Part shown: piece after piece, positions 1 through 64,000 of the stretch
How positions within the stretch are numbered: position 1 is the stretch's first letter
Layout of the letters: each line of letters opens with the position of its first letter
DNA from: Pseudomonas chlororaphis subsp. aurantiaca
GTDB taxonomy: Bacteria > Pseudomonadota > Gammaproteobacteria > Pseudomonadales > Pseudomonadaceae
Assembly (NCBI RefSeq): GCF_013466605.1
Contig: NZ_CP059162.1
Span: forward strand, 4,402,001 to 4,466,000
DNA: 64,000 nt
Reading direction: 5' to 3'
The notes under the pieces: generated by a model
What the model saw: the letters and a program-made list of their open reading frames with translations, nothing else
Databases searched by the model: none
What the model was told of the DNA's origin: nothing
Program-made: the position numbers and the translations under genes

Positions 1-194
1 ACCAGCGCGACTTCGAGAAAACCCAGGCCGATTTCTTCCAGCACCCGGTTCATGTCTTCGATCTTCGGCTGGCGCCGTTTGCTCAGCCAATGGCCGATGC
101 CGCCCTGGGACATGCCCAGGCGCTCCGCGAGCTTTTCTTGTGTGACCTTGCGGTCCTTCATGTTGGATTTAACCAACTCGATCCATTTGTCCAT
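1..194 (-). CDS. XRE-family transcriptional repressor, N-terminal part (runs off the left edge)
   Basis: Only the first 64 codons are inside the window. The reading starts MDKWIELVKSNMKDRK and continues with TQEKLAERLGMSQGGIGHW, a classic XRE/Cro-CI helix-turn-helix in which the second helix reads the operator. In Pseudomonas such regulators next to a DUF6124 gene usually carry a C-terminal LexA/CI-type S24 autopeptidase domain, but that part lies outside the window, so SOS cleavage is inference. It is transcribed away from the DUF6124 gene, and the shared intergenic region carries two matching palindromes that are likely its operators. Confidence 0.8.
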   Translation of the reverse strand, partial: MDKWIELVKSNMKDRKVTQEKLAERLGMSQGGIGHWLSKRRQPKIEDMNRVLEEIGLGFLEVAL

Positions 195-204
195 GGACCG
201 GAAC

Positions 205-278
205 AATACGTTGTGTATTTCGGCCCTCAACACACAAGTTGTAGTATTTGAAACCTAGTCACAAATACATTAAGTATT
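205..278. promoter_or_regulatory. Paired operators between the XRE repressor and the DUF6124 gene
   Basis: Two perfect inverted repeats of the same layout, AATAC-N5-GTATT, lie at 205-219 and 264-278, with an ACAA-G-TTGT palindrome between them near 234-242. Spacing and symmetry fit binding by a CI-like dimer at two sites controlling both divergent genes. The binding protein is inferred from the adjacent gene. Confidence 0.6.
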
Positions 279-325
279 ACCATTCCTCAGACCCTCTTAT
301 TCCACGTCAAAGGATGGAACCACTC

Positions 326-667
326 ATGAGCACAACCAGCAAAGATGCACCGGAACTGGAAACCGATGTCGGCTTCAACGCCCTCAAGGACAGCGAGGCC
401 GCCCGCCGGGCCATGGACTACTACTTGAAACCGGCTATTGCAGAAGCGGCGATCGACGAGAAGTTCTTCGAGGTCAGACACAGCATCAGCAGCGAGGAAG
501 CAATGATCCACGCTTCCGACCTGCTGCGCTGCGCCGCGGCCAGCGCCTACGAGGCCGCCGACCACCTGCGGGGAACCCGACGGGACCTGGCGTTTTCCGT
601 GGTGCACATGATCGATATGGCCAAGGCGCTGGTGGATCGCTCGCTGGACAGCCAGCGCCAGGAATGA
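326..667 (+). CDS. DUF6124 family protein
   Basis: A 113-residue protein of unknown function (MSTTSKDAPELETDVGFNAL at the N-terminus). It matches the small Pseudomonas DUF6124 family, usually found beside an XRE repressor as here. No signal peptide or membrane segment is visible, so it is probably cytoplasmic and helical. ATG 326 is preferred because AAGGA lies about 11 bases upstream; an in-frame ATG at 314 sits directly on the purine run and is less likely. The divergent paired operators suggest it is repressed by the neighbouring regulator. Function is unknown. Confidence 0.75.
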   Translation: MSTTSKDAPELETDVGFNALKDSEAARRAMDYYLKPAIAEAAIDEKFFEVRHSISSEEAMIHASDLLRCAAASAYEAADHLRGTRRDLAFSVVHMIDMAKALVDRSLDSQRQE

Positions 668-762
668 AATGCACGGCAGAATTCGCCCACGGCCGACCCG
701 GCCGATGAACAAGGCTGACAACAGAGCCAGGAAATTATTTTCTGAAAGGCGGGGAAAAACAT

Positions 763-793
763 TTGACTTGCAAATGATAATGATTATTATTGC
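763..793 (+). promoter_or_regulatory. Fur-box promoter of the PrrF sRNA
   Basis: A -35 element TTGACT (763-768) and -10 element TATTAT (785-790) with a 16-base spacer. Between and over the -10 lies AATGATAATGATTATTATT, within a near-palindrome at 770-793 that closely resembles the Fur consensus GATAATGATAATCATTATC. Fur-Fe(II) binding here would block RNA polymerase, so transcription is expected under iron limitation. Confidence 0.85.
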
Positions 794-797
794 AAGC

Positions 798-911
798 AAC
801 TGGTCGCGAGATCAGTCGATAACCCAAGAGACCTTAGGTCGGACTCCTGGATTATCTCCTCATCAGGCTAATCACGGTTTTTGACCCGGCTTTTTGCCGG
901 GTCTTTTTTTT
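798..911 (+). ncRNA. prrF: PrrF-type iron-responsive small RNA
   Basis: The roughly 114-base transcript begins AACTGGTCGCGAG just after the Fur-controlled promoter. It carries the PrrF core ACCTTAGGTCGGACTC followed by ATTATCTCCTCATCAGGCTA and the single-stranded AATCACGGTTTTTGAC, and ends in a strong terminator. PrrF RNAs act with Hfq to repress mRNAs of iron-containing proteins (succinate dehydrogenase, aconitase, Fe-SOD) when Fur repression is lifted. This is a lone copy. Whether it corresponds to prrF1 or prrF2 cannot be told from the window. Confidence 0.9.
883..911 (+). terminator. Rho-independent terminator of PrrF
   Basis: GACCCGGC (883-890), a TTTTT loop and GCCGGGTC (896-903) are followed by eight T residues. 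The 266 bases that follow, up to the next gene at 1178, show no gene or clear signal. Confidence 0.93.
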
Positions 912-1177
912 CTGCCAGTTTTTCTGGCTTGGCTTCAGGCTAATGAAGACTGGGTACCGCTAAATTGGCGGCGATGATAGCAAAAGAATGCCTCATTGCA
1001 AGCCGACGCCCGCCGCAACGGCTCGCAAATGCAAAAACAGCGCTTGAGAATCAATCGTATAGCTTCTAAGCTGCTTTCGCGTCAAGGACGACGCCCCCCC
1101 TCTCCTGCGGAAATTACCCCGGTATTTCCCTGCCTTGCTAAAGTAACGGCCATAAAAATCCTGTTCAGGAATCGACC

Positions 1178-2329
1178 ATGACCGTGGCTCAAAGCTCGTT
1201 TCAAATCTCTGCCAATTTCGACAGCGGCAATATCGAAGTACTGGATGCCAGCAATCCCTCGCAAGTCCTGCTGGCCATCAAGCCCGACACTCGCAGCGCG
1301 CATTTCCAGTGGTTCCACTTCAAGGCCAGCGGCCTGCATGTCGGCCAGGAACACTGGTTCCGCCTGAGCAACGCCAGCAAATCCTCGTACAACAAGGCCT
1401 GGACCGGCTATCAGGCGGTGGCGTCCTACGACCACGTCAACTGGTTCCGCGTCCCGACGATTTTTGAAGGCGATACCCTGCGCTTCTGCCTGGAAGCCAC
1501 CCAGACCCACGCCTGGTTCGCCTATTTCGAACCCTACAGCCGCGGCCGGCATGACTGGCTGATCGAGCAGGCGCTGACCAAGGCCGGCGCCGAACTGCTG
1601 GCCACCGGCAAAAGCGTCGAGGGTCGCGATATCCAGTTGCTGCGCAAAGGCAGCGGCGGCGAAGGCCGGCGCAAGGTCTGGATCATCGCCCAGCAGCACC
1701 CTGGCGAGCACATGGCCGAATGGTTCATGGAGGGGGTGATCGAACGCCTGCAGCACCGTGACGATGCCGAGCTGAACAGGCTGCTGGCCAGCGCCGATCT
1801 GTACCTGGTGCCGAACATGAACCCCGACGGCGCCTTCCACGGCCACTTGCGTACCAACGCCATGGGCCAGGACCTGAACCGCGCCTGGCAGAGCGCCAGC
1901 CAGGAGCTCAGCCCGGAAGTGCTGTTCGTCCAGCAACAGATGGAGCAGTACGGCGTCGACCTGTTCCTCGACGTGCACGGCGACGAAGAAATCCCCCATG
2001 TGTTCACCGCCGGCTGCGAAGGCAACCCGGGCTATACGCCACGCCTGGCCAAGCTCGAGGAGCATTTCCGCAGCCACCTGAAACACAAGACCCGGGACTT
2101 CCAGACCACCCACGGCTACACCAGGGACAAGCCTGGCGAAGCCAACATGACCCTGGCCTGCAACAGCGTCGGCGAGAAGTTCGACTGCCTGTCGCTGACC
2201 CTGGAAATGCCGTTCAAGGACCACGACGACAATCCCAACCCGCTCACCGGCTGGTCGGGAAAACGCTCGATGCAACTGGGCAAGGACGTTCTCAGCACCG
2301 TGGCCGACATGGTCGGCATCCTGCGCTGA
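1178..2329 (+). CDS. M14-family cytosolic-type zinc carboxypeptidase
   Basis: 383 residues. An N-terminal beta-sandwich domain (about 1-130) precedes an M14 carboxypeptidase domain, the layout of the M14D (CCP-like) bacterial group. Zinc ligands appear as H174 and E177 in QQHPGEHMAEW and H267 in FLDVHGDEE. Substrate-binding N233-R234 lie in GQDLNRAW, and the general base is probably E343 in LTLEMPF. No signal peptide is seen, so it is probably cytoplasmic. Members of this group are proposed to remove C-terminal residues or glutamyl side chains; the bacterial substrate is unknown. ATG 1178 has TCAGGA about 8 bases upstream. Its 3' end overlaps the opposite-strand HxlR gene by 214 bases. Confidence 0.88.
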   Translation: MTVAQSSFQISANFDSGNIEVLDASNPSQVLLAIKPDTRSAHFQWFHFKASGLHVGQEHWFRLSNASKSSYNKAWTGYQAVASYDHVNWFRVPTIFEGDTLRFCLEATQTHAWFAYFEPYSRGRHDWLIEQALTKAGAELLATGKSVEGRDIQLLRKGSGGEGRRKVWIIAQQHPGEHMAEWFMEGVIERLQHRDDAELNRLLASADLYLVPNMNPDGAFHGHLRTNAMGQDLNRAWQSASQELSPEVLFVQQQMEQYGVDLFLDVHGDEEIPHVFTAGCEGNPGYTPRLAKLEEHFRSHLKHKTRDFQTTHGYTRDKPGEANMTLACNSVGEKFDCLSLTLEMPFKDHDDNPNPLTGWSGKRSMQLGKDVLSTVADMVGILR

Positions 2330-2778
2330 TCCTGTTGCGCCGGCACCCGCCGGCAATCCTCGGGCCCGAGCAAGCGCCCGTCCGCCGAGCGCAATTCCAG
2401 CGGTCGCAGCGGCAGCCCCTGCTCGCGGTCGACCATCAGCGAATGCGCTTCCCCCTCCTCGTAGAAATGCGCCTCGCCCCACTGCCGCAGACCGATGATC
2501 AGGTTGAACAGGCCGTTACCCTTCTGCGTCAGCACGTACTCCTGATAGGCACTGCCGTCCGACGCCGGCAGCACTTCGAAGATGCCGTGGGCCACCAGGG
2601 TCCGCAGGCGGGCGGCGAGGATGTTCTTGGCCATCCCCAAATTGCGCTGGAACTCGCTGAAGCGGCGGATGCCGTCGAAGGCATCGCGAATGATCAGCAG
2701 CGACCACCAGTCGCCGATAGCGTCCAGCGAACGGGCTACCGGGCATTCGGCGCCCTCCAGGCTTGTGCGTTTGACCAT
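2116..2778 (-). CDS. HxlR-family transcriptional regulator with an unusual C-terminal extension
   Basis: The first about 145 residues are a typical HxlR winged helix, including the conserved N-terminal cysteine in AECPVARSLDAIGDWW, a residue often used for redox or electrophile sensing. Family members usually end near the GRLLGPEDCRRVPA segment. Here the frame stays open for about 70 more residues and runs antisense through the end of the carboxypeptidase gene. The extension has no recognisable domain and may come from a lost stop codon or small indel. The gene diverges from an MFS pump, which it probably controls. A minus-strand promoter is visible at 2809-2837. Confidence 0.85.
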   Translation of the reverse strand: MVKRTSLEGAECPVARSLDAIGDWWSLLIIRDAFDGIRRFSEFQRNLGMAKNILAARLRTLVAHGIFEVLPASDGSAYQEYVLTQKGNGLFNLIIGLRQWGEAHFYEEGEAHSLMVDREQGLPLRPLELRSADGRLLGPEDCRRVPAQQDQRRMPTMSATVLRTSLPSCIERFPDQPVSGLGLSSWSLNGISRVSDRQSNFSPTLLQARVMLASPGLSLV

Positions 2779-2808
2779 GATGCAGACTCGCGACAGGAAA
2801 GTGGTTGC

Positions 2809-2855
2809 AATATAAAACCAGCCTCTCTACCGTACAACTGGTTTCATAAAGAAAC
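2809..2855. promoter_or_regulatory. Divergent control region of the HxlR regulator and MFS pump
   Basis: On the minus strand TTGTAC (2837-2832), a 17-base spacer and TATATT (2814-2809) form a good promoter for the regulator. Overlapping it are an inverted repeat AACCAG (2816-2821)/CTGGTT (2838-2843) and a palindrome GTTTC-ATAAA-GAAAC (2841-2855). These are candidate HxlR operators placed to control both genes. Confidence 0.6.
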
Positions 2856-2875
2856 TAGAATTCACGGAGCCGAGC

Positions 2876-4087
2876 ATGACAGCCGCAATCGCCCCTCTGC
2901 CATCCGCCACCATTCCGGCGTCGGTGGTGCTGCTCTTTGCCATTGCCTGCGGGCTGGCGGTGGGCAATGTCTATTACGCCCAACCCCTGCTCGACGCCAT
3001 GGCCCACAGCCTGGACATGCCGCCGGCGACCATCGGCCTGGTCATCACCCTGACCCAGGTCGGCTATGGCCTCGGCCTGCTGTTCCTGGTGCCGCTGGGC
3101 GACCTGCTGAACCGCCGGCGCCTGATCGTCGGCCAGACGAGCTTGTCGGTCGTGGCCCTGTTGATGGTGGCATTGGCCGCGGACAGCACCTGGCTGTTGC
3201 TGGGCATGGCCCTGACCGGGTTGCTCGCGGTAGTGACCCAGGTGCTGGTGGCCTATGCCGCCAACCTGGCCGCGCCGGGCGAACGTGGCCGGGTGGTGGG
3301 CAGCGTGACCAGCGGCATCGTGCTCGGGATCCTGCTGGCGCGCACGGTCTCGGGAACCATGGCCGACCTGGCCGGCTGGCGTTCGGTGTACCTGCTGTCG
3401 GCCGGGCTGACCCTGTTGATGGCACTGCTGTTGTGGCGGGTGCTGCCCAAGGTCGAGCAACCGGCGGCAATGCACAGCTACGGTCAACTGATCCGCTCGC
3501 TGTTCGGTCTGTTCCGCGAAGAAAAGGTCCTGCGCGATCGAGCGGTGCTGGCGATGCTGATCTTCGGCGCCGGCACTGTGCTGTGGACCCCGCTGGTGTT
3601 GCCCCTGAGCGCCCCGCCGCTGTCGCTGTCGCACACCGAGATCGGCCTGTTCGGCCTCGCCGGGGCGGCCGGAGCCCTGGGGGCTTCGCGCGCCGGACGC
3701 CTGGTCGACCATGGCCTGGGACAGTGGACCAGCGGCCTGGCGCTGAGCCTGATGCTGGCCTCCTGGTTGCCGATCGCCTACACCCAATCGTCACTCTGGG
3801 CCCTGTTGCTGGGGGTGATCGTCTTCGACCTGGGTTTGCAGGCGGTGCATGTCACCAGCCAGAGCCTGATCTACAGCACCCGCCCCGAGGCCCAGAGCCG
3901 CCTGGCCGCGGGCTACATGCTGTTCTATTCGATCGGCAGCGCCAGCGGCTCGATCGGCGCCACCGCCATGTACGCCTGGGCGGGCTGGACCGGTGTGTGC
4001 CTGCTGGGCGCCGCGATCAATAGCGTGGCGCTGCTGTACTGGCTGTGGAGCCTGAACCCGCGCAAAGCCCTGGTGTGTGCCGGTTGA
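2876..4087 (+). CDS. MFS transporter, drug/proton antiporter type
   Basis: 403 residues with about 12 hydrophobic segments; inner-membrane secondary transporter. The N-terminal half carries the MFS motif region LGDLLNRRRL between helices 2 and 3, and GNVYYAQPLLDAMA near the first helix is typical of the YnfM-like DHA group. It diverges from an HxlR regulator 97 bases away, the usual arrangement for an inducible efflux pump. The substrate cannot be read from sequence. ATG 2876 is preceded by CGGAGCC. Confidence 0.85.
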   Translation: MTAAIAPLPSATIPASVVLLFAIACGLAVGNVYYAQPLLDAMAHSLDMPPATIGLVITLTQVGYGLGLLFLVPLGDLLNRRRLIVGQTSLSVVALLMVALAADSTWLLLGMALTGLLAVVTQVLVAYAANLAAPGERGRVVGSVTSGIVLGILLARTVSGTMADLAGWRSVYLLSAGLTLLMALLLWRVLPKVEQPAAMHSYGQLIRSLFGLFREEKVLRDRAVLAMLIFGAGTVLWTPLVLPLSAPPLSLSHTEIGLFGLAGAAGALGASRAGRLVDHGLGQWTSGLALSLMLASWLPIAYTQSSLWALLLGVIVFDLGLQAVHVTSQSLIYSTRPEAQSRLAAGYMLFYSIGSASGSIGATAMYAWAGWTGVCLLGAAINSVALLYWLWSLNPRKALVCAG

Positions 4088-4129
4088 GTCGGGGCCGGTG
4101 TGCCCCTTCTCGACCGCACCGCACGCGCC

Positions 4130-4669
4130 TCAGTCCTTGCCGCGCAGCATGCTTTCCAGTACCCCGTCGCGGCGCACCCAGCCATGGAACAGCGCCGCCG
4201 CCAGATGCAGCAGCACCGTCAGGAACAGCAGGTAGGCGAGAAAGCCGTGAGCCTTGCGCAACAAGGCGAACAGCTGGGCATTGGCCGGCAGGATCGACGG
4301 CAGTTGCAGCGAACTGCCGAGCATCACCGGGTCGCCCGCCGCCGAAATCATCGCCCAGCCCAGCAGCGGCAGGATCAGCATCAGCGCGTACAGCAGCACA
4401 TGGGAGGCCTTGGCCGCCAATGCCTGCCAGCCCGGCAGGTCCGCCGGCATCGGCGGTTGCCGGGTGGAAAAGCGCACGACCAGACGCACGATCACCAGCA
4501 GCAGAATGGCAATGCCCAGCGGCTTGTGCAGGTGGATCAGCCACTCATGGCGCTCGGACACCGAGGCCACCATGCCGGCACCAATAAACAGCATGGCAAT
4601 GATCATCAGCGCCATCAGCCAGTGCAGCAGGCGCGCCAGTGGCGCGAAATGATTCGGTTGGGCGCTCAT
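4130..4669 (-). CDS. Cytochrome b561 family protein, partner of the catalase-like peroxidase
   Basis: 179 residues with four hydrophobic helices. Histidines suited to heme b ligation lie in the first helix (RLLHWLMAL), after the second segment (HLHKPLGI), in HVLLYALM and in KAHGFLAYLLFLTVLLHLAAALFH. This is a di-heme b561/CybB-type inner-membrane electron carrier. Its ATG overlaps the stop of the upstream peroxidase gene by 4 bases, so the two are translationally coupled. It probably feeds quinol electrons to, or otherwise partners, the membrane-anchored peroxidase; that is inferred from gene pairing. Its 3' end is 42 bases from the convergent MFS gene. Confidence 0.9.
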   Translation of the reverse strand: MSAQPNHFAPLARLLHWLMALMIIAMLFIGAGMVASVSERHEWLIHLHKPLGIAILLLVIVRLVVRFSTRQPPMPADLPGWQALAAKASHVLLYALMLILPLLGWAMISAAGDPVMLGSSLQLPSILPANAQLFALLRKAHGFLAYLLFLTVLLHLAAALFHGWVRRDGVLESMLRGKD

Positions 4670-5751
4670 GGGCGGGACTCCTGGGCAGCGTGGGGCAATT
4701 GATCGACTTCACTGGTGCGGCGCAGATAGGAACTGGCGTAGGCCGCCGAACGGGCCGCCAACAGCGGATCGTCGGAGGCGGCAATGCCGCTCGGCAGCAC
4801 CAGCGGGTCGTAGTTGATGTCGCGGCATTCGCCCTCGTTCTGCGGCTGGCTGCGCTCCAGCACCAGGGTCCCGGCATTCAGCACCTTGCGCTCGCTGGGC
4901 CAGGCCTTGCTGGCGTCGTCGGTCGGGTCGCCCGGATTGGCCAGGGTGATGCTCAAGCGCCAGCGCAACGGTCCCGCGGCCAGGCGCTGCACCAGGTCTT
5001 TTTCGAGGAAGTCGTTACCCTCAGGCACTACTGCGCCGGGCGCGTCCTGGGTCAGCGGCACCACGCCCCAGCGCACCGCCTGGCGTTGCCCGGTGGCGCT
5101 CACCAGGTAAAACGCGTTGATGCCGTTGTAGGTTTCGGTGGCGTAGCTGGCCGAGGGCTTGGCGCTTTTGATCCATTGCAGGAACGGCATGGCTTCCGGG
5201 TGGGCGGCAAAGAACGCCGGCACGCTGGCCGGGTTCGGCTTGCCGGTCGCCGGCTCTGGCGCACTGGCCTGCTGCAACTGGTAAAACGCCTCGGGGGTGC
5301 CCACCGGGAACACCGGCATGCTGTTCATCCCGGTGCGCCATTGCTGGCCGTTGGCCTGGGTGAAACGCAGCGCCAGACTGCGGATCGGCACACTGCCGTC
5401 AGGTGCATAGGGGTTGCCGGGGGGCAAGGCGAAACGCCCGACCACCGGGGTCCGCGCTTCGTTGAACACCTGGGCGCTGGAATAGCTGCGGGCCTCGCCG
5501 CTGCTCTCGAAATAACCGACCACGCATACACCCTTGGCGTGGTTGCGACGGAAGCCCGGGTGCACGCCGTTGTTTTTCTCCAGCACATCCACCAGGGCCT
5601 TGGGAGTCAGGCGCTGCGGATCGAAAGTGCCGTTTACATAAGCCATGGCGCCGGCCAGGGCCGCGACCACCAGGGCGATCCCGGCCAGGCGCAGGCTCAG
5701 GCTGGCCGCGCTCAACGGCGGACGATCAGGGGGTGATGGACGATCTACCAT
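4666..5751 (-). CDS. Catalase-family peroxidase with N-terminal membrane anchor
   Basis: 361 residues. A hydrophobic segment at about 20-40 suggests a signal anchor that places the enzyme in the periplasm. The distal heme-pocket histidine is H71 in RRNHAKGVCV, and the SrpA-like small catalase core follows (VVGRFALP, SLALRFTQ). The C-terminal proximal region includes RSAAYASSYL, whose tyrosine is the candidate heme ligand. Members of this minimal catalase-related group act mainly as peroxidases. Upstream is an ECF-type promoter identical in layout to that of the divergent sigma factor gene, so it is likely part of that regulon. Confidence 0.9.
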   Translation of the reverse strand: MVDRPSPPDRPPLSAASLSLRLAGIALVVAALAGAMAYVNGTFDPQRLTPKALVDVLEKNNGVHPGFRRNHAKGVCVVGYFESSGEARSYSSAQVFNEARTPVVGRFALPPGNPYAPDGSVPIRSLALRFTQANGQQWRTGMNSMPVFPVGTPEAFYQLQQASAPEPATGKPNPASVPAFFAAHPEAMPFLQWIKSAKPSASYATETYNGINAFYLVSATGQRQAVRWGVVPLTQDAPGAVVPEGNDFLEKDLVQRLAAGPLRWRLSITLANPGDPTDDASKAWPSERKVLNAGTLVLERSQPQNEGECRDINYDPLVLPSGIAASDDPLLAARSAAYASSYLRRTSEVDQLPHAAQESRP

Positions 5752-5794
5752 GAATATCTCCAGGGCCGCGGGCCACAGGTGGAAAGGACAGGTC

Positions 5795-5820
5795 AGACGA
5801 ACCCCGGCAGCGGTTATTCC
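5795..5820 (-). promoter_or_regulatory. ECF-type promoter of the catalase/cytochrome b561 operon
   Basis: On the minus strand GGAAT (5820-5816, in GGAATAACC), exactly 16 bases, then CGTCT (5799-5795). It mirrors the plus-strand promoter at 5849-5874. Confidence 0.75.
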
Positions 5821-5848
5821 CTGGCCCGCTATTTATTTTTCGGGCACG

Positions 5849-5874
5849 GGAATAACCTGCGTTGCCGGGCGTCT
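5849..5874 (+). promoter_or_regulatory. ECF-type autoregulatory promoter of the sigma factor gene
   Basis: GGAATAACC starts at 5849, with 16 bases after GGAAT and then CGTCT (5870-5874). Same elements and spacing as the divergent promoter, as expected for a sigma factor that transcribes its own gene. Confidence 0.75.
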
Positions 5875-5928
5875 GGCGCAAGTGTGCTGTTGCAAGCGTA
5901 GCGACTGGCCAACAACCTGCAGGCCCCC

Positions 5929-6435
5929 ATGAACGATATCGACGAACAGCTGCGTGAAATCATTCCCCGGTTGCGGCGCTTCGCCCTGTCCCTGAGCCGT
6001 CAGCCCAGCAGCGCCGACGACCTGGTGCAGGCGAGCCTGGAACGGGCGCTGTCGAGCTGGGGCGAAAAACGCCCCGAGGGCGATCTGCGGGCCTGGCTGT
6101 TCGCCATTCTCTACCGGCAGTTTCTCGACGCGCACCGCCGCTCACGGCGTTATGCGCGCATGCTGGAATTCTTCACCGGGCGCGACGACGCCCAGCCTTC
6201 GGTGGAACGCAGCGTGGTCGCGCAATCGACCCTGGAGGCCTTCGACCGCCTGCCCGCCGAGCAGCGCGCGCTGTTGCTCTGGGTCTCGGTGGAAGGCCTG
6301 AGCTACAAGGAAGTCGCCACTATCCTCGACGTGCCCACCGGCACCGTGATGTCCCGACTGTCCCGGGCGCGCCAGGCCCTGCGCCAGCTCAGCGACGGCG
6401 AAATCAGCAGCCCTTCTTTGCGGATACTCAAATGA
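5929..6435 (+). CDS. ECF RNA polymerase sigma factor
   Basis: 168 residues. Region 2 (about 10-75, including SADDLVQASLERAL and RAWLFAILYRQFLDAHRR) and region 4 (about 105-160, LPAEQRALLLWVSVEGLSYKEVATIL followed by PTGTVMSRLSRARQALR) are both clear; there is no region 1 or 3. Its stop overlaps the anti-sigma start in ATGA. It faces the catalase/cytochrome b561 operon, and both sides carry the same GGAAT-N16-CGTCT promoter. A role in peroxide or related oxidative stress is inferred from that regulon. Confidence 0.93.
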   Translation: MNDIDEQLREIIPRLRRFALSLSRQPSSADDLVQASLERALSSWGEKRPEGDLRAWLFAILYRQFLDAHRRSRRYARMLEFFTGRDDAQPSVERSVVAQSTLEAFDRLPAEQRALLLWVSVEGLSYKEVATILDVPTGTVMSRLSRARQALRQLSDGEISSPSLRILK

Positions 6436-7187
6436 TCAGCCTGCCCCCCAGCGAACGCGACCTGCACGCCTACGTCGATCATCAGCTCAGCGAGAGCGAC
6501 CGGCGCCTGCTGGAAAGCTACCTGAGCAGCCACCCGCAGCTCGCCGCTCAGGTCCAGGCCTGGCAACAGGACGCCCAGCAGCTGCGTGCGGCCCTCGGCG
6601 GCGCCCTGCAGCAACCGGCCAACCCTGGCCTGGACCCGGCGCTGATTCGCCAGCGCCTCAAGCGCCAGTCGCGCCGCCACCTGGCCAGCGCCGCGCTGCT
6701 GTTGATCGCCCTCGGCGTCGGCGGCCTGAGTGGCTGGCAGGCGCGGGAAATGACCCTGGCCAGTGCTCTGCCGCTGCCGATGACCGACGCCCTGCAAGCC
6801 TATCGCCTGTTCGCCCAGCAAGGCGTCCTCCCGGCCGACCTCGAGGTCCGGGGCAACGGCGCCATGCAGGCCTGGCTCGACCGCTACTTCACCCAGGCCG
6901 AGCGCTTGCCGGACCTGCGCGAGGCCGGGTTCCAGGCGGTCAGCGGGCGTTTGCTGAGCACCGATCAAGGGCCGGCAGCGATGGTGTTGTACGAAGACCA
7001 GGGCGGGCACAGGATCAGTTTCTATATCCGCCCGCCGGGACCGAGGAATTACCTGCTGCCCCGGGGCAGCCGCAGCGATGGCGAACTGCAGGCCGACTAC
7101 TGGTCCGACAGCGGCTACAACTACGCCATGGTCAGCCCCAGCGGTTCGGCGGTGGCACAGCGGCTGCAGGACACCCAGAAATTTTGA
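6432..7187 (+). CDS. Anti-sigma factor for the adjacent ECF sigma factor
   Basis: 251 residues. The N-terminal cytoplasmic part (about 1-75) begins SERDLHAYVDHQLSESDRR, the usual start of an anti-sigma helical bundle, and lacks the HxxxCxxC zinc motif, so it is not a ZAS-type redox switch. One membrane helix at about 77-97 (ASAALLLIALGVGGLSGW) is followed by a periplasmic domain of about 150 residues. Translation is coupled to the sigma factor by the ATGA overlap. It presumably sequesters the sigma factor at the membrane until a periplasmic signal arrives. Confidence 0.88.
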   Translation: MISLPPSERDLHAYVDHQLSESDRRLLESYLSSHPQLAAQVQAWQQDAQQLRAALGGALQQPANPGLDPALIRQRLKRQSRRHLASAALLLIALGVGGLSGWQAREMTLASALPLPMTDALQAYRLFAQQGVLPADLEVRGNGAMQAWLDRYFTQAERLPDLREAGFQAVSGRLLSTDQGPAAMVLYEDQGGHRISFYIRPPGPRNYLLPRGSRSDGELQADYWSDSGYNYAMVSPSGSAVAQRLQDTQKF

Positions 7188-7246
7188 GCCACAGCGCCCG
7201 TACCCGGTGGGCCAGCCTTGAGACCGCCAGAGGTCCTTCGGACCTA

Positions 7247-7326
7247 TCGCAGCCTGCGGCAGCGGCTACATCGACCCCGTCATCTGGGCCATCACCTTCA
7301 CCTATAGCCGCTGCCGTAGGCTGCGA
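7247..7326. repeat. BIME: paired inverted REP elements
   Basis: REP copy at 7247-7268 (reads TCGCAGCCTGCGGCAGCGG and on) and its inverted partner at 7305-7326, with a short GGTCC-TTC-GGACC hairpin just before, near 7232-7245. This is the same family and arrangement as 58540-58638. It fills most of the gap between the anti-sigma gene and the end of the pilus operon. Confidence 0.85.
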
Positions 7327-7401
7327 TCGGCGGCGAAGCAGCCGCAGGATCTGCGCCACACCACAAACACCTGCGACTAGCACAATAAGGTCACTCCCCC
7401 C

Positions 7402-8388
7402 TTAAAACCCCACATCCAGCACCACGTTGTCGATATAGGTCCCCGCCGGCGGCGTGGCCTGGTCGGTGTAGATCCGGGCGTTGTAGTTGAACACCTGGCT
7501 GCCGGTGCCCAGGCCGTTGCCGGGGTTCACCTCGGCGTCGGAACTGGCCCGCCGCGCCGCGCCCACGCTGCCCCAGCGGGTGGTGCCGGCGCTTTTGAAG
7601 ATGTCGTAGGCCAGGTAGTTGCTCCCCGAGATCATCCGCCGCCGCCCGCCGACGCTGACGGCATGCTGGCCATCGTCCAGGCCCACGGTGTAGGCACTGC
7701 CCTTGGTACAGGCGAGGTTGATGGTCTGCCCGCTGACGGTGGCGAAGGCGCTGATCACCGGCGCGCTGCCGAAGCTGATGTTGGGCGCGGTGATCACGCA
7801 GTCGTTGGCTACCGTCAGGTTGACCGTCAGGCTGGCGACACCGCTGCCGATATCGCGCCCCAGGCATGCGCCCAGCGCACCGATCCCCGCGCAGTAGTTC
7901 CAGCTCCAGGCAATGCTCAGGGTCTCGGTGTAGATGCCGGCGGCGACGTTGCTGCCGGTGATGCTGCCCAGGTAGACCGGAATGGCCTTGGCCACGGTCG
8001 GGCTGCCCAGCAGCCCCAGGGCGTCGACGATGGAGTTGCGCGCGAAGTCGAACTGCACGCCGCGGGTGATGGGGTAGTTGGTGCTGTTGTCGCCGTAGAT
8101 CGTGTAGCCGATGACATCGCCGGTGGGGCCCAGCAGCCCGCTCTGCGAGGAGGTGATGGTGGCGTAGAAATGGTCGTTGCTGGCCATCAGGGTCGCCAAC
8201 GAGCCGGTGCAGGCCAGGCCGGCGTTGGTGCTGGAAGCAGGTTGCGAGGTGGTGCGCACCAGGATCGAACTGAGGGTGCCGAAACTCGCCGGCGAGGTAC
8301 TGACCACCGAGCACAGGGCCTGGACCGCCCCGGGCAACAACGCCAACAGCAACAACCCCAGCCTCCAATAACGACGCAACCTGTCCAT
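7402..8388 (-). CDS. csuE: Csu-type pilus tip adhesin, two-domain SCPU protein
   Basis: 328 residues from ATG 8388. A signal peptide (MDRLRRYWRLGLLLLALLPG) ends near VQALC. Two spore-coat-U domains follow: about 25-165, then a second beginning at NDCVITAPNISFGSAP and ending ATPPAGTYIDNVVLDVGF. Two-domain SCPU proteins at the end of such operons are the pilus tip adhesins (CsuE of Acinetobacter), in which hydrophobic loops of the N-terminal domain mediate attachment to abiotic surfaces. A GTG at 8430 is in frame, but ATG 8388 has GGGAG upstream and gives a normal signal peptide. Last gene of the operon. Confidence 0.88.
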   Translation of the reverse strand: MDRLRRYWRLGLLLLALLPGAVQALCSVVSTSPASFGTLSSILVRTTSQPASSTNAGLACTGSLATLMASNDHFYATITSSQSGLLGPTGDVIGYTIYGDNSTNYPITRGVQFDFARNSIVDALGLLGSPTVAKAIPVYLGSITGSNVAAGIYTETLSIAWSWNYCAGIGALGACLGRDIGSGVASLTVNLTVANDCVITAPNISFGSAPVISAFATVSGQTINLACTKGSAYTVGLDDGQHAVSVGGRRRMISGSNYLAYDIFKSAGTTRWGSVGAARRASSDAEVNPGNGLGTGSQVFNYNARIYTDQATPPAGTYIDNVVLDVGF

Positions 8389-8420
8389 GTTCACTGACTC
8401 CCGATTACGTTCATGAATCC

Positions 8421-10778
8421 TCACTGACACACCAGCGGCCCAATCAACGGCACCTGTTCCTGTTCCGGCTCCAGGGTGAAGCTCACCTGGCAGATGCCGC
8501 CGTCGGCGAGGCTGACCCGCAGGCTGTTGTTCGGCGCCAGGTTTTCCAGGTACACCAGGCCGTCCCAGCCCACCACCGTCTGGGCGCCGCTCTGTTCGTG
8601 GGTCACCAGGCTGCCCAGGGGCAGCTCATGGTGCCGGGCGTCCACCAGGACCACGCTGGCGGCGAGGACGCGGGTCAAGGGGAACTCCACCAGATAGCCG
8701 CTGCCACGACGCACCGCGACCCGCTGTTCGACCAGCGGGCTCTGCACGTTGGGCGGCAGGTTCAACGGGTCGATCTCGTATTTGCCGCGGTAATAGGCGC
8801 TGCTCCAGGGCACCAGCAGATGGCCGTTCTTATCGGTGCTTCCTACCAGCTGGTTTTCGTAGCGCACCGGAATATCCCGGTAGCCGTCGGTGCTGACCAC
8901 CACGAAGGCGTCGTCGATGCGGTTGGCGGCGAACACCTGGTGGTCCATCCACACCAGCGAACCGCTGGCATCGGCCCAGCGGGTTTGCGCCTCGCTGGAA
9001 CCATAGACCCCGGCCTGCAATTGCACCGACTGCAAACGCCAGGTCAGGTCGGCCTGGCGGTAGGCCGGCGCATCGCCCTGGGCATATCCAAGATTGAAGC
9101 CGAAGCCGCCCTCGCTGGGCACCGCCCGGCTGTAGTTGACCCGCTGCCGGTTCTGCCCGTCCTTGCTGCGCTCGCTGCTCAGGCTGAGGCTGCCGTGGAG
9201 GTCGAACGGAATCACCAGTTGGGCCTGGACCGCCCAGTTGCTGTCGCCGATCTCGCGGTTGGCCGACAGGTAGAAACTGCTGCTGCGCCACAGCGGCTTG
9301 CTCCAGGTCAGGTTGAGCAGGCGGGTGCGCGAGTCGTCCGCGGCGCGCACATCGAAATAGCCGGCGCCGAGGCTGCCGTAGCGCTCGAGGTTGAGGCTCA
9401 GGGTCAGCTGTTCGCTGCGCTGGCTGAGGCTGGCGTAGGGGCTGTCCACCACCGTCAGGTCGGCATAGCCGTCGCGGCGCTGCATGCGCTGGTAGGACAG
9501 GCTGTAGCGTTGGCTGCTGTACTGATAACCGAGGCTGATCTGCTGCCCGCCCTGGCCGTCGAAGCGGCTCTGGCTGATGGCGCTGTTGAGCACGCCGAAA
9601 TTGCCCATGCGCAGGTTGCCGCCGAAGCCGCCGAGGGTCAGGGATTCCGCCGCCTCGGCGTGGCCTTCCAGGGTCAGGTTATCGCTCAGGCCGTAGCGCA
9701 GGCTGCCGGAAGTGACGCCGGGGCCGTAGCTGAAATCCCGCAGCGTGTAGTCGCGGCGCAGGGTCCCGCCGGCCACCGAGAAGTCGCTCAGGCCTTTTTG
9801 CAGCAGGCTGCTGGTGACATAGAACGGCACGGTGGTCGATACCTGTCGCCCCAGGGCATCGGTGGTCACCACCACCGCTTCGCCGGCACCGTTGATGAAC
9901 GGGATATTGGTCAGGGTGTAGGGCCCCGGCTGCAGGTCGGCGCTGCTGGACTTGTAGCCGTTGATAAACAGGTCCACCGAGGACGGCACCGCCGCCTCCC
10001 CGGCGAACTGCGGCAAGGGGTAGGTCACCAGGTCCGGGCGCACGGCAAAATCACGGGACAGTTGCACGCCGCCCAGGCGCACCGCGTTGCTCCAGGGCAA
10101 GGCGCCGCTGACCAGGTCGCCGGCCTCGTAGGTCAGCAGGCGTTCGTCGTCGGAGTAGCGCCAGGTCGTGTCGTAGCGCCGGTAGCCATTGTTCAGCGTG
10201 CCCTCGCCGAGGCCGGAAAAGGTCCGCCGGTACTGGCCGGTGTTGGACAGGGTGCCCCAACCGTCGAACAGCCGCACCTCATTCCAGGCGGCTAGGTAGG
10301 TGCCGGCATCGTCGGTGTCGTTGAGGTACAGATCGTAATTGAGCAAGGCGCCGAAACTGCTCAACGCCGGGGTTCGTGGATAGGCCTGGCGGCTGCCGAT
10401 CCGTTGCTCCGGCAGCCAGTCCGGCGGCACCTCCAGCAACAGGCGCTGGCCCTGGCTGTCGTAGTCGCTGTGCAGCCCTCGCAGGCTGTCGAGGGCGACC
10501 TGCGCGTCGAGCCCCTCGGGCAATTTCATGCCGCTTTCCCGCAGGGCCTGGGCCGGCGCAAACAGGCGTCCGGCACGTTGCTCGACGGCGATCACTCGCC
10601 CGGTATTCATCTGATTGACCACCAGCTCCAGGAACAGTTGGGCATCGCTGATCGCTTCCATGCCGCTGGGTGGCGGCGGCAGCTCGCCCCCCAGGCTGGC
10701 GGAGGCGAACACCCAGCAACACAGCCCGCTCGCCGCCCACCCCGGGCGCCAGAAACGACGAGCTGCGCCGAGGCTCAT
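8421..10778 (-). CDS. csuD: Csu-type outer-membrane fimbrial usher
   Basis: 785 residues. After a signal peptide (about 1-30) come an N-terminal targeting domain, the usher beta-barrel with an internal plug (about 230-330, including DLFINGYKSSSADLQPGPYTLTNIP), and C-terminal domains ending PLVCQ. Two cysteines in the last domain (GGICQVSF and PLVCQ) are typical of ushers. It forms the outer-membrane pore that assembles pilus subunits delivered by the chaperone. It starts 115 bases after the chaperone gene and runs up to the tip adhesin gene. Confidence 0.92.
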   Translation of the reverse strand: MSLGAARRFWRPGWAASGLCCWVFASASLGGELPPPPSGMEAISDAQLFLELVVNQMNTGRVIAVEQRAGRLFAPAQALRESGMKLPEGLDAQVALDSLRGLHSDYDSQGQRLLLEVPPDWLPEQRIGSRQAYPRTPALSSFGALLNYDLYLNDTDDAGTYLAAWNEVRLFDGWGTLSNTGQYRRTFSGLGEGTLNNGYRRYDTTWRYSDDERLLTYEAGDLVSGALPWSNAVRLGGVQLSRDFAVRPDLVTYPLPQFAGEAAVPSSVDLFINGYKSSSADLQPGPYTLTNIPFINGAGEAVVVTTDALGRQVSTTVPFYVTSSLLQKGLSDFSVAGGTLRRDYTLRDFSYGPGVTSGSLRYGLSDNLTLEGHAEAAESLTLGGFGGNLRMGNFGVLNSAISQSRFDGQGGQQISLGYQYSSQRYSLSYQRMQRRDGYADLTVVDSPYASLSQRSEQLTLSLNLERYGSLGAGYFDVRAADDSRTRLLNLTWSKPLWRSSSFYLSANREIGDSNWAVQAQLVIPFDLHGSLSLSSERSKDGQNRQRVNYSRAVPSEGGFGFNLGYAQGDAPAYRQADLTWRLQSVQLQAGVYGSSEAQTRWADASGSLVWMDHQVFAANRIDDAFVVVSTDGYRDIPVRYENQLVGSTDKNGHLLVPWSSAYYRGKYEIDPLNLPPNVQSPLVEQRVAVRRGSGYLVEFPLTRVLAASVVLVDARHHELPLGSLVTHEQSGAQTVVGWDGLVYLENLAPNNSLRVSLADGGICQVSFTLEPEQEQVPLIGPLVCQ

Positions 10779-10893
10779 TGTGGCTTTTCATCCATCGATG
10801 GAGACCTTTCTTCCATGGCCAGCCGTGGTTCCCGTTACCGGTCAGCCCGAGCGGCAGCTCTGCAACCCCGCCTGTCCGCGGCGGCAAGCGGCT

Positions 10894-11691
10894 TCAGTGG
10901 GCCGGCGCAACGCTCTGCACCTGTGGCGCGCCATTGACCCGCACCTGCAGCACCGCGTCCGTGGTCGGCGCAGCGGGCAGCGGCCAACGCATGATCGCCC
11001 CCGGCAGCACGTAGCCCAGCAGCCCTCCCACCAGCGGCCGGGTCTGCCCCGCCTGCTTGAACGCCACATCGGTCAGGCGTGCATGCACCGCGCCCTGGTT
11101 GCGTAGCTCCACGTAATTGCGCCCGTCCACTGCCACCTTGCGCCAGCTCAGCTCGGGCACGCCGGCGCTTTTCGGGTCACGCTGGCGGGTGCTGTCTTCC
11201 TTGCTCCAGAGCCCGGCCCCGTAGGCGAACAGCGGCACCGAATAGCGCATCTGGAAACGGATGGCCGCCGCCGTCTTGCCCTCGCCGTCGGCGATCGGCG
11301 GCTGGGCCGAGGGGATTTCATCGATGATGATCCGGTAGGCCAGCTCCTGGCCGGGCGGGACTTCGCGGGTCCGGGTCAGGCGCACCAATTGCTTCTGCCC
11401 CGGCGCGATCTTCGCCACCGGCGGGCTGCCGATCACGTCTCGCTGATTCTGATACTGGTCCTCGAAGCCGCTCTGGCTCCAGGCAAAGACGCGGATCTGC
11501 AGGTTGGCGGTTTCCGTGCCGCGGTTTTCCAGCCACAAGGCGCTGGCCTGTTGGTCGGCCTCCAGCACCGGGTCGATCGGCCAGATCAGCACCGAACTGG
11601 CGGCCCGGGCCTGGCCCCCCCCCCCCCCCAGCAACGCCATGGCCAGCACGGCACAACCAACGACCTGCAACCGCCGGGAAGTCGAATACAT
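10894..11691 (-). CDS. csuC: Csu-type periplasmic pilus chaperone with poly-G tract in the signal peptide
   Basis: 265 residues. The signal peptide is encoded across a run of 15 G residues that gives five glycines (MALLGGGGGQARA). The mature part starts about SSVLIWPIDPVL and has the two immunoglobulin-like domains of a pilus chaperone. LVRLTRTREVPPGQELAYRIIIDEIP is the conserved strand-G/hinge region, and MRYSVPLFAYG marks the end of domain 1. It caps SCPU subunits by donor-strand complementation and delivers them to the usher. With 15 Gs the frame is open; gain or loss of one G would break it within the first 25 codons. Confidence 0.9.
   Translation of the reverse strand: MYSTSRRLQVVGCAVLAMALLGGGGGQARAASSVLIWPIDPVLEADQQASALWLENRGTETANLQIRVFAWSQSGFEDQYQNQRDVIGSPPVAKIAPGQKQLVRLTRTREVPPGQELAYRIIIDEIPSAQPPIADGEGKTAAAIRFQMRYSVPLFAYGAGLWSKEDSTRQRDPKSAGVPELSWRKVAVDGRNYVELRNQGAVHARLTDVAFKQAGQTRPLVGGLLGYVLPGAIMRWPLPAAPTTDAVLQVRVNGAPQVQSVAPAH
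11615..11629. repeat. Homopolymeric tract, 15 C (15 G on the coding strand)
   Basis: The longest single-base run noticed in the window, inside the signal-peptide codons of the pilus chaperone gene. Such tracts are prone to slipped-strand mispairing. Confidence 0.95.
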
Positions 11692-11718
11692 ACCGCTACT
11701 CCTTATGGTCTTGCTCCA

Positions 11719-12219
11719 TCACCACGACAACTGCACCTGCAGCACGTCGCTGTACGTCCCCCCAGGCTGGTTGCCCGGTAATTGCACCTGGCCGTAGATC
11801 GGCAGGCTGATGTTGTTCGCGTCGCTGTAGGCCACCGCCACGCTCTGGCCGATGCCCAGGCTCTGGCTGAACGCGGCGTCGCGAAACAGCTGATAAGCCA
11901 CCCGCGCACTGCCGCCATCGAGCTGCATGTGCCGTCCACTGCTGTTGTACTGGCCGCCGTCGACACTCATGTTCAGGGTCACCCCCGGCGTGCATTGCAG
12001 TTGCACGCTGCTCGCCAGGGCGACCTGCAGCGTGCTGGTGGACAACGCCGACTGGCTGCCGAAGTCCAGGCTGCCGTAGTTGCTCACCCCGCCCACCACC
12101 AGGCAGCCGGCGACCACCGTGGCGCTGACCTGGAAGCTCTGGCTGGTCACCGCCGCCAGGGGCAGCGGCAGGCTGCTGGCAGCGAGCAGCACCAGCGCCG
12201 TGCAGGCGTGACGGGCCAT
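11719..12219 (-). CDS. SCPU-domain pilus subunit
   Basis: 166 residues with a signal peptide ending near PLAAVTS and one spore-coat-U domain: TVVAGCLVVGGVSNYGSLDFG at the start, LQCTPGVTLNMSVDGGQ in the middle and GGTYSDVLQVQLSW at the C-terminus. The paired cysteines form the conserved disulfide of the fold. It begins 4 bases after the stop of the preceding subunit gene. It is one of four single-domain subunits; which is the major rod pilin is not evident. Confidence 0.88.
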   Translation of the reverse strand: MARHACTALVLLAASSLPLPLAAVTSQSFQVSATVVAGCLVVGGVSNYGSLDFGSQSALSTSTLQVALASSVQLQCTPGVTLNMSVDGGQYNSSGRHMQLDGGSARVAYQLFRDAAFSQSLGIGQSVAVAYSDANNISLPIYGQVQLPGNQPGGTYSDVLQVQLSW

Positions 12220-12223
12220 GGCG

Positions 12224-12757
12224 TCAGAAGGTCAGTTCGACGGCGACGGTGTCGGTGTAGGTCCCCGCCGGCAGGCCGGCCTTGCCAAGCGCCTTGCCGT
12301 AGATATTGACGGTCTGCGCCACGCCGGTGCTGGTGGCGAGGTTGATGACATCGTCGATGGCCAGGAGCTGCGAATGGCCGGAGTCGGTGTACAAGTCGTA
12401 AGGCACGAAGTTGCCGCTGCCATCGGCCAGGGCCCGGGTGCCGCCGGCGGACTGGCCGTCGTGGGCGCCCGCGCGGACCTTCACCACCGGGCTGGTGCCG
12501 CTGGAACAGAGGATCGACAAGGCCCCACCGCCACCACCGAGCACCTGGGCCGTGGCCTGGGTGAACAGGCTGTCGGTGGTGCCGAAGTTCAGGGCGCCGA
12601 AGTTCAGGCCACTGCTGCCGCCCGCGCCGTTGACCTGGCAACTGCTGGTGAGAATCAGGCTGGACGTGATCTGGCCGGTGACCGTCGCGGCCTGGGCGCT
12701 GGAGAAGATCGCGAGGCCAAGCAGGGCCAGGGCGATCCGGGACACAAACATATGCAT
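12224..12757 (-). CDS. SCPU-domain pilus subunit
   Basis: 177 residues from ATG 12757, chosen because AGAGGA lies 8 bases upstream; an upstream in-frame start at 12784 would overlap the previous gene. The signal peptide ends near SSAQAATV. The SCPU domain includes SSCQVNGAGGSSGLNFGALNFG, SILCSSGTSPVVKVRAG and the C-terminal LPAGTYTDTVAVELTF beta-strand that would donate or accept in subunit polymerisation. Third gene of the pilus operon. Confidence 0.88.
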   Translation of the reverse strand: MHMFVSRIALALLGLAIFSSAQAATVTGQITSSLILTSSCQVNGAGGSSGLNFGALNFGTTDSLFTQATAQVLGGGGGALSILCSSGTSPVVKVRAGAHDGQSAGGTRALADGSGNFVPYDLYTDSGHSQLLAIDDVINLATSTGVAQTVNIYGKALGKAGLPAGTYTDTVAVELTF

Positions 12758-12777
12758 GACATTCGTCCTCTGTGGGT

Positions 12778-13317
12778 TTACCAATCCAGCGTCACCGTCA
12801 GGGTGTCGGTGTAGACCCCTGCCGGCAGCGCGCGGCTATTCGCGACCACCGAGCCAAACACCGGGATCGGTACCTGGGCTCCACTGGTAACGGCGAAATT
12901 GTGTTGTTGACCGATGCTGTAGCTGTCGCTGCCGGAGGCATCGAGGAACAGCCGATAGGCAATGGTCTGGCGGCCATTGCTCAGGCGCCGGGTGCTGCCG
13001 TCGCCATTCAGGCCGCCGTCGATGGTCACGGTGAACCCGGTCACCGAAGGGTTGCAGGCGACTTCCAGGCGGCCATTGCCAGCGCCGCTGAGGCTGGCAT
13101 TCAGGGGATTGGCCCAGGTCGGGCCGTGCTGGCCGAAATCCAGCAGGCCGAAGTCGCTGAGCGGGTTTTCGGGCGTGCTGGTGGCGCCATTGGTCACTTC
13201 GCAGCCGGCGATGATGGTCAACCGCGCGTGGATCTGCCCGCTGATCGCCGCTTGCGCGTGGTCAGCCAGTAGTAGCACGGAACCCAGGGCCGCCAGCGCC
13301 CAGCGTCTACTTGTCAT
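12778..13317 (-). CDS. SCPU-domain pilus subunit
   Basis: 179 residues. The signal peptide ends near ADHAQAAIS and one SCPU domain follows (TIIAGCEVTNGATSTPENPL then FGLLDFGQHG, VACNPSVTGFTVTIDGG, and the C-terminal PAGVYTDTLTVTLDW). It lies 20 bases from the following subunit gene and 101 bases from the preceding one. Second gene of the operon. Confidence 0.88.
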   Translation of the reverse strand: MTSRRWALAALGSVLLLADHAQAAISGQIHARLTIIAGCEVTNGATSTPENPLSDFGLLDFGQHGPTWANPLNASLSGAGNGRLEVACNPSVTGFTVTIDGGLNGDGSTRRLSNGRQTIAYRLFLDASGSDSYSIGQQHNFAVTSGAQVPIPVFGSVVANSRALPAGVYTDTLTVTLDW

Positions 13318-13418
13318 AGCGCATCCATCCCAGATCCATCAGGATCTCTCCCTTGACCGCTCATGGCGAGCGACCTCCCTGTACTGCCCGGATCCACCGG
13401 ACGGCTCCTTCACAGTCA

Positions 13419-13946
13419 CTACCAGGTGACCGTCACTTTCAGCAGATCGGAATAACGACTGACCCGCGGGATCTCGGCCAGCGGTTCGATCCGCCCGTAC
13501 AACGGCAGGTCCACCGACCCCGAGTCCGGCACCCGGCCGCTCACCGGCACATTTACCGGCAGCGGAATGCGCCGGGCCGGATCCTGGTACAGGCGATACG
13601 GAATGGGTTTGCTGTGTTCGGCACTGCCGGCCAGGTAGCGCACCTCGCCGACGCCTCCGTGTTGTCCGCCGTCGACGCGCAATTGATAAGGGGTGTCCGG
13701 GTTGCATTCGAGCCTGGGCAAGCGGGCGTCGAGCAACGCCGCGCTGAGGGGGCCGGCGGGGTTGTCGAGGCGCGGGCTGCTGCCGAAATCCAGCACGCCC
13801 AGTTGCTCGATACCGGCATCGCGCTGCTGTCCCACCAGCTGGCAGCCACGCTGCACGTTGACCCGGACCTCCACCTGGAGCTCCGCGGCCCATGCCGTCG
13901 CGCCGAGCAACATGCTCATGACTGCGAAAACCAGCTTGCCATTCAA
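13419..13946 (-). CDS. SCPU-domain pilus subunit, first gene of the Csu-type operon
   Basis: 175 residues. The signal peptide MNGKLVFAVMSMLLGATAWA is followed by an SCPU domain (RGCQLVGQQRDAGIEQLGVLDFG, LECNPDTPYQLRVDGG, and terminal YSDLLKVTVTW). ATG 13946 has GAGG 6 bases upstream. Acinetobacter Csu clusters carry three single-domain subunit genes; this operon has four. In Acinetobacter the first gene encodes the major pilin, but I cannot assign that role here. The 273 bases between this gene and the next at 14220 hold the likely operon promoter; no convincing -35/-10 pair was identified. Confidence 0.86.
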   Translation of the reverse strand: MNGKLVFAVMSMLLGATAWAAELQVEVRVNVQRGCQLVGQQRDAGIEQLGVLDFGSSPRLDNPAGPLSAALLDARLPRLECNPDTPYQLRVDGGQHGGVGEVRYLAGSAEHSKPIPYRLYQDPARRIPLPVNVPVSGRVPDSGSVDLPLYGRIEPLAEIPRVSRYSDLLKVTVTW

Positions 13947-14219
13947 CGCCTCAATCCTTTTGAGGAACGATAGGTACAGCTCAGGTTAGTCAGCGCTGGG
14001 GAAATCGCCAGCGCCGGGGGGCAAGCCGCGCGCCAATAAAACAGCCGCTTGAGCGCCCGGTGCACCGTGGTCGAACACAGTGACACGGGCAAAAAGCTGT
14101 ACCGACCAGAGCTTTTCGTAGAACCAACCAGCACCTTCAGACAGCGCTGGATGCCGGGCCGGGGATTGGTTAAATTACCGCGCCGGTTCCAGGGGGGGAG
14201 CGGGCCTGGAACAATCGGG

Positions 14220-15374
14220 GTGACACCATTGGCCGCTTTACCGCCAAACCGCTCGCTACGCCCATCGCGCTGGCCCAGGCTGCGCGCGTTCTTCGGCAAG
14301 GCCTTCGCCCGGCCCGCCGCCAGTACCAGCCACGGCCGAGTGATTCACGAGTATTTCCGCCATAAAGCCCACGACCAGGGCTACACCCTGAGCCACAGCC
14401 AGCAGCGGGTGATCGACTACATGGCCCAGCAGGCCAACGCCCTGCTCCAGCCAGACGCCAGGCCACACGCCAGCCGCAGCCTGTATCTTTATGGCGCGGT
14501 GGGACGGGGCAAAAGCTGGCTGCTGGACGGCTTCTTCCGCGCCATCCCGCTGGCGGAAAAACAGCGCCTGCACTTCCACGATTTCTTCGCCCAGCTGCAT
14601 CAGGGCATGTTCCGCCACCGCGAGCAGCCCGACGCCCTGGAGGCCACCCTCGACGAACTGCTCAGCCACTGTCGGGTGCTGTGCTTCGACGAGTTCCACG
14701 TCCACGACATCGGCGACGCGATGCTGATCACGCGGCTGTTCAAGGCGCTGTTCCAACGCGGCATCCTGCTGCTGGTGACCTCCAACTACGCCCCCCAGGG
14801 CTTGCTGCCCAACCCGCTCTACCACGCGCGCTTCAAGCCGGTGATCGACCTGATCGCCAGCCGCATGCAAGTGATGGAGGTCGGCGGCCCCCACGACTAC
14901 CGCAGCCAGCCCCGCAGCCATTCGCAGCAGGTGTTCACCCAGGGCCGTTACCTGTGGCCCGGCAGCGAGCAGCATCGCCAGAGCCTGGGCCTGCCACCAC
15001 GCAACGGCCCGACCTCGGCGCTGATGGTCGGCGCGCGCCAGCTCCAGGTGCGGTTGTGCGAACAACACAGCGTGGGTTTTGCCTTCAGTGACCTGTGCGA
15101 ACAGCCGACCGCGGTCATGGACTACCTGGAGCTGAGCCGGCGTTTCGATCACTGGATCATCGACGAGCTGCCCGAGTTGGGCGAATGCCCGATCGCCGTG
15201 CAGCAGCGCTTTATCAACCTGATCGACGTGCTGTACGACCAGGACAAGCACCTGACCCTGATCGGCGAACGCTCCCTGCGCGAGAGCCTGGGCGGTAACA
15301 CCATCGACCTGGCGCGCGCGCGCAGCCGCCTGGGACAGCTGCAGGAAATCAGCGCGGATACGCCGCCGAGCTGA
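14220..15374 (+). CDS. zapE: ZapE/AFG1-family P-loop ATPase
   Basis: 384 residues from GTG 14220 (VTPLAALPP resembles the usual MTPL start); the frame is open further upstream but codon character is poor there. The Walker A motif is YGAVGRGKSWLLD, Walker B is VLCFDEFHVHD, followed by the sensor region LLLVTSNYAPQGLLPNPLYH. The family binds FtsZ and aids constriction in enterobacteria, and its mitochondrial homologue AFG1/LACE1 aids protein turnover. Pseudomonas usually also has a zapE near the ribosomal/petA genes, so this may be a second paralogue. Start assignment is uncertain. Confidence 0.82.
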   Translation: MTPLAALPPNRSLRPSRWPRLRAFFGKAFARPAASTSHGRVIHEYFRHKAHDQGYTLSHSQQRVIDYMAQQANALLQPDARPHASRSLYLYGAVGRGKSWLLDGFFRAIPLAEKQRLHFHDFFAQLHQGMFRHREQPDALEATLDELLSHCRVLCFDEFHVHDIGDAMLITRLFKALFQRGILLLVTSNYAPQGLLPNPLYHARFKPVIDLIASRMQVMEVGGPHDYRSQPRSHSQQVFTQGRYLWPGSEQHRQSLGLPPRNGPTSALMVGARQLQVRLCEQHSVGFAFSDLCEQPTAVMDYLELSRRFDHWIIDELPELGECPIAVQQRFINLIDVLYDQDKHLTLIGERSLRESLGGNTIDLARARSRLGQLQEISADTPPS

Positions 15375-15467
15375 ACCGGCGGTCGCCACTCGCCGTCCTG
15401 CGCCGCTATCATGGCGGCCATTTCCAGGGCCGTGCGCCCTCCTCCTGCCTGAGTGTCGAATCTGTTC

Positions 15468-16781
15468 ATGGATACCCTTGCCCAACTGCGGGCCGGCCAA
15501 TTGGCCGGGCTCAAGCGTCTGGACCTGTCTTGCGGGCTGACCGAATTCCCCCGGGAAATCTTCGACCTGGCGGACTCGCTGGAAGTCCTCAACCTCAGCG
15601 GCAATGCCCTGAGCAGCCTGCCGGACGACCTGCACCGCCTGACCCGCCTGCGGGTGCTGTTCTGCTCCGACAATCTCTTCACGCAAATGCCGGCCTGCGT
15701 CGGCCAGTGCGCGCAACTGAGCATGGTCGGCTTCAAGGCCAACCGGATCGAGCGGGTGCCCGCCGCCGCCCTGCCGCCGCTGTTGCGCTGGCTGATCCTC
15801 ACCGACAACCGCATCGAGGAACTGCCGGACGAGCTGGGCCGGCGCCCGCACCTGCAAAAGCTGATGCTCTCCGGCAACCGCCTGACCCGGCTGCCCCAGA
15901 GCCTCGGCCAATGCCACCAGCTGGAACTGATCCGCATCGCCGCCAACCGGCTCAGCGCATTGCCGGCCTTCCTGCTGGGCCTGCCACGCCTGACCTGGCT
16001 GGCCTATGCCGGCAACCCGCTGGAATCCGAGGCCGACGCGGCGGCGCTGGAGTCAGTGGCGCAGATTCCCTGGGCCGAGCTGGATTTGCAGCAGCGCCTG
16101 GGCGAAGGCGCCTCCGGGGTGATTCACCAGGCCCGCTGGCAGCGCCCCGGGCAAGCATCAGTCGAGGTGGCGGTCAAGCTGTACAAGGGCAGCATGACCA
16201 GCGACGGCTCGCCGCTGCATGAAATGAACGCCTGCATCAGCGCCGGCCGGCACCCGAACCTGATCCGGGTCGAAGGCCGGATCAGCGATCACCCCCAAGG
16301 GCAGAACGGCCTGGTGATGCAGTTGATCGAGCCGAGCTACCGCAACCTGGCGGCCTTGCCGAGCCTGGCCTCCTGCACCCGCGACATTTACGACGAGAGC
16401 AGCCGTTTCAGCGCCGACGCAACCTTGCGCATGGCCCGCGGCATCGCCTCGGTCGGCGCGCACCTGCACCGCCAGGGCATCACCCACGGCGACCTGTACG
16501 GCCATAACATTCTGTGGAACCCGGAGGGCGAGTGCCTGCTGGGGGATTTTGGCGCGGCGTCTTTCCATGCGCTGGCCGACACCGAGGAAACCCGGGCGCT
16601 GCAACGCATCGAAGTACGGGCCTTCGGCATTCTGCTGGAGGAGTTGCTGGCAAGGATCGAGCCGGGCCTGAGCCCGCGGCAGCACGAACGCCTGCAAGCG
16701 CTGGTCAGCGACTGCTGTCAGCCGCAGGTGCTGGCGCGGCCGGGGTTTGCCGAAGTCGGGGACGTGTTGCGGGGGATTTGA
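15468..16781 (+). CDS. Leucine-rich-repeat protein fused to a Ser/Thr protein kinase domain
   Basis: 437 residues. About eight leucine-rich repeats of 22-23 residues span about 13-185 (repeating pattern LxxLxLSxNxLxxLPxxL). A eukaryotic-type kinase domain covers about 205-437: glycine loop GEGASG (212-217), ATP lysine K237 in VAVKLY, catalytic loop HGDLYGHN (340-347) and DFG at 360-362. The catalytic residues are intact, so it is likely active. It lacks a signal peptide or membrane helix and is probably cytoplasmic. An in-frame GTG at 15453 is possible, but ATG 15468 fits the MDTLAQLR start better. Substrate unknown. Confidence 0.88.
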   Translation: MDTLAQLRAGQLAGLKRLDLSCGLTEFPREIFDLADSLEVLNLSGNALSSLPDDLHRLTRLRVLFCSDNLFTQMPACVGQCAQLSMVGFKANRIERVPAAALPPLLRWLILTDNRIEELPDELGRRPHLQKLMLSGNRLTRLPQSLGQCHQLELIRIAANRLSALPAFLLGLPRLTWLAYAGNPLESEADAAALESVAQIPWAELDLQQRLGEGASGVIHQARWQRPGQASVEVAVKLYKGSMTSDGSPLHEMNACISAGRHPNLIRVEGRISDHPQGQNGLVMQLIEPSYRNLAALPSLASCTRDIYDESSRFSADATLRMARGIASVGAHLHRQGITHGDLYGHNILWNPEGECLLGDFGAASFHALADTEETRALQRIEVRAFGILLEELLARIEPGLSPRQHERLQALVSDCCQPQVLARPGFAEVGDVLRGI

Positions 16782-16789
16782 AGAGCATC

Positions 16790-16849
16790 GCCAGCCAGCT
16801 CGCTCCTGAAGGAACTCGCTGGCTGGCGCAAGCATCGCTCAAACGATGC
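16790..16849. terminator. Two hairpins between convergent genes
   Basis: GCCAGCCAG (16790-16798) pairs with CTGGCTGGC (16819-16827) around a smaller TCC/GGA stem. A second hairpin, GCATCG-N6-CGATGC, lies at 16832-16849. They sit between the convergent kinase and YebC genes and probably serve as termination or mRNA-stability structures; neither has a strong T run. Confidence 0.5.
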
Positions 16850-16866
16850 GATTCACCGGGCCGGGC

Positions 16867-17571
16867 TTAACCCGCCAGGCCGACGAACATGTCCTGCACG
16901 TCGTCATGGTTGTCCAGGCCTTCGAGGAAGGCTTCGACTTCCGCCATCTGCTCGTCGGACAGGCCACTGACCGGGTTCTTCGGCTGGTAGCCCAGTTTGG
17001 CCGAGAGCACGGTGAAGCCTTGCTCGGGCAGGGCTTTCTGCACCGCGTCGAGGTCGGCAGGCTCGGTCAGGAACAGGGTCGCGCCCTCTTCTCCCGGCTC
17101 GAAATCCTGGGCCCCGGCTTCGATGGCCGCCAGTTCCGGATCGGCGTCCGGGCTGTCCGGCGTGGCTTCGATCATGCCGACATGGTTGAAGTCCCAGGAC
17201 ACCGAACCCGAAGCACCCAGCTGGCCCTTGCGGAAAGCCACGCGGATTTCGGCTACGGTGCGGTTGATGTTGTCAGTCACGCACTCGACGATCAGCGGCA
17301 CCTGGTGCGGCGCGAAACCTTCGTAGGTCACGCGGTGATACTGCACGGTCTCGCCGAGCTGGCCCGAACCTTTCTTGATCGCACGCTCCAGGGTCTCGCG
17401 GGGCATCGAGGCCTTTTTCGCCTGCTCCACCACCAGCCGCAGGTGTGCGTTGGTGGCGACGTCAGCGCCGTTGCGGGCAGCAATGGTGATCTCTTTGACC
17501 AGCTTGCCGAAGATCTTGCCCTTGGCGTTGGCTGCTGCTTCTTTGTGTTTAACCTTCCACTGTGCGCCCAT
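16867..17571 (-). CDS. YebC/PmpR-family protein (YeeN-type paralogue)
   Basis: 234 residues. The family signature is complete: [19 protein letters not shown] at the N-terminus, then [22 protein letters not shown], followed by the [21 protein letters not shown] core. YebC proteins were named as DNA-binding regulators (PmpR), but members of this family also act on translation of proline-rich stretches (TACO1/YebC2). Start MGAQWK is the YeeN-type form, not the MAGHSKW of the ruvC-linked copy, so a second paralogue probably exists elsewhere in this genome. Confidence 0.9.
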
Positions 17572-17689
17572 TACTCACTCTCTTTGATCTGTGGCGTCGA
17601 GTTGGATTTGGCCGACGCGATGGACAAGTTTATACGGCCTGAAGGCACCAATCGACCAAAAAGTCAGAACCGCGCCCCGTAGCCGAGTA

Positions 17690-18553
17690 TCAACTCGTGG
17701 GCACCAGCGCCAGGAAGGCCTGGATCAGGCGCAACTCCCGACGCCGCTCCAGGCAGCCGAGCATGTGCCGGTTCAGCAGCCCCTCGCCGATGATCGGCAC
17801 CGCCCGCACCCGCGGGTCCGGGCTGAGTTCCAGCGACGACACCACGCCCACCCCCAACTGCGCCGCCACCGCCTCGGTCACCGCCTCGCGGCTGTCCAGC
17901 TCCAGCAGCACCTTGGGGTTGATTCCGGCCTGGGCGCAGGCCGCGTCAAAGGTGCGGCGGGTAATCGAGCTGGGTTCGCGCAGGACCATGATCATCTGGT
18001 CCAGTCGCTCCAGCCACACACCCTCGGGTTCGGCCAGCCATGGATGGCCCTGCGGCACCAGCGCGCAGATCCGCGACTCGCCGAGGCTCTGCAGGTGCAG
18101 GCCCTTGCGCGGTTCGACCTCGGTCAGCACCGCCACATCGGCGTGCTCCGAAAGCAGGGCCGCGAGGGTTTCCTGGGCATTGCCCAAGCGCAGGTTGACG
18201 GTAATCCCCGGATAGCGTTCGCGCAGGCTGGCGAGCATCGGCATCACCAAATGCGGGCCGTCCGCCGCCACTTCCAGGCGCCCAGTGAGCAACTGCCGGT
18301 TGTCCTCGAGCATGGCCTGGGCCTCTTCGGCCAGGCCGAACAGGGCGCGGGTGATCGCCGCCAGCTTGGAGCCCTCCTCCGTCAGCTCGACCCGGCGTGC
18401 GGTACGTCGCAACAGGATGATCTGGTAGTGCTCCTCCAGCGCCTTGATATGCCCAGTGACCGCCGGCTGGCTGATGAACAGCCGCGCGGCGGCCCGGGTA
18501 AAGCTGCCTTCACGGGCCACGGCATCGAATGCGCGCAGTTGGAACAGGTTCAT
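17690..18553 (-). CDS. LysR-family regulator of 2-aminoethylphosphonate utilisation
   Basis: 287 residues from ATG 18553 ([18 protein letters not shown]). Helix-turn-helix at about 15-60, with substrate-binding domain from about 90. Divergent from phnW across 128 bases, the common Pseudomonas arrangement in which a LysR activator controls phnWX in response to 2-aminoethylphosphonate. An upstream in-frame GTG at 18568 is less likely. The intergenic region has the small palindrome CAAT-TTG-ATTG (18591-18601), a candidate LysR contact. Confidence 0.87.
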
Positions 18554-18681
18554 ATCTATCGGCCTCACTTATGACTGGCATAACAATAAACAATTTGATT
18601 GATAGCGAGCCAAACTGCAATTTAAGCCCCGTAGTTTTTATCCCAAGCGCATCCCATAACGCTCTTGCGAGGACACCCGAA

Positions 18682-19791
18682 TTGAGTACCGCCGCGCCCA
18701 TCCTGCTCACTCCCGGCCCCCTGACCACTTCGGCCCGTACCCGCCAGGCGATGCTGCTGGACTGGGGTTCATGGGATGACCGTTTCAACCAGCTGACCGC
18801 CAGCGTCTGCGAACAATTGCTGGCGATCGTCAACGGCGCCGCCAGCCACCACTGCGTGCCCCTGCAAGGCAGCGGCACCTTCGCCGTGGAGGCCGCCATC
18901 GGCACCCTGGTGCCACAGGGCGGCAAGGTGCTGGTGCTGATCAACGGCGCCTACGGCAAGCGCCTGGCGAGGATCTGCGAAGTGCTGGGCCGCGATTTCA
19001 GCACCTTCGAAACCGCCGAGGACCAGCCCACCACCGCCGCCGACGTCGATCGCCTGCTGCATGCCGATGCCACCATCAGCCATGTGGCGCTGATCCACTG
19101 CGAAACCAGCACCGGCATCCTCAACCCGCTGCCGGACATCGCCCAGGTGGTGGCCAGTCATGGCAAGCGCCTGATCATCGACGCCATGAGTTCCTTCGGC
19201 GCGCTGCCGATCGATGCCCGGCAGGTGCCGTTCGACGCGCTGATCGCCGCGTCCGGCAAATGCCTGGAAGGCGTCCCCGGCATGGGCTTCGTCTTCGCCC
19301 GCAAGGACGCCCTGGCCGCGGCCGCCGGCAACTCGCACTCGCTGGCCATGGACCTGCACGATCAGCACAGCTACATGCTCAAGACCGGGCAATGGCGCTT
19401 CACGCCGCCGACCCATGTGGTCGCGGCGCTGCACGAAGCCCTGCTGCAATACCATGAAGAAGGCGGCCTGCCGGCACGCCACCAGCGGTATGCCGCCAAC
19501 TGCCAGGCGCTGCTCGACGACATGGCCCGGCTGGGCCTGCGCAGCTTCCTGCCGGCGGCGATCCAGGCGCCGATCATCGTCACCTTCCACGCGCCGAACG
19601 ATCCGCGCTACCAGTTCAAGGACTTCTACGAACGGGTCAAGGCCAAGGGTTTCATCCTCTATCCCGGCAAGCTGACCCAGGTCGAAACCTTCCGCGTCGG
19701 CTGCATCGGCCACGTCGACCCGGCCGGAATGCGCGCCGCGGTCCAGGCCATCGCCGACGTGCTGCGGGAAATACAAGTGCTGGATATCTGA
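18682..19791 (+). CDS. phnW: 2-aminoethylphosphonate:pyruvate transaminase
   Basis: 369 residues from a TTG start at 18682, chosen because GAGGACA lies upstream and the family begins at [10 protein letters not shown]. It transfers the amino group of 2-aminoethylphosphonate to pyruvate, giving phosphonoacetaldehyde and alanine. PLP-fold class V aminotransferase: the Schiff-base lysine is K193 in [12 protein letters not shown], and the phosphate-contact and PLP region is seen in [14 protein letters not shown]. Length matches the family (about 368). The product is consumed by phnX just downstream. Confidence 0.93.
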
Positions 19792-19806
19792 TCCCGACAC
19801 ACAACC

Positions 19807-19897
19807 TGTAGGAGCGAGGCTTGCCCGCGATTGCAGGCACCGCGTTCCTTCAGGTCAATCTCATCATCGTTCATAGCGGGCAAGCCTCGCTCCTACC
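19807..19897. repeat. BIME between phnW and phnX
   Basis: A REP unit (TGTAGGAGCGAGGCTTGCCC and on, 19807-19830) and its inverted copy (19874-19897) fill the 121-base gap between the two genes of one pathway. It could stabilise or attenuate the shared mRNA. Confidence 0.87.
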
Positions 19898-19912
19898 ACA
19901 GGTTTTCAACAC

Positions 19913-20740
19913 ATGAACTACAACACTCCCAACCAGCTGCAAGCGGCGATCCTCGACTGGGCCGGCACCGTGGTCGACTTCGGCTCCTTCGCGCCGACCC
20001 AGATATTCGTCGAGGCCTTCGCCGAGTTCGACGTGCAGGTCTCCATCGAAGAAGCCCGTGGCCCGATGGGCATGGGCAAGTGGGACCACATCCGCACCCT
20101 GTGCGACCTGCCGCAGGTCGCCGAGCGTTATCGCCAGGCGTTCGGCCGCACTCCGACCGACGATGACGTCACCGCCATCTACCAGCGCTTCATGCCGCTG
20201 CAGATCGAAAAGATCGCCGAACATTCGGCGCTGATCCCCGGCGCCCTGGAAACCATCGCCAACCTGCGCCAGCAAGGCATCAGGATCGGTTCCTGCTCCG
20301 GCTACCCGAAACAGGTCATGGACAAGGTAGTGGAACTGGCGGCGACCCACGGCTACGTCGCCGACCATGTAGTGGCCACCGATGAAGTGCCGAACGGCCG
20401 CCCTTGGCCGGCCCAGGCCCTGGCCAACGTGATCGCCCTGGGGATCGACGATGTCGCCGCCTGCGTGAAGATCGACGACACCGTGCCGGGCATTCTCGAA
20501 GGCCGCCGCGCCGGCATGTGGACCGTGGCGCTGATCTGCTCCGGTAACGCCCTGGGCCTGACCTACGAGGCTTATCGCGCCCTCGGCAGCGACACCCTGG
20601 CCAGCGAGCGCCAGCGCATCCACGGGCTGTTCGAGGGTTCGCGGCCGCACTACATGATCGACACCATCAGCGATTTGCCGCAGGTGATCGCCGACATCAA
20701 CCAGCGCCTGGCCAACGGCGAGATGCCACAAGGCAGCTGA
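19913..20740 (+). CDS. phnX: Phosphonoacetaldehyde hydrolase (phosphonatase)
   Basis: 275 residues, HAD superfamily. It cleaves the C-P bond of phosphonoacetaldehyde to acetaldehyde and phosphate. Nucleophile D15 lies in [18 protein letters not shown]. The phosphonatase-specific Schiff-base lysine lies in [12 protein letters not shown], in the cap domain. Later HAD motifs appear as GSCSGYPK and [20 protein letters not shown]. Completes the two-step 2-aminoethylphosphonate pathway with phnW. A terminator follows directly. Confidence 0.95.
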
Positions 20741-20761
20741 TTGGCCATTTGCCTCCCCCCG

Positions 20762-20793
20762 AACGGCAGCCCGAGCCAGAGCTGCCGTTTTTT
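20762..20793 (+). terminator. Rho-independent terminator after phnX
   Basis: AACGGCAGC (20762-20770) pairs with GCTGCCGTT (20781-20789), followed by a run of T to 20793. Confidence 0.9.
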
Positions 20794-20911
20794 ATCGGTA
20801 CCCGCTCAAACCGCGCATTTGCCCCGCGCAGAGCCTCGGAAACAGGATTACAGTTACAGCACTCCGTCGTTAAGAACGGAGGCTACTGACCTGATGAACG
20901 AGGAAGGATCT

Positions 20912-21460
20912 ATGCCCTGGAAGAACTCCGACAACCGTTACAGCACGGTGTCGATTGCATTGCATTGGCTGATGCTGGTGTTGTTGATCGCGGTCTACGC
21001 CTGCATCGAATTACGCGGCATTTTTCCCAAGGACAGCGGCGGGCGGACGCTGATCAAGGAAGCGCACTTCATGCTCGGCCTGACCGTGTTCGTGCTGGTC
21101 TGGCTGCGCCTGCTGGCCCGCAGCCTGGGGGTGGCGCCGAAAATCCTGCCGACGCCGCCGAGCTGGCAGATGATCCTGGCCAAGCTGATGCACTGGGCTT
21201 TGTACCTGTTCATGATCGCCATGCCGATCCTCGGCTGGCTGATCACCAGCGCCGAAGGCCATCAGGTGATGTTCTACGGTATCGACCTGCCGCTGCTGGT
21301 GGCTGAAGACAAACAGTTCGCCAAGCAGGTCGAAGGCTGGCACGTGTTGCTGGGCACCGCCGGCTATTGGCTGATCGGGCTGCATGCGGTGGCCGGGCTT
21401 TACCACCATTACTTTATGCGCGACAACACCCTGCAACGCATGCTGCCCAAGGGCGGCTAA
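20912..21460 (+). CDS. Cytochrome b561 family protein
   Basis: 182 residues from ATG 20912, chosen for AGGAAGGA directly upstream. Four membrane helices with heme-ligating histidines in ALHWLMLVLL, KEAHFMLGLTV, KLMHWALYLFM and WHVLLGTAGYWLIGLHAVAGLYHHYF. Inner-membrane di-heme b-type electron carrier. Unlike the copy at 4.1 kb it has no adjacent oxidoreductase partner. Its stop codon overlaps that of the convergent deaminase-family gene (21457-21460). Confidence 0.9.
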   Translation: MPWKNSDNRYSTVSIALHWLMLVLLIAVYACIELRGIFPKDSGGRTLIKEAHFMLGLTVFVLVWLRLLARSLGVAPKILPTPPSWQMILAKLMHWALYLFMIAMPILGWLITSAEGHQVMFYGIDLPLLVAEDKQFAKQVEGWHVLLGTAGYWLIGLHAVAGLYHHYFMRDNTLQRMLPKGG

Positions 21461-22389
21461 GGCTGCGCCGGCGCGGTGAAACCCCGGCGGCCCTGCAAGC
21501 CGCCGGTGTGCACGAAGACCAGGCGGCTGCCGGCGGCAAAGCGCCCGGCCGCCACCTGTTGCTTGAGGGCCAGCAAGGCCTTGCCGGTGTACAGCGGCTC
21601 CAGGGGGATGCCGCTGTGGCGTTCGCTCTGCTCGATAAACGCCAGCAGCAGCGGGTCGACCTTGGCGAAACCGCCGCGACTGCTGTCGAACAGTTCATAA
21701 CTCGCGGCCTGCAAGCCCGCCTCCCACACAATAGCCGCCACCTGTTGCGCGACACCGTGATCGTCCGGCACTGCCATGGCGCCATACACTGGGTGGGCGC
21801 CGGCCTCCCCCAACACCAGCCCGGCCAGGGTGGTGCCGGTGCCGGCGGCCAGCCACCAGCCGTGATAGTCGTCCCAGCCCAAGGCATTCAACTGGCTGCG
21901 CACCTGCTTCACCAGCGGCATGCAGCCGCTCGCCCCGAGCAGGCCGCCACCGCCCTCCGCCACCGGGAACAATTCAGGGTACTGCGCCTGCCAGGGCTGC
22001 CAGAACCCTGGCTCATGCCGTGCCCGGTAGCCGGCGTAACCGAGCCAGTGCAACTGCATGCCGAAGCCTTGCAGGTCGAGCACGGTGGGCGTGTCCTGCG
22101 GATGGCCACGCAGCAGCCCCACGGTGGCGAAACCGAAACGTTTGCCGGCGGCCGCCAACGCATGCAGGTGATTGGAGTGAGCACCGCCCAGGCTGATGAT
22201 GCCCCGAGAGCCGGCCTCGCCAGCCGCCGCCAGATGCGGGGCGAGCTTGAACCACTTGTTGCCGGAGATCAGCGGGTCGATCTGGTCCAGGCGCAGGACC
22301 GCCACCTCTACCCCGGCGCGGGACAGCCAGTCGAGGGCCAGGGGTTGCAAGGGTGCGCTCGGCAGCCAGTGAAAAGGTCCAAGGCTCAT
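21457..22389 (-). CDS. PLP-dependent ACC deaminase/D-cysteine desulfhydrase family enzyme
   Basis: 310 residues from ATG 22389. Fold-type II PLP enzyme. The lysine that binds PLP is in ISGNKWFKLAPHL, the substrate loop is GGAHSNHLHALAAAG, and the phosphate-binding loop is AAGTGTTLAG. Length and motifs fit the YedO/DcyD and ACC-deaminase-like group. True ACC deaminases need extra active-site residues I cannot confirm, so the substrate (D-cysteine, ACC or another beta-substituted amino acid) is open. A TTG at 22419 is an alternative start. Confidence 0.85.
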   Translation of the reverse strand: MSLGPFHWLPSAPLQPLALDWLSRAGVEVAVLRLDQIDPLISGNKWFKLAPHLAAAGEAGSRGIISLGGAHSNHLHALAAAGKRFGFATVGLLRGHPQDTPTVLDLQGFGMQLHWLGYAGYRARHEPGFWQPWQAQYPELFPVAEGGGGLLGASGCMPLVKQVRSQLNALGWDDYHGWWLAAGTGTTLAGLVLGEAGAHPVYGAMAVPDDHGVAQQVAAIVWEAGLQAASYELFDSSRGGFAKVDPLLLAFIEQSERHSGIPLEPLYTGKALLALKQQVAAGRFAAGSRLVFVHTGGLQGRRGFTAPAQP

Positions 22390-22503
22390 GGGCGGGCTGG
22401 AACGGCAGCGGGAAGGCAATGCATCGCGGACGGGTTCTGAATGAAGAAGGCGGCAAGTTTACCAGCCTCAGGGGAGCTATCGCGGGCAAGTCGGAACAGA
22501 CAT

Positions 22504-22541
22504 AAAAAAGCCACCGGGACTCTTCGCAGAATCCCGGTGGC
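22504..22541 (-). terminator. Terminator of fadH
   Basis: On the minus strand GCCACCGGG (22541-22533) and CCCGGTGGC (22518-22510) form the stem, followed by six T (22509-22504). A truncated REP-like string, ATCGCGGGCAAGTCGGA, lies just beyond at about 22482 and recurs at about 55082. Confidence 0.88.
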
Positions 22542-22557
22542 CTTGATTGCCGGTGGA

Positions 22558-24618
<2,061 letters not shown>

Positions 24619-24808
24619 TCACGGAAAAAATGCGGAAGCTCTGCGGCCTCCGTCGGTCATGTTCGACAGACTAAGAGCAGCCCCCAAGGCGCTCAATGAC
24701 CGTAACTGACAACTTATTGATCCAAATGCGCAGCCCGCCCTTGGCAATCGTGGACATGGGCCCTACCCTAGTCAGCGAATCCCGCACACGGCTGCCGACT
24801 GTCTTCCC

Positions 24809-25939
24809 ATGCGCAAACTTCTTTACTTCACCTTCACCCTGGCCCTGATTGCCGCCCTGACCAGCTACACCCTGTGGACCCGCGAGCGGCCGATCGGTCA
24901 TTACCTGTCCGACCTGCGCATCCAGCTCGCGGTGGACCAGGGCACCCCCGCCGATCACGGCAACCTGCTGGGCATCCAGCCCGAGCTGTTCCCCACCGAT
25001 TACCAGAGCCCCGAGCGCCTGCACCGCAAGCTCGCGGCCTACCTGCAACAGGCCCGGGACCAGGGGCTGCTGAACGAAAAGACCGTGGTGGTGCTGCCGG
25101 AGCACATCGGCACCTGGCTGATGGTCAGCGGCGAGAAAAACGAGCTGTACCAGGCCGCCAGCCTGAAAGAGGCGATGAACTGGCTGGCGGTGAGCAACCC
25201 CCTGCCCTTCCTGCGCGCCCTGATCACCGCCAAGGGTGACAATCGCCTGAACGACGCGCACCTGCGGATGAAGGCCAGGAGCATGGCCGAGCAGTACCAG
25301 CGGCTGTTCGGCGGCCTGGCCAAGGAATTTGGCATCACCCTGGTGGCGGGCTCCATTGTCCTGCCGGAACCGGTGATCGAAGGCAGCAACCTGCGCATCG
25401 GCAGCGGCGCGCTGTACAACACCACCCTGGTCTTCGGCAGCGATGGCCTGCCGATCGGCCAGCCGCAGCGTCAGCTGTACCCGACCTTCGACGAGCGCGG
25501 TTTTATCCAGGCCAGCGCCGACCAGGCTGTCCAGGTGGTCGACACCCCGGCCGGCCGCCTGGGCGTGCTGATCGGCAGCGACAGCTGGTATCCGGACAAC
25601 TACCGCAAGCTCAACGCCCAGGGCGCGCAACTGGTGGCGGTCCCGGCCTTCGTCATGGGCCGTGGCGCCTGGGACAGGCCGTGGCGCGGCTACAAGAACC
25701 TCTCGACCCCGAGCGAGGTCAGCCTCAAGCCTGAAGAAGTCAGCGAAGGCGAAGCCTGGCGTCGCCTGACCCTGACCAGCCGCGCGCCCAGCAGCCTGGC
25801 CAGCGCTGGCGTCAGCGTGTTTCTGCGCGGTCAGTTCTGGGATCAGGGCAGCGCCGGGCAAAGTTTCATCAACAGCAACGGCGAGCACTTCGCCGATGGC
25901 GATGCCCGTGGCGCGCGTTTGCTGAATATCTGGTTGTAA
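24809..25939 (+). CDS. Membrane-anchored carbon-nitrogen hydrolase-fold protein with altered catalytic residues
   Basis: 376 residues. An N-terminal hydrophobic segment (3-22) directs it to the membrane or periplasm. The nitrilase-superfamily fold is recognisable (VVVLPEHIGTW, TLVAGSIVLPEP, LYNTTLVFGSDG, LGVLIGSDSWYPD). The usual Glu-Lys-Cys triad looks incomplete: Glu is present (E98), but the Lys position in PQRQLYPTFDE is Q220, and the Cys position (ICYD in active members) reads IGSD, with G256. It may therefore be a binding protein or non-catalytic relative. It lies 4 bases upstream of an AraC regulator, likely one operon. Confidence 0.8.
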   Translation: MRKLLYFTFTLALIAALTSYTLWTRERPIGHYLSDLRIQLAVDQGTPADHGNLLGIQPELFPTDYQSPERLHRKLAAYLQQARDQGLLNEKTVVVLPEHIGTWLMVSGEKNELYQAASLKEAMNWLAVSNPLPFLRALITAKGDNRLNDAHLRMKARSMAEQYQRLFGGLAKEFGITLVAGSIVLPEPVIEGSNLRIGSGALYNTTLVFGSDGLPIGQPQRQLYPTFDERGFIQASADQAVQVVDTPAGRLGVLIGSDSWYPDNYRKLNAQGAQLVAVPAFVMGRGAWDRPWRGYKNLSTPSEVSLKPEEVSEGEAWRRLTLTSRAPSSLASAGVSVFLRGQFWDQGSAGQSFINSNGEHFADGDARGARLLNIWL

Positions 25940-25943
25940 ATCC

Positions 25944-26981
25944 ATGAAGCCCCAGCCGATGCGCCTCGGAGACCTTTCGGTGGGCTTCGTCCATAGCCTG
26001 GCCGACGCCGTGCGCAGCCATGGCCTCGATCCGCAGCCGCTGCTGGAACAATACGGACTGGATACCGCGCGCCTGGCCGAGGCCGGGGCGCGGTTGTCGA
26101 TTCCCCGTTACATGCGCCTGGGCCACGCGGCGATTCAACTGACTGGCGATCCGGCGCTGGGGTTGCGCATGGGCCAGCTCAGCCGCCTGAGCCAGGCCGG
26201 GCTGGCGGGCGTCACCGCCGCCCAGGCACCGACCGTACGCGAGGCCGCACGCTGCCTGACCCGTTTCGAAGCCCTGTATGGCTCGAACTATCGCGGCCAG
26301 TCGAGCCTCCATGAAGACGCCGACGGCGCCTGGCTGCGTTTCTACTCCATCAGCCCCTACAACGCCTACAACCGCTTCGTGGTGGATTCGATCCTGGCCG
26401 GTTGGCTCCAGCAACTGAGTAGCCTCGGCTCGCCGGTCAAGGCCGAACGCTTCGAGATCGAGTTTGCCCAGACCGATTACCGCGACTGCTACAACAGCCT
26501 GGGGGATTGCCCGATCCTGTTCGGCGCCGAGCACAATCAGCTGCGCCTGAGCCAGGCCACCCTGGCCCAGCGCAATGTCGAGCACTGCCCCAGCACCTGG
26601 CGCCATCTGCTGCAACTCTGTGAACGGGAACTGGAGCAACTGACCCGCACCCGCAGCCTGCGTGAACGCATCACTCAGTTGCTGGGGCCTTTGCTCAATG
26701 GTGGCCGGGAGCCCGACCTGGAAGAAGTGGCGGCACGCCTGAAGCTGCCAACCTGGACCCTGCGCCGCAAACTCGCCGAGGAAGGGACGCAGTTTCGCGC
26801 CATTCTCAACGACACTCGCCGCGATCTGGCCATGACCTACATTCGCGATACCGAACTGGCCTTCGGGGAAATTGCCTATCTGTTGGGGTTTGCCTCAGCC
26901 GAGGCCTTTCAACGCGCCTTCAAGCGCTGGAGCGGCCAGACACCGGGTGAATTTCGTCGCAGCCACCGGCAGTCCGCCTGA
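25944..26981 (+). CDS. AraC-family transcriptional regulator
   Basis: 345 residues. The N-terminal domain (about 1-200) is of the Arabinose_bd/OruR type, starting MRLGDLSVGFVHSLADAVRSHG. The C-terminal pair of helix-turn-helices (about 240-340) includes LEEVAARLKLPTWTLRRKL and AFGEIAYLLGFASAEAFQRAFKRWSGQTPGEF in pieces. It follows the nitrilase-fold gene by 4 bases and so is probably co-transcribed. Its ligand is unknown. Its stop codon abuts the T-run side of the terminator of the convergent 28-residue gene. Confidence 0.88.
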   Translation: MKPQPMRLGDLSVGFVHSLADAVRSHGLDPQPLLEQYGLDTARLAEAGARLSIPRYMRLGHAAIQLTGDPALGLRMGQLSRLSQAGLAGVTAAQAPTVREAARCLTRFEALYGSNYRGQSSLHEDADGAWLRFYSISPYNAYNRFVVDSILAGWLQQLSSLGSPVKAERFEIEFAQTDYRDCYNSLGDCPILFGAEHNQLRLSQATLAQRNVEHCPSTWRHLLQLCERELEQLTRTRSLRERITQLLGPLLNGGREPDLEEVAARLKLPTWTLRRKLAEEGTQFRAILNDTRRDLAMTYIRDTELAFGEIAYLLGFASAEAFQRAFKRWSGQTPGEFRRSHRQSA

Positions 26982-27016
26982 AAAAAAACGCCACCGGCGT
27001 TACAGCTCGGTGGCGT
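26981..27016 (-). terminator. Terminator overlapping the end of the 28-residue gene
   Basis: On the minus strand ACGCCACCG (27016-27008) and CGGTGGCGT (26996-26988) form a 9-bp stem followed by eight T (26988-26981). The upstream arm and loop contain the last codons and the stop codon of the small gene. Confidence 0.88.
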
Positions 27017-27086
27017 CTTCTGCGGGTTCCAGTGGGTCCAGTTCAAAGGCCTGGAATTCCAGCAGTTCTTCTTGGTAATCGTCCAT
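27000..27086 (-). CDS. Small acidic protein, 28 residues
   Basis: Reads MDDYQEELLEFQAFELDP then LEPAEDATEL and stop. A textbook ribosome-binding site AAGGAG lies 6 bases before the ATG, and its own terminator follows, so it looks like a genuine one-gene unit missed by length cut-offs. About a third of its residues are Asp/Glu and only tyrosine, phenylalanine and leucine give hydrophobicity; there is no membrane segment. Function unknown; an acidic peptide could act on a basic partner protein. I believe similar short genes occur in other pseudomonads but cannot verify that here. Confidence 0.72.
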   Translation of the reverse strand: MDDYQEELLEFQAFELDPLEPAEDATEL

Positions 27087-27336
27087 GGCGGACTCCTTGT
27101 GTGTGGCTTGTGGGTGGGGCGTAGGCAACCTGCGTGCTGAGTAGTCTTCTTACTGACTTAGCCGTTAGCATAAAGTGCCGGTATGACAGAAAAAATACCG
27201 TGCGCAATCTCCGTCCCTCAAATGGAACGTAGCAGCTGGCAACGGATTTACCTGCGAGCAGGCAAAGAAATCTTCAGAGAGGCTCGGCAACCGCGGGATC
27301 GACACCAGGGGCGATCCCGCAGCTATCCGCAGATGC

Positions 27337-28206
27337 TTACTGTGGCAGTGCCGGAATCGGCTCTGTCGGGGCCGGCAAGGTGCTGGCGGGAGGCGGGGTA
27401 ACGATCTCAGTGGCCGGCGTCGGCTCGGCAGGTGCGCTCGGCGCGATGGGCGCCGCTTCCGCGGGTGGCGCTAGCGGTTCCGAGAAGTTCGATGCGGGTG
27501 GCGCAACGGGCGGAGTGGCCGGAGTCGGTTCGGCAGCCGGGACAGCAGGCGGTACGACAGGTGCCGGTTGCGGCGTCACGGGCGCCGGGGCTGGTGCTGC
27601 GGCAGGCTCGGCAGGCTTGGGTTCGGGCATGCCCAGATCAGTCTTCGGCTGCTCGATGATGTGCGCGGCCTTTTTCGCTTCCTGCGGCAGGAACAGCTCC
27701 ACCAGGGCGAAATAACGCTCGTAGAACTTCGCCGAGGAAACCGTCTCGCTGGCGACCTTGACCATCGAGTCGTCGGTCGAGCCGATCGGCATCGACACCG
27801 AACCCAGCACGCCCACCCCCAGGCTCGCCGAGTTGTTGACCTTCTTCAGGGCATAACGGTCCTGCAGGGCGTTGGCGAACACCGTGGAGCGGTGATTGGT
27901 GCTGCCGTCCTGGGCGCATACCACGCTGAAGCTGATCTCCATGTGGGTTTCGCCCGTCTGCTGGAAGCTCTTGTGACCACTGACCAGTTTCGGATCGCTG
28001 CTGGTGATGATGTAGCCCTGGCTGAGCAAGGCGCGACGGGCGGCCTCGCAGGACGCCGTGTCACTCACCGGGTAATTGCGCGAAAAGGTGCCGGAGTCAT
28101 CGAAGTTTTCATGCTCGTAAATGGCGGTCTTCTGCGACGAACAACCGGCGACGGCCGCCAGTAGCAGCGTCAACCCGGCGGCACGCAGGTGAAATGATCT
28201 ATGCAT
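27337..28206 (-). CDS. DUF2242 lipoprotein with Pro/Ala-rich tail
   Basis: 289 residues from ATG 28206 (AGGA upstream). Lipoprotein signal peptide with lipobox LAAVAGC (C22). A DUF2242 domain follows (about 25-185, including YEHENFDDSGTFSRNYP and SCEAARRALLSQGYII). The final about 100 residues are rich in Pro, Ala and Glu (repeated PAPAP/APVTP-like text), a likely extended spacer in the periplasm or across the cell wall. Function unknown. The 250 bases between this gene and the 28-residue gene show no further convincing gene. Confidence 0.82.
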   Translation of the reverse strand: MHRSFHLRAAGLTLLLAAVAGCSSQKTAIYEHENFDDSGTFSRNYPVSDTASCEAARRALLSQGYIITSSDPKLVSGHKSFQQTGETHMEISFSVVCAQDGSTNHRSTVFANALQDRYALKKVNNSASLGVGVLGSVSMPIGSTDDSMVKVASETVSSAKFYERYFALVELFLPQEAKKAAHIIEQPKTDLGMPEPKPAEPAAAPAPAPVTPQPAPVVPPAVPAAEPTPATPPVAPPASNFSEPLAPPAEAAPIAPSAPAEPTPATEIVTPPPASTLPAPTEPIPALPQ

Positions 28207-28297
28207 CGAAAATCCTGAGGAAAACGGTCCGGGGCGTATTGTGCAACAGTTCGAGGCCACAGGGCGCGCGGATTAGTGTCTTAAGGTTAATACAAGG

Positions 28298-29197
28298 TTA
28301 CTGACCACGGTTTGCCGGAAAAAGTCGCGTACACAGATGATCGATGAATACCCGCAGCTTGGCGGCGGTGTGCCGGCTCGCAGGCCAGAGCAGCCAGAAG
28401 GTGCCGTTGTGCTCGAGGTGCTCGTCCAGCACCCGCTGCAACTCGCCTCGCTCGACCGCTTCGTGAACCATGAAATCGGGCAGGCAGGCGATCCCCAGGC
28501 CACACCGTACCGCGTGGTCCAGCGCTTCGATAGAGGTACTGACAAAACGTGTCGGTAACAGCGGTTCCGGGGCGTCGACCGCTCGTCGCAATGGCCAATG
28601 CTCGACCTTCCCCGTGTTGTGAAAGGTATGCCGCAAACACCCGTGGTTAGCCAAGTCCTCGGGCGTCTGCGGAACGCCATGCTCGCGAAAGTACTCAGGC
28701 GTCCCCACCAGCACCAGGCGGTACTGCCCCAAGGACCGGGCCACCAGCCGTGAGTCACCGGGGCTGCCGGTACGTATCACGGCGTCGAACCCCTCTTCCA
28801 CGACATCCACTATGCGGTCCGTCAGCACGATATCCAGTTCGATCTCTGGATAACGCTGCATGAACTCCACCAACACCGGCATCACCAGGCCATGAACCTG
28901 CGGCAGGCTGACCCGCAGCTTGCCCCGCGGAGCATTGGAAGACTTGCACAGATCGAATTCGGCCGCCTCGACCTCGGCGACAATCCGGCGGCAGCGCTCA
29001 AGAAAACTTGCACCTTCGGCGGTCAGGGTGATGCTGCGGGTACTGCGATGAAACAGTTGGGTCTCCAGGCGCTCCTCGAGCCGCGCGATGCTCTTGCCGA
29101 CAGCCGAAGACGATACCCCCAACAACCGCCCCGCCTCGGTAAAACTGCGGGTTTTCGCCACTTGCAGGAAGACCGAGATATTGCTCAACCAGTCCAT
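28298..29197 (-). CDS. LysR-family transcriptional regulator
   Basis: 299 residues from ATG 29197 (GAGG 6 bases upstream; MDWLSNISVFLQVAKTRSFTEAG). N-terminal helix-turn-helix SSSAVGKSIARLEERLETQLF and C-terminal effector domain from about 90. It diverges from an MFS exporter gene across 130 bases and is its likely regulator. A perfect 7-bp-arm palindrome sits 18 bases upstream of its start. Confidence 0.88.
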   Translation of the reverse strand: MDWLSNISVFLQVAKTRSFTEAGRLLGVSSSAVGKSIARLEERLETQLFHRSTRSITLTAEGASFLERCRRIVAEVEAAEFDLCKSSNAPRGKLRVSLPQVHGLVMPVLVEFMQRYPEIELDIVLTDRIVDVVEEGFDAVIRTGSPGDSRLVARSLGQYRLVLVGTPEYFREHGVPQTPEDLANHGCLRHTFHNTGKVEHWPLRRAVDAPEPLLPTRFVSTSIEALDHAVRCGLGIACLPDFMVHEAVERGELQRVLDEHLEHNGTFWLLWPASRHTAAKLRVFIDHLCTRLFPANRGQ

Positions 29198-29214
29198 CGC
29201 CGACCTCGCCATTG

Positions 29215-29230
29215 CGGACATGGATGTCCG
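29215..29230. promoter_or_regulatory. Palindrome in the LysR/MFS intergenic region
   Basis: CGGACAT-GG-ATGTCCG, a perfect inverted repeat just before the LysR gene; candidate autoregulatory operator. Confidence 0.4.
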
Positions 29231-29327
29231 ATAAGTTCGGAACCTTAGCCTATTTTTCTCTTGGCCACAGCGCTCTACGCTCAGCCTCCTCATTTCCCAG
29301 AACCTGTAGCGAGCCCGAGACCAGACC

Positions 29328-30533
29328 ATGACCGAACCTCTTGCCACCGTCGACGTACTGGACATTGAATCCAGACGTCACGACCGACTTCCGCTGAGCG
29401 GCCTGCTGGCGCTGGCGACCGCCGGGTTCATCACCATCCTTACCGAAGCCATGCCTGCGGGCCTGCTGCCGCAGATGAGCCAGGACCTGGCGGTTTCGCC
29501 GGCGCTGATCGGCCAACTGGTCACGCTGTACGCCATCGGCTCGTTACTGGCGGCGATCCCGCTGGTGATCCTCACCCAGGGCTGGCGCCGCAGGCCCTTG
29601 CTGATGATCGCGATAGGCGGTTTTGCGCTGGTCAACAGTGTCACCGCGTTCTCCACCCACTACAGCCTGATCCTGGTCGCGCGTTTTTTTGCCGGGATAT
29701 TCGCCGGGCTGCTCTGGGCCCTGCTGGCCGGATATGCCAGCCGCATGGTCGCACCGCACCTGCAGGGTCGGGCCATCGCCGTGGCCATGCTTGGCGCACC
29801 ATTGGCGCTGTCCCTGGGGATCCCCGCGGGCACGCTGCTCGGTACGTTGGTGGGCTGGCGGGTGAGCTTTGCGCTGATGACCCTGCTGACGCTGTTGTTG
29901 CTCGGTTGGGTGCGCTGGCAGGTACCGGACTTTCCCGGCCAGCGCGCCGACAAACGCTTGCCGCTCTCGGGCGTGTTCGCCTTGCCCGGGGTCAAGCCGG
30001 TGCTGTTCGTGACCTTCGCTTATGTCCTGGGCCACAACATCCTTTACACCTACATCGCACCGTTTCTGGAGCCGGCCGGCATCGGTGGGCAGATCGACCG
30101 GGTGTTGCTGGTATTCGGGTTGACCGCGGTGCTGAGCATCTGGATCGTCGGCCTGCTGATCGATCGCTGGTTGCGTCAACTGGTACTCGTCAGTTGCGTC
30201 CTGTTCGGTCTTTCGGCGCTGCTGCTGGCGTTCCAGGCCGATACGCCGATGGCGGTCTATGCCTCGACAGCCCTCTGGGGATTGTCGTTCGGGGGCCTGG
30301 CCACGTTACTGCAAACCGCGCTGGCCAAGGCTGCCGGGACTGCTGCCGATGCGGCGCAGTCGATGCTGGTGACAGCCTGGAACCTGGCCATCGCCGGCGG
30401 CGGGCTGGTGGGAGGCGTACTGCTGGAAGGCCCAGGCGTATTGTCGTTTCCCTGGGTGATCATCGGCCTGTTGCTGGCATGTCTGTTAGCGGCCGTAAAT
30501 GCCCGACGCCATGGTTTCCCCACCATACGCTGA
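29328..30533 (+). CDS. MFS transporter, DHA1-type (AraJ/PbuE-like)
   Basis: 401 residues, 12 predicted helices after a hydrophilic start. The helix 1-3 region reads FITILTEAMPAGLLPQMSQDL with the loop LTQGWRRRPLL, typical of the arabinose/purine-efflux-like DHA1 exporters. It is paired divergently with a LysR gene. Inner-membrane efflux of an unidentified small molecule is the likely role. Confidence 0.86.
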   Translation: MTEPLATVDVLDIESRRHDRLPLSGLLALATAGFITILTEAMPAGLLPQMSQDLAVSPALIGQLVTLYAIGSLLAAIPLVILTQGWRRRPLLMIAIGGFALVNSVTAFSTHYSLILVARFFAGIFAGLLWALLAGYASRMVAPHLQGRAIAVAMLGAPLALSLGIPAGTLLGTLVGWRVSFALMTLLTLLLLGWVRWQVPDFPGQRADKRLPLSGVFALPGVKPVLFVTFAYVLGHNILYTYIAPFLEPAGIGGQIDRVLLVFGLTAVLSIWIVGLLIDRWLRQLVLVSCVLFGLSALLLAFQADTPMAVYASTALWGLSFGGLATLLQTALAKAAGTAADAAQSMLVTAWNLAIAGGGLVGGVLLEGPGVLSFPWVIIGLLLACLLAAVNARRHGFPTIR

Positions 30534-30563
30534 AAACAAAAACCCCGGCGCGTTGGCCGGGGT
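30534..30563. terminator. Terminator between the convergent MFS and ppiD genes
   Basis: CCCCGGC (30543-30549)/GCCGGGG (30556-30562). On the minus strand it is followed by GTTTTTGTTTT-like sequence, so it mainly serves ppiD, and may also stop MFS transcription. Confidence 0.8.
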
Positions 30564-30588
30564 CTCTGTTTGTTACTTCAGTCAGGCA

Positions 30589-32460
30589 TTAGAAGCGCTT
30601 GATGTCAGCCTGGTTTTCCAACTGCTTGCGGTACGCCGCGAAGTCTTGCTGCCCCATACGCGAGGCGAGGAAGCGGCGGTACTGAGCCTTTTCTTCGTCG
30701 GTCGGTGCAGCGGCTTCGTTCACACCATTGAGCTGCAGGACTACCAGGCTGCCGTTCGGCAGGGTCACGCTGCTGAAGGTCGGCTTGTCCTTGGCCGCTG
30801 GCTTGGCCATGCGGAACAGAGCCTGCAACACGATCGGCTCGACGCCTTCCTGGTTGCGGGTCACCGCTTCGGAAACCTTCCAGTTCTGGCCATCGACAGG
30901 CGCCTTCAGCGCAGTCTTGCCTTCACGCAGGCTGGCGATCAAGGCATCGGCCTTGGCCTTGGCGGCAGCACTGGCGTGCTCCTTGGCCAATTGCGTGCGG
31001 ATGCTGCTGGCGACGCTTTCCAGCGGCAGTTGCTCTGGCTTGCGGTGCTCTTTGGCGCGCAGGACCACTACGGTTTCCGGATCCAGTTCAATGGCGGTGC
31101 TGTTGGCGCCTTCATCCAGCACTTCAGGGCTGAAAGCAGCCTGAATCACAGCGCGGTTGGCAGCAATGCCCTCGCCCCCTTCACGCCCGAATGGAGCGGA
31201 AGTGTGCACGGTCAGTTTCAGCTCTTGAGCCGGCTGGGCCAGATCCGAGGCTTCGAACGAGGAGTCTTCCAGTTGCTTGGTCGCCTCGACAAAACGCTGC
31301 TCGACCTGCTGGGTTTTCAGCTCGCGGGTCAGCTTGTCTTTCAGGCTGGCAAAGCTCGGTACTTCAGGTGCCTCGACGCCCAGCAGCTTGATCAGGTGGA
31401 AACCGAAACCGGTGCGAACCGGTGCCGAAACCTGATCCTTGTTCAAGGCGTACAGCGCTTCCTCGAAGGCCGGGTCATAGACGCCAGGGCCGGCATAACC
31501 GAGGTCACCACCGTTGTTTGCCGAACCCGGGTCCTGGGAGAACTCCTTGGCCAGCGCCTCGAAGCTTTCACCCTTGGCCAGGCGCGCCTGGATCTCTTCG
31601 ATCTTGGCCTTGGCCTGTGCTTCGTTCACCTTGTCGTTCACTTCGATCAGGATGTGCGCGGCACGACGCTGCTCGGACAGGTTGGCGGTTTCTTTCTGAT
31701 ACAGCGCCTGCAGGTCTTCGTCCTTGACGCTGACCTGATCGAAGAAGGAGGCCTTCTTCAATTCCAGGTAGTCGATGACCACCTGGTCCGGCGACATGAA
31801 TTCCTTGGCGTGTTCGTCGTAGTAAGCCTTGACCTCGTCGTCGGTCAGCTTGACTGCCGCCGGGTCGGCCTTGATGGTCAGGGAAGCATAATCGCGGGTC
31901 TGCTTTTCCAGGCGAGCGAATGCCAGCACCTGTGCATCTGTGACAAAACCGCTGCCAGCCAGACCGGCGCGCACCTGACCGATCAGCATTTCCTGAGCCA
32001 GCATCTGACGGAACTGCATCCGGCTATAGCCTAGCTGACGGATCACCTGGTCGAAACGCTCAGGGCTGAACTTGCCGTCCACCAGGAATTCCGGCGTTTG
32101 CAGGATCACCTGGTCCAGAGCGGCGTCAGAGAAGGCGAACTTGGAGTTTTCCGCGCCTTGCAGCAGCAGCTTGCGGTCGATCAGACCTTTGAGAGCCGCT
32201 TCACGCAGCAGCTTCTCGTCGAGCAAGGAACCATCGAAATCCTTGCCCAGTTGTTGCATGAGCTGACGGCGTTGCATATCAACCGCCTGGCTCAGCTCAT
32301 TCTGGGTGATTTCTTCACCATTGACCTTCGCCGCGTCCTGACTGGTGGAAGTGGCTTGAAAAATGGCATCGAAACCGGTCAGCGCCATCAGTACGACGAT
32401 GACCCCGATAATGGTCTTGGCAATCCAGCCTTGTGAATTGTCCCTGATATTCTGCAGCAT
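30589..32460 (-). CDS. ppiD: Periplasmic folding chaperone/peptidyl-prolyl isomerase PpiD
   Basis: 623 residues. A single N-terminal membrane helix (about 12-34, AKTIIGVIVVLMALTGFDAIF) anchors it facing the periplasm. SurA/PpiD-like chaperone domains flank a parvulin domain (about 265-360, RRAAHILIEVNDKVNEAQ through GGDLGYAGPGVYDPAFEEAL). It sits at the SecYEG exit and assists outer-membrane and periplasmic protein folding. Length matches the family. It follows hupB and lon as in other gammaproteobacteria. Confidence 0.95.
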   Translation of the reverse strand: MLQNIRDNSQGWIAKTIIGVIVVLMALTGFDAIFQATSTSQDAAKVNGEEITQNELSQAVDMQRRQLMQQLGKDFDGSLLDEKLLREAALKGLIDRKLLLQGAENSKFAFSDAALDQVILQTPEFLVDGKFSPERFDQVIRQLGYSRMQFRQMLAQEMLIGQVRAGLAGSGFVTDAQVLAFARLEKQTRDYASLTIKADPAAVKLTDDEVKAYYDEHAKEFMSPDQVVIDYLELKKASFFDQVSVKDEDLQALYQKETANLSEQRRAAHILIEVNDKVNEAQAKAKIEEIQARLAKGESFEALAKEFSQDPGSANNGGDLGYAGPGVYDPAFEEALYALNKDQVSAPVRTGFGFHLIKLLGVEAPEVPSFASLKDKLTRELKTQQVEQRFVEATKQLEDSSFEASDLAQPAQELKLTVHTSAPFGREGGEGIAANRAVIQAAFSPEVLDEGANSTAIELDPETVVVLRAKEHRKPEQLPLESVASSIRTQLAKEHASAAAKAKADALIASLREGKTALKAPVDGQNWKVSEAVTRNQEGVEPIVLQALFRMAKPAAKDKPTFSSVTLPNGSLVVLQLNGVNEAAAPTDEEKAQYRRFLASRMGQQDFAAYRKQLENQADIKRF

Positions 32461-32526
32461 GCGTCCCCCAGAAACGGTTGTACTTCAAATTAGGCAACCG
32501 TGGAGCGTGGGTAGAGTCCGGATAGA

Positions 32527-32556
32527 AGAAAGGCGCATCCGAGGATGCGCCTTTCT
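32527..32556 (-). terminator. Long perfect hairpin downstream of the tRNA-Asp relic
   Basis: AGAAAGGCGCATCC (32527-32540) and GGATGCGCCTTTCT (32543-32556) pair along about 14 bp. Minus-strand sequence after the stem is pyrimidine-rich. It ends the hupB/tRNA-relic transcript before ppiD. Confidence 0.8.
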
Positions 32557-32562
32557 CGTAAC

Positions 32563-32640
32563 TGGCGAAGCGGACAGGGGTTCGAACCTTCGATCCCCGA
32601 TGTGACAAACCGGATTTCTAACCGGCTGCCCTACCGCTCC
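32563..32640 (-). pseudogene. Degenerate tRNA-Asp(GUC)
   Basis: Aligned by eye with bacterial tRNA-Asp it keeps the 7-bp acceptor stem (GGAGCGG with CCGCTTC, one G-U), encoded GCCA end, anticodon stem CCGGT/ATCGG and anticodon loop TTGTCAC (GUC). It is damaged elsewhere: the D-stem GGGC/GAAA keeps only one pair, the T-stem GAAGG/CCCTG has two mismatches, and one extra base separates the T-stem from the acceptor strand. It is unlikely to be a functional elongator tRNA. It lies between hupB and ppiD; I recall tRNA-Val/tRNA-Asp genes at this position in other pseudomonads, so it may be the remnant of such a cluster. Confidence 0.8.
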
Positions 32641-32647
32641 GCTGCCA

Positions 32648-32667
32648 GGTCGGGAAAGACCCCGACC
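32648..32667 (-). terminator. Hairpin after hupB
   Basis: GGTCGGG (32648-32654) and CCCGACC (32661-32667) flank a 6-base loop. It sits between hupB and the tRNA relic; no T run follows, so processing or stability is as likely as termination. Confidence 0.5.
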
Positions 32668-32693
32668 CGGGTAGGCAAAGGCTTGAAGGAAGC

Positions 32694-32966
32694 TTAGTTA
32701 ACAGCTTCTTTCAGTGCTTTACCTGCTTTGAAACCTGGTTTTTTGGCTGCAGCGATTTCCAGCGTCTTACCGGTCTGTGGGTTACGACCAATGCGAGCAG
32801 GACGATCGGTAACAGAGAAAGTACCGAAACCAACCAGTACAACGGAGTCGCCAGCCTTAAGAGCGCCAGTGACGGATTCGATTACTGCATCCAGCGCACG
32901 GCCAGCAGCAGCTTTCGGGATATCAGCAGATGCAGCGATAGCATCAATCAGTTCCGACTTGTTCAC
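32694..32966 (-). CDS. hupB: HU-beta nucleoid-associated protein
   Basis: 90 residues from a GTG start at 32966, with AGGGG 8 bases upstream. It reads (V)[18 protein letters not shown] and carries the HU arm [27 protein letters not shown]. Non-specific DNA-bending dimer that compacts the nucleoid. The lon-hupB-ppiD order is conserved in gammaproteobacteria. Length and motif are complete. Confidence 0.96.
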
Positions 32967-33116
32967 TCTAAGTCCCCTTATATATCTATTTGAGTATGAT
33001 TCTAAGTTTTTTGGTGAAAGCAAAAACCAGTGCTGAATGGCCTACAGACACTTAAGAGCCGCTTTATAACAAGGGCTCTAAAAAGCTGTCAAGGAAGCCC
33101 CCCAGGCTAATGCGTA

Positions 33117-35513
33117 CTAATGCGTGCTAATTCTTTCCTTAGAGTCAGACTCGCGTTTTTCATCCTTTGCAACTATCTCGGGAGCCACATCCGGCAAGGG
33201 CTCCGGCGCGTATTGCAGCGCAATTTGGAGGACTTCGTCAATCCATTTAACTGGCTTAATTTGCAGATCCTGCTTGATATTGTCAGGAATTTCCTTCAAA
33301 TCGCGCACATTTTCTTCTGGAATGATGACAGTCTTGATTCCACCGCGATGTGCTGCAAGAAGTTTCTCTTTCAAACCACCGATCGCCAACACTTGACCAC
33401 GCAGGGTAATTTCCCCGGTCATGGCCACATCAGCCCGCACCGGGATGCCGGTCAGTGCCGAAACCAGGGCCGTGCACATGCCTACGCCAGCACTAGGGCC
33501 ATCTTTCGGGGTCGCCCCTTCCGGCATATGGATATGGGTGTCGCGCTTCTCGTGGAAGTCCAGGGGAATCCCCAGGCTCTTCGCACGGCTACGCACCACC
33601 GTCAGTGCTGCAGTGATCGATTCGACCATCACGTCACCCAGCGAACCGGTCTTGATCAATTGACCTTTGCCAGGCACCACGGCCGCTTCGATGGTCAGTA
33701 GCTCACCACCGACCTGGGTCCAGGCCAGGCCCGTTACCTGACCGATCTGATCCTGCTGCTCGGCCAGGCCGTAGCGGAATTTGCGCACGCCGAGGAAATG
33801 CTCCAGCAGGTCGGAAGTGACCTTCACCGAGAAGCGTTTTTCCAGCGCATGCTCCTTGACCGCCTTGCGGCAAACCTTGGCAATCTGGCGCTCCAGCCCA
33901 CGCACACCGGCTTCGCGGGTGTAGTAACGGATGATGTCGCGAATGGCTTCTTCGTCGAATTCCAGCTCACCTTTCTTCAGGCCGTTGGCCTGGATCTGCT
34001 TCGGCGACAGGTATTTGACCGCGATGTTGATCTTCTCGTCCTCGGTGTAACCCGGCAGACGAATCACTTCCATCCGGTCCAGCAACGCTGGCGGAATATT
34101 CATCGAGTTGGAGGTGCAGAGGAACATCACATCGGAGAGGTCGTAATCGACTTCCAGATAGTGGTCGTTGAAGTTGTGGTTCTGCTCGGGGTCGAGCACT
34201 TCGAGCAATGCCGAAGCCGGATCGCCACGCATGTCGCTGCCCATCTTGTCGATTTCATCGAGCAGGAACAGCGGGTTGCGAACACCCACTTTCGTCATCT
34301 TTTGAATCAATCTTCCCGGCATCGAACCAATGTAGGTACGACGATGGCCACGAATTTCCGCCTCATCGCGCACGCCGCCGAGGGCCATGCGCACGAATTT
34401 ACGGTTAGTGGCGTGGGCAATCGACTCCGCCAGGGAGGTTTTACCGACCCCAGGAGGCCCTACCAGGCACAGTACCGGACCACGAATCTTCTTCACGCGC
34501 TTTTGCACGGCGAGGTATTCGAGAATCCGTTCTTTGACTTCTTCCAGGCCATAGTGATCGGCATCGAGGATGTCTTCGGCGCGCGCCAGGTCCAGGCGAA
34601 CCTTGCTCTGCGCCTTCCACGGCACCTGAACCAGCCAGTCGATGTAGGAACGCACCACTGTGGCTTCGGCCGACATCGGCGACATTTGCTTGAGCTTGTT
34701 CAGCTCGGCCTGGGCCTTGGCCAGGGCGTCCTTTGGCAAGCCGGCGGCGTCGATGCGCTTTTTCAGCTCCTCGACTTCGTTGTGGCCTTCGTCACCGTCG
34801 CCCAGCTCTTTCTGAATGGCCTTCATCTGCTCATTCAGGTAGTACTCGCGCTGGCTGCGCTCCATTTGCTTCTTCACACGACCGCGAATGCGCTTCTCGA
34901 CCTGCAACAGATCGATTTCCGCATCCAGCAACGCCAGTACGTGTTCGACACGCGCCGACAGATCGATGATTTCGAGAATTTCCTGCTTCTGCTCGATTTT
35001 CAGCGCCATGTGGGCGGCCATGGTGTCTACCAGGCGGCTCGGCTCATCGATGCTGTTGAGGGACGACAGCACTTCGGCAGGGACTTTCTTGCCCAACTGT
35101 ACGTACTGCTCGAACTGGGACAACAGGCTGCGGACGAAGACTTCCGACTCACGCTCGGGAGCGTCCACCTCGTCGATCAGGGCGACTTCGGCACGGCAGT
35201 GGCCATCCACTTCGCTGAAACGCTCCACAGCGCCCCGCTGCTCGCCCTCGACCAGTACTTTGACGGTGCCGTCGGGCAACTTGAGCAATTGCAGAACAGT
35301 GGCAATGGTACCTACGCGATAGAGTGCATCTTCACCGGGATCATCATCAGCAGGATTTTTCTGAGCCAACAGAAGAATCTGCTTGTCGCCCGTCATCGCG
35401 GCCTCGAGGGCTTCGATAGACTTCTCGCGCCCCACGAACAGCGGGATAACCATGTGCGGATAAACCACGACATCACGCAATGGCAAGAGAGGCAATTCGA
35501 TGGTTGTCTTCAT
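33117..35513 (-). CDS. lon: ATP-dependent protease Lon
   Basis: 798 residues. LonN substrate-binding domain (about 1-200), coiled-coil region, AAA+ module with Walker [13 protein letters not shown] and Walker [11 protein letters not shown], and C-terminal protease domain with catalytic Ser in [11 protein letters not shown] and Lys in the following conserved helix. Cytosolic hexamer degrading misfolded and regulatory proteins. A sigma-32-type promoter lies about 60-90 bases upstream. Full length. Confidence 0.97.
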
Positions 35514-35571
35514 GATTTCGCCTCTACGGCGGCCATAAGGCCGTAAACAGATGGAAGTAAGCTTGAAACCA

Positions 35572-35600
35572 AGATGGGGGCTGCCTCGAAAAAAAACAAG
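35572..35600 (-). promoter_or_regulatory. Heat-shock (sigma-32) promoter of lon
   Basis: On the minus strand CTTGTTT (35600-35594), a 14-base spacer and CCCCATCT (35579-35572). The -10 matches the RpoH consensus CCCCATNT exactly and the -35 shares CTTG. Confidence 0.75.
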
Positions 35601-35633
35601 CTCAAAGACAGTACTTTAAAGGCAGTAAAAGCA

Positions 35634-35653
35634 AAGGGGCCCGAAGGCCCCTT
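35634..35653 (-). terminator. Terminator after clpX
   Basis: AAGGGGCC (35634-35641)/GGCCCCTT (35646-35653) with a four-base loop; minus-strand tail is TTTGCTTTT. Confidence 0.85.
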
Positions 35654-35676
35654 CTGTCAAACCAGCAGTCCGGCGC

Positions 35677-36960
35677 TTAGGCGTCCGGGGCTGCCTTGGC
35701 AGTCGGCTCACTGTTTTCATAGATATACAGTGGCTTGGACTTACCTTCTATAACGCTTTCGTCGATCACTACTTTACTCACCTCGGACTGCGAGGGGATT
35801 TCGTACATAGTGTCGAGCAACACGCCTTCGAGAATCGAACGCAATCCGCGAGCACCAGTCTTGCGCTCAAGCGCACGCTTGGCGACCGACTTGAGGGCAT
35901 CGGTACGGAACTCCAGATCGACGCCTTCCATCTCGAACAACTTGGCATACTGCTTGGTCAAGGCGTTTTTCGGCTCGGTGAGGATCTGGATCAACGCAGC
36001 TTCATCCAGCTCGTCCAGGGTCGCCAGAACTGGCAGACGGCCCACGAACTCCGGAATCAGGCCGAACTTGACCAGATCGTCCGGTTCGACTTCACGCAGG
36101 GATTCGCCGACCTTCTTGCCCTCTTCCTTGCTGCGCACTTCAGCATTGAAGCCAATGCCGCCGCGAGTCGAACGGTTCTGAATAACCTTCTCCAGACCCG
36201 AGAACGCACCACCGCAGATGAACAGGATGTTGCGCGTATCGACCTGCAGGAACTCTTGCTGCGGATGCTTGCGACCACCTTGAGGCGGAACGGAAGCCAC
36301 AGTGCCTTCGATCAGTTTCAACAGTGCCTGCTGCACGCCTTCGCCCGAAACGTCACGGGTAATCGAAGGGTTGTCAGACTTGCGGGAAATCTTGTCGATT
36401 TCATCGATATAGACGATGCCCATTTGAGCTTTCTCTACATCGTAATCGCACTTCTGCAGCAGTTTCTGAATGATGTTCTCGACGTCCTCACCCACATAAC
36501 CGGCTTCGGTCAGGGTGGTGGCGTCGGCAATGGTGAACGGTACATTCAACAGGCGCGCCAGGGTCTCTGCCAACAGAGTCTTGCCCGAACCTGTAGGGCC
36601 GATCAGCAAGATGTTGCTCTTGCCCAGTTCGACCTCGTCATTCTTTTTGTCACGCTGGTTGAGGCGCTTGTAGTGGTTGTATACCGCTACCGCCAGAACC
36701 TTTTTCGCACGTTCCTGACCAATCACATACTGATCAAGGATGCCGCTGATTTCTTTAGGCGAAGGCAATTTATGCGCGCTGCTCTCGGCCTGTGCTTCCT
36801 GCACCTCCTCACGGATGATGTCATTGCACAGGTCGACGCACTCGTCGCAGATAAAGACCGAGGGGCCGGCAATCAATTTGCGTACTTCATGCTGGCTTTT
36901 GCCACAGAAGGAGCAATAAAGCAGTTTGCCGTTGTCCTCGCCGTTGCGGGTGTCAGTCAT
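35677..36960 (-). CDS. clpX: ClpX, ATP-dependent unfoldase subunit of ClpXP
   Basis: 427 residues from ATG 36960 ([16 protein letters not shown]). The N-terminal zinc domain has cysteines in CSFCGK and CDECVDLC; Walker A is GPTGSGKT, Walker [10 protein letters not shown], pore loops GYVG and GGRKHPQQ, and an IGF-containing segment (GGIGFNAE) is visible. It unfolds SsrA-tagged and other substrates and feeds them to ClpP. Follows clpP by 105 bases. Confidence 0.97.
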
Positions 36961-37065
36961 TCGATCGATCCAAATCCGATAGGCTTGCAACACAAGATGA
37001 AGGCAATTGCGGGCTTTTTCAAGTCCGCAGGTGGCCGGTTAACCAACCACCTACATTTGAGTTGC

Positions 37066-37707
37066 TTAGGCAGGCATTTGACGCTTGGTGATCACAGAGT
37101 CGATCAGGCCGTATTCAGCCGCACGCTCTGCGCTCATGAAGTTGTCGCGCTCGGTGTCGCGCTCGATGGTCTCGAGACTCTGACCGGTGTGATGAGCCAG
37201 CAGCGAGTTCAGACGCGAACGGATGTGCAGGATTTCCTTGGCATGGATGTCGATATCCGAGGCCTGGCCCTGGAAACCGCCCAATGGCTGGTGAATCATC
37301 ATCCGCGAGTTAGGCAGGCAGTGACGTTTGCCCGCTGCGCCACCGGCAAGCAGGAAGGCCCCCATGCTGCAGGCCTGGCCGATGCAGATGGTGGAAACGT
37401 CCGGCTTGATGAATTGCATGGTGTCGTAGATCGACATGCCCGCAGTCACCGAACCGCCTGGCGAATTGATGTAGAGATGGATGTCCTTGTCCGGGTTTTC
37501 CGCTTCAAGGAAGAGCAATTGTGCCGCAACCAGGTTGGCCATGTAGTCTTCTACCGGGCCAATCAGGAAGATCACCCGCTCCTTGAGGAGGCGCGAGTAG
37601 ATGTCATAGGCGCGTTCGCCACGGGCGGACTGCTCGATAACCATCGGGACCAGGCCGCCTGCGGCCTGGATGTCAGAGCTCTGCTGATAATAAGAATTGC
37701 GGGACAT
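37066..37707 (-). CDS. clpP: ClpP serine protease subunit
   Basis: 213 residues. The catalytic triad is visible as Ser in [14 protein letters not shown], His in [14 protein letters not shown] and Asp in the C-terminal [15 protein letters not shown] region. The family signature [12 protein letters not shown] is present. Forms the tetradecameric peptidase chamber working with ClpX and ClpA. Lies between tig and clpX. Confidence 0.97.
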
Positions 37708-37746
37708 GTCCTGCAGTCACTCCCAAATAGTCATGTCTTGAATACG

Positions 37747-37774
37747 CATAAGCCAGCACGAAGGCTGGCTTATG
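37747..37774 (-). terminator. Hairpin between tig and clpP
   Basis: CATAAGCCAGC (37747-37757) and GCTGGCTTATG (37764-37774) form a perfect 11-bp stem with a 6-base loop. No strong T run on the minus strand, so partial termination or mRNA processing is likely rather than a full stop. Confidence 0.65.
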
Positions 37775-37800
37775 GTGTGTATTTTCGAACGAGTAAAAAA

Positions 37801-39111
37801 TCAGTCGGCTTGTGGTGCTTCTACCGGCTTGACCGCTTCTTCGTAAGAGACCGATTTGTCGGTCACGCTAGCTTTCTGCAGAACAGTATCCACAACTTGT
37901 TCTTCCAGCACAACCGAACGGACTTCGTTCAGTTGCTGCTCGTTCTTGTAGTACCAGGACACGACCTGCTCCGGTTCCTGGTAAGCAGAAGCCATTTCCT
38001 GGATCAGCTCACGCACGCGGGCTTCGTCAGGCTTAAGATCGAATTGCTTGACCACTTCAGCCACGATCAGACCCAGCACAACGCGGCGCTTGGCTTGTTC
38101 TTCGAACAGCTCGGCCGGCAGTTGATCAGGTTTGATGTTGCCACCGAACTGTTGAACAGCCTGAACGCGCAGACGGTTCACTTCGTTATCCAGCAGAGCC
38201 TTAGGCACTTCGATCGGGTTGGCAGCCAGCAGGCCGTCCATTACCTGGTTCTTGACCTTGGACTTGATGGCCTGACGCAGTTCACGCTCCATGTTCTTGC
38301 GAACTTCGGCGCGGAAACCTTCCAGACCGGCTTCCTTGATACCGAATTGAGCGAAGAACTCTTCGGTCAGTTCTGGCAGCTTAGGCTCGGAAACGGTGTT
38401 GACGGTCACGGTGAACTCGGCGGCCTTGTTAGCCAGGTCCAGGTTCTGGTAGTTCTCAGGGAAAGTCAGGTTCAGAACGCGTTCTTCACCAGCTTTAGCG
38501 CCGACCAGGCCTTCTTCGAAGCCTGGAATCATACGGCCGGAACCCAGCACCAGCTGAGTACCCTTGGCGGAACCGCCAGCGAACACTTCACCGTCGACCT
38601 TGCCAACGAAATCGATGTTCAGCTGGTCTTCGTTTTGAGCGGCACGGTCGGCCACTTCAAAGCGAATGTTCTGCTTGCGCAGGATTTCCAGCATGTTGTC
38701 CAGGTCGGCATCAGCCACGTCAGCGCTAAGGCGCTCAACGGCGATGGACTCGAAACCGGCAACGGTGAACTCAGGGAACACTTCGAACGTTGCAACGTAT
38801 TCCAGGTCCTTGCCCTTCTCCAGAACCTTTGGTTCAACCGAAGGAGCGCCAGCCGGGTTCAGCTTCTGCTCGACAACAGCTTCGTAGAAGGAAGCCTGGA
38901 TCACGTCGCCCACAGCTTCTTGACGCGCATCAGCTTCATAACGCTGACGGATCACGCTCATTGGGACTTTGCCAGGACGGAAGCCTGGAATCTTGGCCTT
39001 TTGGGCAGTCTGCTGCAGACGCTTGTTGACCTGTGTCTCGATGCGCTCAGCCGGCACGGTGATGCTCATGCGGCGCTCAAGAGCAGAAGTATTTTCAACA
39101 GAAACTTGCAT
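37801..39111 (-). CDS. tig: Trigger factor
   Basis: 436 residues from ATG 39111 ([15 protein letters not shown]). The ribosome-binding signature GFRPGKVP lies in the N-terminal domain; the FKBP-like PPIase domain covers about 150-245 and the helical C-terminal chaperone domain the rest. First folding chaperone met by nascent chains at the ribosome exit. Head of the tig-clpP-clpX group. Confidence 0.97.
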
Positions 39112-39312
39112 GGATATTCCTCGTTGCACAGACGTTAGCCGGCCGTTTCCGACCCCAGAATCAAGGGCATGCATTCTAGTGGGTCAAACTCAAGAAGTCA
39201 CCCTACTGAAAACGGGTAAAAAAACAGCTGGCGATTTAAAGGCGGGGACCAACGGTTCAGCCTCGCCCTGAGAGCAAATACAGCGAATCAAACCAGGGCC
39301 TCTGCACCAACG

Positions 39313-39328
39313 CTTCTATATATAGAAG
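39313..39328. other. 16-bp perfect palindrome upstream of tig
   Basis: CTTCTATATATAGAAG, AT-rich and fully self-complementary, about 200 bases before tig. On the minus strand TATATA could serve as a -10. The 422-base region 39112-39533 otherwise holds only the tRNA terminator and presumably the tig promoter. Confidence 0.4.
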
Positions 39329-39465
39329 GAATGGCGCATCACATCCCTGATGGCCGGACCAAACCACAGCCCGACCGGTAAACCTTCAGTATTCCAGCGA
39401 CAAAAGGACGAGTGTTTCGTCGCCTTATCGGCCCATTACCTGCGCCCCGCCGAAATACAGACTTC

Positions 39466-39507
39466 TGAAACGAAAACGGCGCAGCCCTTTTCAGGTGCTG
39501 CGCCGTT
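39466..39507 (-). terminator. Terminator of the tRNA-Arg/His/Leu operon
   Basis: AACGGCGCAGC (39475-39485) and GCTGCGCCGTT (39497-39507), 11-bp stem, followed on the minus strand by TTCGTTTC. Confidence 0.88.
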
Positions 39508-39533
39508 ATCTGCTATATAAATAGCTACTTAAT

Positions 39534-39618
39534 TGGTGCGGACGAAGAGACTCGAACTCTTACACCTTGCGGCGCTGGAACCTAAATCCAGTGTGTCTAC
39601 CAATTCCACCACGTCCGC
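39534..39618 (-). tRNA. tRNA-Leu (anticodon UAG)
   Basis: 85 bases. Acceptor GCGGACG/CGTCCGC, long variable arm, anticodon loop TTTAGGT reading UAG, and encoded CCA. Third gene of a three-tRNA cluster. Confidence 0.95.
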
Positions 39619-39678
39619 GTATCAAGCTTTTAAAGCAAAGGCGCCAGACTATCTATTAATCTGGCGCCTTTCGGAATA

Positions 39679-39755
39679 TGGGGTGGACGATGGGGATCGA
39701 ACCCACGACAACAGGAGTCACAATCCTGTGCTCTACCAACTGAGCTACGCCCACC
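39679..39755 (-). tRNA. tRNA-His (anticodon GUG)
   Basis: 77 bases including the G-1 that pairs with C73, as required by HisRS. Anticodon loop TTGTGAC (GUG), T-loop TTCGATC, and encoded CCA. Confidence 0.95.
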
Positions 39756-39794
39756 ATATTGCGTTGTTGCGTTACTTGTGCCAAAGCTGCCTAA

Positions 39795-39871
39795 TGGCGC
39801 ACCCGGCAGGACTCGAACCTGCGACCATCCGCTTAGAAGGCGGATGCTCTATCCAGCTGAGCTACGGGCGC
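39795..39871 (-). tRNA. tRNA-Arg (anticodon UCU)
   Basis: 77 bases. Acceptor GCGCCCG/CGGGTGC, D-arm GTAGCTCAGCTGGATAGAGC split normally, anticodon loop CTTCTAA (UCU), and encoded CCA. First gene of the cluster. Confidence 0.95.
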
Positions 39872-39992
39872 CTTATTAATCTGTATTCTTTAATGATTAC
39901 AAACTAAGTGCTTTCAGTCGTTACGAGCTAAACACCAACTCTGCCCGACCTTCTTAACCAGTGCTAGGCTGTGCCCGACAAGTGCGACGAAT

Positions 39993-40019
39993 GTTATAGG
40001 CGAGCCGTTAGGTCGTCAA
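39993..40019 (-). promoter_or_regulatory. Promoter of the tRNA cluster
   Basis: On the minus strand TTGACG (40019-40014) and TATAAC (39998-39993) with a 15-base spacer, preceded by a very AT-rich stretch (40020-40060) that resembles an UP element. About 120 bases before tRNA-Arg. Confidence 0.65.
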
Positions 40020-40151
40020 CTCTTTTTTGAAAAAAATTCATTTAATTAAAGGAGTTAGGGGAATTTGCAGACCAAGCGCCTTTGCCCTCACGTCCTGGCA
40101 TGCGAGAATGCGTTCTCTTTTTCTCTCCCTCTCGATGGTTAATCACGCGTC

Positions 40152-41006
40152 ATGACTGCACAACTAATCGACGGCAAAGCGATCGCCGCTAGCCTGCGCC
40201 AGCAGATCGCCAAACGTGTCGCCGAGCGTCGCGAGCAAGGCCTGCGTACTCCAGGCCTCGCGGTGATCCTGGTCGGCAGCGACCCGGCCTCTCAGGTTTA
40301 TGTCTCGCACAAGCGTAAAGACTGCGAAGAGGTCGGCTTTCTTTCACAAGCCTATGACTTGCCTACAGACACCACTCAAGAAGCACTGGCCGGCCTGATC
40401 GACCGCCTCAACGATGATCCGAACATCGATGGCGTCCTGCTACAGCTGCCACTGCCCGAACACCTCGATGCCTCCAAACTGCTGGAACGCATCCGTCCGG
40501 ATAAAGACGTGGATGGTTTCCATCCTTATAACGTCGGCCGCCTGGCCCAGCGCATCCCCTTGCTGCGCCCATGCACGCCGAAAGGCATCATGACCCTGCT
40601 GGAAAGCACCGGTGCCGATCTGTACGGCATGGATGCAGTGGTGGTCGGCGCTTCCAACATCGTCGGTCGTCCAATGGCAATGGAGCTGCTGCTGGCCGGC
40701 TGCACCGTTACTGTTACCCACCGCTTCACCAAGGATCTGGCCGGCCACGTCGGGCGTGCCGACCTGGTGGTCGTGGCCGCCGGCAAGCCGGGTCTGGTCA
40801 AGGGCGAATGGATCAAGGAAGGCGCCATCGTCATCGACGTCGGCATCAACCGCCAGGAAGACGGCAAGCTGGTGGGCGATGTGGTCTACGAGACCGCCCT
40901 GCCCCGTGCCGGCTGGATCACCCCGGTACCGGGCGGCGTCGGCCCGATGACTCGCGCCTGCCTGCTGGAAAACACCTTGTACGCGGCAGAAACGCTGCAC
41001 GACTGA
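40152..41006 (+). CDS. folD: Bifunctional methylenetetrahydrofolate dehydrogenase/cyclohydrolase
   Basis: 284 residues. FolD interconverts 5,10-methylene-THF and 10-formyl-THF with NADP. Catalytic-domain motifs [14 protein letters not shown] (catalytic lysine) and [13 protein letters not shown] are present; the NADP domain includes [20 protein letters not shown] and [18 protein letters not shown]. Complete length. A terminator follows. Confidence 0.97.
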
Positions 41007-41030
41007 CGCAGGGAAATGTCCCGGATAAAA

Positions 41031-41058
41031 GAACCCCGCCATTGGCGGGGTTCTTTGT
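41031..41058 (+). terminator. Terminator after folD
   Basis: GAACCCCGCC (41031-41040) and GGCGGGGTTC (41044-41053) with a 3-base loop, then TTTGTTT. The 230 bases to the next gene show no other feature I can support. Confidence 0.92.
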
Positions 41059-41288
41059 TTCTGCTCGCCGAAAACCTGGACCGAATAACCCGCTTGCAAC
41101 GGATGATCTACTCATCAGAAAAAAGAGGATCGAACTGATACAAAACTGATACAGGATGAAATTTAATTTACCTGAAGCCCTTTACCTACAGGCGTGTAGC
41201 TCTTTCCTGGCACATACTCATAAAATGTAACGTTTTTCTGAAAGCAGCCCGTTGCAGAACGGCATATCCACTTCATGAGTCCGCCCGC

Positions 41289-42227
41289 GTGAAAATCCGT
41301 CTTTCTATCCTGAGCCTATTTTTTGCATTTACAGGCACCCTTATCACGCAGAGCGCCGTCGCTCGCGAAACCACCGAAGCGCCGCGCGACCCCTCCCAAC
41401 TGCATATTGCCTCCGGCAGCGCCATGCTGCTGGATCTGCAGACCAACAAAGTCATTTATTCCAGCAATCCCGACGTTGTCGTGCCCATTGCGTCGGTGAC
41501 CAAGCTGATGACCGGCCTGATCGTACTCGACGCCAAACAACCGCTGGATGAATACATCTCCGTGGACATCAGCAACACCCCGGAAATGAAAGGCGTGTTT
41601 TCCCGGGTCAAGCTCAAGAGCGAGCTGCCGCGCAAGGAGATGCTGCTGATCGCCCTGATGTCGTCGGAAAACCGTGCCGCCGCCAGCCTCGCCCACCACT
41701 ACCCGGGCGGGTACGCAGCCTTTATTGCCGCCATGAACGCCAAGGCCAAGGCACTGGGCATGACCAGCACGCACTATGTCGAGCCGACCGGCCTGTCGGC
41801 CCATAACGTGTCCACCGCACGGGACCTGAGCAAACTGTTGCTGGCGGCGCGCAAATACCCGCTGCTGAGCGAGCTGAGCACCACCAAGGAAAAGACCGTG
41901 GCGTTCCGCAAACCCAGCTACACCCTGGGCTTTCGCAATACCGATCACCTGGTCAACAGGGCCAACTGGGACATCAAGCTGACCAAGACCGGCTTTACCG
42001 ATGAAGCAGGCCACTGCCTGGTGCTGGTGACCAGCATGAGCAACCGACCGGTCGCCCTGGTGATTCTCGACGCCTTTGGCAAATACACGCACTTCGCCGA
42101 TGCCGGCCGCATCCGCCAGTGGCTGGAAACCGGTAAAAGCGGCTCGGTACCGGGCGCCGCCTTGAGCTACAAGGCCAGCAAAAACCTGAAAAGTCGTCAG
42201 AGCGGCGTCGCCCAGACTGCCGAGTAG
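41289..42227 (+). CDS. pbpG: D-alanyl-D-alanine endopeptidase (PBP7-type)
   Basis: 312 residues from GTG 41289. A signal peptide (about 1-25, ending TQSAVA) exports it to the periplasm. S11 peptidase motifs: SxxK in PIASVTKLM, SxN in [11 protein letters not shown] and KTG in [12 protein letters not shown]. It cleaves D-Ala-meso-DAP cross-links in peptidoglycan. Length matches PbpG. No strong ribosome-binding site is seen, so the exact start is less certain than the call. Confidence 0.92.
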
Positions 42228-42241
42228 AAGCTGGCAGACAC

Positions 42242-42272
42242 AAAAAAGGCCGCGGATCTGTCGATTGCGGCC
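42242..42272 (-). terminator. Terminator of the C39-like lipoprotein gene
   Basis: On the minus strand GGCCGC (42272-42267)/GCGGCC (42253-42248) followed by six T (42247-42242). A second hairpin GACGGCGCCC-TT-GGGCGCCGTC lies at 42281-42302 between the convergent genes. Confidence 0.75.
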
Positions 42273-42317
42273 CCTTCAAAGACGGCGCCCTTGGGCGCCG
42301 TCAGCGTTTCTGCAACC

Positions 42318-42995
42318 TCAGTTGGCGCTCAATGCCTTGGTCGCCCGCGCTGCCGCGTTCTCCTGCCCGGCCTGGGCCAACTCATCGGCCGCCTTCAGCC
42401 AACGCTGGCGATCGACCTGGGCGGGTACCTGGGTCGGCCCCTGAATCAGCACCGCCCAGTGCCCCGCACTGCTCCAGGCTGATTCGAACTTGGCAAAGTC
42501 CATCAACAGACGACGATTCATTCCCGCTCGCAACAACACCGTCCGCTTGTGCCGGTTATAGCCCGCCAGCACGGCATAGCGAGGTTCGGCCCAGAACGCC
42601 GAGCCTTCGGTGTAACGCACCATCACCGGGTATCCCGCGGCAACCTGGGTCAGCAGCGCCGCTAAATTGTTATCCAGCGGATAGACCACCATCCCGTACT
42701 CACGCGCCAGGGTCAGCATGTTCTGCTGCAACTTCGCCTCGGCGCCTGGCAGGTGCAGCGGCTTGTCCAGCAGGCCTGGGGTGATCACGATGCCTTGCTG
42801 GGACAGCATGCTGGCCAGGGTGCCCGGGCCGCTCTGATAGGTTTCGCCGCGGAAAAACGGCACGCCATTGAGTTCCACCCGCTCGGGCAGGCGCTGAATC
42901 TCTGGCTGCACGCTGCTGGCGCAACCGGCCAGCGTCAGGGCGCAGGCGCCCGCCAACAACAGTGTTCGAAATCGCAGAAACATCAGTTCCATCAT
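42318..42995 (-). CDS. Lipoprotein with degenerate C39-type papain-like peptidase fold
   Basis: 225 residues. Lipoprotein signal peptide with lipobox LAGC (C25). The region VPFFRGETYQSGPGTLASMLSQ aligns with the C39-like motif in which Q-x-CGP-x-L carries the catalytic cysteine; here the position reads S55 (QSGP). A histidine in AGHWAVLIQG and an AVLAGYN segment are in plausible places, but the typical H of the second motif reads RY. It is probably a non-catalytic or serine-variant relative. Faces the periplasm, anchored to a membrane. Function unknown. Confidence 0.75.
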   Translation of the reverse strand: MMELMFLRFRTLLLAGACALTLAGCASSVQPEIQRLPERVELNGVPFFRGETYQSGPGTLASMLSQQGIVITPGLLDKPLHLPGAEAKLQQNMLTLAREYGMVVYPLDNNLAALLTQVAAGYPVMVRYTEGSAFWAEPRYAVLAGYNRHKRTVLLRAGMNRRLLMDFAKFESAWSSAGHWAVLIQGPTQVPAQVDRQRWLKAADELAQAGQENAAARATKALSAN

Positions 42996-43214
42996 GACTC
43001 TCTTGTGCAGACGCCAAGCCAGGAACCCCGGCCGAAACGCTGATCATAGGGCGCCATGAAGCAAGGGTATAGCGTCAAGCCGCAGTAATTTGCGCCCCAT
43101 AGAGCAAACAGTCTGATGACACTCGACTATTGGTCAATGGCTTGAAACACATCCGCGACTAGACTGTCCATGGCAACGGGTGTGTGCCCCGAACAGGGCA
43201 AAAAGGAGGCATGT

Positions 43215-43382
43215 ATGAGCCTGACAACGACAATCCTGATGCTGATCGGCGGCTGGCTGGCCGTCGCCGCTGCCATGCTCTGGGGCGTCCTGCGGATCGC
43301 TCGCCGACACCATCATCCGCGTTTGCCGACTCCCGCCGCGAAAACCGCAAAACCGGCCCGATATCACGCCACCGCGCATTGA
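43215..43382 (+). CDS. Small single-pass membrane protein, 55 residues
   Basis: MSLTTTILMLIGGWLAVAAA forms one membrane helix followed by a basic tail rich in Arg, His and Lys (RIARRHHHPRLP). ATG 43215 has AAAGGAGG 5 bases upstream, a very strong ribosome-binding site; the frame extends to 43170 but that start lacks one. By the positive-inside rule the tail is cytoplasmic. Function unknown. Confidence 0.7.
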   Translation: MSLTTTILMLIGGWLAVAAAMLWGVLRIARRHHHPRLPTPAAKTAKPARYHATAH

Positions 43383-43406
43383 CTGGCGCCTTTTCTCCTA
43401 CCCAAT

Positions 43407-43438
43407 AAAAAACAGCGACCTGTGTCCTTGAACACAGG
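43407..43438 (-). terminator. Terminator of the TerC-family gene
   Basis: CCTGTGT (43419-43425)/ACACAGG (43432-43438), followed on the minus strand by TTTTTTATT. Confidence 0.8.
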
Positions 43439-43461
43439 CCGCCGTCGATTGTTGCCGCGAA

Positions 43462-44223
43462 TCAGGCTTCGACTCCCGCCTCCGCCGCCACCCGCTTCTG
43501 CCGGGCACGACGAGCCAGCATGTTCAGCCCCTCGATGGCCGCCGAGAAGGCCATGGCCGCGTACACATAACCTTTTGGCACATGAGCACCGAAACCTTCG
43601 GCGATCAGCGTCATGCCGATCATGATCAGGAAGCCCAGGGCCAGCATGACCACCGTCGGGTTGTCATTGATGAACTTGGCCAGAGGCTCGGCCGCCAGCA
43701 GCATCACCAGTACCGACACCACCACCGCGATGATCATGATCGGCAAGTGCTCGGTCATGCCGACGGCGGTGATGATGCTGTCGATGGAGAACACCATGTC
43801 CAGCATCAGGATCTGGCCGATCGCCGCAGCGAACCCCAGGGACACGCCGGCGGTCTTGCTTTTGCTGTCCTGCGGCTCCGGGTCCATGCTGTGATGGATC
43901 TCCGTGGTGGCCTTCCACAGCAGGAACAGGCCGCCGGCGATCAGGATCATGTCCTTCCAGGAGAAGACCTGGCCGAAGACATCGATCACCGGCTCGGTCA
44001 GTTGCACAATGAAGGCGATGGTGCTGAGCAGTGCCAGACGCAGGATCAGGGCCATGCCGATACCTATCCGCCGGGCCTTGGCCCGGTGTTGCTCGGGCAG
44101 CTTGTTGGTCAGGATCGAAATGAAGATCAGGTTATCGATGCCGAGCACGATTTCCATGACCACCAGGGTTGCCAGGGCGACCCAGGCGGTGGGGCTGGCG
44201 GCGAGTTGTAAAAGGTATTCCAT
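43462..44223 (-). CDS. TerC-family integral membrane protein
   Basis: 253 residues, about seven hydrophobic helices. The TerC signatures are present: [15 protein letters not shown] near the N-terminus and [14 protein letters not shown] midway, whose acidic residues lie inside the membrane. TerC/Alx relatives are linked to metal (Mn) export and tellurite resistance, and some assist metalation of exported enzymes. Inner membrane. A standalone copy without ter genes. Confidence 0.9.
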
Positions 44224-44255
44224 GGCTCAGTCCTGAGTCGGGGGGTATGGGGGAA

Positions 44256-44504
44256 TCAGATTTCCTGGGACGACGAGGTGGCTTCTTTGGCCTCATCCGC
44301 CGGCTTTTCCTGCTTGCTGATCAAGCCTTGGGTCGCATCGCTGATCGCCTGTTCGGCGGCCTTGTGCGTGTCGTCGATCGCCTGCTTGGCGTTTTCCGCA
44401 GCCTTGCCCAACAGCTGCTGCGCGCTTTTTTCTGCCTGCTCGCAACCGGCAAGGGTGATCAACGACAACGCCAGCAACGATGCGGCGATGGATTTATAGG
44501 TCAT
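44256..44504 (-). CDS. Small lipoprotein with Ala/Lys/Gln-rich helix
   Basis: 82 residues from ATG 44504 (GAGGAAAG upstream). Lipobox LAGC gives acylation at C21. The mature part (EQAEKSAQQLLGKAAENAKQ and on) is a probable amphipathic or coiled helix. Function unknown. It is transcribed divergently from nhaR across 135 bases containing an inverted repeat, so NhaR may control it. Confidence 0.75.
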   Translation of the reverse strand: MTYKSIAASLLALSLITLAGCEQAEKSAQQLLGKAAENAKQAIDDTHKAAEQAISDATQGLISKQEKPADEAKEATSSSQEI

Positions 44505-44589
44505 TGCGCTTTCCTCGTTAGAACGGACCGGGCCGAGACGATAGCCCGTCAATAGCGAGGCATTCTATGGAGGTGAACACTTCAGGAAA

Positions 44590-44628
44590 ATTCGTATTTT
44601 TAACAGCTATACTTCGATTTTTACGAAT
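44590..44628. promoter_or_regulatory. Inverted repeat between nhaR and the small lipoprotein
   Basis: ATTCGTA (44590-44596) and TACGAAT (44622-44628), with an internal near-direct repeat (TTCGTATTTTT and TTCGATTTTT). Candidate LysR-type (NhaR) binding region, ending 11 bases before nhaR. Confidence 0.5.
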
Positions 44629-44639
44629 AAAAGCCAGCC

Positions 44640-45545
44640 ATGCTCAATTACCGCCAACTGCACTACTTCTGGGTCGTCGCCAAGACCGGCAGCATCGTCC
44701 GGGCCTGCGAGCAACTGAACCTGACCCCGCAAACCATCAGCGGCCAGATCACCCTGCTCGAACAGACCTACGGCATCGAATTGTTTCGCCGGGTCGGTCG
44801 GCAACTGGAGTTGACCGAAGCCGGGCGCCAGACCCTGCCCTACGCCGAGCAGATGTTCCAGCTGGGCGGCGAACTGGAAGCCATGCTCCAGGCCCAGCCC
44901 AACGAGCAGCAGATCCTGTTCCGGGTCGGCGTGGCCGATGTGGTGCCCAAATCGATCGTCTATCGCCTGATCGCCCCGACCATGGAGCTGAACGAACCGA
45001 TCCGCATCACCTGCCGCGAAGACAAGCTCGAACGCCTGCTGGCCGACCTGGCCATCCAGCGCCTGGACCTGGTGATCTCCGACAGCCCCATGCCTTCGCA
45101 CCTGGACATCAAGGGCTACAGCCAGAAACTCGGCGAATGCGGCATCAGCTTTTTTGCCACCGAGGAACTGGCCGAGCGCTATGGAACGAACTTCCCCCAT
45201 AGCCTGCATGGCGCTCCGCTGCTGATTCCCGGGCAGGAAACGGTAGTACGCAGCCGCCTGCTGCGCTGGCTGGCCGAGCAGCAGATACAACCCAGGATCA
45301 TCGGCGAGTTCGACGACAGCGCCTTGATGCAGGCATTCGGCCAGTCGGGCAGCGGGATCTTCATCAGCCCCAGCGTGATCGCCGACGAAGTGCGGCGCCA
45401 GTACGGCGTGCAACTGATCGGCCAGACCGACGCGGTCAGCGAGTCGTTCTACGCCATTTCGGTCGAACGCAAGGTCAAGCACCCCGGCATCGTGGCGATC
45501 ACCGAAGGCGCCCGCCGCGAGCTGTTTACCGCCATGGGCGCCTGA
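44640..45545 (+). CDS. nhaR: LysR-type transcriptional activator NhaR
   Basis: 301 residues. The start MLNYRQLHYFWVVAKTGSIV and the helix-turn-helix LNLTPQTISGQITLLEQTYG are characteristic of NhaR rather than generic LysR. In E. coli it responds to Na+ and activates nhaA, osmC and pga genes. Here its neighbours are a small lipoprotein (divergent) and an MFS gene (convergent, 6 bases away), so direct targets are uncertain; the divergent lipoprotein is the best local candidate. Confidence 0.9.
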   Translation: MLNYRQLHYFWVVAKTGSIVRACEQLNLTPQTISGQITLLEQTYGIELFRRVGRQLELTEAGRQTLPYAEQMFQLGGELEAMLQAQPNEQQILFRVGVADVVPKSIVYRLIAPTMELNEPIRITCREDKLERLLADLAIQRLDLVISDSPMPSHLDIKGYSQKLGECGISFFATEELAERYGTNFPHSLHGAPLLIPGQETVVRSRLLRWLAEQQIQPRIIGEFDDSALMQAFGQSGSGIFISPSVIADEVRRQYGVQLIGQTDAVSESFYAISVERKVKHPGIVAITEGARRELFTAMGA

Positions 45546-45551
45546 GGAGGA

Positions 45552-46706
45552 TCAGACGCAGCTGGCCTGTGGCTTGAGGGTCATCAACAGCAGGGCCAGC
45601 AGGATCGACACCAGGATAAAACCGGCGGCGGCAACCCCCAGGCTGCCCAGCCCCAGGGTGTCGATTACCCGGCCGCCGACCATCGCGCCCAGGCCGATCC
45701 CCAGGTTGGCCCCGGCGATGTTCAACGACGCGGCAAACGCCGGCGCCTGGGGCGCGGCCTTGATCAGGCGGACATGGCTGACCAGGAACAGCGCCGCCTG
45801 GGTCACGCCCCAGACACCCATGGCCGCCGCCAGGCCCACCGGCGAATGAATGCTCGGCACCAGCGCCACCATGCCGCCGATCATCAAGGCGCAAAAGCCC
45901 ATGGACGCCAGCAACGGATGACGGTCCACCGCGCGGCCGCCCAGCGAGTTGCCGATCAGCCCCACCGCGCCGAAGCCCATCAGGCACCAACCCACCAGCG
46001 TGCCGTTGAAACCGGCCAGGCGCTCGAGGATGTCCGCCAGGTAGGTGTAGGCGGTGAACATGCCACTGAACACCAGGATCGACAGCAGCACATGCCCTTG
46101 CATCAAGGGGCTGCGCAGGATGCCGAACTGCGAGCGCAGGCTGACCTGCTCGTTGTGCACGCGGGTCTGCGGCAGGTAGACATACAGCAGCAACGCCTTG
46201 GCAAAGGCCACCAGCGCCAGGATGCCGAACGCGCTGCGCCAGCCGAAGGCATCGGAAATCAGCGTCCCCACTGGAATGCCGAACACCGTGGCGCAGACGA
46301 TACCGAAGCCGATCTTGGCGATGGCTCGCCCGGCGTAATCAGGGCCGACGATATCCACCGCGGTTTCGCTGGCCAAAGCCCAGAACACCGGCAAGCCCAG
46401 CGCCGGGATCAGCCGCGCCACCGCCATCACCCAGATATTCGGCGCCAGCGCCGCCAGGGTGTTGGCCAGGCCGAACATCACCAGTACCGAGATGAACAGG
46501 CGCTTGCGCTGGAAACGGGCGAAATAGGCCGTGAGGAACGGCCCGAATGCCGCCACGGTGAAGGCGAACAAGGTCACCAGCAGGCCGGCCTGCGGCACGC
46601 TGACCGCAAGATCCCGGGCAATCGAAGGCAGTAGGCCGACAATGATGAACTCCGTCGTCAGCACGGTAAAACCGGCGGCTGACAACAACAGAATGGGCAA
46701 CAGCAT
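45552..46706 (-). CDS. MFS transporter, DHA1/sugar-efflux-like
   Basis: 384 residues from ATG 46706 (GGAG 6 bases upstream). Twelve helices. FTVLTTEFIIVGLLPSIARDL and the loop YFARFQRKRLF fit the SotB/AraJ-like DHA1 group. Inner-membrane efflux of an unknown solute. It converges on nhaR with only 6 bases between stops. Confidence 0.86.
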   Translation of the reverse strand: MLLPILLLSAAGFTVLTTEFIIVGLLPSIARDLAVSVPQAGLLVTLFAFTVAAFGPFLTAYFARFQRKRLFISVLVMFGLANTLAALAPNIWVMAVARLIPALGLPVFWALASETAVDIVGPDYAGRAIAKIGFGIVCATVFGIPVGTLISDAFGWRSAFGILALVAFAKALLLYVYLPQTRVHNEQVSLRSQFGILRSPLMQGHVLLSILVFSGMFTAYTYLADILERLAGFNGTLVGWCLMGFGAVGLIGNSLGGRAVDRHPLLASMGFCALMIGGMVALVPSIHSPVGLAAAMGVWGVTQAALFLVSHVRLIKAAPQAPAFAASLNIAGANLGIGLGAMVGGRVIDTLGLGSLGVAAAGFILVSILLALLLMTLKPQASCV

Positions 46707-46990
46707 GGAAAACTCCGGAAACGACGACATCAGCGATGGCCTGGGGGCCCGCTGACTGGAGATGAGAAGAGGATGGCGAATCCTAACAGAATGTGTCCGC
46801 GCATGTCTGGGGTAGCGGCGAAAAAACCGCAGGCTACTCTAGAGGGCTCAGGTGGCAGATCGTCACATCCGTGGGCGAACCCCGTGTGATAAAGTCCGCC
46901 CCCTGCCGCAACACCCCGTACCTTCAGCAACTCATCAGCACGGCGTCCCCCGTTGACGCACGGCATATTAAAAAAATCAGAGATACCGCT

Positions 46991-48223
46991 ATGACTGCTT
47001 CCCCCCCGTCGCTCCTGGAAAAACTCAAACGCGCCAGCCTGGTCACGCAGATCGTCATTGGCCTGGTCGCCGGTATCGCCCTGGCGCTGCTGGCCCCTGA
47101 ACTGGCGAAATCCACCGCCTTTATCGGCAAGGTCTTTGTCTCGGCGCTGAAAGCCGTCGCGCCGATCCTGGTGTTCGTGCTGGTAATGGCCTCCGTCGCC
47201 AACCACAAGCACGGCCAGGAAACCCATATCCGTCCGATCCTCTGGCTCTACCTGCTGGGCACTTTCGCCGCGGCGGTGGTGGCGGTGGTCGCCAGCAGCC
47301 TGTTCCCCTCCTCCCTGGTGCTGAGCACCCATGACGTCGCCATCTCCGCCCCCGGCGGCATCAGCGAAGTCCTGCAAAGCCTGCTGCTGAGCGTGGTGGA
47401 CAACCCGGTCAGAGCGCTGATGAATGCCAACTTCATCGGTATCCTGGCCTGGGCCATCGGCATGGGCGTGGCCATCCGCCACGCCGGCAACACCACCCGC
47501 AGCGTGCTGGACGACCTGTCCAATGGCGTGACCCTGATCGTCCGGGTAGTGATCCGCTTCGCCCCGCTGGGCATCTTCGGCCTGGTGGCCTCGACCCTGG
47601 CCACCTCGGGCTTCGGCGCCCTGCTCGGTTATATGCATCTGCTGGCGGTGCTGATCGGCTGCATGCTGTTCGTCGCGCTGGTGATGAACCCGCTGATCGT
47701 GTTCTGGAAGATCCGCCGCAACCCGTTCCCGCTGGTGCTCATGTGCCTGCGCGAAAGCGGCATCACCGCGTTCTTCACCCGCAGTTCGGCGGCCAACATT
47801 CCAGTCAACCTGGAACTGAGCAAGCGCCTGGGCCTGCATGAAGACACCTATTCGGTGTCGATCCCGCTGGGGGCCACCATCAACATGGCCGGCGCCGCCA
47901 TCACCATCACCGTGCTGACCCTGGCCGCCGTGCATACCCTGGGCATTGCCGTCGATCTGCCCACCGCCGTACTGCTCAGCGTGGTCGCCGCCATCTGTGC
48001 CTGCGGTGCTTCCGGCGTGGCCGGCGGTTCGCTGCTGTTGATTCCGCTGGCCTGCAGCCTGTTCGGCATCCCCAGCGAAATCGCCATGCAGGTGGTCGCC
48101 GTCGGCTTCATCATCGGCGTGCTGCAGGATTCGGCGGAAACCGCGCTGAACTCCTCCACCGACGTGCTCTTCACCGCAGCCGCGTGCATGGCCCAGGAAG
48201 AGAAGGTCCGCCAGACCGCCTGA
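46991..48223 (+). CDS. sstT: Serine/threonine:Na+ symporter
   Basis: 410 residues from ATG 46991. Dicarboxylate/amino acid:cation symporter family; hairpin and helix motifs include [26 protein letters not shown] split across the sodium site, [19 protein letters not shown] and [18 protein letters not shown]. Imports serine and threonine with sodium at the inner membrane. Upstream open frame to 46793 lacks coding character. Followed by a strong terminator. Confidence 0.93.
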
Positions 48224-48245
48224 GCCTGCATGAACAGCGCGCACT

Positions 48246-48284
48246 AAAAAGCCCGGCAAGGCTCGCACCTTGCCGGGCTTTTTT
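48246..48284. terminator. Bidirectional terminator after sstT
   Basis: GCCCGGCAAGG (48251-48261)/CCTTGCCGGGC (48268-48278) with A5 before and T6 after, so it can stop both sstT and the convergent DUF1993 gene. Confidence 0.92.
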
Positions 48285-48322
48285 ATGGGCTTAGCAGCCG
48301 GCTACACCAGAAGCCGGCTATT

Positions 48323-48832
48323 TCAGAAAGCGCCCATGTAGTCGCGCTTGCCGATTTCCACGCCGTTGTGGCGCAGGATCGCGTAGGTGGTGGTGACGTG
48401 GAAGAAGAACTGCGGCAGGCCATAGGTCAGCAGGTAGGACTGGCCGCTGAAGCGCTTCTCTTTCGGGGTGCCCGGACGGGTGACGATCTCGATGCCTTCC
48501 TTGCCATCGATCTGCGCCGGCTGGATGCCGTCGATAAAGGCCAGGACCTTGGCCAGCAGCGCCTGCAGCTCGGCAAAGGTGGTTTCAGTGTCGTCGTACT
48601 TCGGCACTTCGACTTCGGCCAGGCGGGCCGAAACGCCCTTGGCGAAATCGACGGCGATCTGCACCTGGCGGATCAGCGGGAACATGTCCGGGTACAGGCG
48701 GGCCTGCAGGAAGGCATTCGGGTCGATGTTCTTCGCCGTGGCGTGGGCTTCGGCCTTGTTCAGGACATCGCTCAGGGCGTTGAGCATTTGCTTGAAGACA
48801 GGAACGGAGGCGGCGTACAGGGAAATGGTCAT
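48323..48832 (-). CDS. DUF1993 family protein
   Basis: 169 residues, starting MTISLYAASVPVFKQMLNALSDVL, with the family core PDMFPLIRQVQIAVDFAKG and C-terminal LPQFFFHVTTTYAILRHNGVEIGK. The fold resembles the DinB-like four-helix bundle with a conserved histidine. Function unknown; a cytoplasmic enzyme is plausible. Monocistronic. Confidence 0.88.
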   Translation of the reverse strand: MTISLYAASVPVFKQMLNALSDVLNKAEAHATAKNIDPNAFLQARLYPDMFPLIRQVQIAVDFAKGVSARLAEVEVPKYDDTETTFAELQALLAKVLAFIDGIQPAQIDGKEGIEIVTRPGTPKEKRFSGQSYLLTYGLPQFFFHVTTTYAILRHNGVEIGKRDYMGAF

Positions 48833-48969
48833 GGTGATCTCGACAAGCTGACGGAAAAAAGCGGAAACAAAGGTGGCGCGATTATAGACCTGCCTGAGCC
48901 TCGCCGGCGGCTTGTCTTTTATCCAGCAAGGATTAGGCTAGTCGCCTTCGACAGCATAGGGAAAGCGCG

Positions 48970-49620
48970 ATGAGCATCGAGCAAGAAACCTCCAGCGAGC
49001 AATTGCAACTGACCAGCACCGAACTGCGCATTCTCGGGTCGCTGATCGAGAAGCAGGCAACCAGCCCGGAAACCTATCCGCTGACCCTCAATGCCCTGGT
49101 CATCGCCTGCAACCAGAAAACCAGCCGCGAACCGGTGATGAACCTCACCCAGGGCCAGGTCGGCCAGAGCTTGCGCGCCCTGGAAAACCGCGGCTTCGCC
49201 CGCTTGGTGATGGGCAGCCGCGCCGACCGCTGGGAGCATCGCCTGGACAAGGCGCTGGAACTGGTGCCGGCGCAAGTGGCGCTGGCCGGCCTGCTGTTTT
49301 TGCGCGGCCCGCGGACGGTCAACGAGCTGCTGACCCGCAGCGGCCGCATGCACGATTTCGAAGACAGCGAACAGGTAGGACATCAGCTGGAGCGCCTGAT
49401 CGCCCGTGGCCTGGCGCTGCTGATTCCGCGTCAGGCCGGCCAGCGCGAAGATCGCTACATGCACGCACTGGGAGACCCGGCGGATATCGAAGCGATCCTC
49501 GCCGCCCGGCAGAACCCGGTGGAACGCAGCTCGGGCAGCGGCGTATCGGCAGAGCGCATCGAAGAGCTGGAAGCACGTATCGCCGCCCTCGAAGAGCGCC
49601 TGGCGAAACTCGAAGGCTGA
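48970..49620 (+). CDS. YceH/DUF480 family protein
   Basis: 216 residues. Tandem winged-helix domains (about 15-95 and 100-180) with family signatures [38 protein letters not shown] and [22 protein letters not shown]-terminal coiled coil (about 190-216) ends the protein. Likely nucleic-acid or protein binding; physiological role unknown. Confidence 0.9.
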
Positions 49621-49629
49621 CCCCCGCCC

Positions 49630-49660
49630 CTGCGGCAGCGCCTTGTAGCCGCTGCCGCAG
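49630..49660. repeat. Single REP element
   Basis: TAGCCGCTGCCGCAG (49646-49660) with a partial inverted copy TGCGGCAGCG at 49631-49640; same family as the BIMEs at 7.2 and 58.5 kb. Confidence 0.75.
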
Positions 49661-49692
49661 TCGGCGCAACCTCTCAAAGGCTACAAAAGCCC

Positions 49693-50211
49693 CTACTCCC
49701 CGTCCCAGTAATCCACCCCGTCCGCATGCCGCGCCACCGCGACGAACCCTGAGGCATTGCCCTCATCGTCGATCTTGAAGTCCTTCATCACCACATACTT
49801 GCCGGAATCCGGGTATTCGCAGATATCCGGCGCCTCCTGGGTGCTGACCGCCAGGTAACGCAGCTCGCCCTGGCTGGTATTGATGATCTGGTGCGCGGTG
49901 TCCATGTCGCCCGGCGGGCAGGCAATCACATCGCCGGCGCGGATGGCAAAACGCTCGGCGCCGAGGCGGATCTCGCCCTCACCGGCGACTATGTAGAACA
50001 TCTCTTCGTTGACGCGATGGTTATGGAAGGGGCTGGCGCGCATTCCCGGGCCCAGGGCAATCAGTCGGTAGCCGAGCTTCTGTGCGCCCAGTTGCTGGCC
50101 GATACGGGCGATGCGCTGGACATAACGGCCGGCGGTATCGCCGGTGGGGGTCAAGGCTTCAGGCAGCGGCTGAAGGTCCGCCTGATCCAGATTGAGAATG
50201 GCAGGTGGCAT
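49693..50211 (-). CDS. Cupin-domain protein
   Basis: 172 residues. The cupin metal motif is FHNHRVNEEMFYIVAGEGEIRLG (two His, one Glu), followed by the second motif region DVIACPPGDMDTAHQIIN. A single small beta-barrel, cytoplasmic, probably metal-binding. Substrate unknown. It lies 107 bases from the next gene on the same strand, an AroE-like enzyme, but a shared operon is not certain. Confidence 0.85.
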   Translation of the reverse strand: MPPAILNLDQADLQPLPEALTPTGDTAGRYVQRIARIGQQLGAQKLGYRLIALGPGMRASPFHNHRVNEEMFYIVAGEGEIRLGAERFAIRAGDVIACPPGDMDTAHQIINTSQGELRYLAVSTQEAPDICEYPDSGKYVVMKDFKIDDEGNASGFVAVARHADGVDYWDGE

Positions 50212-50318
50212 GACGGTCCTCGATCACGGTGGCGTGGAACAGGGGCAAGTCTTGGCTTGCTGGCGACCAGTATAGGAGGGCTTCGCGCGCCACCGACCTG
50301 CCCTGCTCCACCCACCGA

Positions 50319-51137
50319 TCAGGCCCGGGCGAAGGCCACCGCCCGCTGGAACTGCTCGGCGCTGGGGCGCACGCCGGTGTACAGCACGAACTGCTCCAGC
50401 GCCTGGATGGCGATCACTTCCAGGCCGGTGATCACCTGTTTGCCTTCGGCCCGGGCGCGCAGGATCAGCGGGGTTTCCGCGGGCACCGCCACCACGTCGA
50501 ACACCGTGCGCGCGGCCTGGATCGCCTCGACCGGGAACGCCAGTTGATCGGCCTCGGGACCGCCGCTCATGCCGATCGGGGTGACGTTGATCAGCATCTG
50601 TGGGCGCAGTTCGCCCAGCTCCGCCTGGCAGGCATAGCCCAGGGAGTCGGCGAGGGCCTGCCCGGCTTGTGCATTGCGGGCAACTATCACGCCATCGTGG
50701 TAGCCACCATCGCGCAAGGCACTGGCCACCGCCTTGGCCATGCCGCCGCTGCCGCGCAGGGCAAAGCGGGTGTCCTTGGGGATCCGGTGGCTGTCGAGCA
50801 ACTGGGCGACGGCGATGTAATCGGTGTTGTAGGCCTTGAGGTGGCCGTTGGTGTTGACGATGGTGTTGATCGACTGGATCGCGCTGGCCGAGGCGTCCAG
50901 TTCGTCCACCAGGGCAATGCAAGCCTCCTTGAACGGCATGGACACGCCACAGCCGCGAATGCCCAGGGCGCGGATCCCGCCGACGGCGCCTGGCAGGTCC
51001 TGGCTGCTGAACGCCTTGTAGTAGAAGTTCAAGCCCAACTGTTCATACAAATGATTGTGAAAGCGCAAGCCGAAATTCCCCGGACGCCCTGACAGCGACA
51101 TACACAACTGGGTGTCTTTGTTGGGGTTCATCTGCAT
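50319..51137 (-). CDS. Shikimate 5-dehydrogenase-like (AroE-like) oxidoreductase
   Basis: 272 residues from ATG 51137 (AAGGAG 6 bases upstream). NAD(P)-dependent SDH fold: catalytic Lys K70 in GVSMPFKEACIAL and Asp D106 in LKAYNTDYIA are kept, and the nucleotide loop is LRGSGGMAKAVASAL. The shikimate-carboxylate loop normally containing HSxSP instead reads SGRPGNFGLRFHN, so the substrate may differ from shikimate. Probably not the housekeeping aroE. Confidence 0.83.
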   Translation of the reverse strand: MQMNPNKDTQLCMSLSGRPGNFGLRFHNHLYEQLGLNFYYKAFSSQDLPGAVGGIRALGIRGCGVSMPFKEACIALVDELDASASAIQSINTIVNTNGHLKAYNTDYIAVAQLLDSHRIPKDTRFALRGSGGMAKAVASALRDGGYHDGVIVARNAQAGQALADSLGYACQAELGELRPQMLINVTPIGMSGGPEADQLAFPVEAIQAARTVFDVVAVPAETPLILRARAEGKQVITGLEVIAIQALEQFVLYTGVRPSAEQFQRAVAFARA

Positions 51138-51390
51138 GTTGATCTCCTTGGAACGCACTTTCGGATAGACGGGATTAGCCAGTCATCGGGTTCTGCCCGA
51201 TCATATCGACAGCGCCTGAAAGACGGGCCTGCCGCCCATGAACGAGGGTAAAGAAGCCGGTACAGACCTTACACAAAATTTACCCGGCGGCTGTGCAGTT
51301 TTTCAGAAAAAAGCTGTCTTAGAAGTATCCCCGCGACAGTCCTCGCGTCTATTGCAGACCGAGCGCTGGGGTTGGAACCGAGGAATAGCC

Positions 51391-51747
51391 ATGATGCATA
51401 AAGTCCCCAAGATAGCCTTGCTCATTGGTGCACTTGCTGTCGCCGGTCAAGCGTCCGCCCACGGTGGCCGTGGTTGGGGTGGCCCGGCGGTAGTCGGTGC
51501 AGTGGTCGGCGCAGCGGTGGTGGGTTCGGTGATCGCCAACCACAGTCGCCCGGTCTACGTGCAACAACCGGTCTACGTTCAGCCGCAACCTGTGTATGCC
51601 GCGCCGCCACCGGTCTACTACCAGCCACAGCCGGTGTACGTGGAAGGCCCGCCGGTCTATTACCGTCCGGCCCCGGTGTACTACGGCCCGCCTCGTGGCT
51701 ACTACGGCCCGCCACGCCATTACTACTATGGCCCTGGCCGCTGGTAA
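51391..51747 (+). CDS. Exported Tyr/Pro-rich repeat protein
   Basis: 118 residues from ATG 51391 (GAGGA upstream). Signal peptide ending near AVAGQASAHG, a glycine-spaced hydrophobic stretch (AVVGAVVGAAVVGSV), then a low-complexity tail of repeated PVYV/PVYY/YYGPP units. About a fifth of the mature protein is tyrosine and a fifth proline. Similar small proteins are annotated as hypothetical in pseudomonads. The tail suggests an extended surface or cell-wall-associated protein; function unknown. Confidence 0.75.
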   Translation: MMHKVPKIALLIGALAVAGQASAHGGRGWGGPAVVGAVVGAAVVGSVIANHSRPVYVQQPVYVQPQPVYAAPPPVYYQPQPVYVEGPPVYYRPAPVYYGPPRGYYGPPRHYYYGPGRW

Positions 51748-51996
51748 TTCCGGCGACCGCACACCCGCAGGCCCCGCCTTCACCAGCGAGGCCTGTTGCG
51801 TTTGAAACAACCCTGAAACGTCTGAATAAATCTTGCAGAGGTCGCTGCCGGGACAGCTTTTGCGATTCAATCCGGCAATAGTGTTGCCAAAGACAGCCCG
51901 TACGTGCGAGCCCACGGCTGTCATATTTATGTCATGCCAGGTCCGCAAGATCGGATCTGTCCACAAAACAGCCCCATAACAACAAGGACGACGCCC

Positions 51997-52191
51997 ATGC
52001 CGACACAGAACCCCCATCACTCCCCTACCCTGGGTACCGCGAGCAAGGTGTACAGCGCCCTGACCGAACTCAAGCACCTGGAAGGCCACCGCAGCGCCAA
52101 GTTCCTGGCCTTGCTGGCCGAGCACCTGGTGCGCAAGGGCCTGCTGCACGACCCGGAAGTGGTCTACATGCTCGATCAGGTCGTCGACTGA
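51997..52191 (+). CDS. Small conserved-type hypothetical protein, 64 residues
   Basis: MPTQNPHHSPTLGTASKVYS then a compact helical body (ALTELKHLEGHRSAKFLALL, EHLVRKGLLHDPEVVYMLDQ). AAGGA lies 8 bases upstream of ATG 51997. No export signal. Function unknown. The 249-base gap before it contains no other supported feature. Confidence 0.7.
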   Translation: MPTQNPHHSPTLGTASKVYSALTELKHLEGHRSAKFLALLAEHLVRKGLLHDPEVVYMLDQVVD

Positions 52192-52300
52192 TCGGGCTGG
52201 CGCTTTTTTTCGCCGGTATCGATGTCCACTATCGAGCGTGGTGATTTTTCGTCGAACCTCTCGGTCCGTAAGGTAGCCCCATTGATTGATGGAGGTACTT

Positions 52301-52483
52301 ATGCCCAAGGTTCAGATCATGTCCGTTATCGGTAGCGCCGTTCCCACCTCACTCAGGGAGCTGGGGTTGCTGGCGTGTTGGTACCTGGTGCGCGACGGCG
52401 AGCCGGTCAGCGGCCCGCTCACTTCGCTGACCGCCGCCCAGGCCCTGTCGCAAAAGATCGAGCAGCGCGTCCTGCATGCCTAA
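52301..52483 (+). CDS. Small hypothetical protein, 60 residues
   Basis: Starts MPKVQIMSVIGSAVPTSLRE at ATG 52301 with GGAGG 6 bases upstream. Mixed alpha/beta character, no membrane helix, one cysteine (LLACWYLV). Its stop overlaps the stop of the convergent PerM-type gene by 4 bases. Function unknown. Confidence 0.68.
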   Translation: MPKVQIMSVIGSAVPTSLRELGLLACWYLVRDGEPVSGPLTSLTAAQALSQKIEQRVLHA

Positions 52484-53547
52484 GGCAACGGCAGTTGTGT
52501 CCGCGGCCGGGTATCGACGAACAGGCCCCAGCTCGAGATGAACAGCGCGGCGATCAATGGCCCGATGACAAAGCCGTTCAGGCCGAAGATCGCCAGTCCC
52601 CCCAGGGTCGAAATCAGTATCAGGTAATCCGGCATCTTGGTGTCCTTGCCCACCAGGATCGGGCGCAGCACGTTGTCCACCAGGCCGATCACGAATACCC
52701 CGTACAAGCCCAGCACCACGCCTTGCCAGATCGCCCCGCTGAACAGGAAGTACAGGGCCACCGGGCCCCAGACGATCCCCGCACCCACCGCCGGCAACAA
52801 TGACAGCAAGGTCATCAGCACCGCCCATAGCAGCGGGCTGGGAATATCCAGAAACCAGAAAATCAGCCCGCCCAGCACCCCCTGGCTGACCGCTACCAGC
52901 ACGTTGCCCTTCACCGTGGCCCGTACCACCCGATTGAACTTGAGCTGTAGCCGGCGTTTCTGGTACTCGGCCAACGGCACCGCGATGCGTACCTTGCGTA
53001 CCAGTTCGGCGCCATCGCGCAAAAAGAAGAACAACAGGTACAGCATCACGAAAAAGCTCACCACGAACTTGAAGGTACCCTGGCCGACGCTGAAAGCCTG
53101 GGTGGCGAAGAACTGGCTGCCTTGCAGCGCGCTCTTGACGATCTTCTCGCGCAGGCTCTCCAGCTCACCCAGGCCGAAGCGGTCCAGCAGTTGCTGGAAA
53201 TACGGCGGCAGGCTGTGCTTGAACCGTTCCAGTTGACCGGCGATGTCCAGTTCGCCGCTTTCGATGCTCTGGTAGAGGTTGGCGCCTTCCTGCACCAGCA
53301 GGGTGCTGATGATGACCACCGGCAGAATGGCGCTCACCAGGCAGATACTCAGGGTGCAAAAGGCCGTCAGGTTGCGTGGCCAACCGAACTTGATTTGCAG
53401 GCGCCGTTGTAGCGGGTCGAACAGGATGCCGAGAATCACGGCCCAGAACACCGCGCCATAAAAAGGCAGCAGAAGCCAGATGAAGGCGACGGTCACCAGG
53501 GTCAGCAGAAGCACCAGGCTTTTGTGTTGCATGAGGTTCTGGTTCAT
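52480..53547 (-). CDS. AI-2E/PerM family transporter
   Basis: 355 residues with about eight membrane helices in the family pattern: two N-terminal hairpins (LVLLLTLVTVAFIWLLLPFYGAVFW in pieces), a large soluble loop (about 95-150) and C-terminal helices including WGPVALYFLFSGAIWQGVVL and NGFVIGPLIAALF. The family covers putative AI-2 exporters and Na+/H+ antiporters; substrate cannot be chosen from sequence. Inner membrane. Confidence 0.87.
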   Translation of the reverse strand: MNQNLMQHKSLVLLLTLVTVAFIWLLLPFYGAVFWAVILGILFDPLQRRLQIKFGWPRNLTAFCTLSICLVSAILPVVIISTLLVQEGANLYQSIESGELDIAGQLERFKHSLPPYFQQLLDRFGLGELESLREKIVKSALQGSQFFATQAFSVGQGTFKFVVSFFVMLYLLFFFLRDGAELVRKVRIAVPLAEYQKRRLQLKFNRVVRATVKGNVLVAVSQGVLGGLIFWFLDIPSPLLWAVLMTLLSLLPAVGAGIVWGPVALYFLFSGAIWQGVVLGLYGVFVIGLVDNVLRPILVGKDTKMPDYLILISTLGGLAIFGLNGFVIGPLIAALFISSWGLFVDTRPRTQLPLP

Positions 53548-53712
53548 GTCCGCTCTCTGTCAATAAGGTCCAGGACGCTGCAAAGCGCCTGAAACCTTAG
53601 TCCGCCGGCGTTTGCCCAAGTGCCCTGTTTTATTCATCGAGCATAGATCCAGATCAATGAAGTCTGTTGGCCCAGGCCTTACCCTCGCGACCTTTTGCCA
53701 TCGACAACCGCC

Positions 53713-55050
53713 ATGACGCCCCTGACCCGCCCCGAACTGCTCGCCCCCGCCGGCACCCTGAAAAACATGCGCTACGCCTTCGCCTATGGCGCCAATGCGG
53801 TATACGCCGGCCAGCCGCGCTACAGCCTGCGGGTGCGCAACAACGAATTCGACCATGCCAACCTGGCCCTCGGCATTCGCGAGGCCCAGGCCCAGGGCAA
53901 GCGCTTCTACGTGGTGGTCAACATCGCCCCGCACAACGCCAAGCTCAAGACCTTTCTCAAGGACCTGGAGCCGGTGATCGCCATGGCTCCGGACGCGCTG
54001 ATCATGTCCGACCCGGGGCTGATCATGCTGGTGCGCCGGCACTTCCCGCAGATGCCGATCCACCTGTCGGTGCAGGCCAATACGGTGAACTGGGCCAGCG
54101 TCGAGTTCTGGCAGCAACAGGGCCTGAGCCGGATCATCCTGTCCCGCGAGCTGTCCCTGGAAGAGATCGAGGAAATCCGCCAGCAGGTGCCGGCCATGGA
54201 GCTCGAGGTATTCGTCCATGGCGCCCTGTGCATGGCCTACTCCGGGCGCTGCCTGCTGTCGGGCTATATGAACAAGCGCGATGCCAACCAGGGCACCTGC
54301 ACCAATGCCTGCCGCTGGAAATACCAGGCAGAGGAAGCCACGGAGAACACCCTCGGCGAGATCGTCCAGCAGTTCCAGCCGGAGCCGACCCTAGGCCTGG
54401 GCGCGCCGACCGATCAGGTGTTCCTGCTGCGCGAGGCCAATCGCCCGGACGAAGCGATGCCGGCCTTCGAGGACGAGCACGGCACCTACATCATGAACGC
54501 CAAGGACCTGCGCGCGGTGCAGCACGTCGAGCGCCTGACGCACATGGGCGTGCACTCGTTGAAGATCGAGGGCCGCACCAAGTCGCACTTCTATTGCGCC
54601 CGCACCACCCAGGTCTATCGCCGGGCCATCGACGACGCGGTGGCCGGCCGTGAGTTCGACCGCAGCCTGATGAACGACCTGGAGTCCCTGGCCCAGCGTG
54701 GCTACACCGAAGGTTTCCTGCGCCGCCATGTGCATGACGAATACCAGAACTACCTGAACGGCAGCTCGGTATCGGAACGCCAGCAGTTCGTCGGCGAACT
54801 CACCGGCGAACGTCGAGACCGCCTGGCGCAAGTGAAGGTGAAGAACCGCTTTGCCCTGGGCGACCATATGGAACTGATGACCCCCAAGGGCAACTTCCAC
54901 TTCGATCTGCACCAGTTGCAGAACGCTCGCGGCGAGCCGATCGAGGTCGCGCCGGGGGACGGACACACCGTGTACCTGCCGATCCCGGACGCCGTGGATC
55001 TGCGCTTTGCCTTGCTGATGCGCGACGTGACGCCGGACAGCACGGTGTAA
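53713..55050 (+). CDS. trhP: U32-family tRNA 5-hydroxyuridine synthesis protein TrhP (YegQ)
   Basis: 445 residues from ATG 53713. Peptidase-U32-like protein with the conserved segment ELEVFVHGALCMAYSGRCLLS and GTCTNACRWKY, whose four cysteines bind an iron-sulfur cluster. TrhP works with prephenate in the O2-independent hydroxylation of U34 in certain tRNAs. The MTPLTRPELLAPAGTLKNMR start and length match YegQ proteins. Confidence 0.9.
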   Translation: MTPLTRPELLAPAGTLKNMRYAFAYGANAVYAGQPRYSLRVRNNEFDHANLALGIREAQAQGKRFYVVVNIAPHNAKLKTFLKDLEPVIAMAPDALIMSDPGLIMLVRRHFPQMPIHLSVQANTVNWASVEFWQQQGLSRIILSRELSLEEIEEIRQQVPAMELEVFVHGALCMAYSGRCLLSGYMNKRDANQGTCTNACRWKYQAEEATENTLGEIVQQFQPEPTLGLGAPTDQVFLLREANRPDEAMPAFEDEHGTYIMNAKDLRAVQHVERLTHMGVHSLKIEGRTKSHFYCARTTQVYRRAIDDAVAGREFDRSLMNDLESLAQRGYTEGFLRRHVHDEYQNYLNGSSVSERQQFVGELTGERRDRLAQVKVKNRFALGDHMELMTPKGNFHFDLHQLQNARGEPIEVAPGDGHTVYLPIPDAVDLRFALLMRDVTPDSTV

Positions 55051-55080
55051 TCCTGATTGCGGTGGCGTCGCTGATGACGC

Positions 55081-55122
55081 CATCGCGGGCAAGTCGGATC
55101 GCCGCCCGCTCGCTCCTACAGA
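55081..55122. repeat. Interrupted REP element
   Basis: CATCGCGGGCAAG and CGCTCGCTCCTACAG halves of the second REP family (as at 19.8 kb), with divergent sequence between them. Shares ATCGCGGGCAAGTCGGA with the region after fadH. Confidence 0.65.
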
Positions 55123-55155
55123 GGACAACGATCTACCCGCGATATGCTTGATCGC

Positions 55156-56835
55156 TCAGATACGGAACTGCCCCACCAGCCTGCCCAGGCGCTGGCCGAG
55201 TTCGGCCAGGCTGCGTGAGGTCTGGGCGCCGAGCTGGGTTTCGTCGGCGACGCTGTCCACCGCCACCGCGATCTGGTGCACGCTGCGGTTGATCTCTTCG
55301 GCCACCGCGGTCTGTTCTTCCGCGGCGCTGGCGATCTGCGCGTTCATCGAATTGATGGTACCGATCAGTTGCGCCATGGCATCCAGCGAAGCCCCCGCTT
55401 CGTTGGCCTGCTGCGAGGTGCCGTCGCCGGCGTCGCTGGAGCGGCGCATGGCCTCCACGGCGGTGCGCGTGCCCTGTTGCAGGCGATCGATCATGCCCTG
55501 GATTTCCTGGGTGCTCTGCTGGGTGCGGCTGGCCAGCGCCCGGACCTCGTCGGCCACCACCGCGAAGCCACGCCCGGCCTCACCGGCCCGCGCGGCTTCG
55601 ATGGCCGCGTTGAGGGCCAGCAGGTTGGTCTGTTCGGCGATGGAGCGGATCACGTCGAGCACACTGACAATCGACGCCACGTCTTTCTGCAGGCTGTCCA
55701 GGGAGGTGCCACTGCTGCGGATATCGCTGACCAGCGCGTGAATCTGCTGGATGCTGCCGTCCACCACGCGCTTGGCCGCCTGGCCTTCCTCGTCGGTCTG
55801 CTGCGCCGCCACGGCCGCGCCCTGGGCACTGCGCGCCACTTCCTGGGCCGCCGACGACATTTCATTGATCGCCGTGGCCACCTGATCGGTCTCGTGACGC
55901 TGGCGCTCCATGGCCTGCTCGGAACGCTGGGCCTGCTCGGACACCTGGGCCACCAGGCCGGTGAGCTGGCCGGTCATCTCGGTGATCTGCCGCACCAGGC
56001 CGTGGATCTTGTCGACGAAGCGGTTGAAAGAGCCGGCCAGGTCGCCCAGCTCGTCCTGGCTGGTGATGGCCAGGCGGCGGGTCAGGTCGCCTTCGCCGGC
56101 GGCGATATCGTCGAGGTTGAGCTTCATCAGGTTCAGCGGCCGCAGGATAGTATTGGCCACCAGCATGCCGATGGCGGCGATCACCAGCAGCACCACCACG
56201 GCGATGCCGATGATGCTCAGGACCATGCCCTGCATGCGCTGGTTGACGCTGGCCTCGACCTCGGCCACCTGGGCATCGATGCCGTCCAGGTTCACCGAGG
56301 AGCCGACGATCAGGTCCCATTTGGGCAGGTATTCGGTGTAGCCCAGTTTCGGCACCAGCACGTCGCTGCCAGGCTGGGTCGAGCTGTACTGCACATAGTG
56401 CGTGCCGTCCTTGCCGACCTTGACCAGCTCGCGGTTGACGTACACGCCGTTGGGGTCGCGGTTGTCCTTGAAGCTCTTGCCCACGCCGTCCGGGTTGTTG
56501 CCCTTGAACAGGCGCACCGTCTCGGAGTCGTAGCCGAAGAAGTAACCATCCTTGCCGTAGGTGATGCTCGACAGCAGCTTCACCACCTGGGCGCGGGTCG
56601 CGGTATCGCCGGGCGCCGCCGCATCGTAGAGCGGCTTGACCGTGCTCAGGGCCACCTCCACATAGCTCTGCAGCATGGTCTTGGCCTCGCCGAGCAGGCG
56701 CTGCCGGGTCTCGTCCACCTCATTCTGCGCCTGCTCCTTGAGCATGACGACCGTGGTCAGGCTGATCACCAGCGCAAACAACAGCACCGGGAGGACCGCG
56801 AGGGACAGGACTTTGCCCTTCAGACTTAAGCGCAT
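55156..56835 (-). CDS. ctpM: Methyl-accepting chemotaxis protein with sCache_2 sensor domain
   Basis: 559 residues from ATG 56835. TM1 at about 8-32; periplasmic single-Cache domain (about 35-185) with [18 protein letters not shown] and [20 protein letters not shown], typical of sCache_2 receptors for small carboxylates; TM2 at about 188-210; HAMP; and the signalling hairpin tip [20 protein letters not shown]. Position next to the transporter and second receptor matches P. aeruginosa PA2652 (CtpM, L-malate), which is the basis for the symbol; ligand identity is inference. Confidence 0.85.
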
Positions 56836-56953
56836 AGGAGGTTCACTCTTGATTTTGTTGGCGTGATACAGCCTTAACGGCACGCCGTCACAAAAGTTGA
56901 GCTGCGCGAGACGATGCGCTGAATCTGCGGACACGCAGCGCCCTTGAGATTTA

Positions 56954-57014
56954 TCACGAGCCGCTTCGCGCCTACAGATACGACGCTTCTGTAGGCGCGA
57001 GGCTTGCTCGCGAT
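56954..57014. repeat. BIME upstream of the sCache chemoreceptor
   Basis: TCACGAGCCGCTTCGCGCCT and on (56954-56977) and an inverted, related unit (56989-57014) around a short ATACGACGCTT centre. Lies between two same-strand genes. Confidence 0.75.
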
Positions 57015-57048
57015 AGGAACAACGCGGTGCAGCTGAAAACCCGCAGGC

Positions 57049-58368
57049 TCAGAGCACCATCGCCGCGACCCAGCCGAAGGCCAGCAGCGGCAGGTTGTAA
57101 TGCAGGAAGGTCGGGACCACGGTGTCCCAGATGTGGTGGTGCTGGCCGTCGATGTTCAGGCCGGAGGTCGGGCCCAGGGTCGAGTCCGAGGCCGGCGAGC
57201 CGGCGTCGCCCAGGGCGCCGGCGGTGCCGACGATACAGACGATCGCCAGCGGGCTGAAGCCCAGTTGCACGCACAGCGGCACGAAGATGGTCGCCAGGAT
57301 CGGCACGGTGGAGAACGACGAACCGATGCCCATGGTCACCAGCAGCCCCACCAGCAACATCAACAAGGCGCCGACGCCCTTGCTGTGGCCGATCCAGCTG
57401 GCCGAGGACTCCACCAGGCTCTTCACCTCGCCGGTGGCCTTCATCACCTCGGCGAAACCGGCGGCGGCGATCATGATGAAGCCGATCATCGCCATCATTT
57501 TCATGCCTTCGGTGAACAGGTCGTCGGTCTCGCGCCAGCGCACGATGCCCGACACCGAGAAGATCAGGAAGCCGGACAGCGCGCCGATAATCATCGAATC
57601 CAGCAACAGCTGGATGACAAAGGCCGCGACAATCGCCAGGCCCGCCACCAGCAGCGTGCGCGGGTTGTATTGCACCGTCACCTGCTCGACTTTCTCGATC
57701 AGCTGCAGGTCATACACGCGCTTCTTGCGGTAGCTGACAAAGGCCAGCAGCAGGCCGAAGACCATGCCCAGCGCCGGAATGCCCATGGCGTGGGTGACAT
57801 TGATATTGCTGATGTCCACGCCGCTGCGGGCGACGTTGGCCAGCAGGATCTCGTTGAGGAAGATATTGCCGAACCCCACCGGCAGGAACATGTACGGGGT
57901 GATCAGGCCGAAGGTGATGACGCAGGCGATCAGCCGCCGGTCCAGCTGCAGTGCGCTCAGCACATACAACAGTGGCGGCACCAGCAACGGGATGAAGGCG
58001 ATATGGATCGGCAGGATGTTCTGCGAAGCGATCGCCACCACCCACAACAGGCCGATCAGCAGCCATTTGACGTTGCCGCCGCCATTGGCGTCCTGGCGGT
58101 CCACCAGCAGCAGGATCTTGTCCGCCAGGGCATGGGCCAGGCCGGACTTGGCGATCGCCACCGCAAAGGCACCGAGCAAGGCGTAGGACAGGGCCACCGT
58201 CGCCCCGCCGCCGAGGCCGTTATTGAAAGCCTTGAGCGTCGCCTCGATGCTCAGGCCACCGGTCAGCCCTCCCACCAGCGCGCCTACGATCAGCGCGATC
58301 ACCACATGCACGCGGGACAGGCTGAGGACCAGCATGACGCCAACCGCGGCAATTACTGCATTAATCAT
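57049..58368 (-). CDS. NhaC-like Na+/H+ antiporter-family transporter
   Basis: 439 residues from ATG 58368 (GAGG 5 bases upstream). About 11-12 hydrophobic helices, with the family-typical [20 protein letters not shown] and C-terminal [20 protein letters not shown] then [16 protein letters not shown]. It matches the probable transporter found between two chemoreceptor genes in P. aeruginosa (PA2653). Such proteins can be cation antiporters or carboxylate/amino acid carriers; being between two receptors, it may import a sensed nutrient. Confidence 0.85.
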
Positions 58369-58539
58369 CGTTACCTCATGGCACTGCGACGGGAAAACGC
58401 CGCAAAAGGAATGAGTCCGGCCAGAGGGCATGGCTGCCGACACCGGATTGAAACAGGAGGGTCTTATTAGAGGGCGCGCACTTTGCAGCAGCGGGCAACG
58501 CTTGTCAAAACCGGCGGTCCGCTGCCAATGCGTTTCCTG

Positions 58540-58638
58540 TAGCCGCTGGCGCAGCCTGCGATAAGGTCCGAAGGACCTTCCGAGGCCCTCAAAAGCAGCG
58601 CCCGCTTCGTGGTCGATCGCAGCCTGCGGCAGCGGCTA
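58540..58638. repeat. BIME upstream of the dCache chemoreceptor
   Basis: TAGCCGCTGGCGCAGCCTGC (58540-58559) and on, a GGTCC-GAA-GGACC hairpin (58565-58577), and the inverted unit at 58617-58638. Same composite as at 7.2 kb. It fills part of the 405-base gap before the chemoreceptor. Confidence 0.85.
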
Positions 58639-58706
58639 CAGGGGACGGTGGCTTAGGGGCGAATCCGCAGCGAGCCAGCCCCCCGGGGAAAATTCGAACG
58701 AGCGTT

Positions 58707-58733
58707 TAAAGAAAGCCGTTCTGCGGCCGATAT
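58707..58733 (+). promoter_or_regulatory. Flagellar sigma-28 (FliA) promoter of the dCache chemoreceptor
   Basis: TAAAGAAA (58707-58714), 11 bases, then GCCGATAT (58726-58733). Matches TAAAGTTT-N11-GCCGATAA at all core positions and lies 40 bases before the ATG. Confidence 0.85.
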
Positions 58734-58773
58734 GTTGCAAAGTCTCAGATAAATATCGAATAAGGACGTCTCC

Positions 58774-60921
58774 ATGTCGCTCAGACAACTTTCCATCCAG
58801 TGGAAAATCACCTTGCTCGCCGGACTCTGCCTGGCCGGCATCGTGACCCTGCTGGTGGGGCTTTCGCTGTACCGCATGGAGCACAGCTCCGCACTGGTGA
58901 AGGCCTCGAGCATGGAGATGCTCAACGAAGCCGCCCAGGCCCGCATCGAAGCCCAGGGCGAGGTCCAGGCACTGGGCATCCGCCAGCAATTCATGGACGC
59001 CTATCAATACGGCCACGGCTTCGCGCGCCAGGTATTGTTCCTGCGCGAACAGGCCGAGAAACGCTTCCTCGATGCCTTCGACCTGCGCGAGGACCTGACC
59101 CGCCAGGTGAAGTCGGCGCTGCAGGCCAACCCCGACCTGCTCGGCCTGTCGCTGGTGTTCGAAGCCAATGCCCTGGACGGCAAGGACGAACTCTTCAGCG
59201 GCCAGGGCGAACTGGGCAGCAACGACAAGGGCCGCTTCGCCCTCTACTGGTCGCAGCCGACCCCGGGCAAGCTGACCTCCATGGCGCTGCCGGAAAGCGA
59301 CATGAGCGACACCACCACCGGCCCCAGCGGCCAGCCGGCCAACGCCTGGTTCACCTGCCCGCGCAGCACCCTCAAGCCCTGCGTGATCGAGCCCTACTTC
59401 TATGCGATCGACGGCCAGAACGTGCTGATGACCAGCATCGTGTTCCCGCTGCTGGTGAACGGCAAAGTCATCGCCTCGCTGTCGGTGGACATCAACCTCA
59501 ACAGCCTGCAATCGGTCAGCCAGCAAGCGAGCAAGGAACTCTACGACGGCCAGACCACGGTCAGCATCATCAGCCCGGTCGGCCTGCTCGCCGGCTACAG
59601 CGCCGACGCCAGCAAGCTCAGCCAGCGCCTGGACCAATTGGACCAGGCCAACGGCGGCGAACTGATCCGCCTGCTGTCGGCCAGCACCCAGACCCAGAGC
59701 CTGCACGACGACAGCGAACTGAAAGTGCTCGCGCCCTTCACCCCGATTCCCGACGGCAAGCCCTGGGGCGTGCTGCTGCAAGTGCCGGAGCGGGTCCTGG
59801 TAGGTCCGGCCGAAGCCCTGAAGAACCAGCTGGACCAGAGCAACCAGACCGGCACCCTGGTCGAACTGGGCCTGGGCCTGCTGGCCGCGGTGCTCGGCCT
59901 GCTGCTGGTGTGGCTGATGGCGCGCAGCGTGACCCGGCCGATCCTCGGCGTGGCGCACATGCTGGAAGACATTGCCAGCGGCGAAGGCGACCTGACCCGG
60001 CGCCTGGCCTACGACAAAAAAGATGAACTGGGCCAGCTGGCCGGCTGGTTCAACCGTTTCCTCGACAAGCTGCAACCGATCATCGCCGAGGTGAAACGCT
60101 CGGTGCAGGACGCCCGCGGCACCGCCGACCAGTCCTCGGCCATCGCCACCCAGACCAGCGCCGGCATGGAGCAGCAGTATCGCCAGGTCGACCAGGTGGC
60201 CACCGCCTCCCACGAGATGAGCGCCACCGCCCAGGACGTCGCCCGCAGCGCGGCCCAGGCCGCGCAGGCCGCCCGCGACGCCGACCAGGCCACGCGCCAG
60301 GGCCTGAGCGTGATCGACCGCACTACCGCGAGCATCGACCACCTGGCGGCCGACATGAGCACCGCCATGAGCCAGGTCGAAGGCCTGGCCGCCAACAGTG
60401 AAAAGATCGGTTCGGTGCTGGAAGTGATCCGTGCCATCGCCGAGCAGACCAACCTGCTGGCCCTCAACGCCGCCATCGAGGCTGCCCGTGCCGGCGAGGC
60501 CGGGCGCGGTTTCGCGGTGGTCGCCGACGAAGTGCGCAACCTCGCCCGCCGTACCCAGGAGTCGGTGGAGGAAACCCGCCAGGTGATCGAGGAGCTGCAA
60601 AGCGGCACCCAGGAAGTGGTCGGTTCGATGGGCAACAGCCATCGCCAGGCCCAGGGCAGCGTCGAGCAGGTCGGCCAGGCCGTTACCGCGCTGCGGCAGA
60701 TCGGCGACGCGGTGACGGTGATCAGCGACATGAACCTGCAAATCGCCAGCGCCGCCGAAGAGCAAAGCGCGGTGGCCGAGGAGATCAACAACAACGTGGC
60801 GACCATTCGCGACGTCACCGAATCGCTGTCGGAGCAGGCCAACGAGTCGGCCCGGGTCAGCCAGTCGCTGAACAGCCTGGCCAACCAGCAGCAGAGCCTG
60901 ATGGATCAGTTCCGGGTCTGA
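58774..60921 (+). CDS. tlpQ: Methyl-accepting chemotaxis protein with dCache_1 sensor domain
   Basis: 715 residues. TM1 at about 12-32; a large periplasmic double-Cache domain (about 35-360, including [14 protein letters not shown] and [16 protein letters not shown]); TM2 at about 368-388; HAMP; and the signalling tip [20 protein letters not shown]. Length and neighbourhood match P. aeruginosa TlpQ (PA2654), which senses histamine and polyamines; ligand specificity here is inferred from that. A sigma-28 promoter ties it to flagellar gene expression. Confidence 0.88.
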
Positions 60922-60949
60922 CCTCAAGCCTCGGCTACGGGATTCGGCG

Positions 60950-62263
60950 CTAGCGCTTGGGCAACTCGATCAACACCCGCAGGCCGCCCTGCGGGCTTTC
61001 CAGCAAGCGCAACACCCCGCCCCAGCTCTCGACGATGTCGCGCACGATGCCCAGACCCAGGCCATGGCCATCGGTCTGTTCGTCCAGGCGCGTGCCACGG
61101 CTGAATACCTGGCTGCGCTGCTCTTCAGGAATCCCCGGTCCATCGTCGTCCACCGCCAGGCCATAACCCTGGGCGCTCTGCCAGACGCTCAGCGCCACTT
61201 CGGCATCGGCCCACTTGCAGGCGTTGTCCAACAGGTTGCCCAGCAGCTCCAGCAGGTCTTCCCGGTCCCAGGGCAGTTGCAGGCCGGGGGCCGCCTGATA
61301 GCTCAGGTCCAGGTGCTCGCCATGGATCATGTTCAGGGTTGCCAGCAGTCCCGGCAGCTCGGCGTCGCAATCGAACAGCGCGCCGGGCAACGCATCGCCG
61401 GCCAGGCGCGCGCGGTTCAGTTCACGGTTGAGTCGCTGTTGTACTTGCTCCAACTGCTCTTCGAGCAACTGGCGCAACTCCGGGTGCGCTTGCAGCTTGG
61501 GGTTGGAGGCCAGGCTCAAGAGCACCGCCAGCGGGGTCTTCAGCGCATGCCCGAGGTTGCCCAGGGCATTGCGCGAACGCTTCAGGCTGTCTTCGGTGTG
61601 GGCCAGCAGATGGTTGATCTGCGCCACCAGCGGCTCCAGCTCCAACGGCACCTGTTCGTCAAGTTGCGAACGCTGGCCGCGTTGCAGCTGGGCGATCTGC
61701 TCGCGGGCCTGCTCCAGCGGGCGCAAGGCGCGGCGCACGGTAAGCCGCTGCAGGATCAGGATCAGCAGCAGGCCGGCCAGGCCCAGGCCGAGGCCAACCT
61801 GCTGCATGCGCAAGAAACTCTCGCGCACCGGGGTGTAGTCCTGGGCGACGCTGATGGAAATCGATTGCCCGAAGCGTCGGTAATCGGTGCGCAGCACCAG
61901 CAGGCGCTGGCCCTCCGGCCCCAGTTGCAGGTTGCTGTGCAGGCCGGTCTGCTCCAATTTTGGCAGGTCCTGGTCCCACAAGGAGCGGGAGCGCCAGTGC
62001 ACCTCATCGAAATCGATACGGAAGTAATGCCCGGAAAACGGCCGCTGATAGGCTGGCGACAGACGCCGCTCGTCCAGCTGCAACCCCTGCGGACCACGCA
62101 CCAGCGCCACCAGCAGGCTTTCGCTGTCGTTGCGCAGGCCGGCTTCCAGATAGCGTTGCAAACCCATCTCGAACAGCCACAGGCTGGTCTGCGCCAGCAC
62201 CAGGCCGACAATCACCATCACGCTGATCAGGCCCAGGCTCAGGCGGCGCTGGATCGACCTCAC
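60950..62263 (-). CDS. bqsS: Sensor histidine kinase of the BqsRS (CarRS) two-component system
   Basis: 437 residues. TM1 about 10-30; periplasmic sensor about 31-155; TM2 about 158-178; HAMP; phospho-acceptor His in [15 protein letters not shown] box [14 protein letters not shown] boxes DDDGPGIP and [10 protein letters not shown]. In P. aeruginosa BqsS an RExxE motif just after TM1 is needed for Fe(II) sensing; the matching place here reads R44-N-D-S-E48, so the first Glu is replaced. Its ATG overlaps the regulator stop by 4 bases. Confidence 0.88.
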
Positions 62264-62928
62264 CGGGTGTTCCCGCCGAACAGGTAGCCCTGGCCGCGAC
62301 GGGTTTCAATCACGCTGCGCCCGAGCTTGCGCCGCAGGTGGTTGACGTGGACTTCCAGTACGTTGGAGTCGCGCTCGGTCTCACCGTCGTAGAGGTGCTC
62401 GGCCAGGTGGCTCTTCGAGAGGATCTGCTCCGGGTGCAGCATGAAGTAGCGCAGCAGGCGGAACTCGGCGGCGGTCAGCTGGATATCCACGCCGTCGCGC
62501 ACCACGCACTGGCGGCCTTCGTCGAGGTGCAGCCCGGCTGCCTGCAGTGTCGGCTGGTTGGCCTGGCCGTGGGAACGGCGTAACAGCGCCTGGATACGCA
62601 GGTGCAACTCTTCCGGGTGGAAGGGTTTGGTCAGGTAGTCGTCGGCACCGGCCTTCAGGCCTTCGATGCGTTCGGCCCAGGAACCGCGGGCGGTGAGGAT
62701 CAGCACCGGGGTCGCCAGGCCGCCGGCGCGCCACTTGGCCAGCACTTCCAGGCCCGGAACCCCCGGCAGGCCGAGGTCGAGCACGATCAGGTCGTAAGGC
62801 TCGCTGGCGCCCTGGTACAGCGCATCACGACCATCGGCCAGCCAGTCCACGGCGTAGCCCTGGCGATTGAGCCCGGCCAGCAGTTCGTCGGCCAGGGAGA
62901 CGTGGTCTTCCACCAGGAGCAGGCGCAT
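62260..62928 (-). CDS. bqsR: OmpR-family response regulator of the BqsRS system
   Basis: 222 residues. Receiver domain with phospho-acceptor Asp in [14 protein letters not shown] and Lys in [14 protein letters not shown]-terminal winged helix with [19 protein letters not shown]. In P. aeruginosa it is activated by extracellular Fe(II) via BqsS and binds TTAAG-N6-TTAAG; a near match lies upstream of the operon at 63609-63624. Overlaps bqsS by 4 bases and the PepSY gene by 1. Confidence 0.9.
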
Positions 62929-63242
62929 CAGTCATCTTCCTTGTCTTTCAGTAAGCGGCCGGTGGTGGCCTCGAGGTCCAGCTCGCGAACCACGCCCTCG
63001 GCAGTCAGCAGCTCGACTTCATAGATGTAGACGTCGTGTTTTTCTTCCAGCTCGGCTTCCAGCAGCTTGGCCCCGGGGTAACGGTCCAGGGCCTGTTGCA
63101 ACAGTTGCTCCAGCGGCAGGATCACCCCTTGCTGGCGCAAGCGCAGGGCTTCATCCTGGTCCAGGTCGCGGGCCAGCGCCACCGAGCAGAAAGCCAGAAG
63201 CGCCAGGGCCACCCTGCTGCCGGCGCGTAGATTTACCTTCAT
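62928..63242 (-). CDS. PepSY-domain periplasmic protein, second gene of the bqs operon
   Basis: 104 residues from ATG 63242. A signal peptide ends near SVALARD, followed by one PepSY-like domain ([40 protein letters not shown]) and the end LLKDKEDD. Corresponds to P. aeruginosa PA2658 (bqsQ) by position. Such proteins may modulate the sensor kinase or bind a ligand in the periplasm. One-base overlaps with both neighbours (TGATG and TAATG) show tight coupling. Confidence 0.85.
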
Positions 63243-63550
63243 TACGTATCCTGATGATCCTTGAGCACCTGGCCGCTCACCGCGTCCAATTCCAGGTCCC
63301 ACTCAACCCCTTGAGGATCGCGCATCTCGATCTGGTAGATGTACTTGCCGTACTCCTCTTCCAGCTCGGTTTCGGTGATGGTCGCGCCCGGGTGCTTGGC
63401 CAATGCCGTGGCATTGAGTTTTTCAAAGGACACAATGGTACCAGCGTCGCGCAGTCTCAGGGCCTCGTCGGGCCCCAGGTCGCGGGCATGGGCCAGGCTG
63501 GCGGTCATGCCGATGAGGGTCGCGGTGAACAGGGCAGTCAGGGTTTTCAT
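63242..63550 (-). CDS. PepSY-domain periplasmic protein, first gene of the bqs operon
   Basis: 102 residues with a signal peptide (MKTLTALFTATLIGMTASLA) ending near HARD and a PepSY domain (ALAKHPGATITETELEEEYG, KYIYQIEMRDPQGVEWDLEL). Paralogue of the next gene (both share RDLxxDEALRLR after the signal peptide), pointing to tandem duplication. Corresponds by position to PA2659 (bqsP). Operon head; a candidate BqsR box lies about 60-75 bases upstream. Confidence 0.86.
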   Translation of the reverse strand: MKTLTALFTATLIGMTASLAHARDLGPDEALRLRDAGTIVSFEKLNATALAKHPGATITETELEEEYGKYIYQIEMRDPQGVEWDLELDAVSGQVLKDHQDT

Positions 63551-63608
63551 GGGGTGTCTCCGGTTTTCTCGTTATGTGTTGCTACGCGGCTCACGATAGC
63601 GGGTCGAA

Positions 63609-63624
63609 CTTAATTGAAACTGAA
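63609..63624 (-). promoter_or_regulatory. Candidate BqsR box upstream of the bqs operon
   Basis: On the minus strand TTCAG (63624-63620), six bases, TTAAG (63613-63609): one mismatch from the TTAAG-N6-TTAAG site described for P. aeruginosa BqsR. Confidence 0.6.
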
Positions 63625-63710
63625 TGGCCATCATCGCCAGCGCGCAGGTTTCATTCGGCGCCGCTGACCTGAGCTTTTATACTCACCCGTCGCTCGAGAT
63701 TGAGACCGGT

Positions 63711-64000
63711 ATGACCGCTATCCACATCAAGTTTCCCGCCCTGACCCTCAAGGCCGGCCCACGCGCCCTGGCGCGCATCCGCGCCAACGGCCTGAGCGCC
63801 GCCGAAGTCGGCACCCTGCCCGGCGCCGCCGGCGGGCCGAAAGCCCTGGGCATCCAGGGGCTGGACCTGGCGCTGTTCGGCGAGTGGCTGCCGGCGGCGC
63901 CACGGGAGCGTTCGCTGATCGGTGCCTCGGTGGGTTCCTGGCGCTTCGCCAGCGCCTGCCTGCCGGACGCCGCCGAAAGCATCCGCCGCCTGGGCCAACT
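63711..64000 (+). CDS. Patatin-like phospholipase, N-terminal part (runs off the right edge)
   Basis: First 96 codons. The oxyanion-hole glycines lie in LPGAAGGPKALG and the nucleophile serine elbow GxSxG is GASVGSWRF, the two early signatures of patatin-like lipases. Divergent from the bqs operon across 160 bases that contain the BqsR box. The catalytic Asp and C-terminus are outside the window. Confidence 0.8.
   Translation, partial: MTAIHIKFPALTLKAGPRALARIRANGLSAAEVGTLPGAAGGPKALGIQGLDLALFGEWLPAAPRERSLIGASVGSWRFASACLPDAAESIRRLGQ

Follow-up and report, generated by a model that had tools for sequence, protein, structure and literature searches.

Analysing a 64,000-nucleotide window of the Pseudomonas chlororaphis subsp. 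aurantiaca genome (hereafter the window), we identified an uninterrupted run of 15 guanines (G15) in the signal peptide of a Csu pilus chaperone, which is probably a young slippage expansion that acts as a de facto ON/OFF locus for the whole pilus. Of the genomes searched, this is the only one with the tract, and at 15 G the chaperone gene is ON; a recent and incidental origin is the simplest history for it. Loss of the reading frame upon a slip follows from the sequence, and frequent slipping is likely from precedent. A G tract of this length would slip often even with working mismatch repair, so that the population would hold reversible OFF variants, deprived of the chaperone and hence of the pilus, together with in-frame variants carrying one glycine more or fewer, and the locus would behave as an ON/OFF switch of the entire organelle.

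The pilus is encoded by seven genes, ordered as four SCPU pilin genes, the chaperone, and then the usher and the tip protein. The features, in window positions, are:

13419..13946, minus strand: pilin subunit (SCPU), first of the seven genes
12778..13317, minus strand: pilin subunit (SCPU)
12224..12784, minus strand: pilin subunit (SCPU)
11719..12219, minus strand: pilin subunit (SCPU)
11699..11704, minus strand: AAGGAG, the probable ribosome-binding site for the chaperone, with 7 nt separating it from the ATG start codon
10894..11691, minus strand: CsuC-type periplasmic chaperone, 265 aa, at its in-frame (ON) length (PapD_N, 5.3e-16; CsuC chains 5d6h/6fjy, E 2.4e-46)
11615..11629, minus strand: G15 homopolymer tract in the signal peptide of the chaperone, spanning the third base of codon 21 to the second base of codon 26 and coding for five Gly
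8421..10778, minus strand: outer-membrane usher, 785 aa (Usher, PF00577, 3.9e-32; PapC_C, PF13953, 3.6e-12; dN/dS 0.14 and 0.12)
7402..8430, minus strand: CsuE-type tip adhesin, 342 aa, with two SCPU stretches (CsuE 6fjy_B, E 3.8e-24)

The chaperone homologous to CsuC, the SCPU domain (PF05229) present in all five subunit proteins including the CsuE-type tip, and the usher within the operon together assign this system to the Csu, or archaic chaperone-usher, pili, as the original prediction had proposed; the seven-gene pilus that it described was likewise recovered, with open reading frames in 7/7 genes. Against G361 and G351, the two nearest of the species sampled, dN/dS was 0.09-0.26 in 13 of 14 gene comparisons and 0.54 in one pilin. 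The intact frames and the low dN/dS indicate that the operon has been kept in use. Searching the own genome with the chaperone returned one match only at E<=1e-3, so that no close stand-in is available, and the genome contains four usher places, the Csu usher among them. A promoter scan of positions 10700-14300 predicted no promoter, an uninformative negative. Two usher matches (G000:C1, 4504031-4505659 and 5943879-5945507) have identical score and length and perhaps reflect a recent duplication. Elsewhere in the window, a 442-aa ORF (15453-16781, plus strand) appears, by eye, to join leucine-rich repeats to a kinase-like domain.

The claim of 15 consecutive in-frame G on the coding strand of the chaperone signal peptide proved exact. 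The tract, read as C15 on the plus strand, occupies gene positions 63-77 of the ORF 11691..10894 on the minus strand, its codons being CTG, four GGG and a GGC (L21 and G22-G26), with the frame kept. In the alignment with CsuC (5d6h/6fjy), which covers query residues 34-241, residue 34 of the query is matched to residue 3 of the chain, so that the mature protein probably starts near residue 31-32 and the tract would lie wholly inside the signal peptide. No other homopolymer of at least 9 was detected in the 64 kb of the window, the next longest run of any base being 8, and the window's own G-after-G frequency, slippage being ignored, gives an expected G15 count of 2.7e-4. Across the long ORFs of the window, only 13.9% of the glycines are encoded by GGG, and four such codons in a row would therefore point to slippage instead of amino-acid choice. 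Genome-wide (6.95 Mb, one contig), four G/C runs of at least 12 (12, 15, 16 and 22), one of 11 and five of 9 were counted: a long G tract is rare in this genome, not unique. The 141-nt start region folds worse than its own shuffles (z +2.2, with a fold program that does not treat G-quadruplexes).

Downstream of the tract, the present frame runs for 239 codons to its stop, and in the native sequence the other two frames stop after 8 and 98 codons, which upholds the predicted early frameshift upon a one-base slip. By arithmetic, lengths of 14 and 17 enter the 8-codon frame and lengths of 13 and 16 the 98-codon frame, while 12 and 18 would stay in frame and encode four and six Gly, respectively. 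Given these early stops, a slip of one base should deprive the cell of exported chaperone; since the mature domain directly follows the tract, a later start could provide only a chaperone without signal peptide. RNA-polymerase slippage could nevertheless leave OFF alleles leaky. In the sequence and frames as read, a long repeat is thus located where a change of length would alter expression, as in contingency loci. No OFF allele was found in protein databases with the window's out-of-frame ORF 11318-11656 as query: the only match (P0121, 62 aa, 68% identical over 34% of the query) is not an OFF allele. Nor did a second length of the tract turn up in any of the sequences, the data being one genome per species and protein clusters at 90% identity, which hide alleles.

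The two repair genes examined are intact, both mutS (positions 1-839 of 840) and mutL (positions 1-554 of 555) being present without stops, and a mutator origin of the tract is consequently not supported. An intact repair system need not freeze G15, since meningococcal reporters carrying G10-G13 were reported to switch equally with and without MutL (PMC4085013). Nor can frequent switching at G15 be taken for granted, as the highest switching frequencies in the same study were not those of the longest tracts (>10). For some homopolymer loci of B. pertussis, the maximal estimated rate was given as 6.7e-4 per generation (PMC1891110); both rate sources concern other organisms. Poly-G and poly-C tracts above two bases are described as generally under-represented in the coding genes of the genomes studied (PMC2831843), which makes an intact G15 unusual. 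Intergenic homopolymer indels in evolved P. aeruginosa mutators were read as selected, genic ones being rarer (PMC8115180), which calls for caution.

The distribution of the tract argues for a recent appearance. A chaperone match was obtained in 224/398 Pseudomonas genomes searched, own genome included, and the signal-peptide DNA was read for the 80 best-scoring of the 223 others. None of these 80 orthologues from other species has a long G run, the longest in the 90 bases upstream of the conserved SVLIWP motif being of 2-5, against 15 in the window. A pattern of at least 8 G shortly before SVLIWP occurred in 1 of 368 Pseudomonas genomes, namely the own genome that served as positive control, and in none of the other 367; this pattern demands the exact motif, and the reading of the 80 orthologues is independent of it. 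Over an 84,980-species collection, to which the own genome possibly does not belong, the pattern matched one Acidobacteriota contig and no Pseudomonas. At the protein level, signal-peptide Gly runs of 0-3 were observed in 165/165 cluster representatives (the best 120 of 732 and the best 120 of 245, two overlapping sets, P0121 left out). The nearest among these representatives, a P. chlororaphis protein of 263 aa and 93% identity, has LLGAVQARAASS where the window has LLGGGGGQARAASS. The window is two codons longer, as expected if a short G run had grown in frame; a base change making a short G run, followed by slippage growth, would be the simplest path. The idea of a conserved tract is thus rejected. 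The original prediction had named non-repetitive coding in relatives as its refuting case, and such coding was found; it refutes conservation, not mutability. The phase-variation reading is partly supported, in its Csu identity, its seven genes, its signal-peptide site and its early stops; the absence of the tract in relatives speaks against it. In another species (L020, G073), the chaperone signal peptide contains four in-frame copies of a 9-base unit, CTG TTG GGG, of which its near relative P0023 has fewer copies. This difference indicates that the signal-peptide region tolerates length change and has grown by repeats in that species as well, with the frame kept.

The three other G/C runs of at least 12 in the own genome are:

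G000:C1:5052286-5052307 (L048 2287-2308): G22 preceded by a TG repeat and followed, 33 bases further on, by a transposase ORF (HTH_Tnp_1, IS3-type by eye)
G000:C1:6159616-6159631 (L049 2117-2132): C16 then A11; on the other strand, by eye, the T tail of a terminator-like hairpin running into G16
G000:C1:1567405-1567416 (L061 9406-9417): C12 within the gene of a fimbrial adhesin (PF00419) that belongs to another chaperone-usher locus, now decayed

Two of the four long tracts of the genome are hence located in pilus genes. By our own estimate, the four usher places and the remnant represent ~0.4% of the genome, which gives, post hoc, a chance of ~1% for at least one of the three other tracts to be located there. 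There is also a more ambitious view, which we hold only tentatively: slippage in the shared chaperone would toggle the archaic pilus as a newly born whole-organelle switch, the adhesin tract marking the beginning of a pilus phasome, before its spread or loss. The C12 locus is decayed, its usher being reduced to a C-terminal scrap and a chaperone truncated, and the best-scoring coding frames differ before and after C12. No homopolymer was found at the C12 site in the ten adhesin relatives read, a second copy in the same genome included, and 9/10 of them lack an internal stop. A dead adhesin gene is a permissive place for C12, and the tract may be neutral there.

That selection for bistable attachment made and maintains this whole-organelle switch, as in an evolved contingency locus, appears unlikely. 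The position of the tract at the 5' end of the one gene needed by every subunit, its ON length within an otherwise intact and constrained operon, the second long tract in a chaperone-usher adhesin gene and the precedents of Bordetella fim (PMC1891110), Haemophilus hif (PMC9820224) and P. putida flhB (PMC2831843) all speak for such a locus. Against it stand the absence of the tract from every other Pseudomonas examined, by reading or by pattern, and the decay of the C12 locus, where the tract may have no effect. The retention of a repeat in related lineages, usual for contingency loci although not strictly required, was not found. The restriction to one genome, together with sister tracts that are mostly non-coding, favours a recent accident with switch behaviour over a long-kept contingency locus.

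At least one tract of at least 12 G was present in 36/95 related genomes, the Pseudomonas subset contributing 26/59 genomes and 52 sites. The context was examined at 47 of the 52 sites (the five of the fragmented draft G035 left out), and most of these 47 either appear non-coding on one flank or both, by a crude codon score, or adjoin a contig end or an N gap; among the 12 sites with an ORF listing, L083, L103, L104 and perhaps L087 lie inside long frames. By eye, L083 (G041:C1:2620270 region) is a G12 in frame in another Pseudomonas, within an ORF of great length that is rich in glycine and resembles RTX repeats, and L094 is an htpX-like gene broken in a gapped draft. In the own genome, a T run (9) leads straight into a G run (11) on one strand at G000:C1:2897964-2897974 (L043 1965-1975), an arrangement seen in two cases (L043, with T9 and G11, and L049, with T11 and G16), and a G9 lies in frame in an aldehyde dehydrogenase-like ORF, by eye, at G000:C1:3368765-3368773 (L046 2066-2074).

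Since the other long tracts of the own genome are non-coding or in a decayed gene, expansion needs no function. G15 could be viewed as a neutral passenger: extra small residues would be tolerated in signal peptides, the run would have grown by chance, and OFF cells would be purged or too rare to matter. This view is in line with the settings of the sister tracts (one next to a transposase gene, one next to a terminator-like hairpin, one within a gene in decay) and with the 9-base repeat difference between L020 and P0023. However, tolerance of in-frame changes is no bar to out-of-frame slips, and cells would be expected to pay a cost for a long G tract within a gene unless the OFF state is tolerable at times, so that we consider a pure passenger rather improbable. 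A sequencing or assembly error, the true sequence being shorter or interrupted, is most improbable of all: homopolymers are error-prone and relatives have short G runs at the site, but 15 G keep the reading frame, which a random length would do in 1 of 3 cases, the assembly consists of one contig with a completeness of 100, and growth by slippage agrees with the two codons by which the gene exceeds the nearest protein.

The young expansion that we favour, with its probable de facto switching, would have different implications depending on the variability of the tract. If its lengths vary, the chaperone gene of an archaic pilus would possess a repeat switch within its coding sequence; pili of this class serve attachment in many Gram-negative bacteria, and we found few repeat switches described for the genus. 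The birth of a contingency locus would then be open to watching, because the G run of relatives is short at this site. If its lengths do not vary, the case would show how little a striking homopolymer in one genome says about switching.

Among the papers listed in searches of open-licence PMC full text, none described phase variation driven by a repeat for a pilus of the Csu or CupE type. Homopolymer switching of surface structures, which the original prediction had invoked as established in other bacteria, is indeed documented, by the poly-G of flhB (PMC2831843) and the C tracts of Bordetella fimbriae (PMC1891110). The homologous Csu pilus of Acinetobacter baumannii (PMC10721868) is reported to be expressed in a bistable manner, its transition being tied to the GGDEF/EAL protein PdeB, and the available portion of that report mentions no sequence-repeat mechanism. 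In the coding poly-G contingency genes described for Neisseria and Campylobacter (PMC4085013, PMC4965091), multiples of three in frame are ON and other lengths OFF; those tracts vary with measured rates, whereas G15 is single and known from one genome. The flhB gene of P. putida DOT-T1E (PMC2831843, PMC3056050) resembles the present case as a Pseudomonas surface-organelle gene subject to 5' poly-G frameshifts, but it is a flagellar export gene with observed variation, and G15 is known from one assembly. For pili, the Haemophilus hif promoter is described as a precedent for a repeat switch (PMC9820224). The Bordetella fim2, fim3 and fimX genes (PMC1891110) share with G15 a long C/G homopolymer governing fimbrial expression, with C tracts reported as 10-15 (fim2) and 13-18 (fim3) long in the strains sampled. 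The Bordetella tract is described in the promoter of the major subunit, where it alters transcription, whereas G15 is part of the coding sequence for the assembly chaperone, with an effect on the organelle that would be all-or-none.
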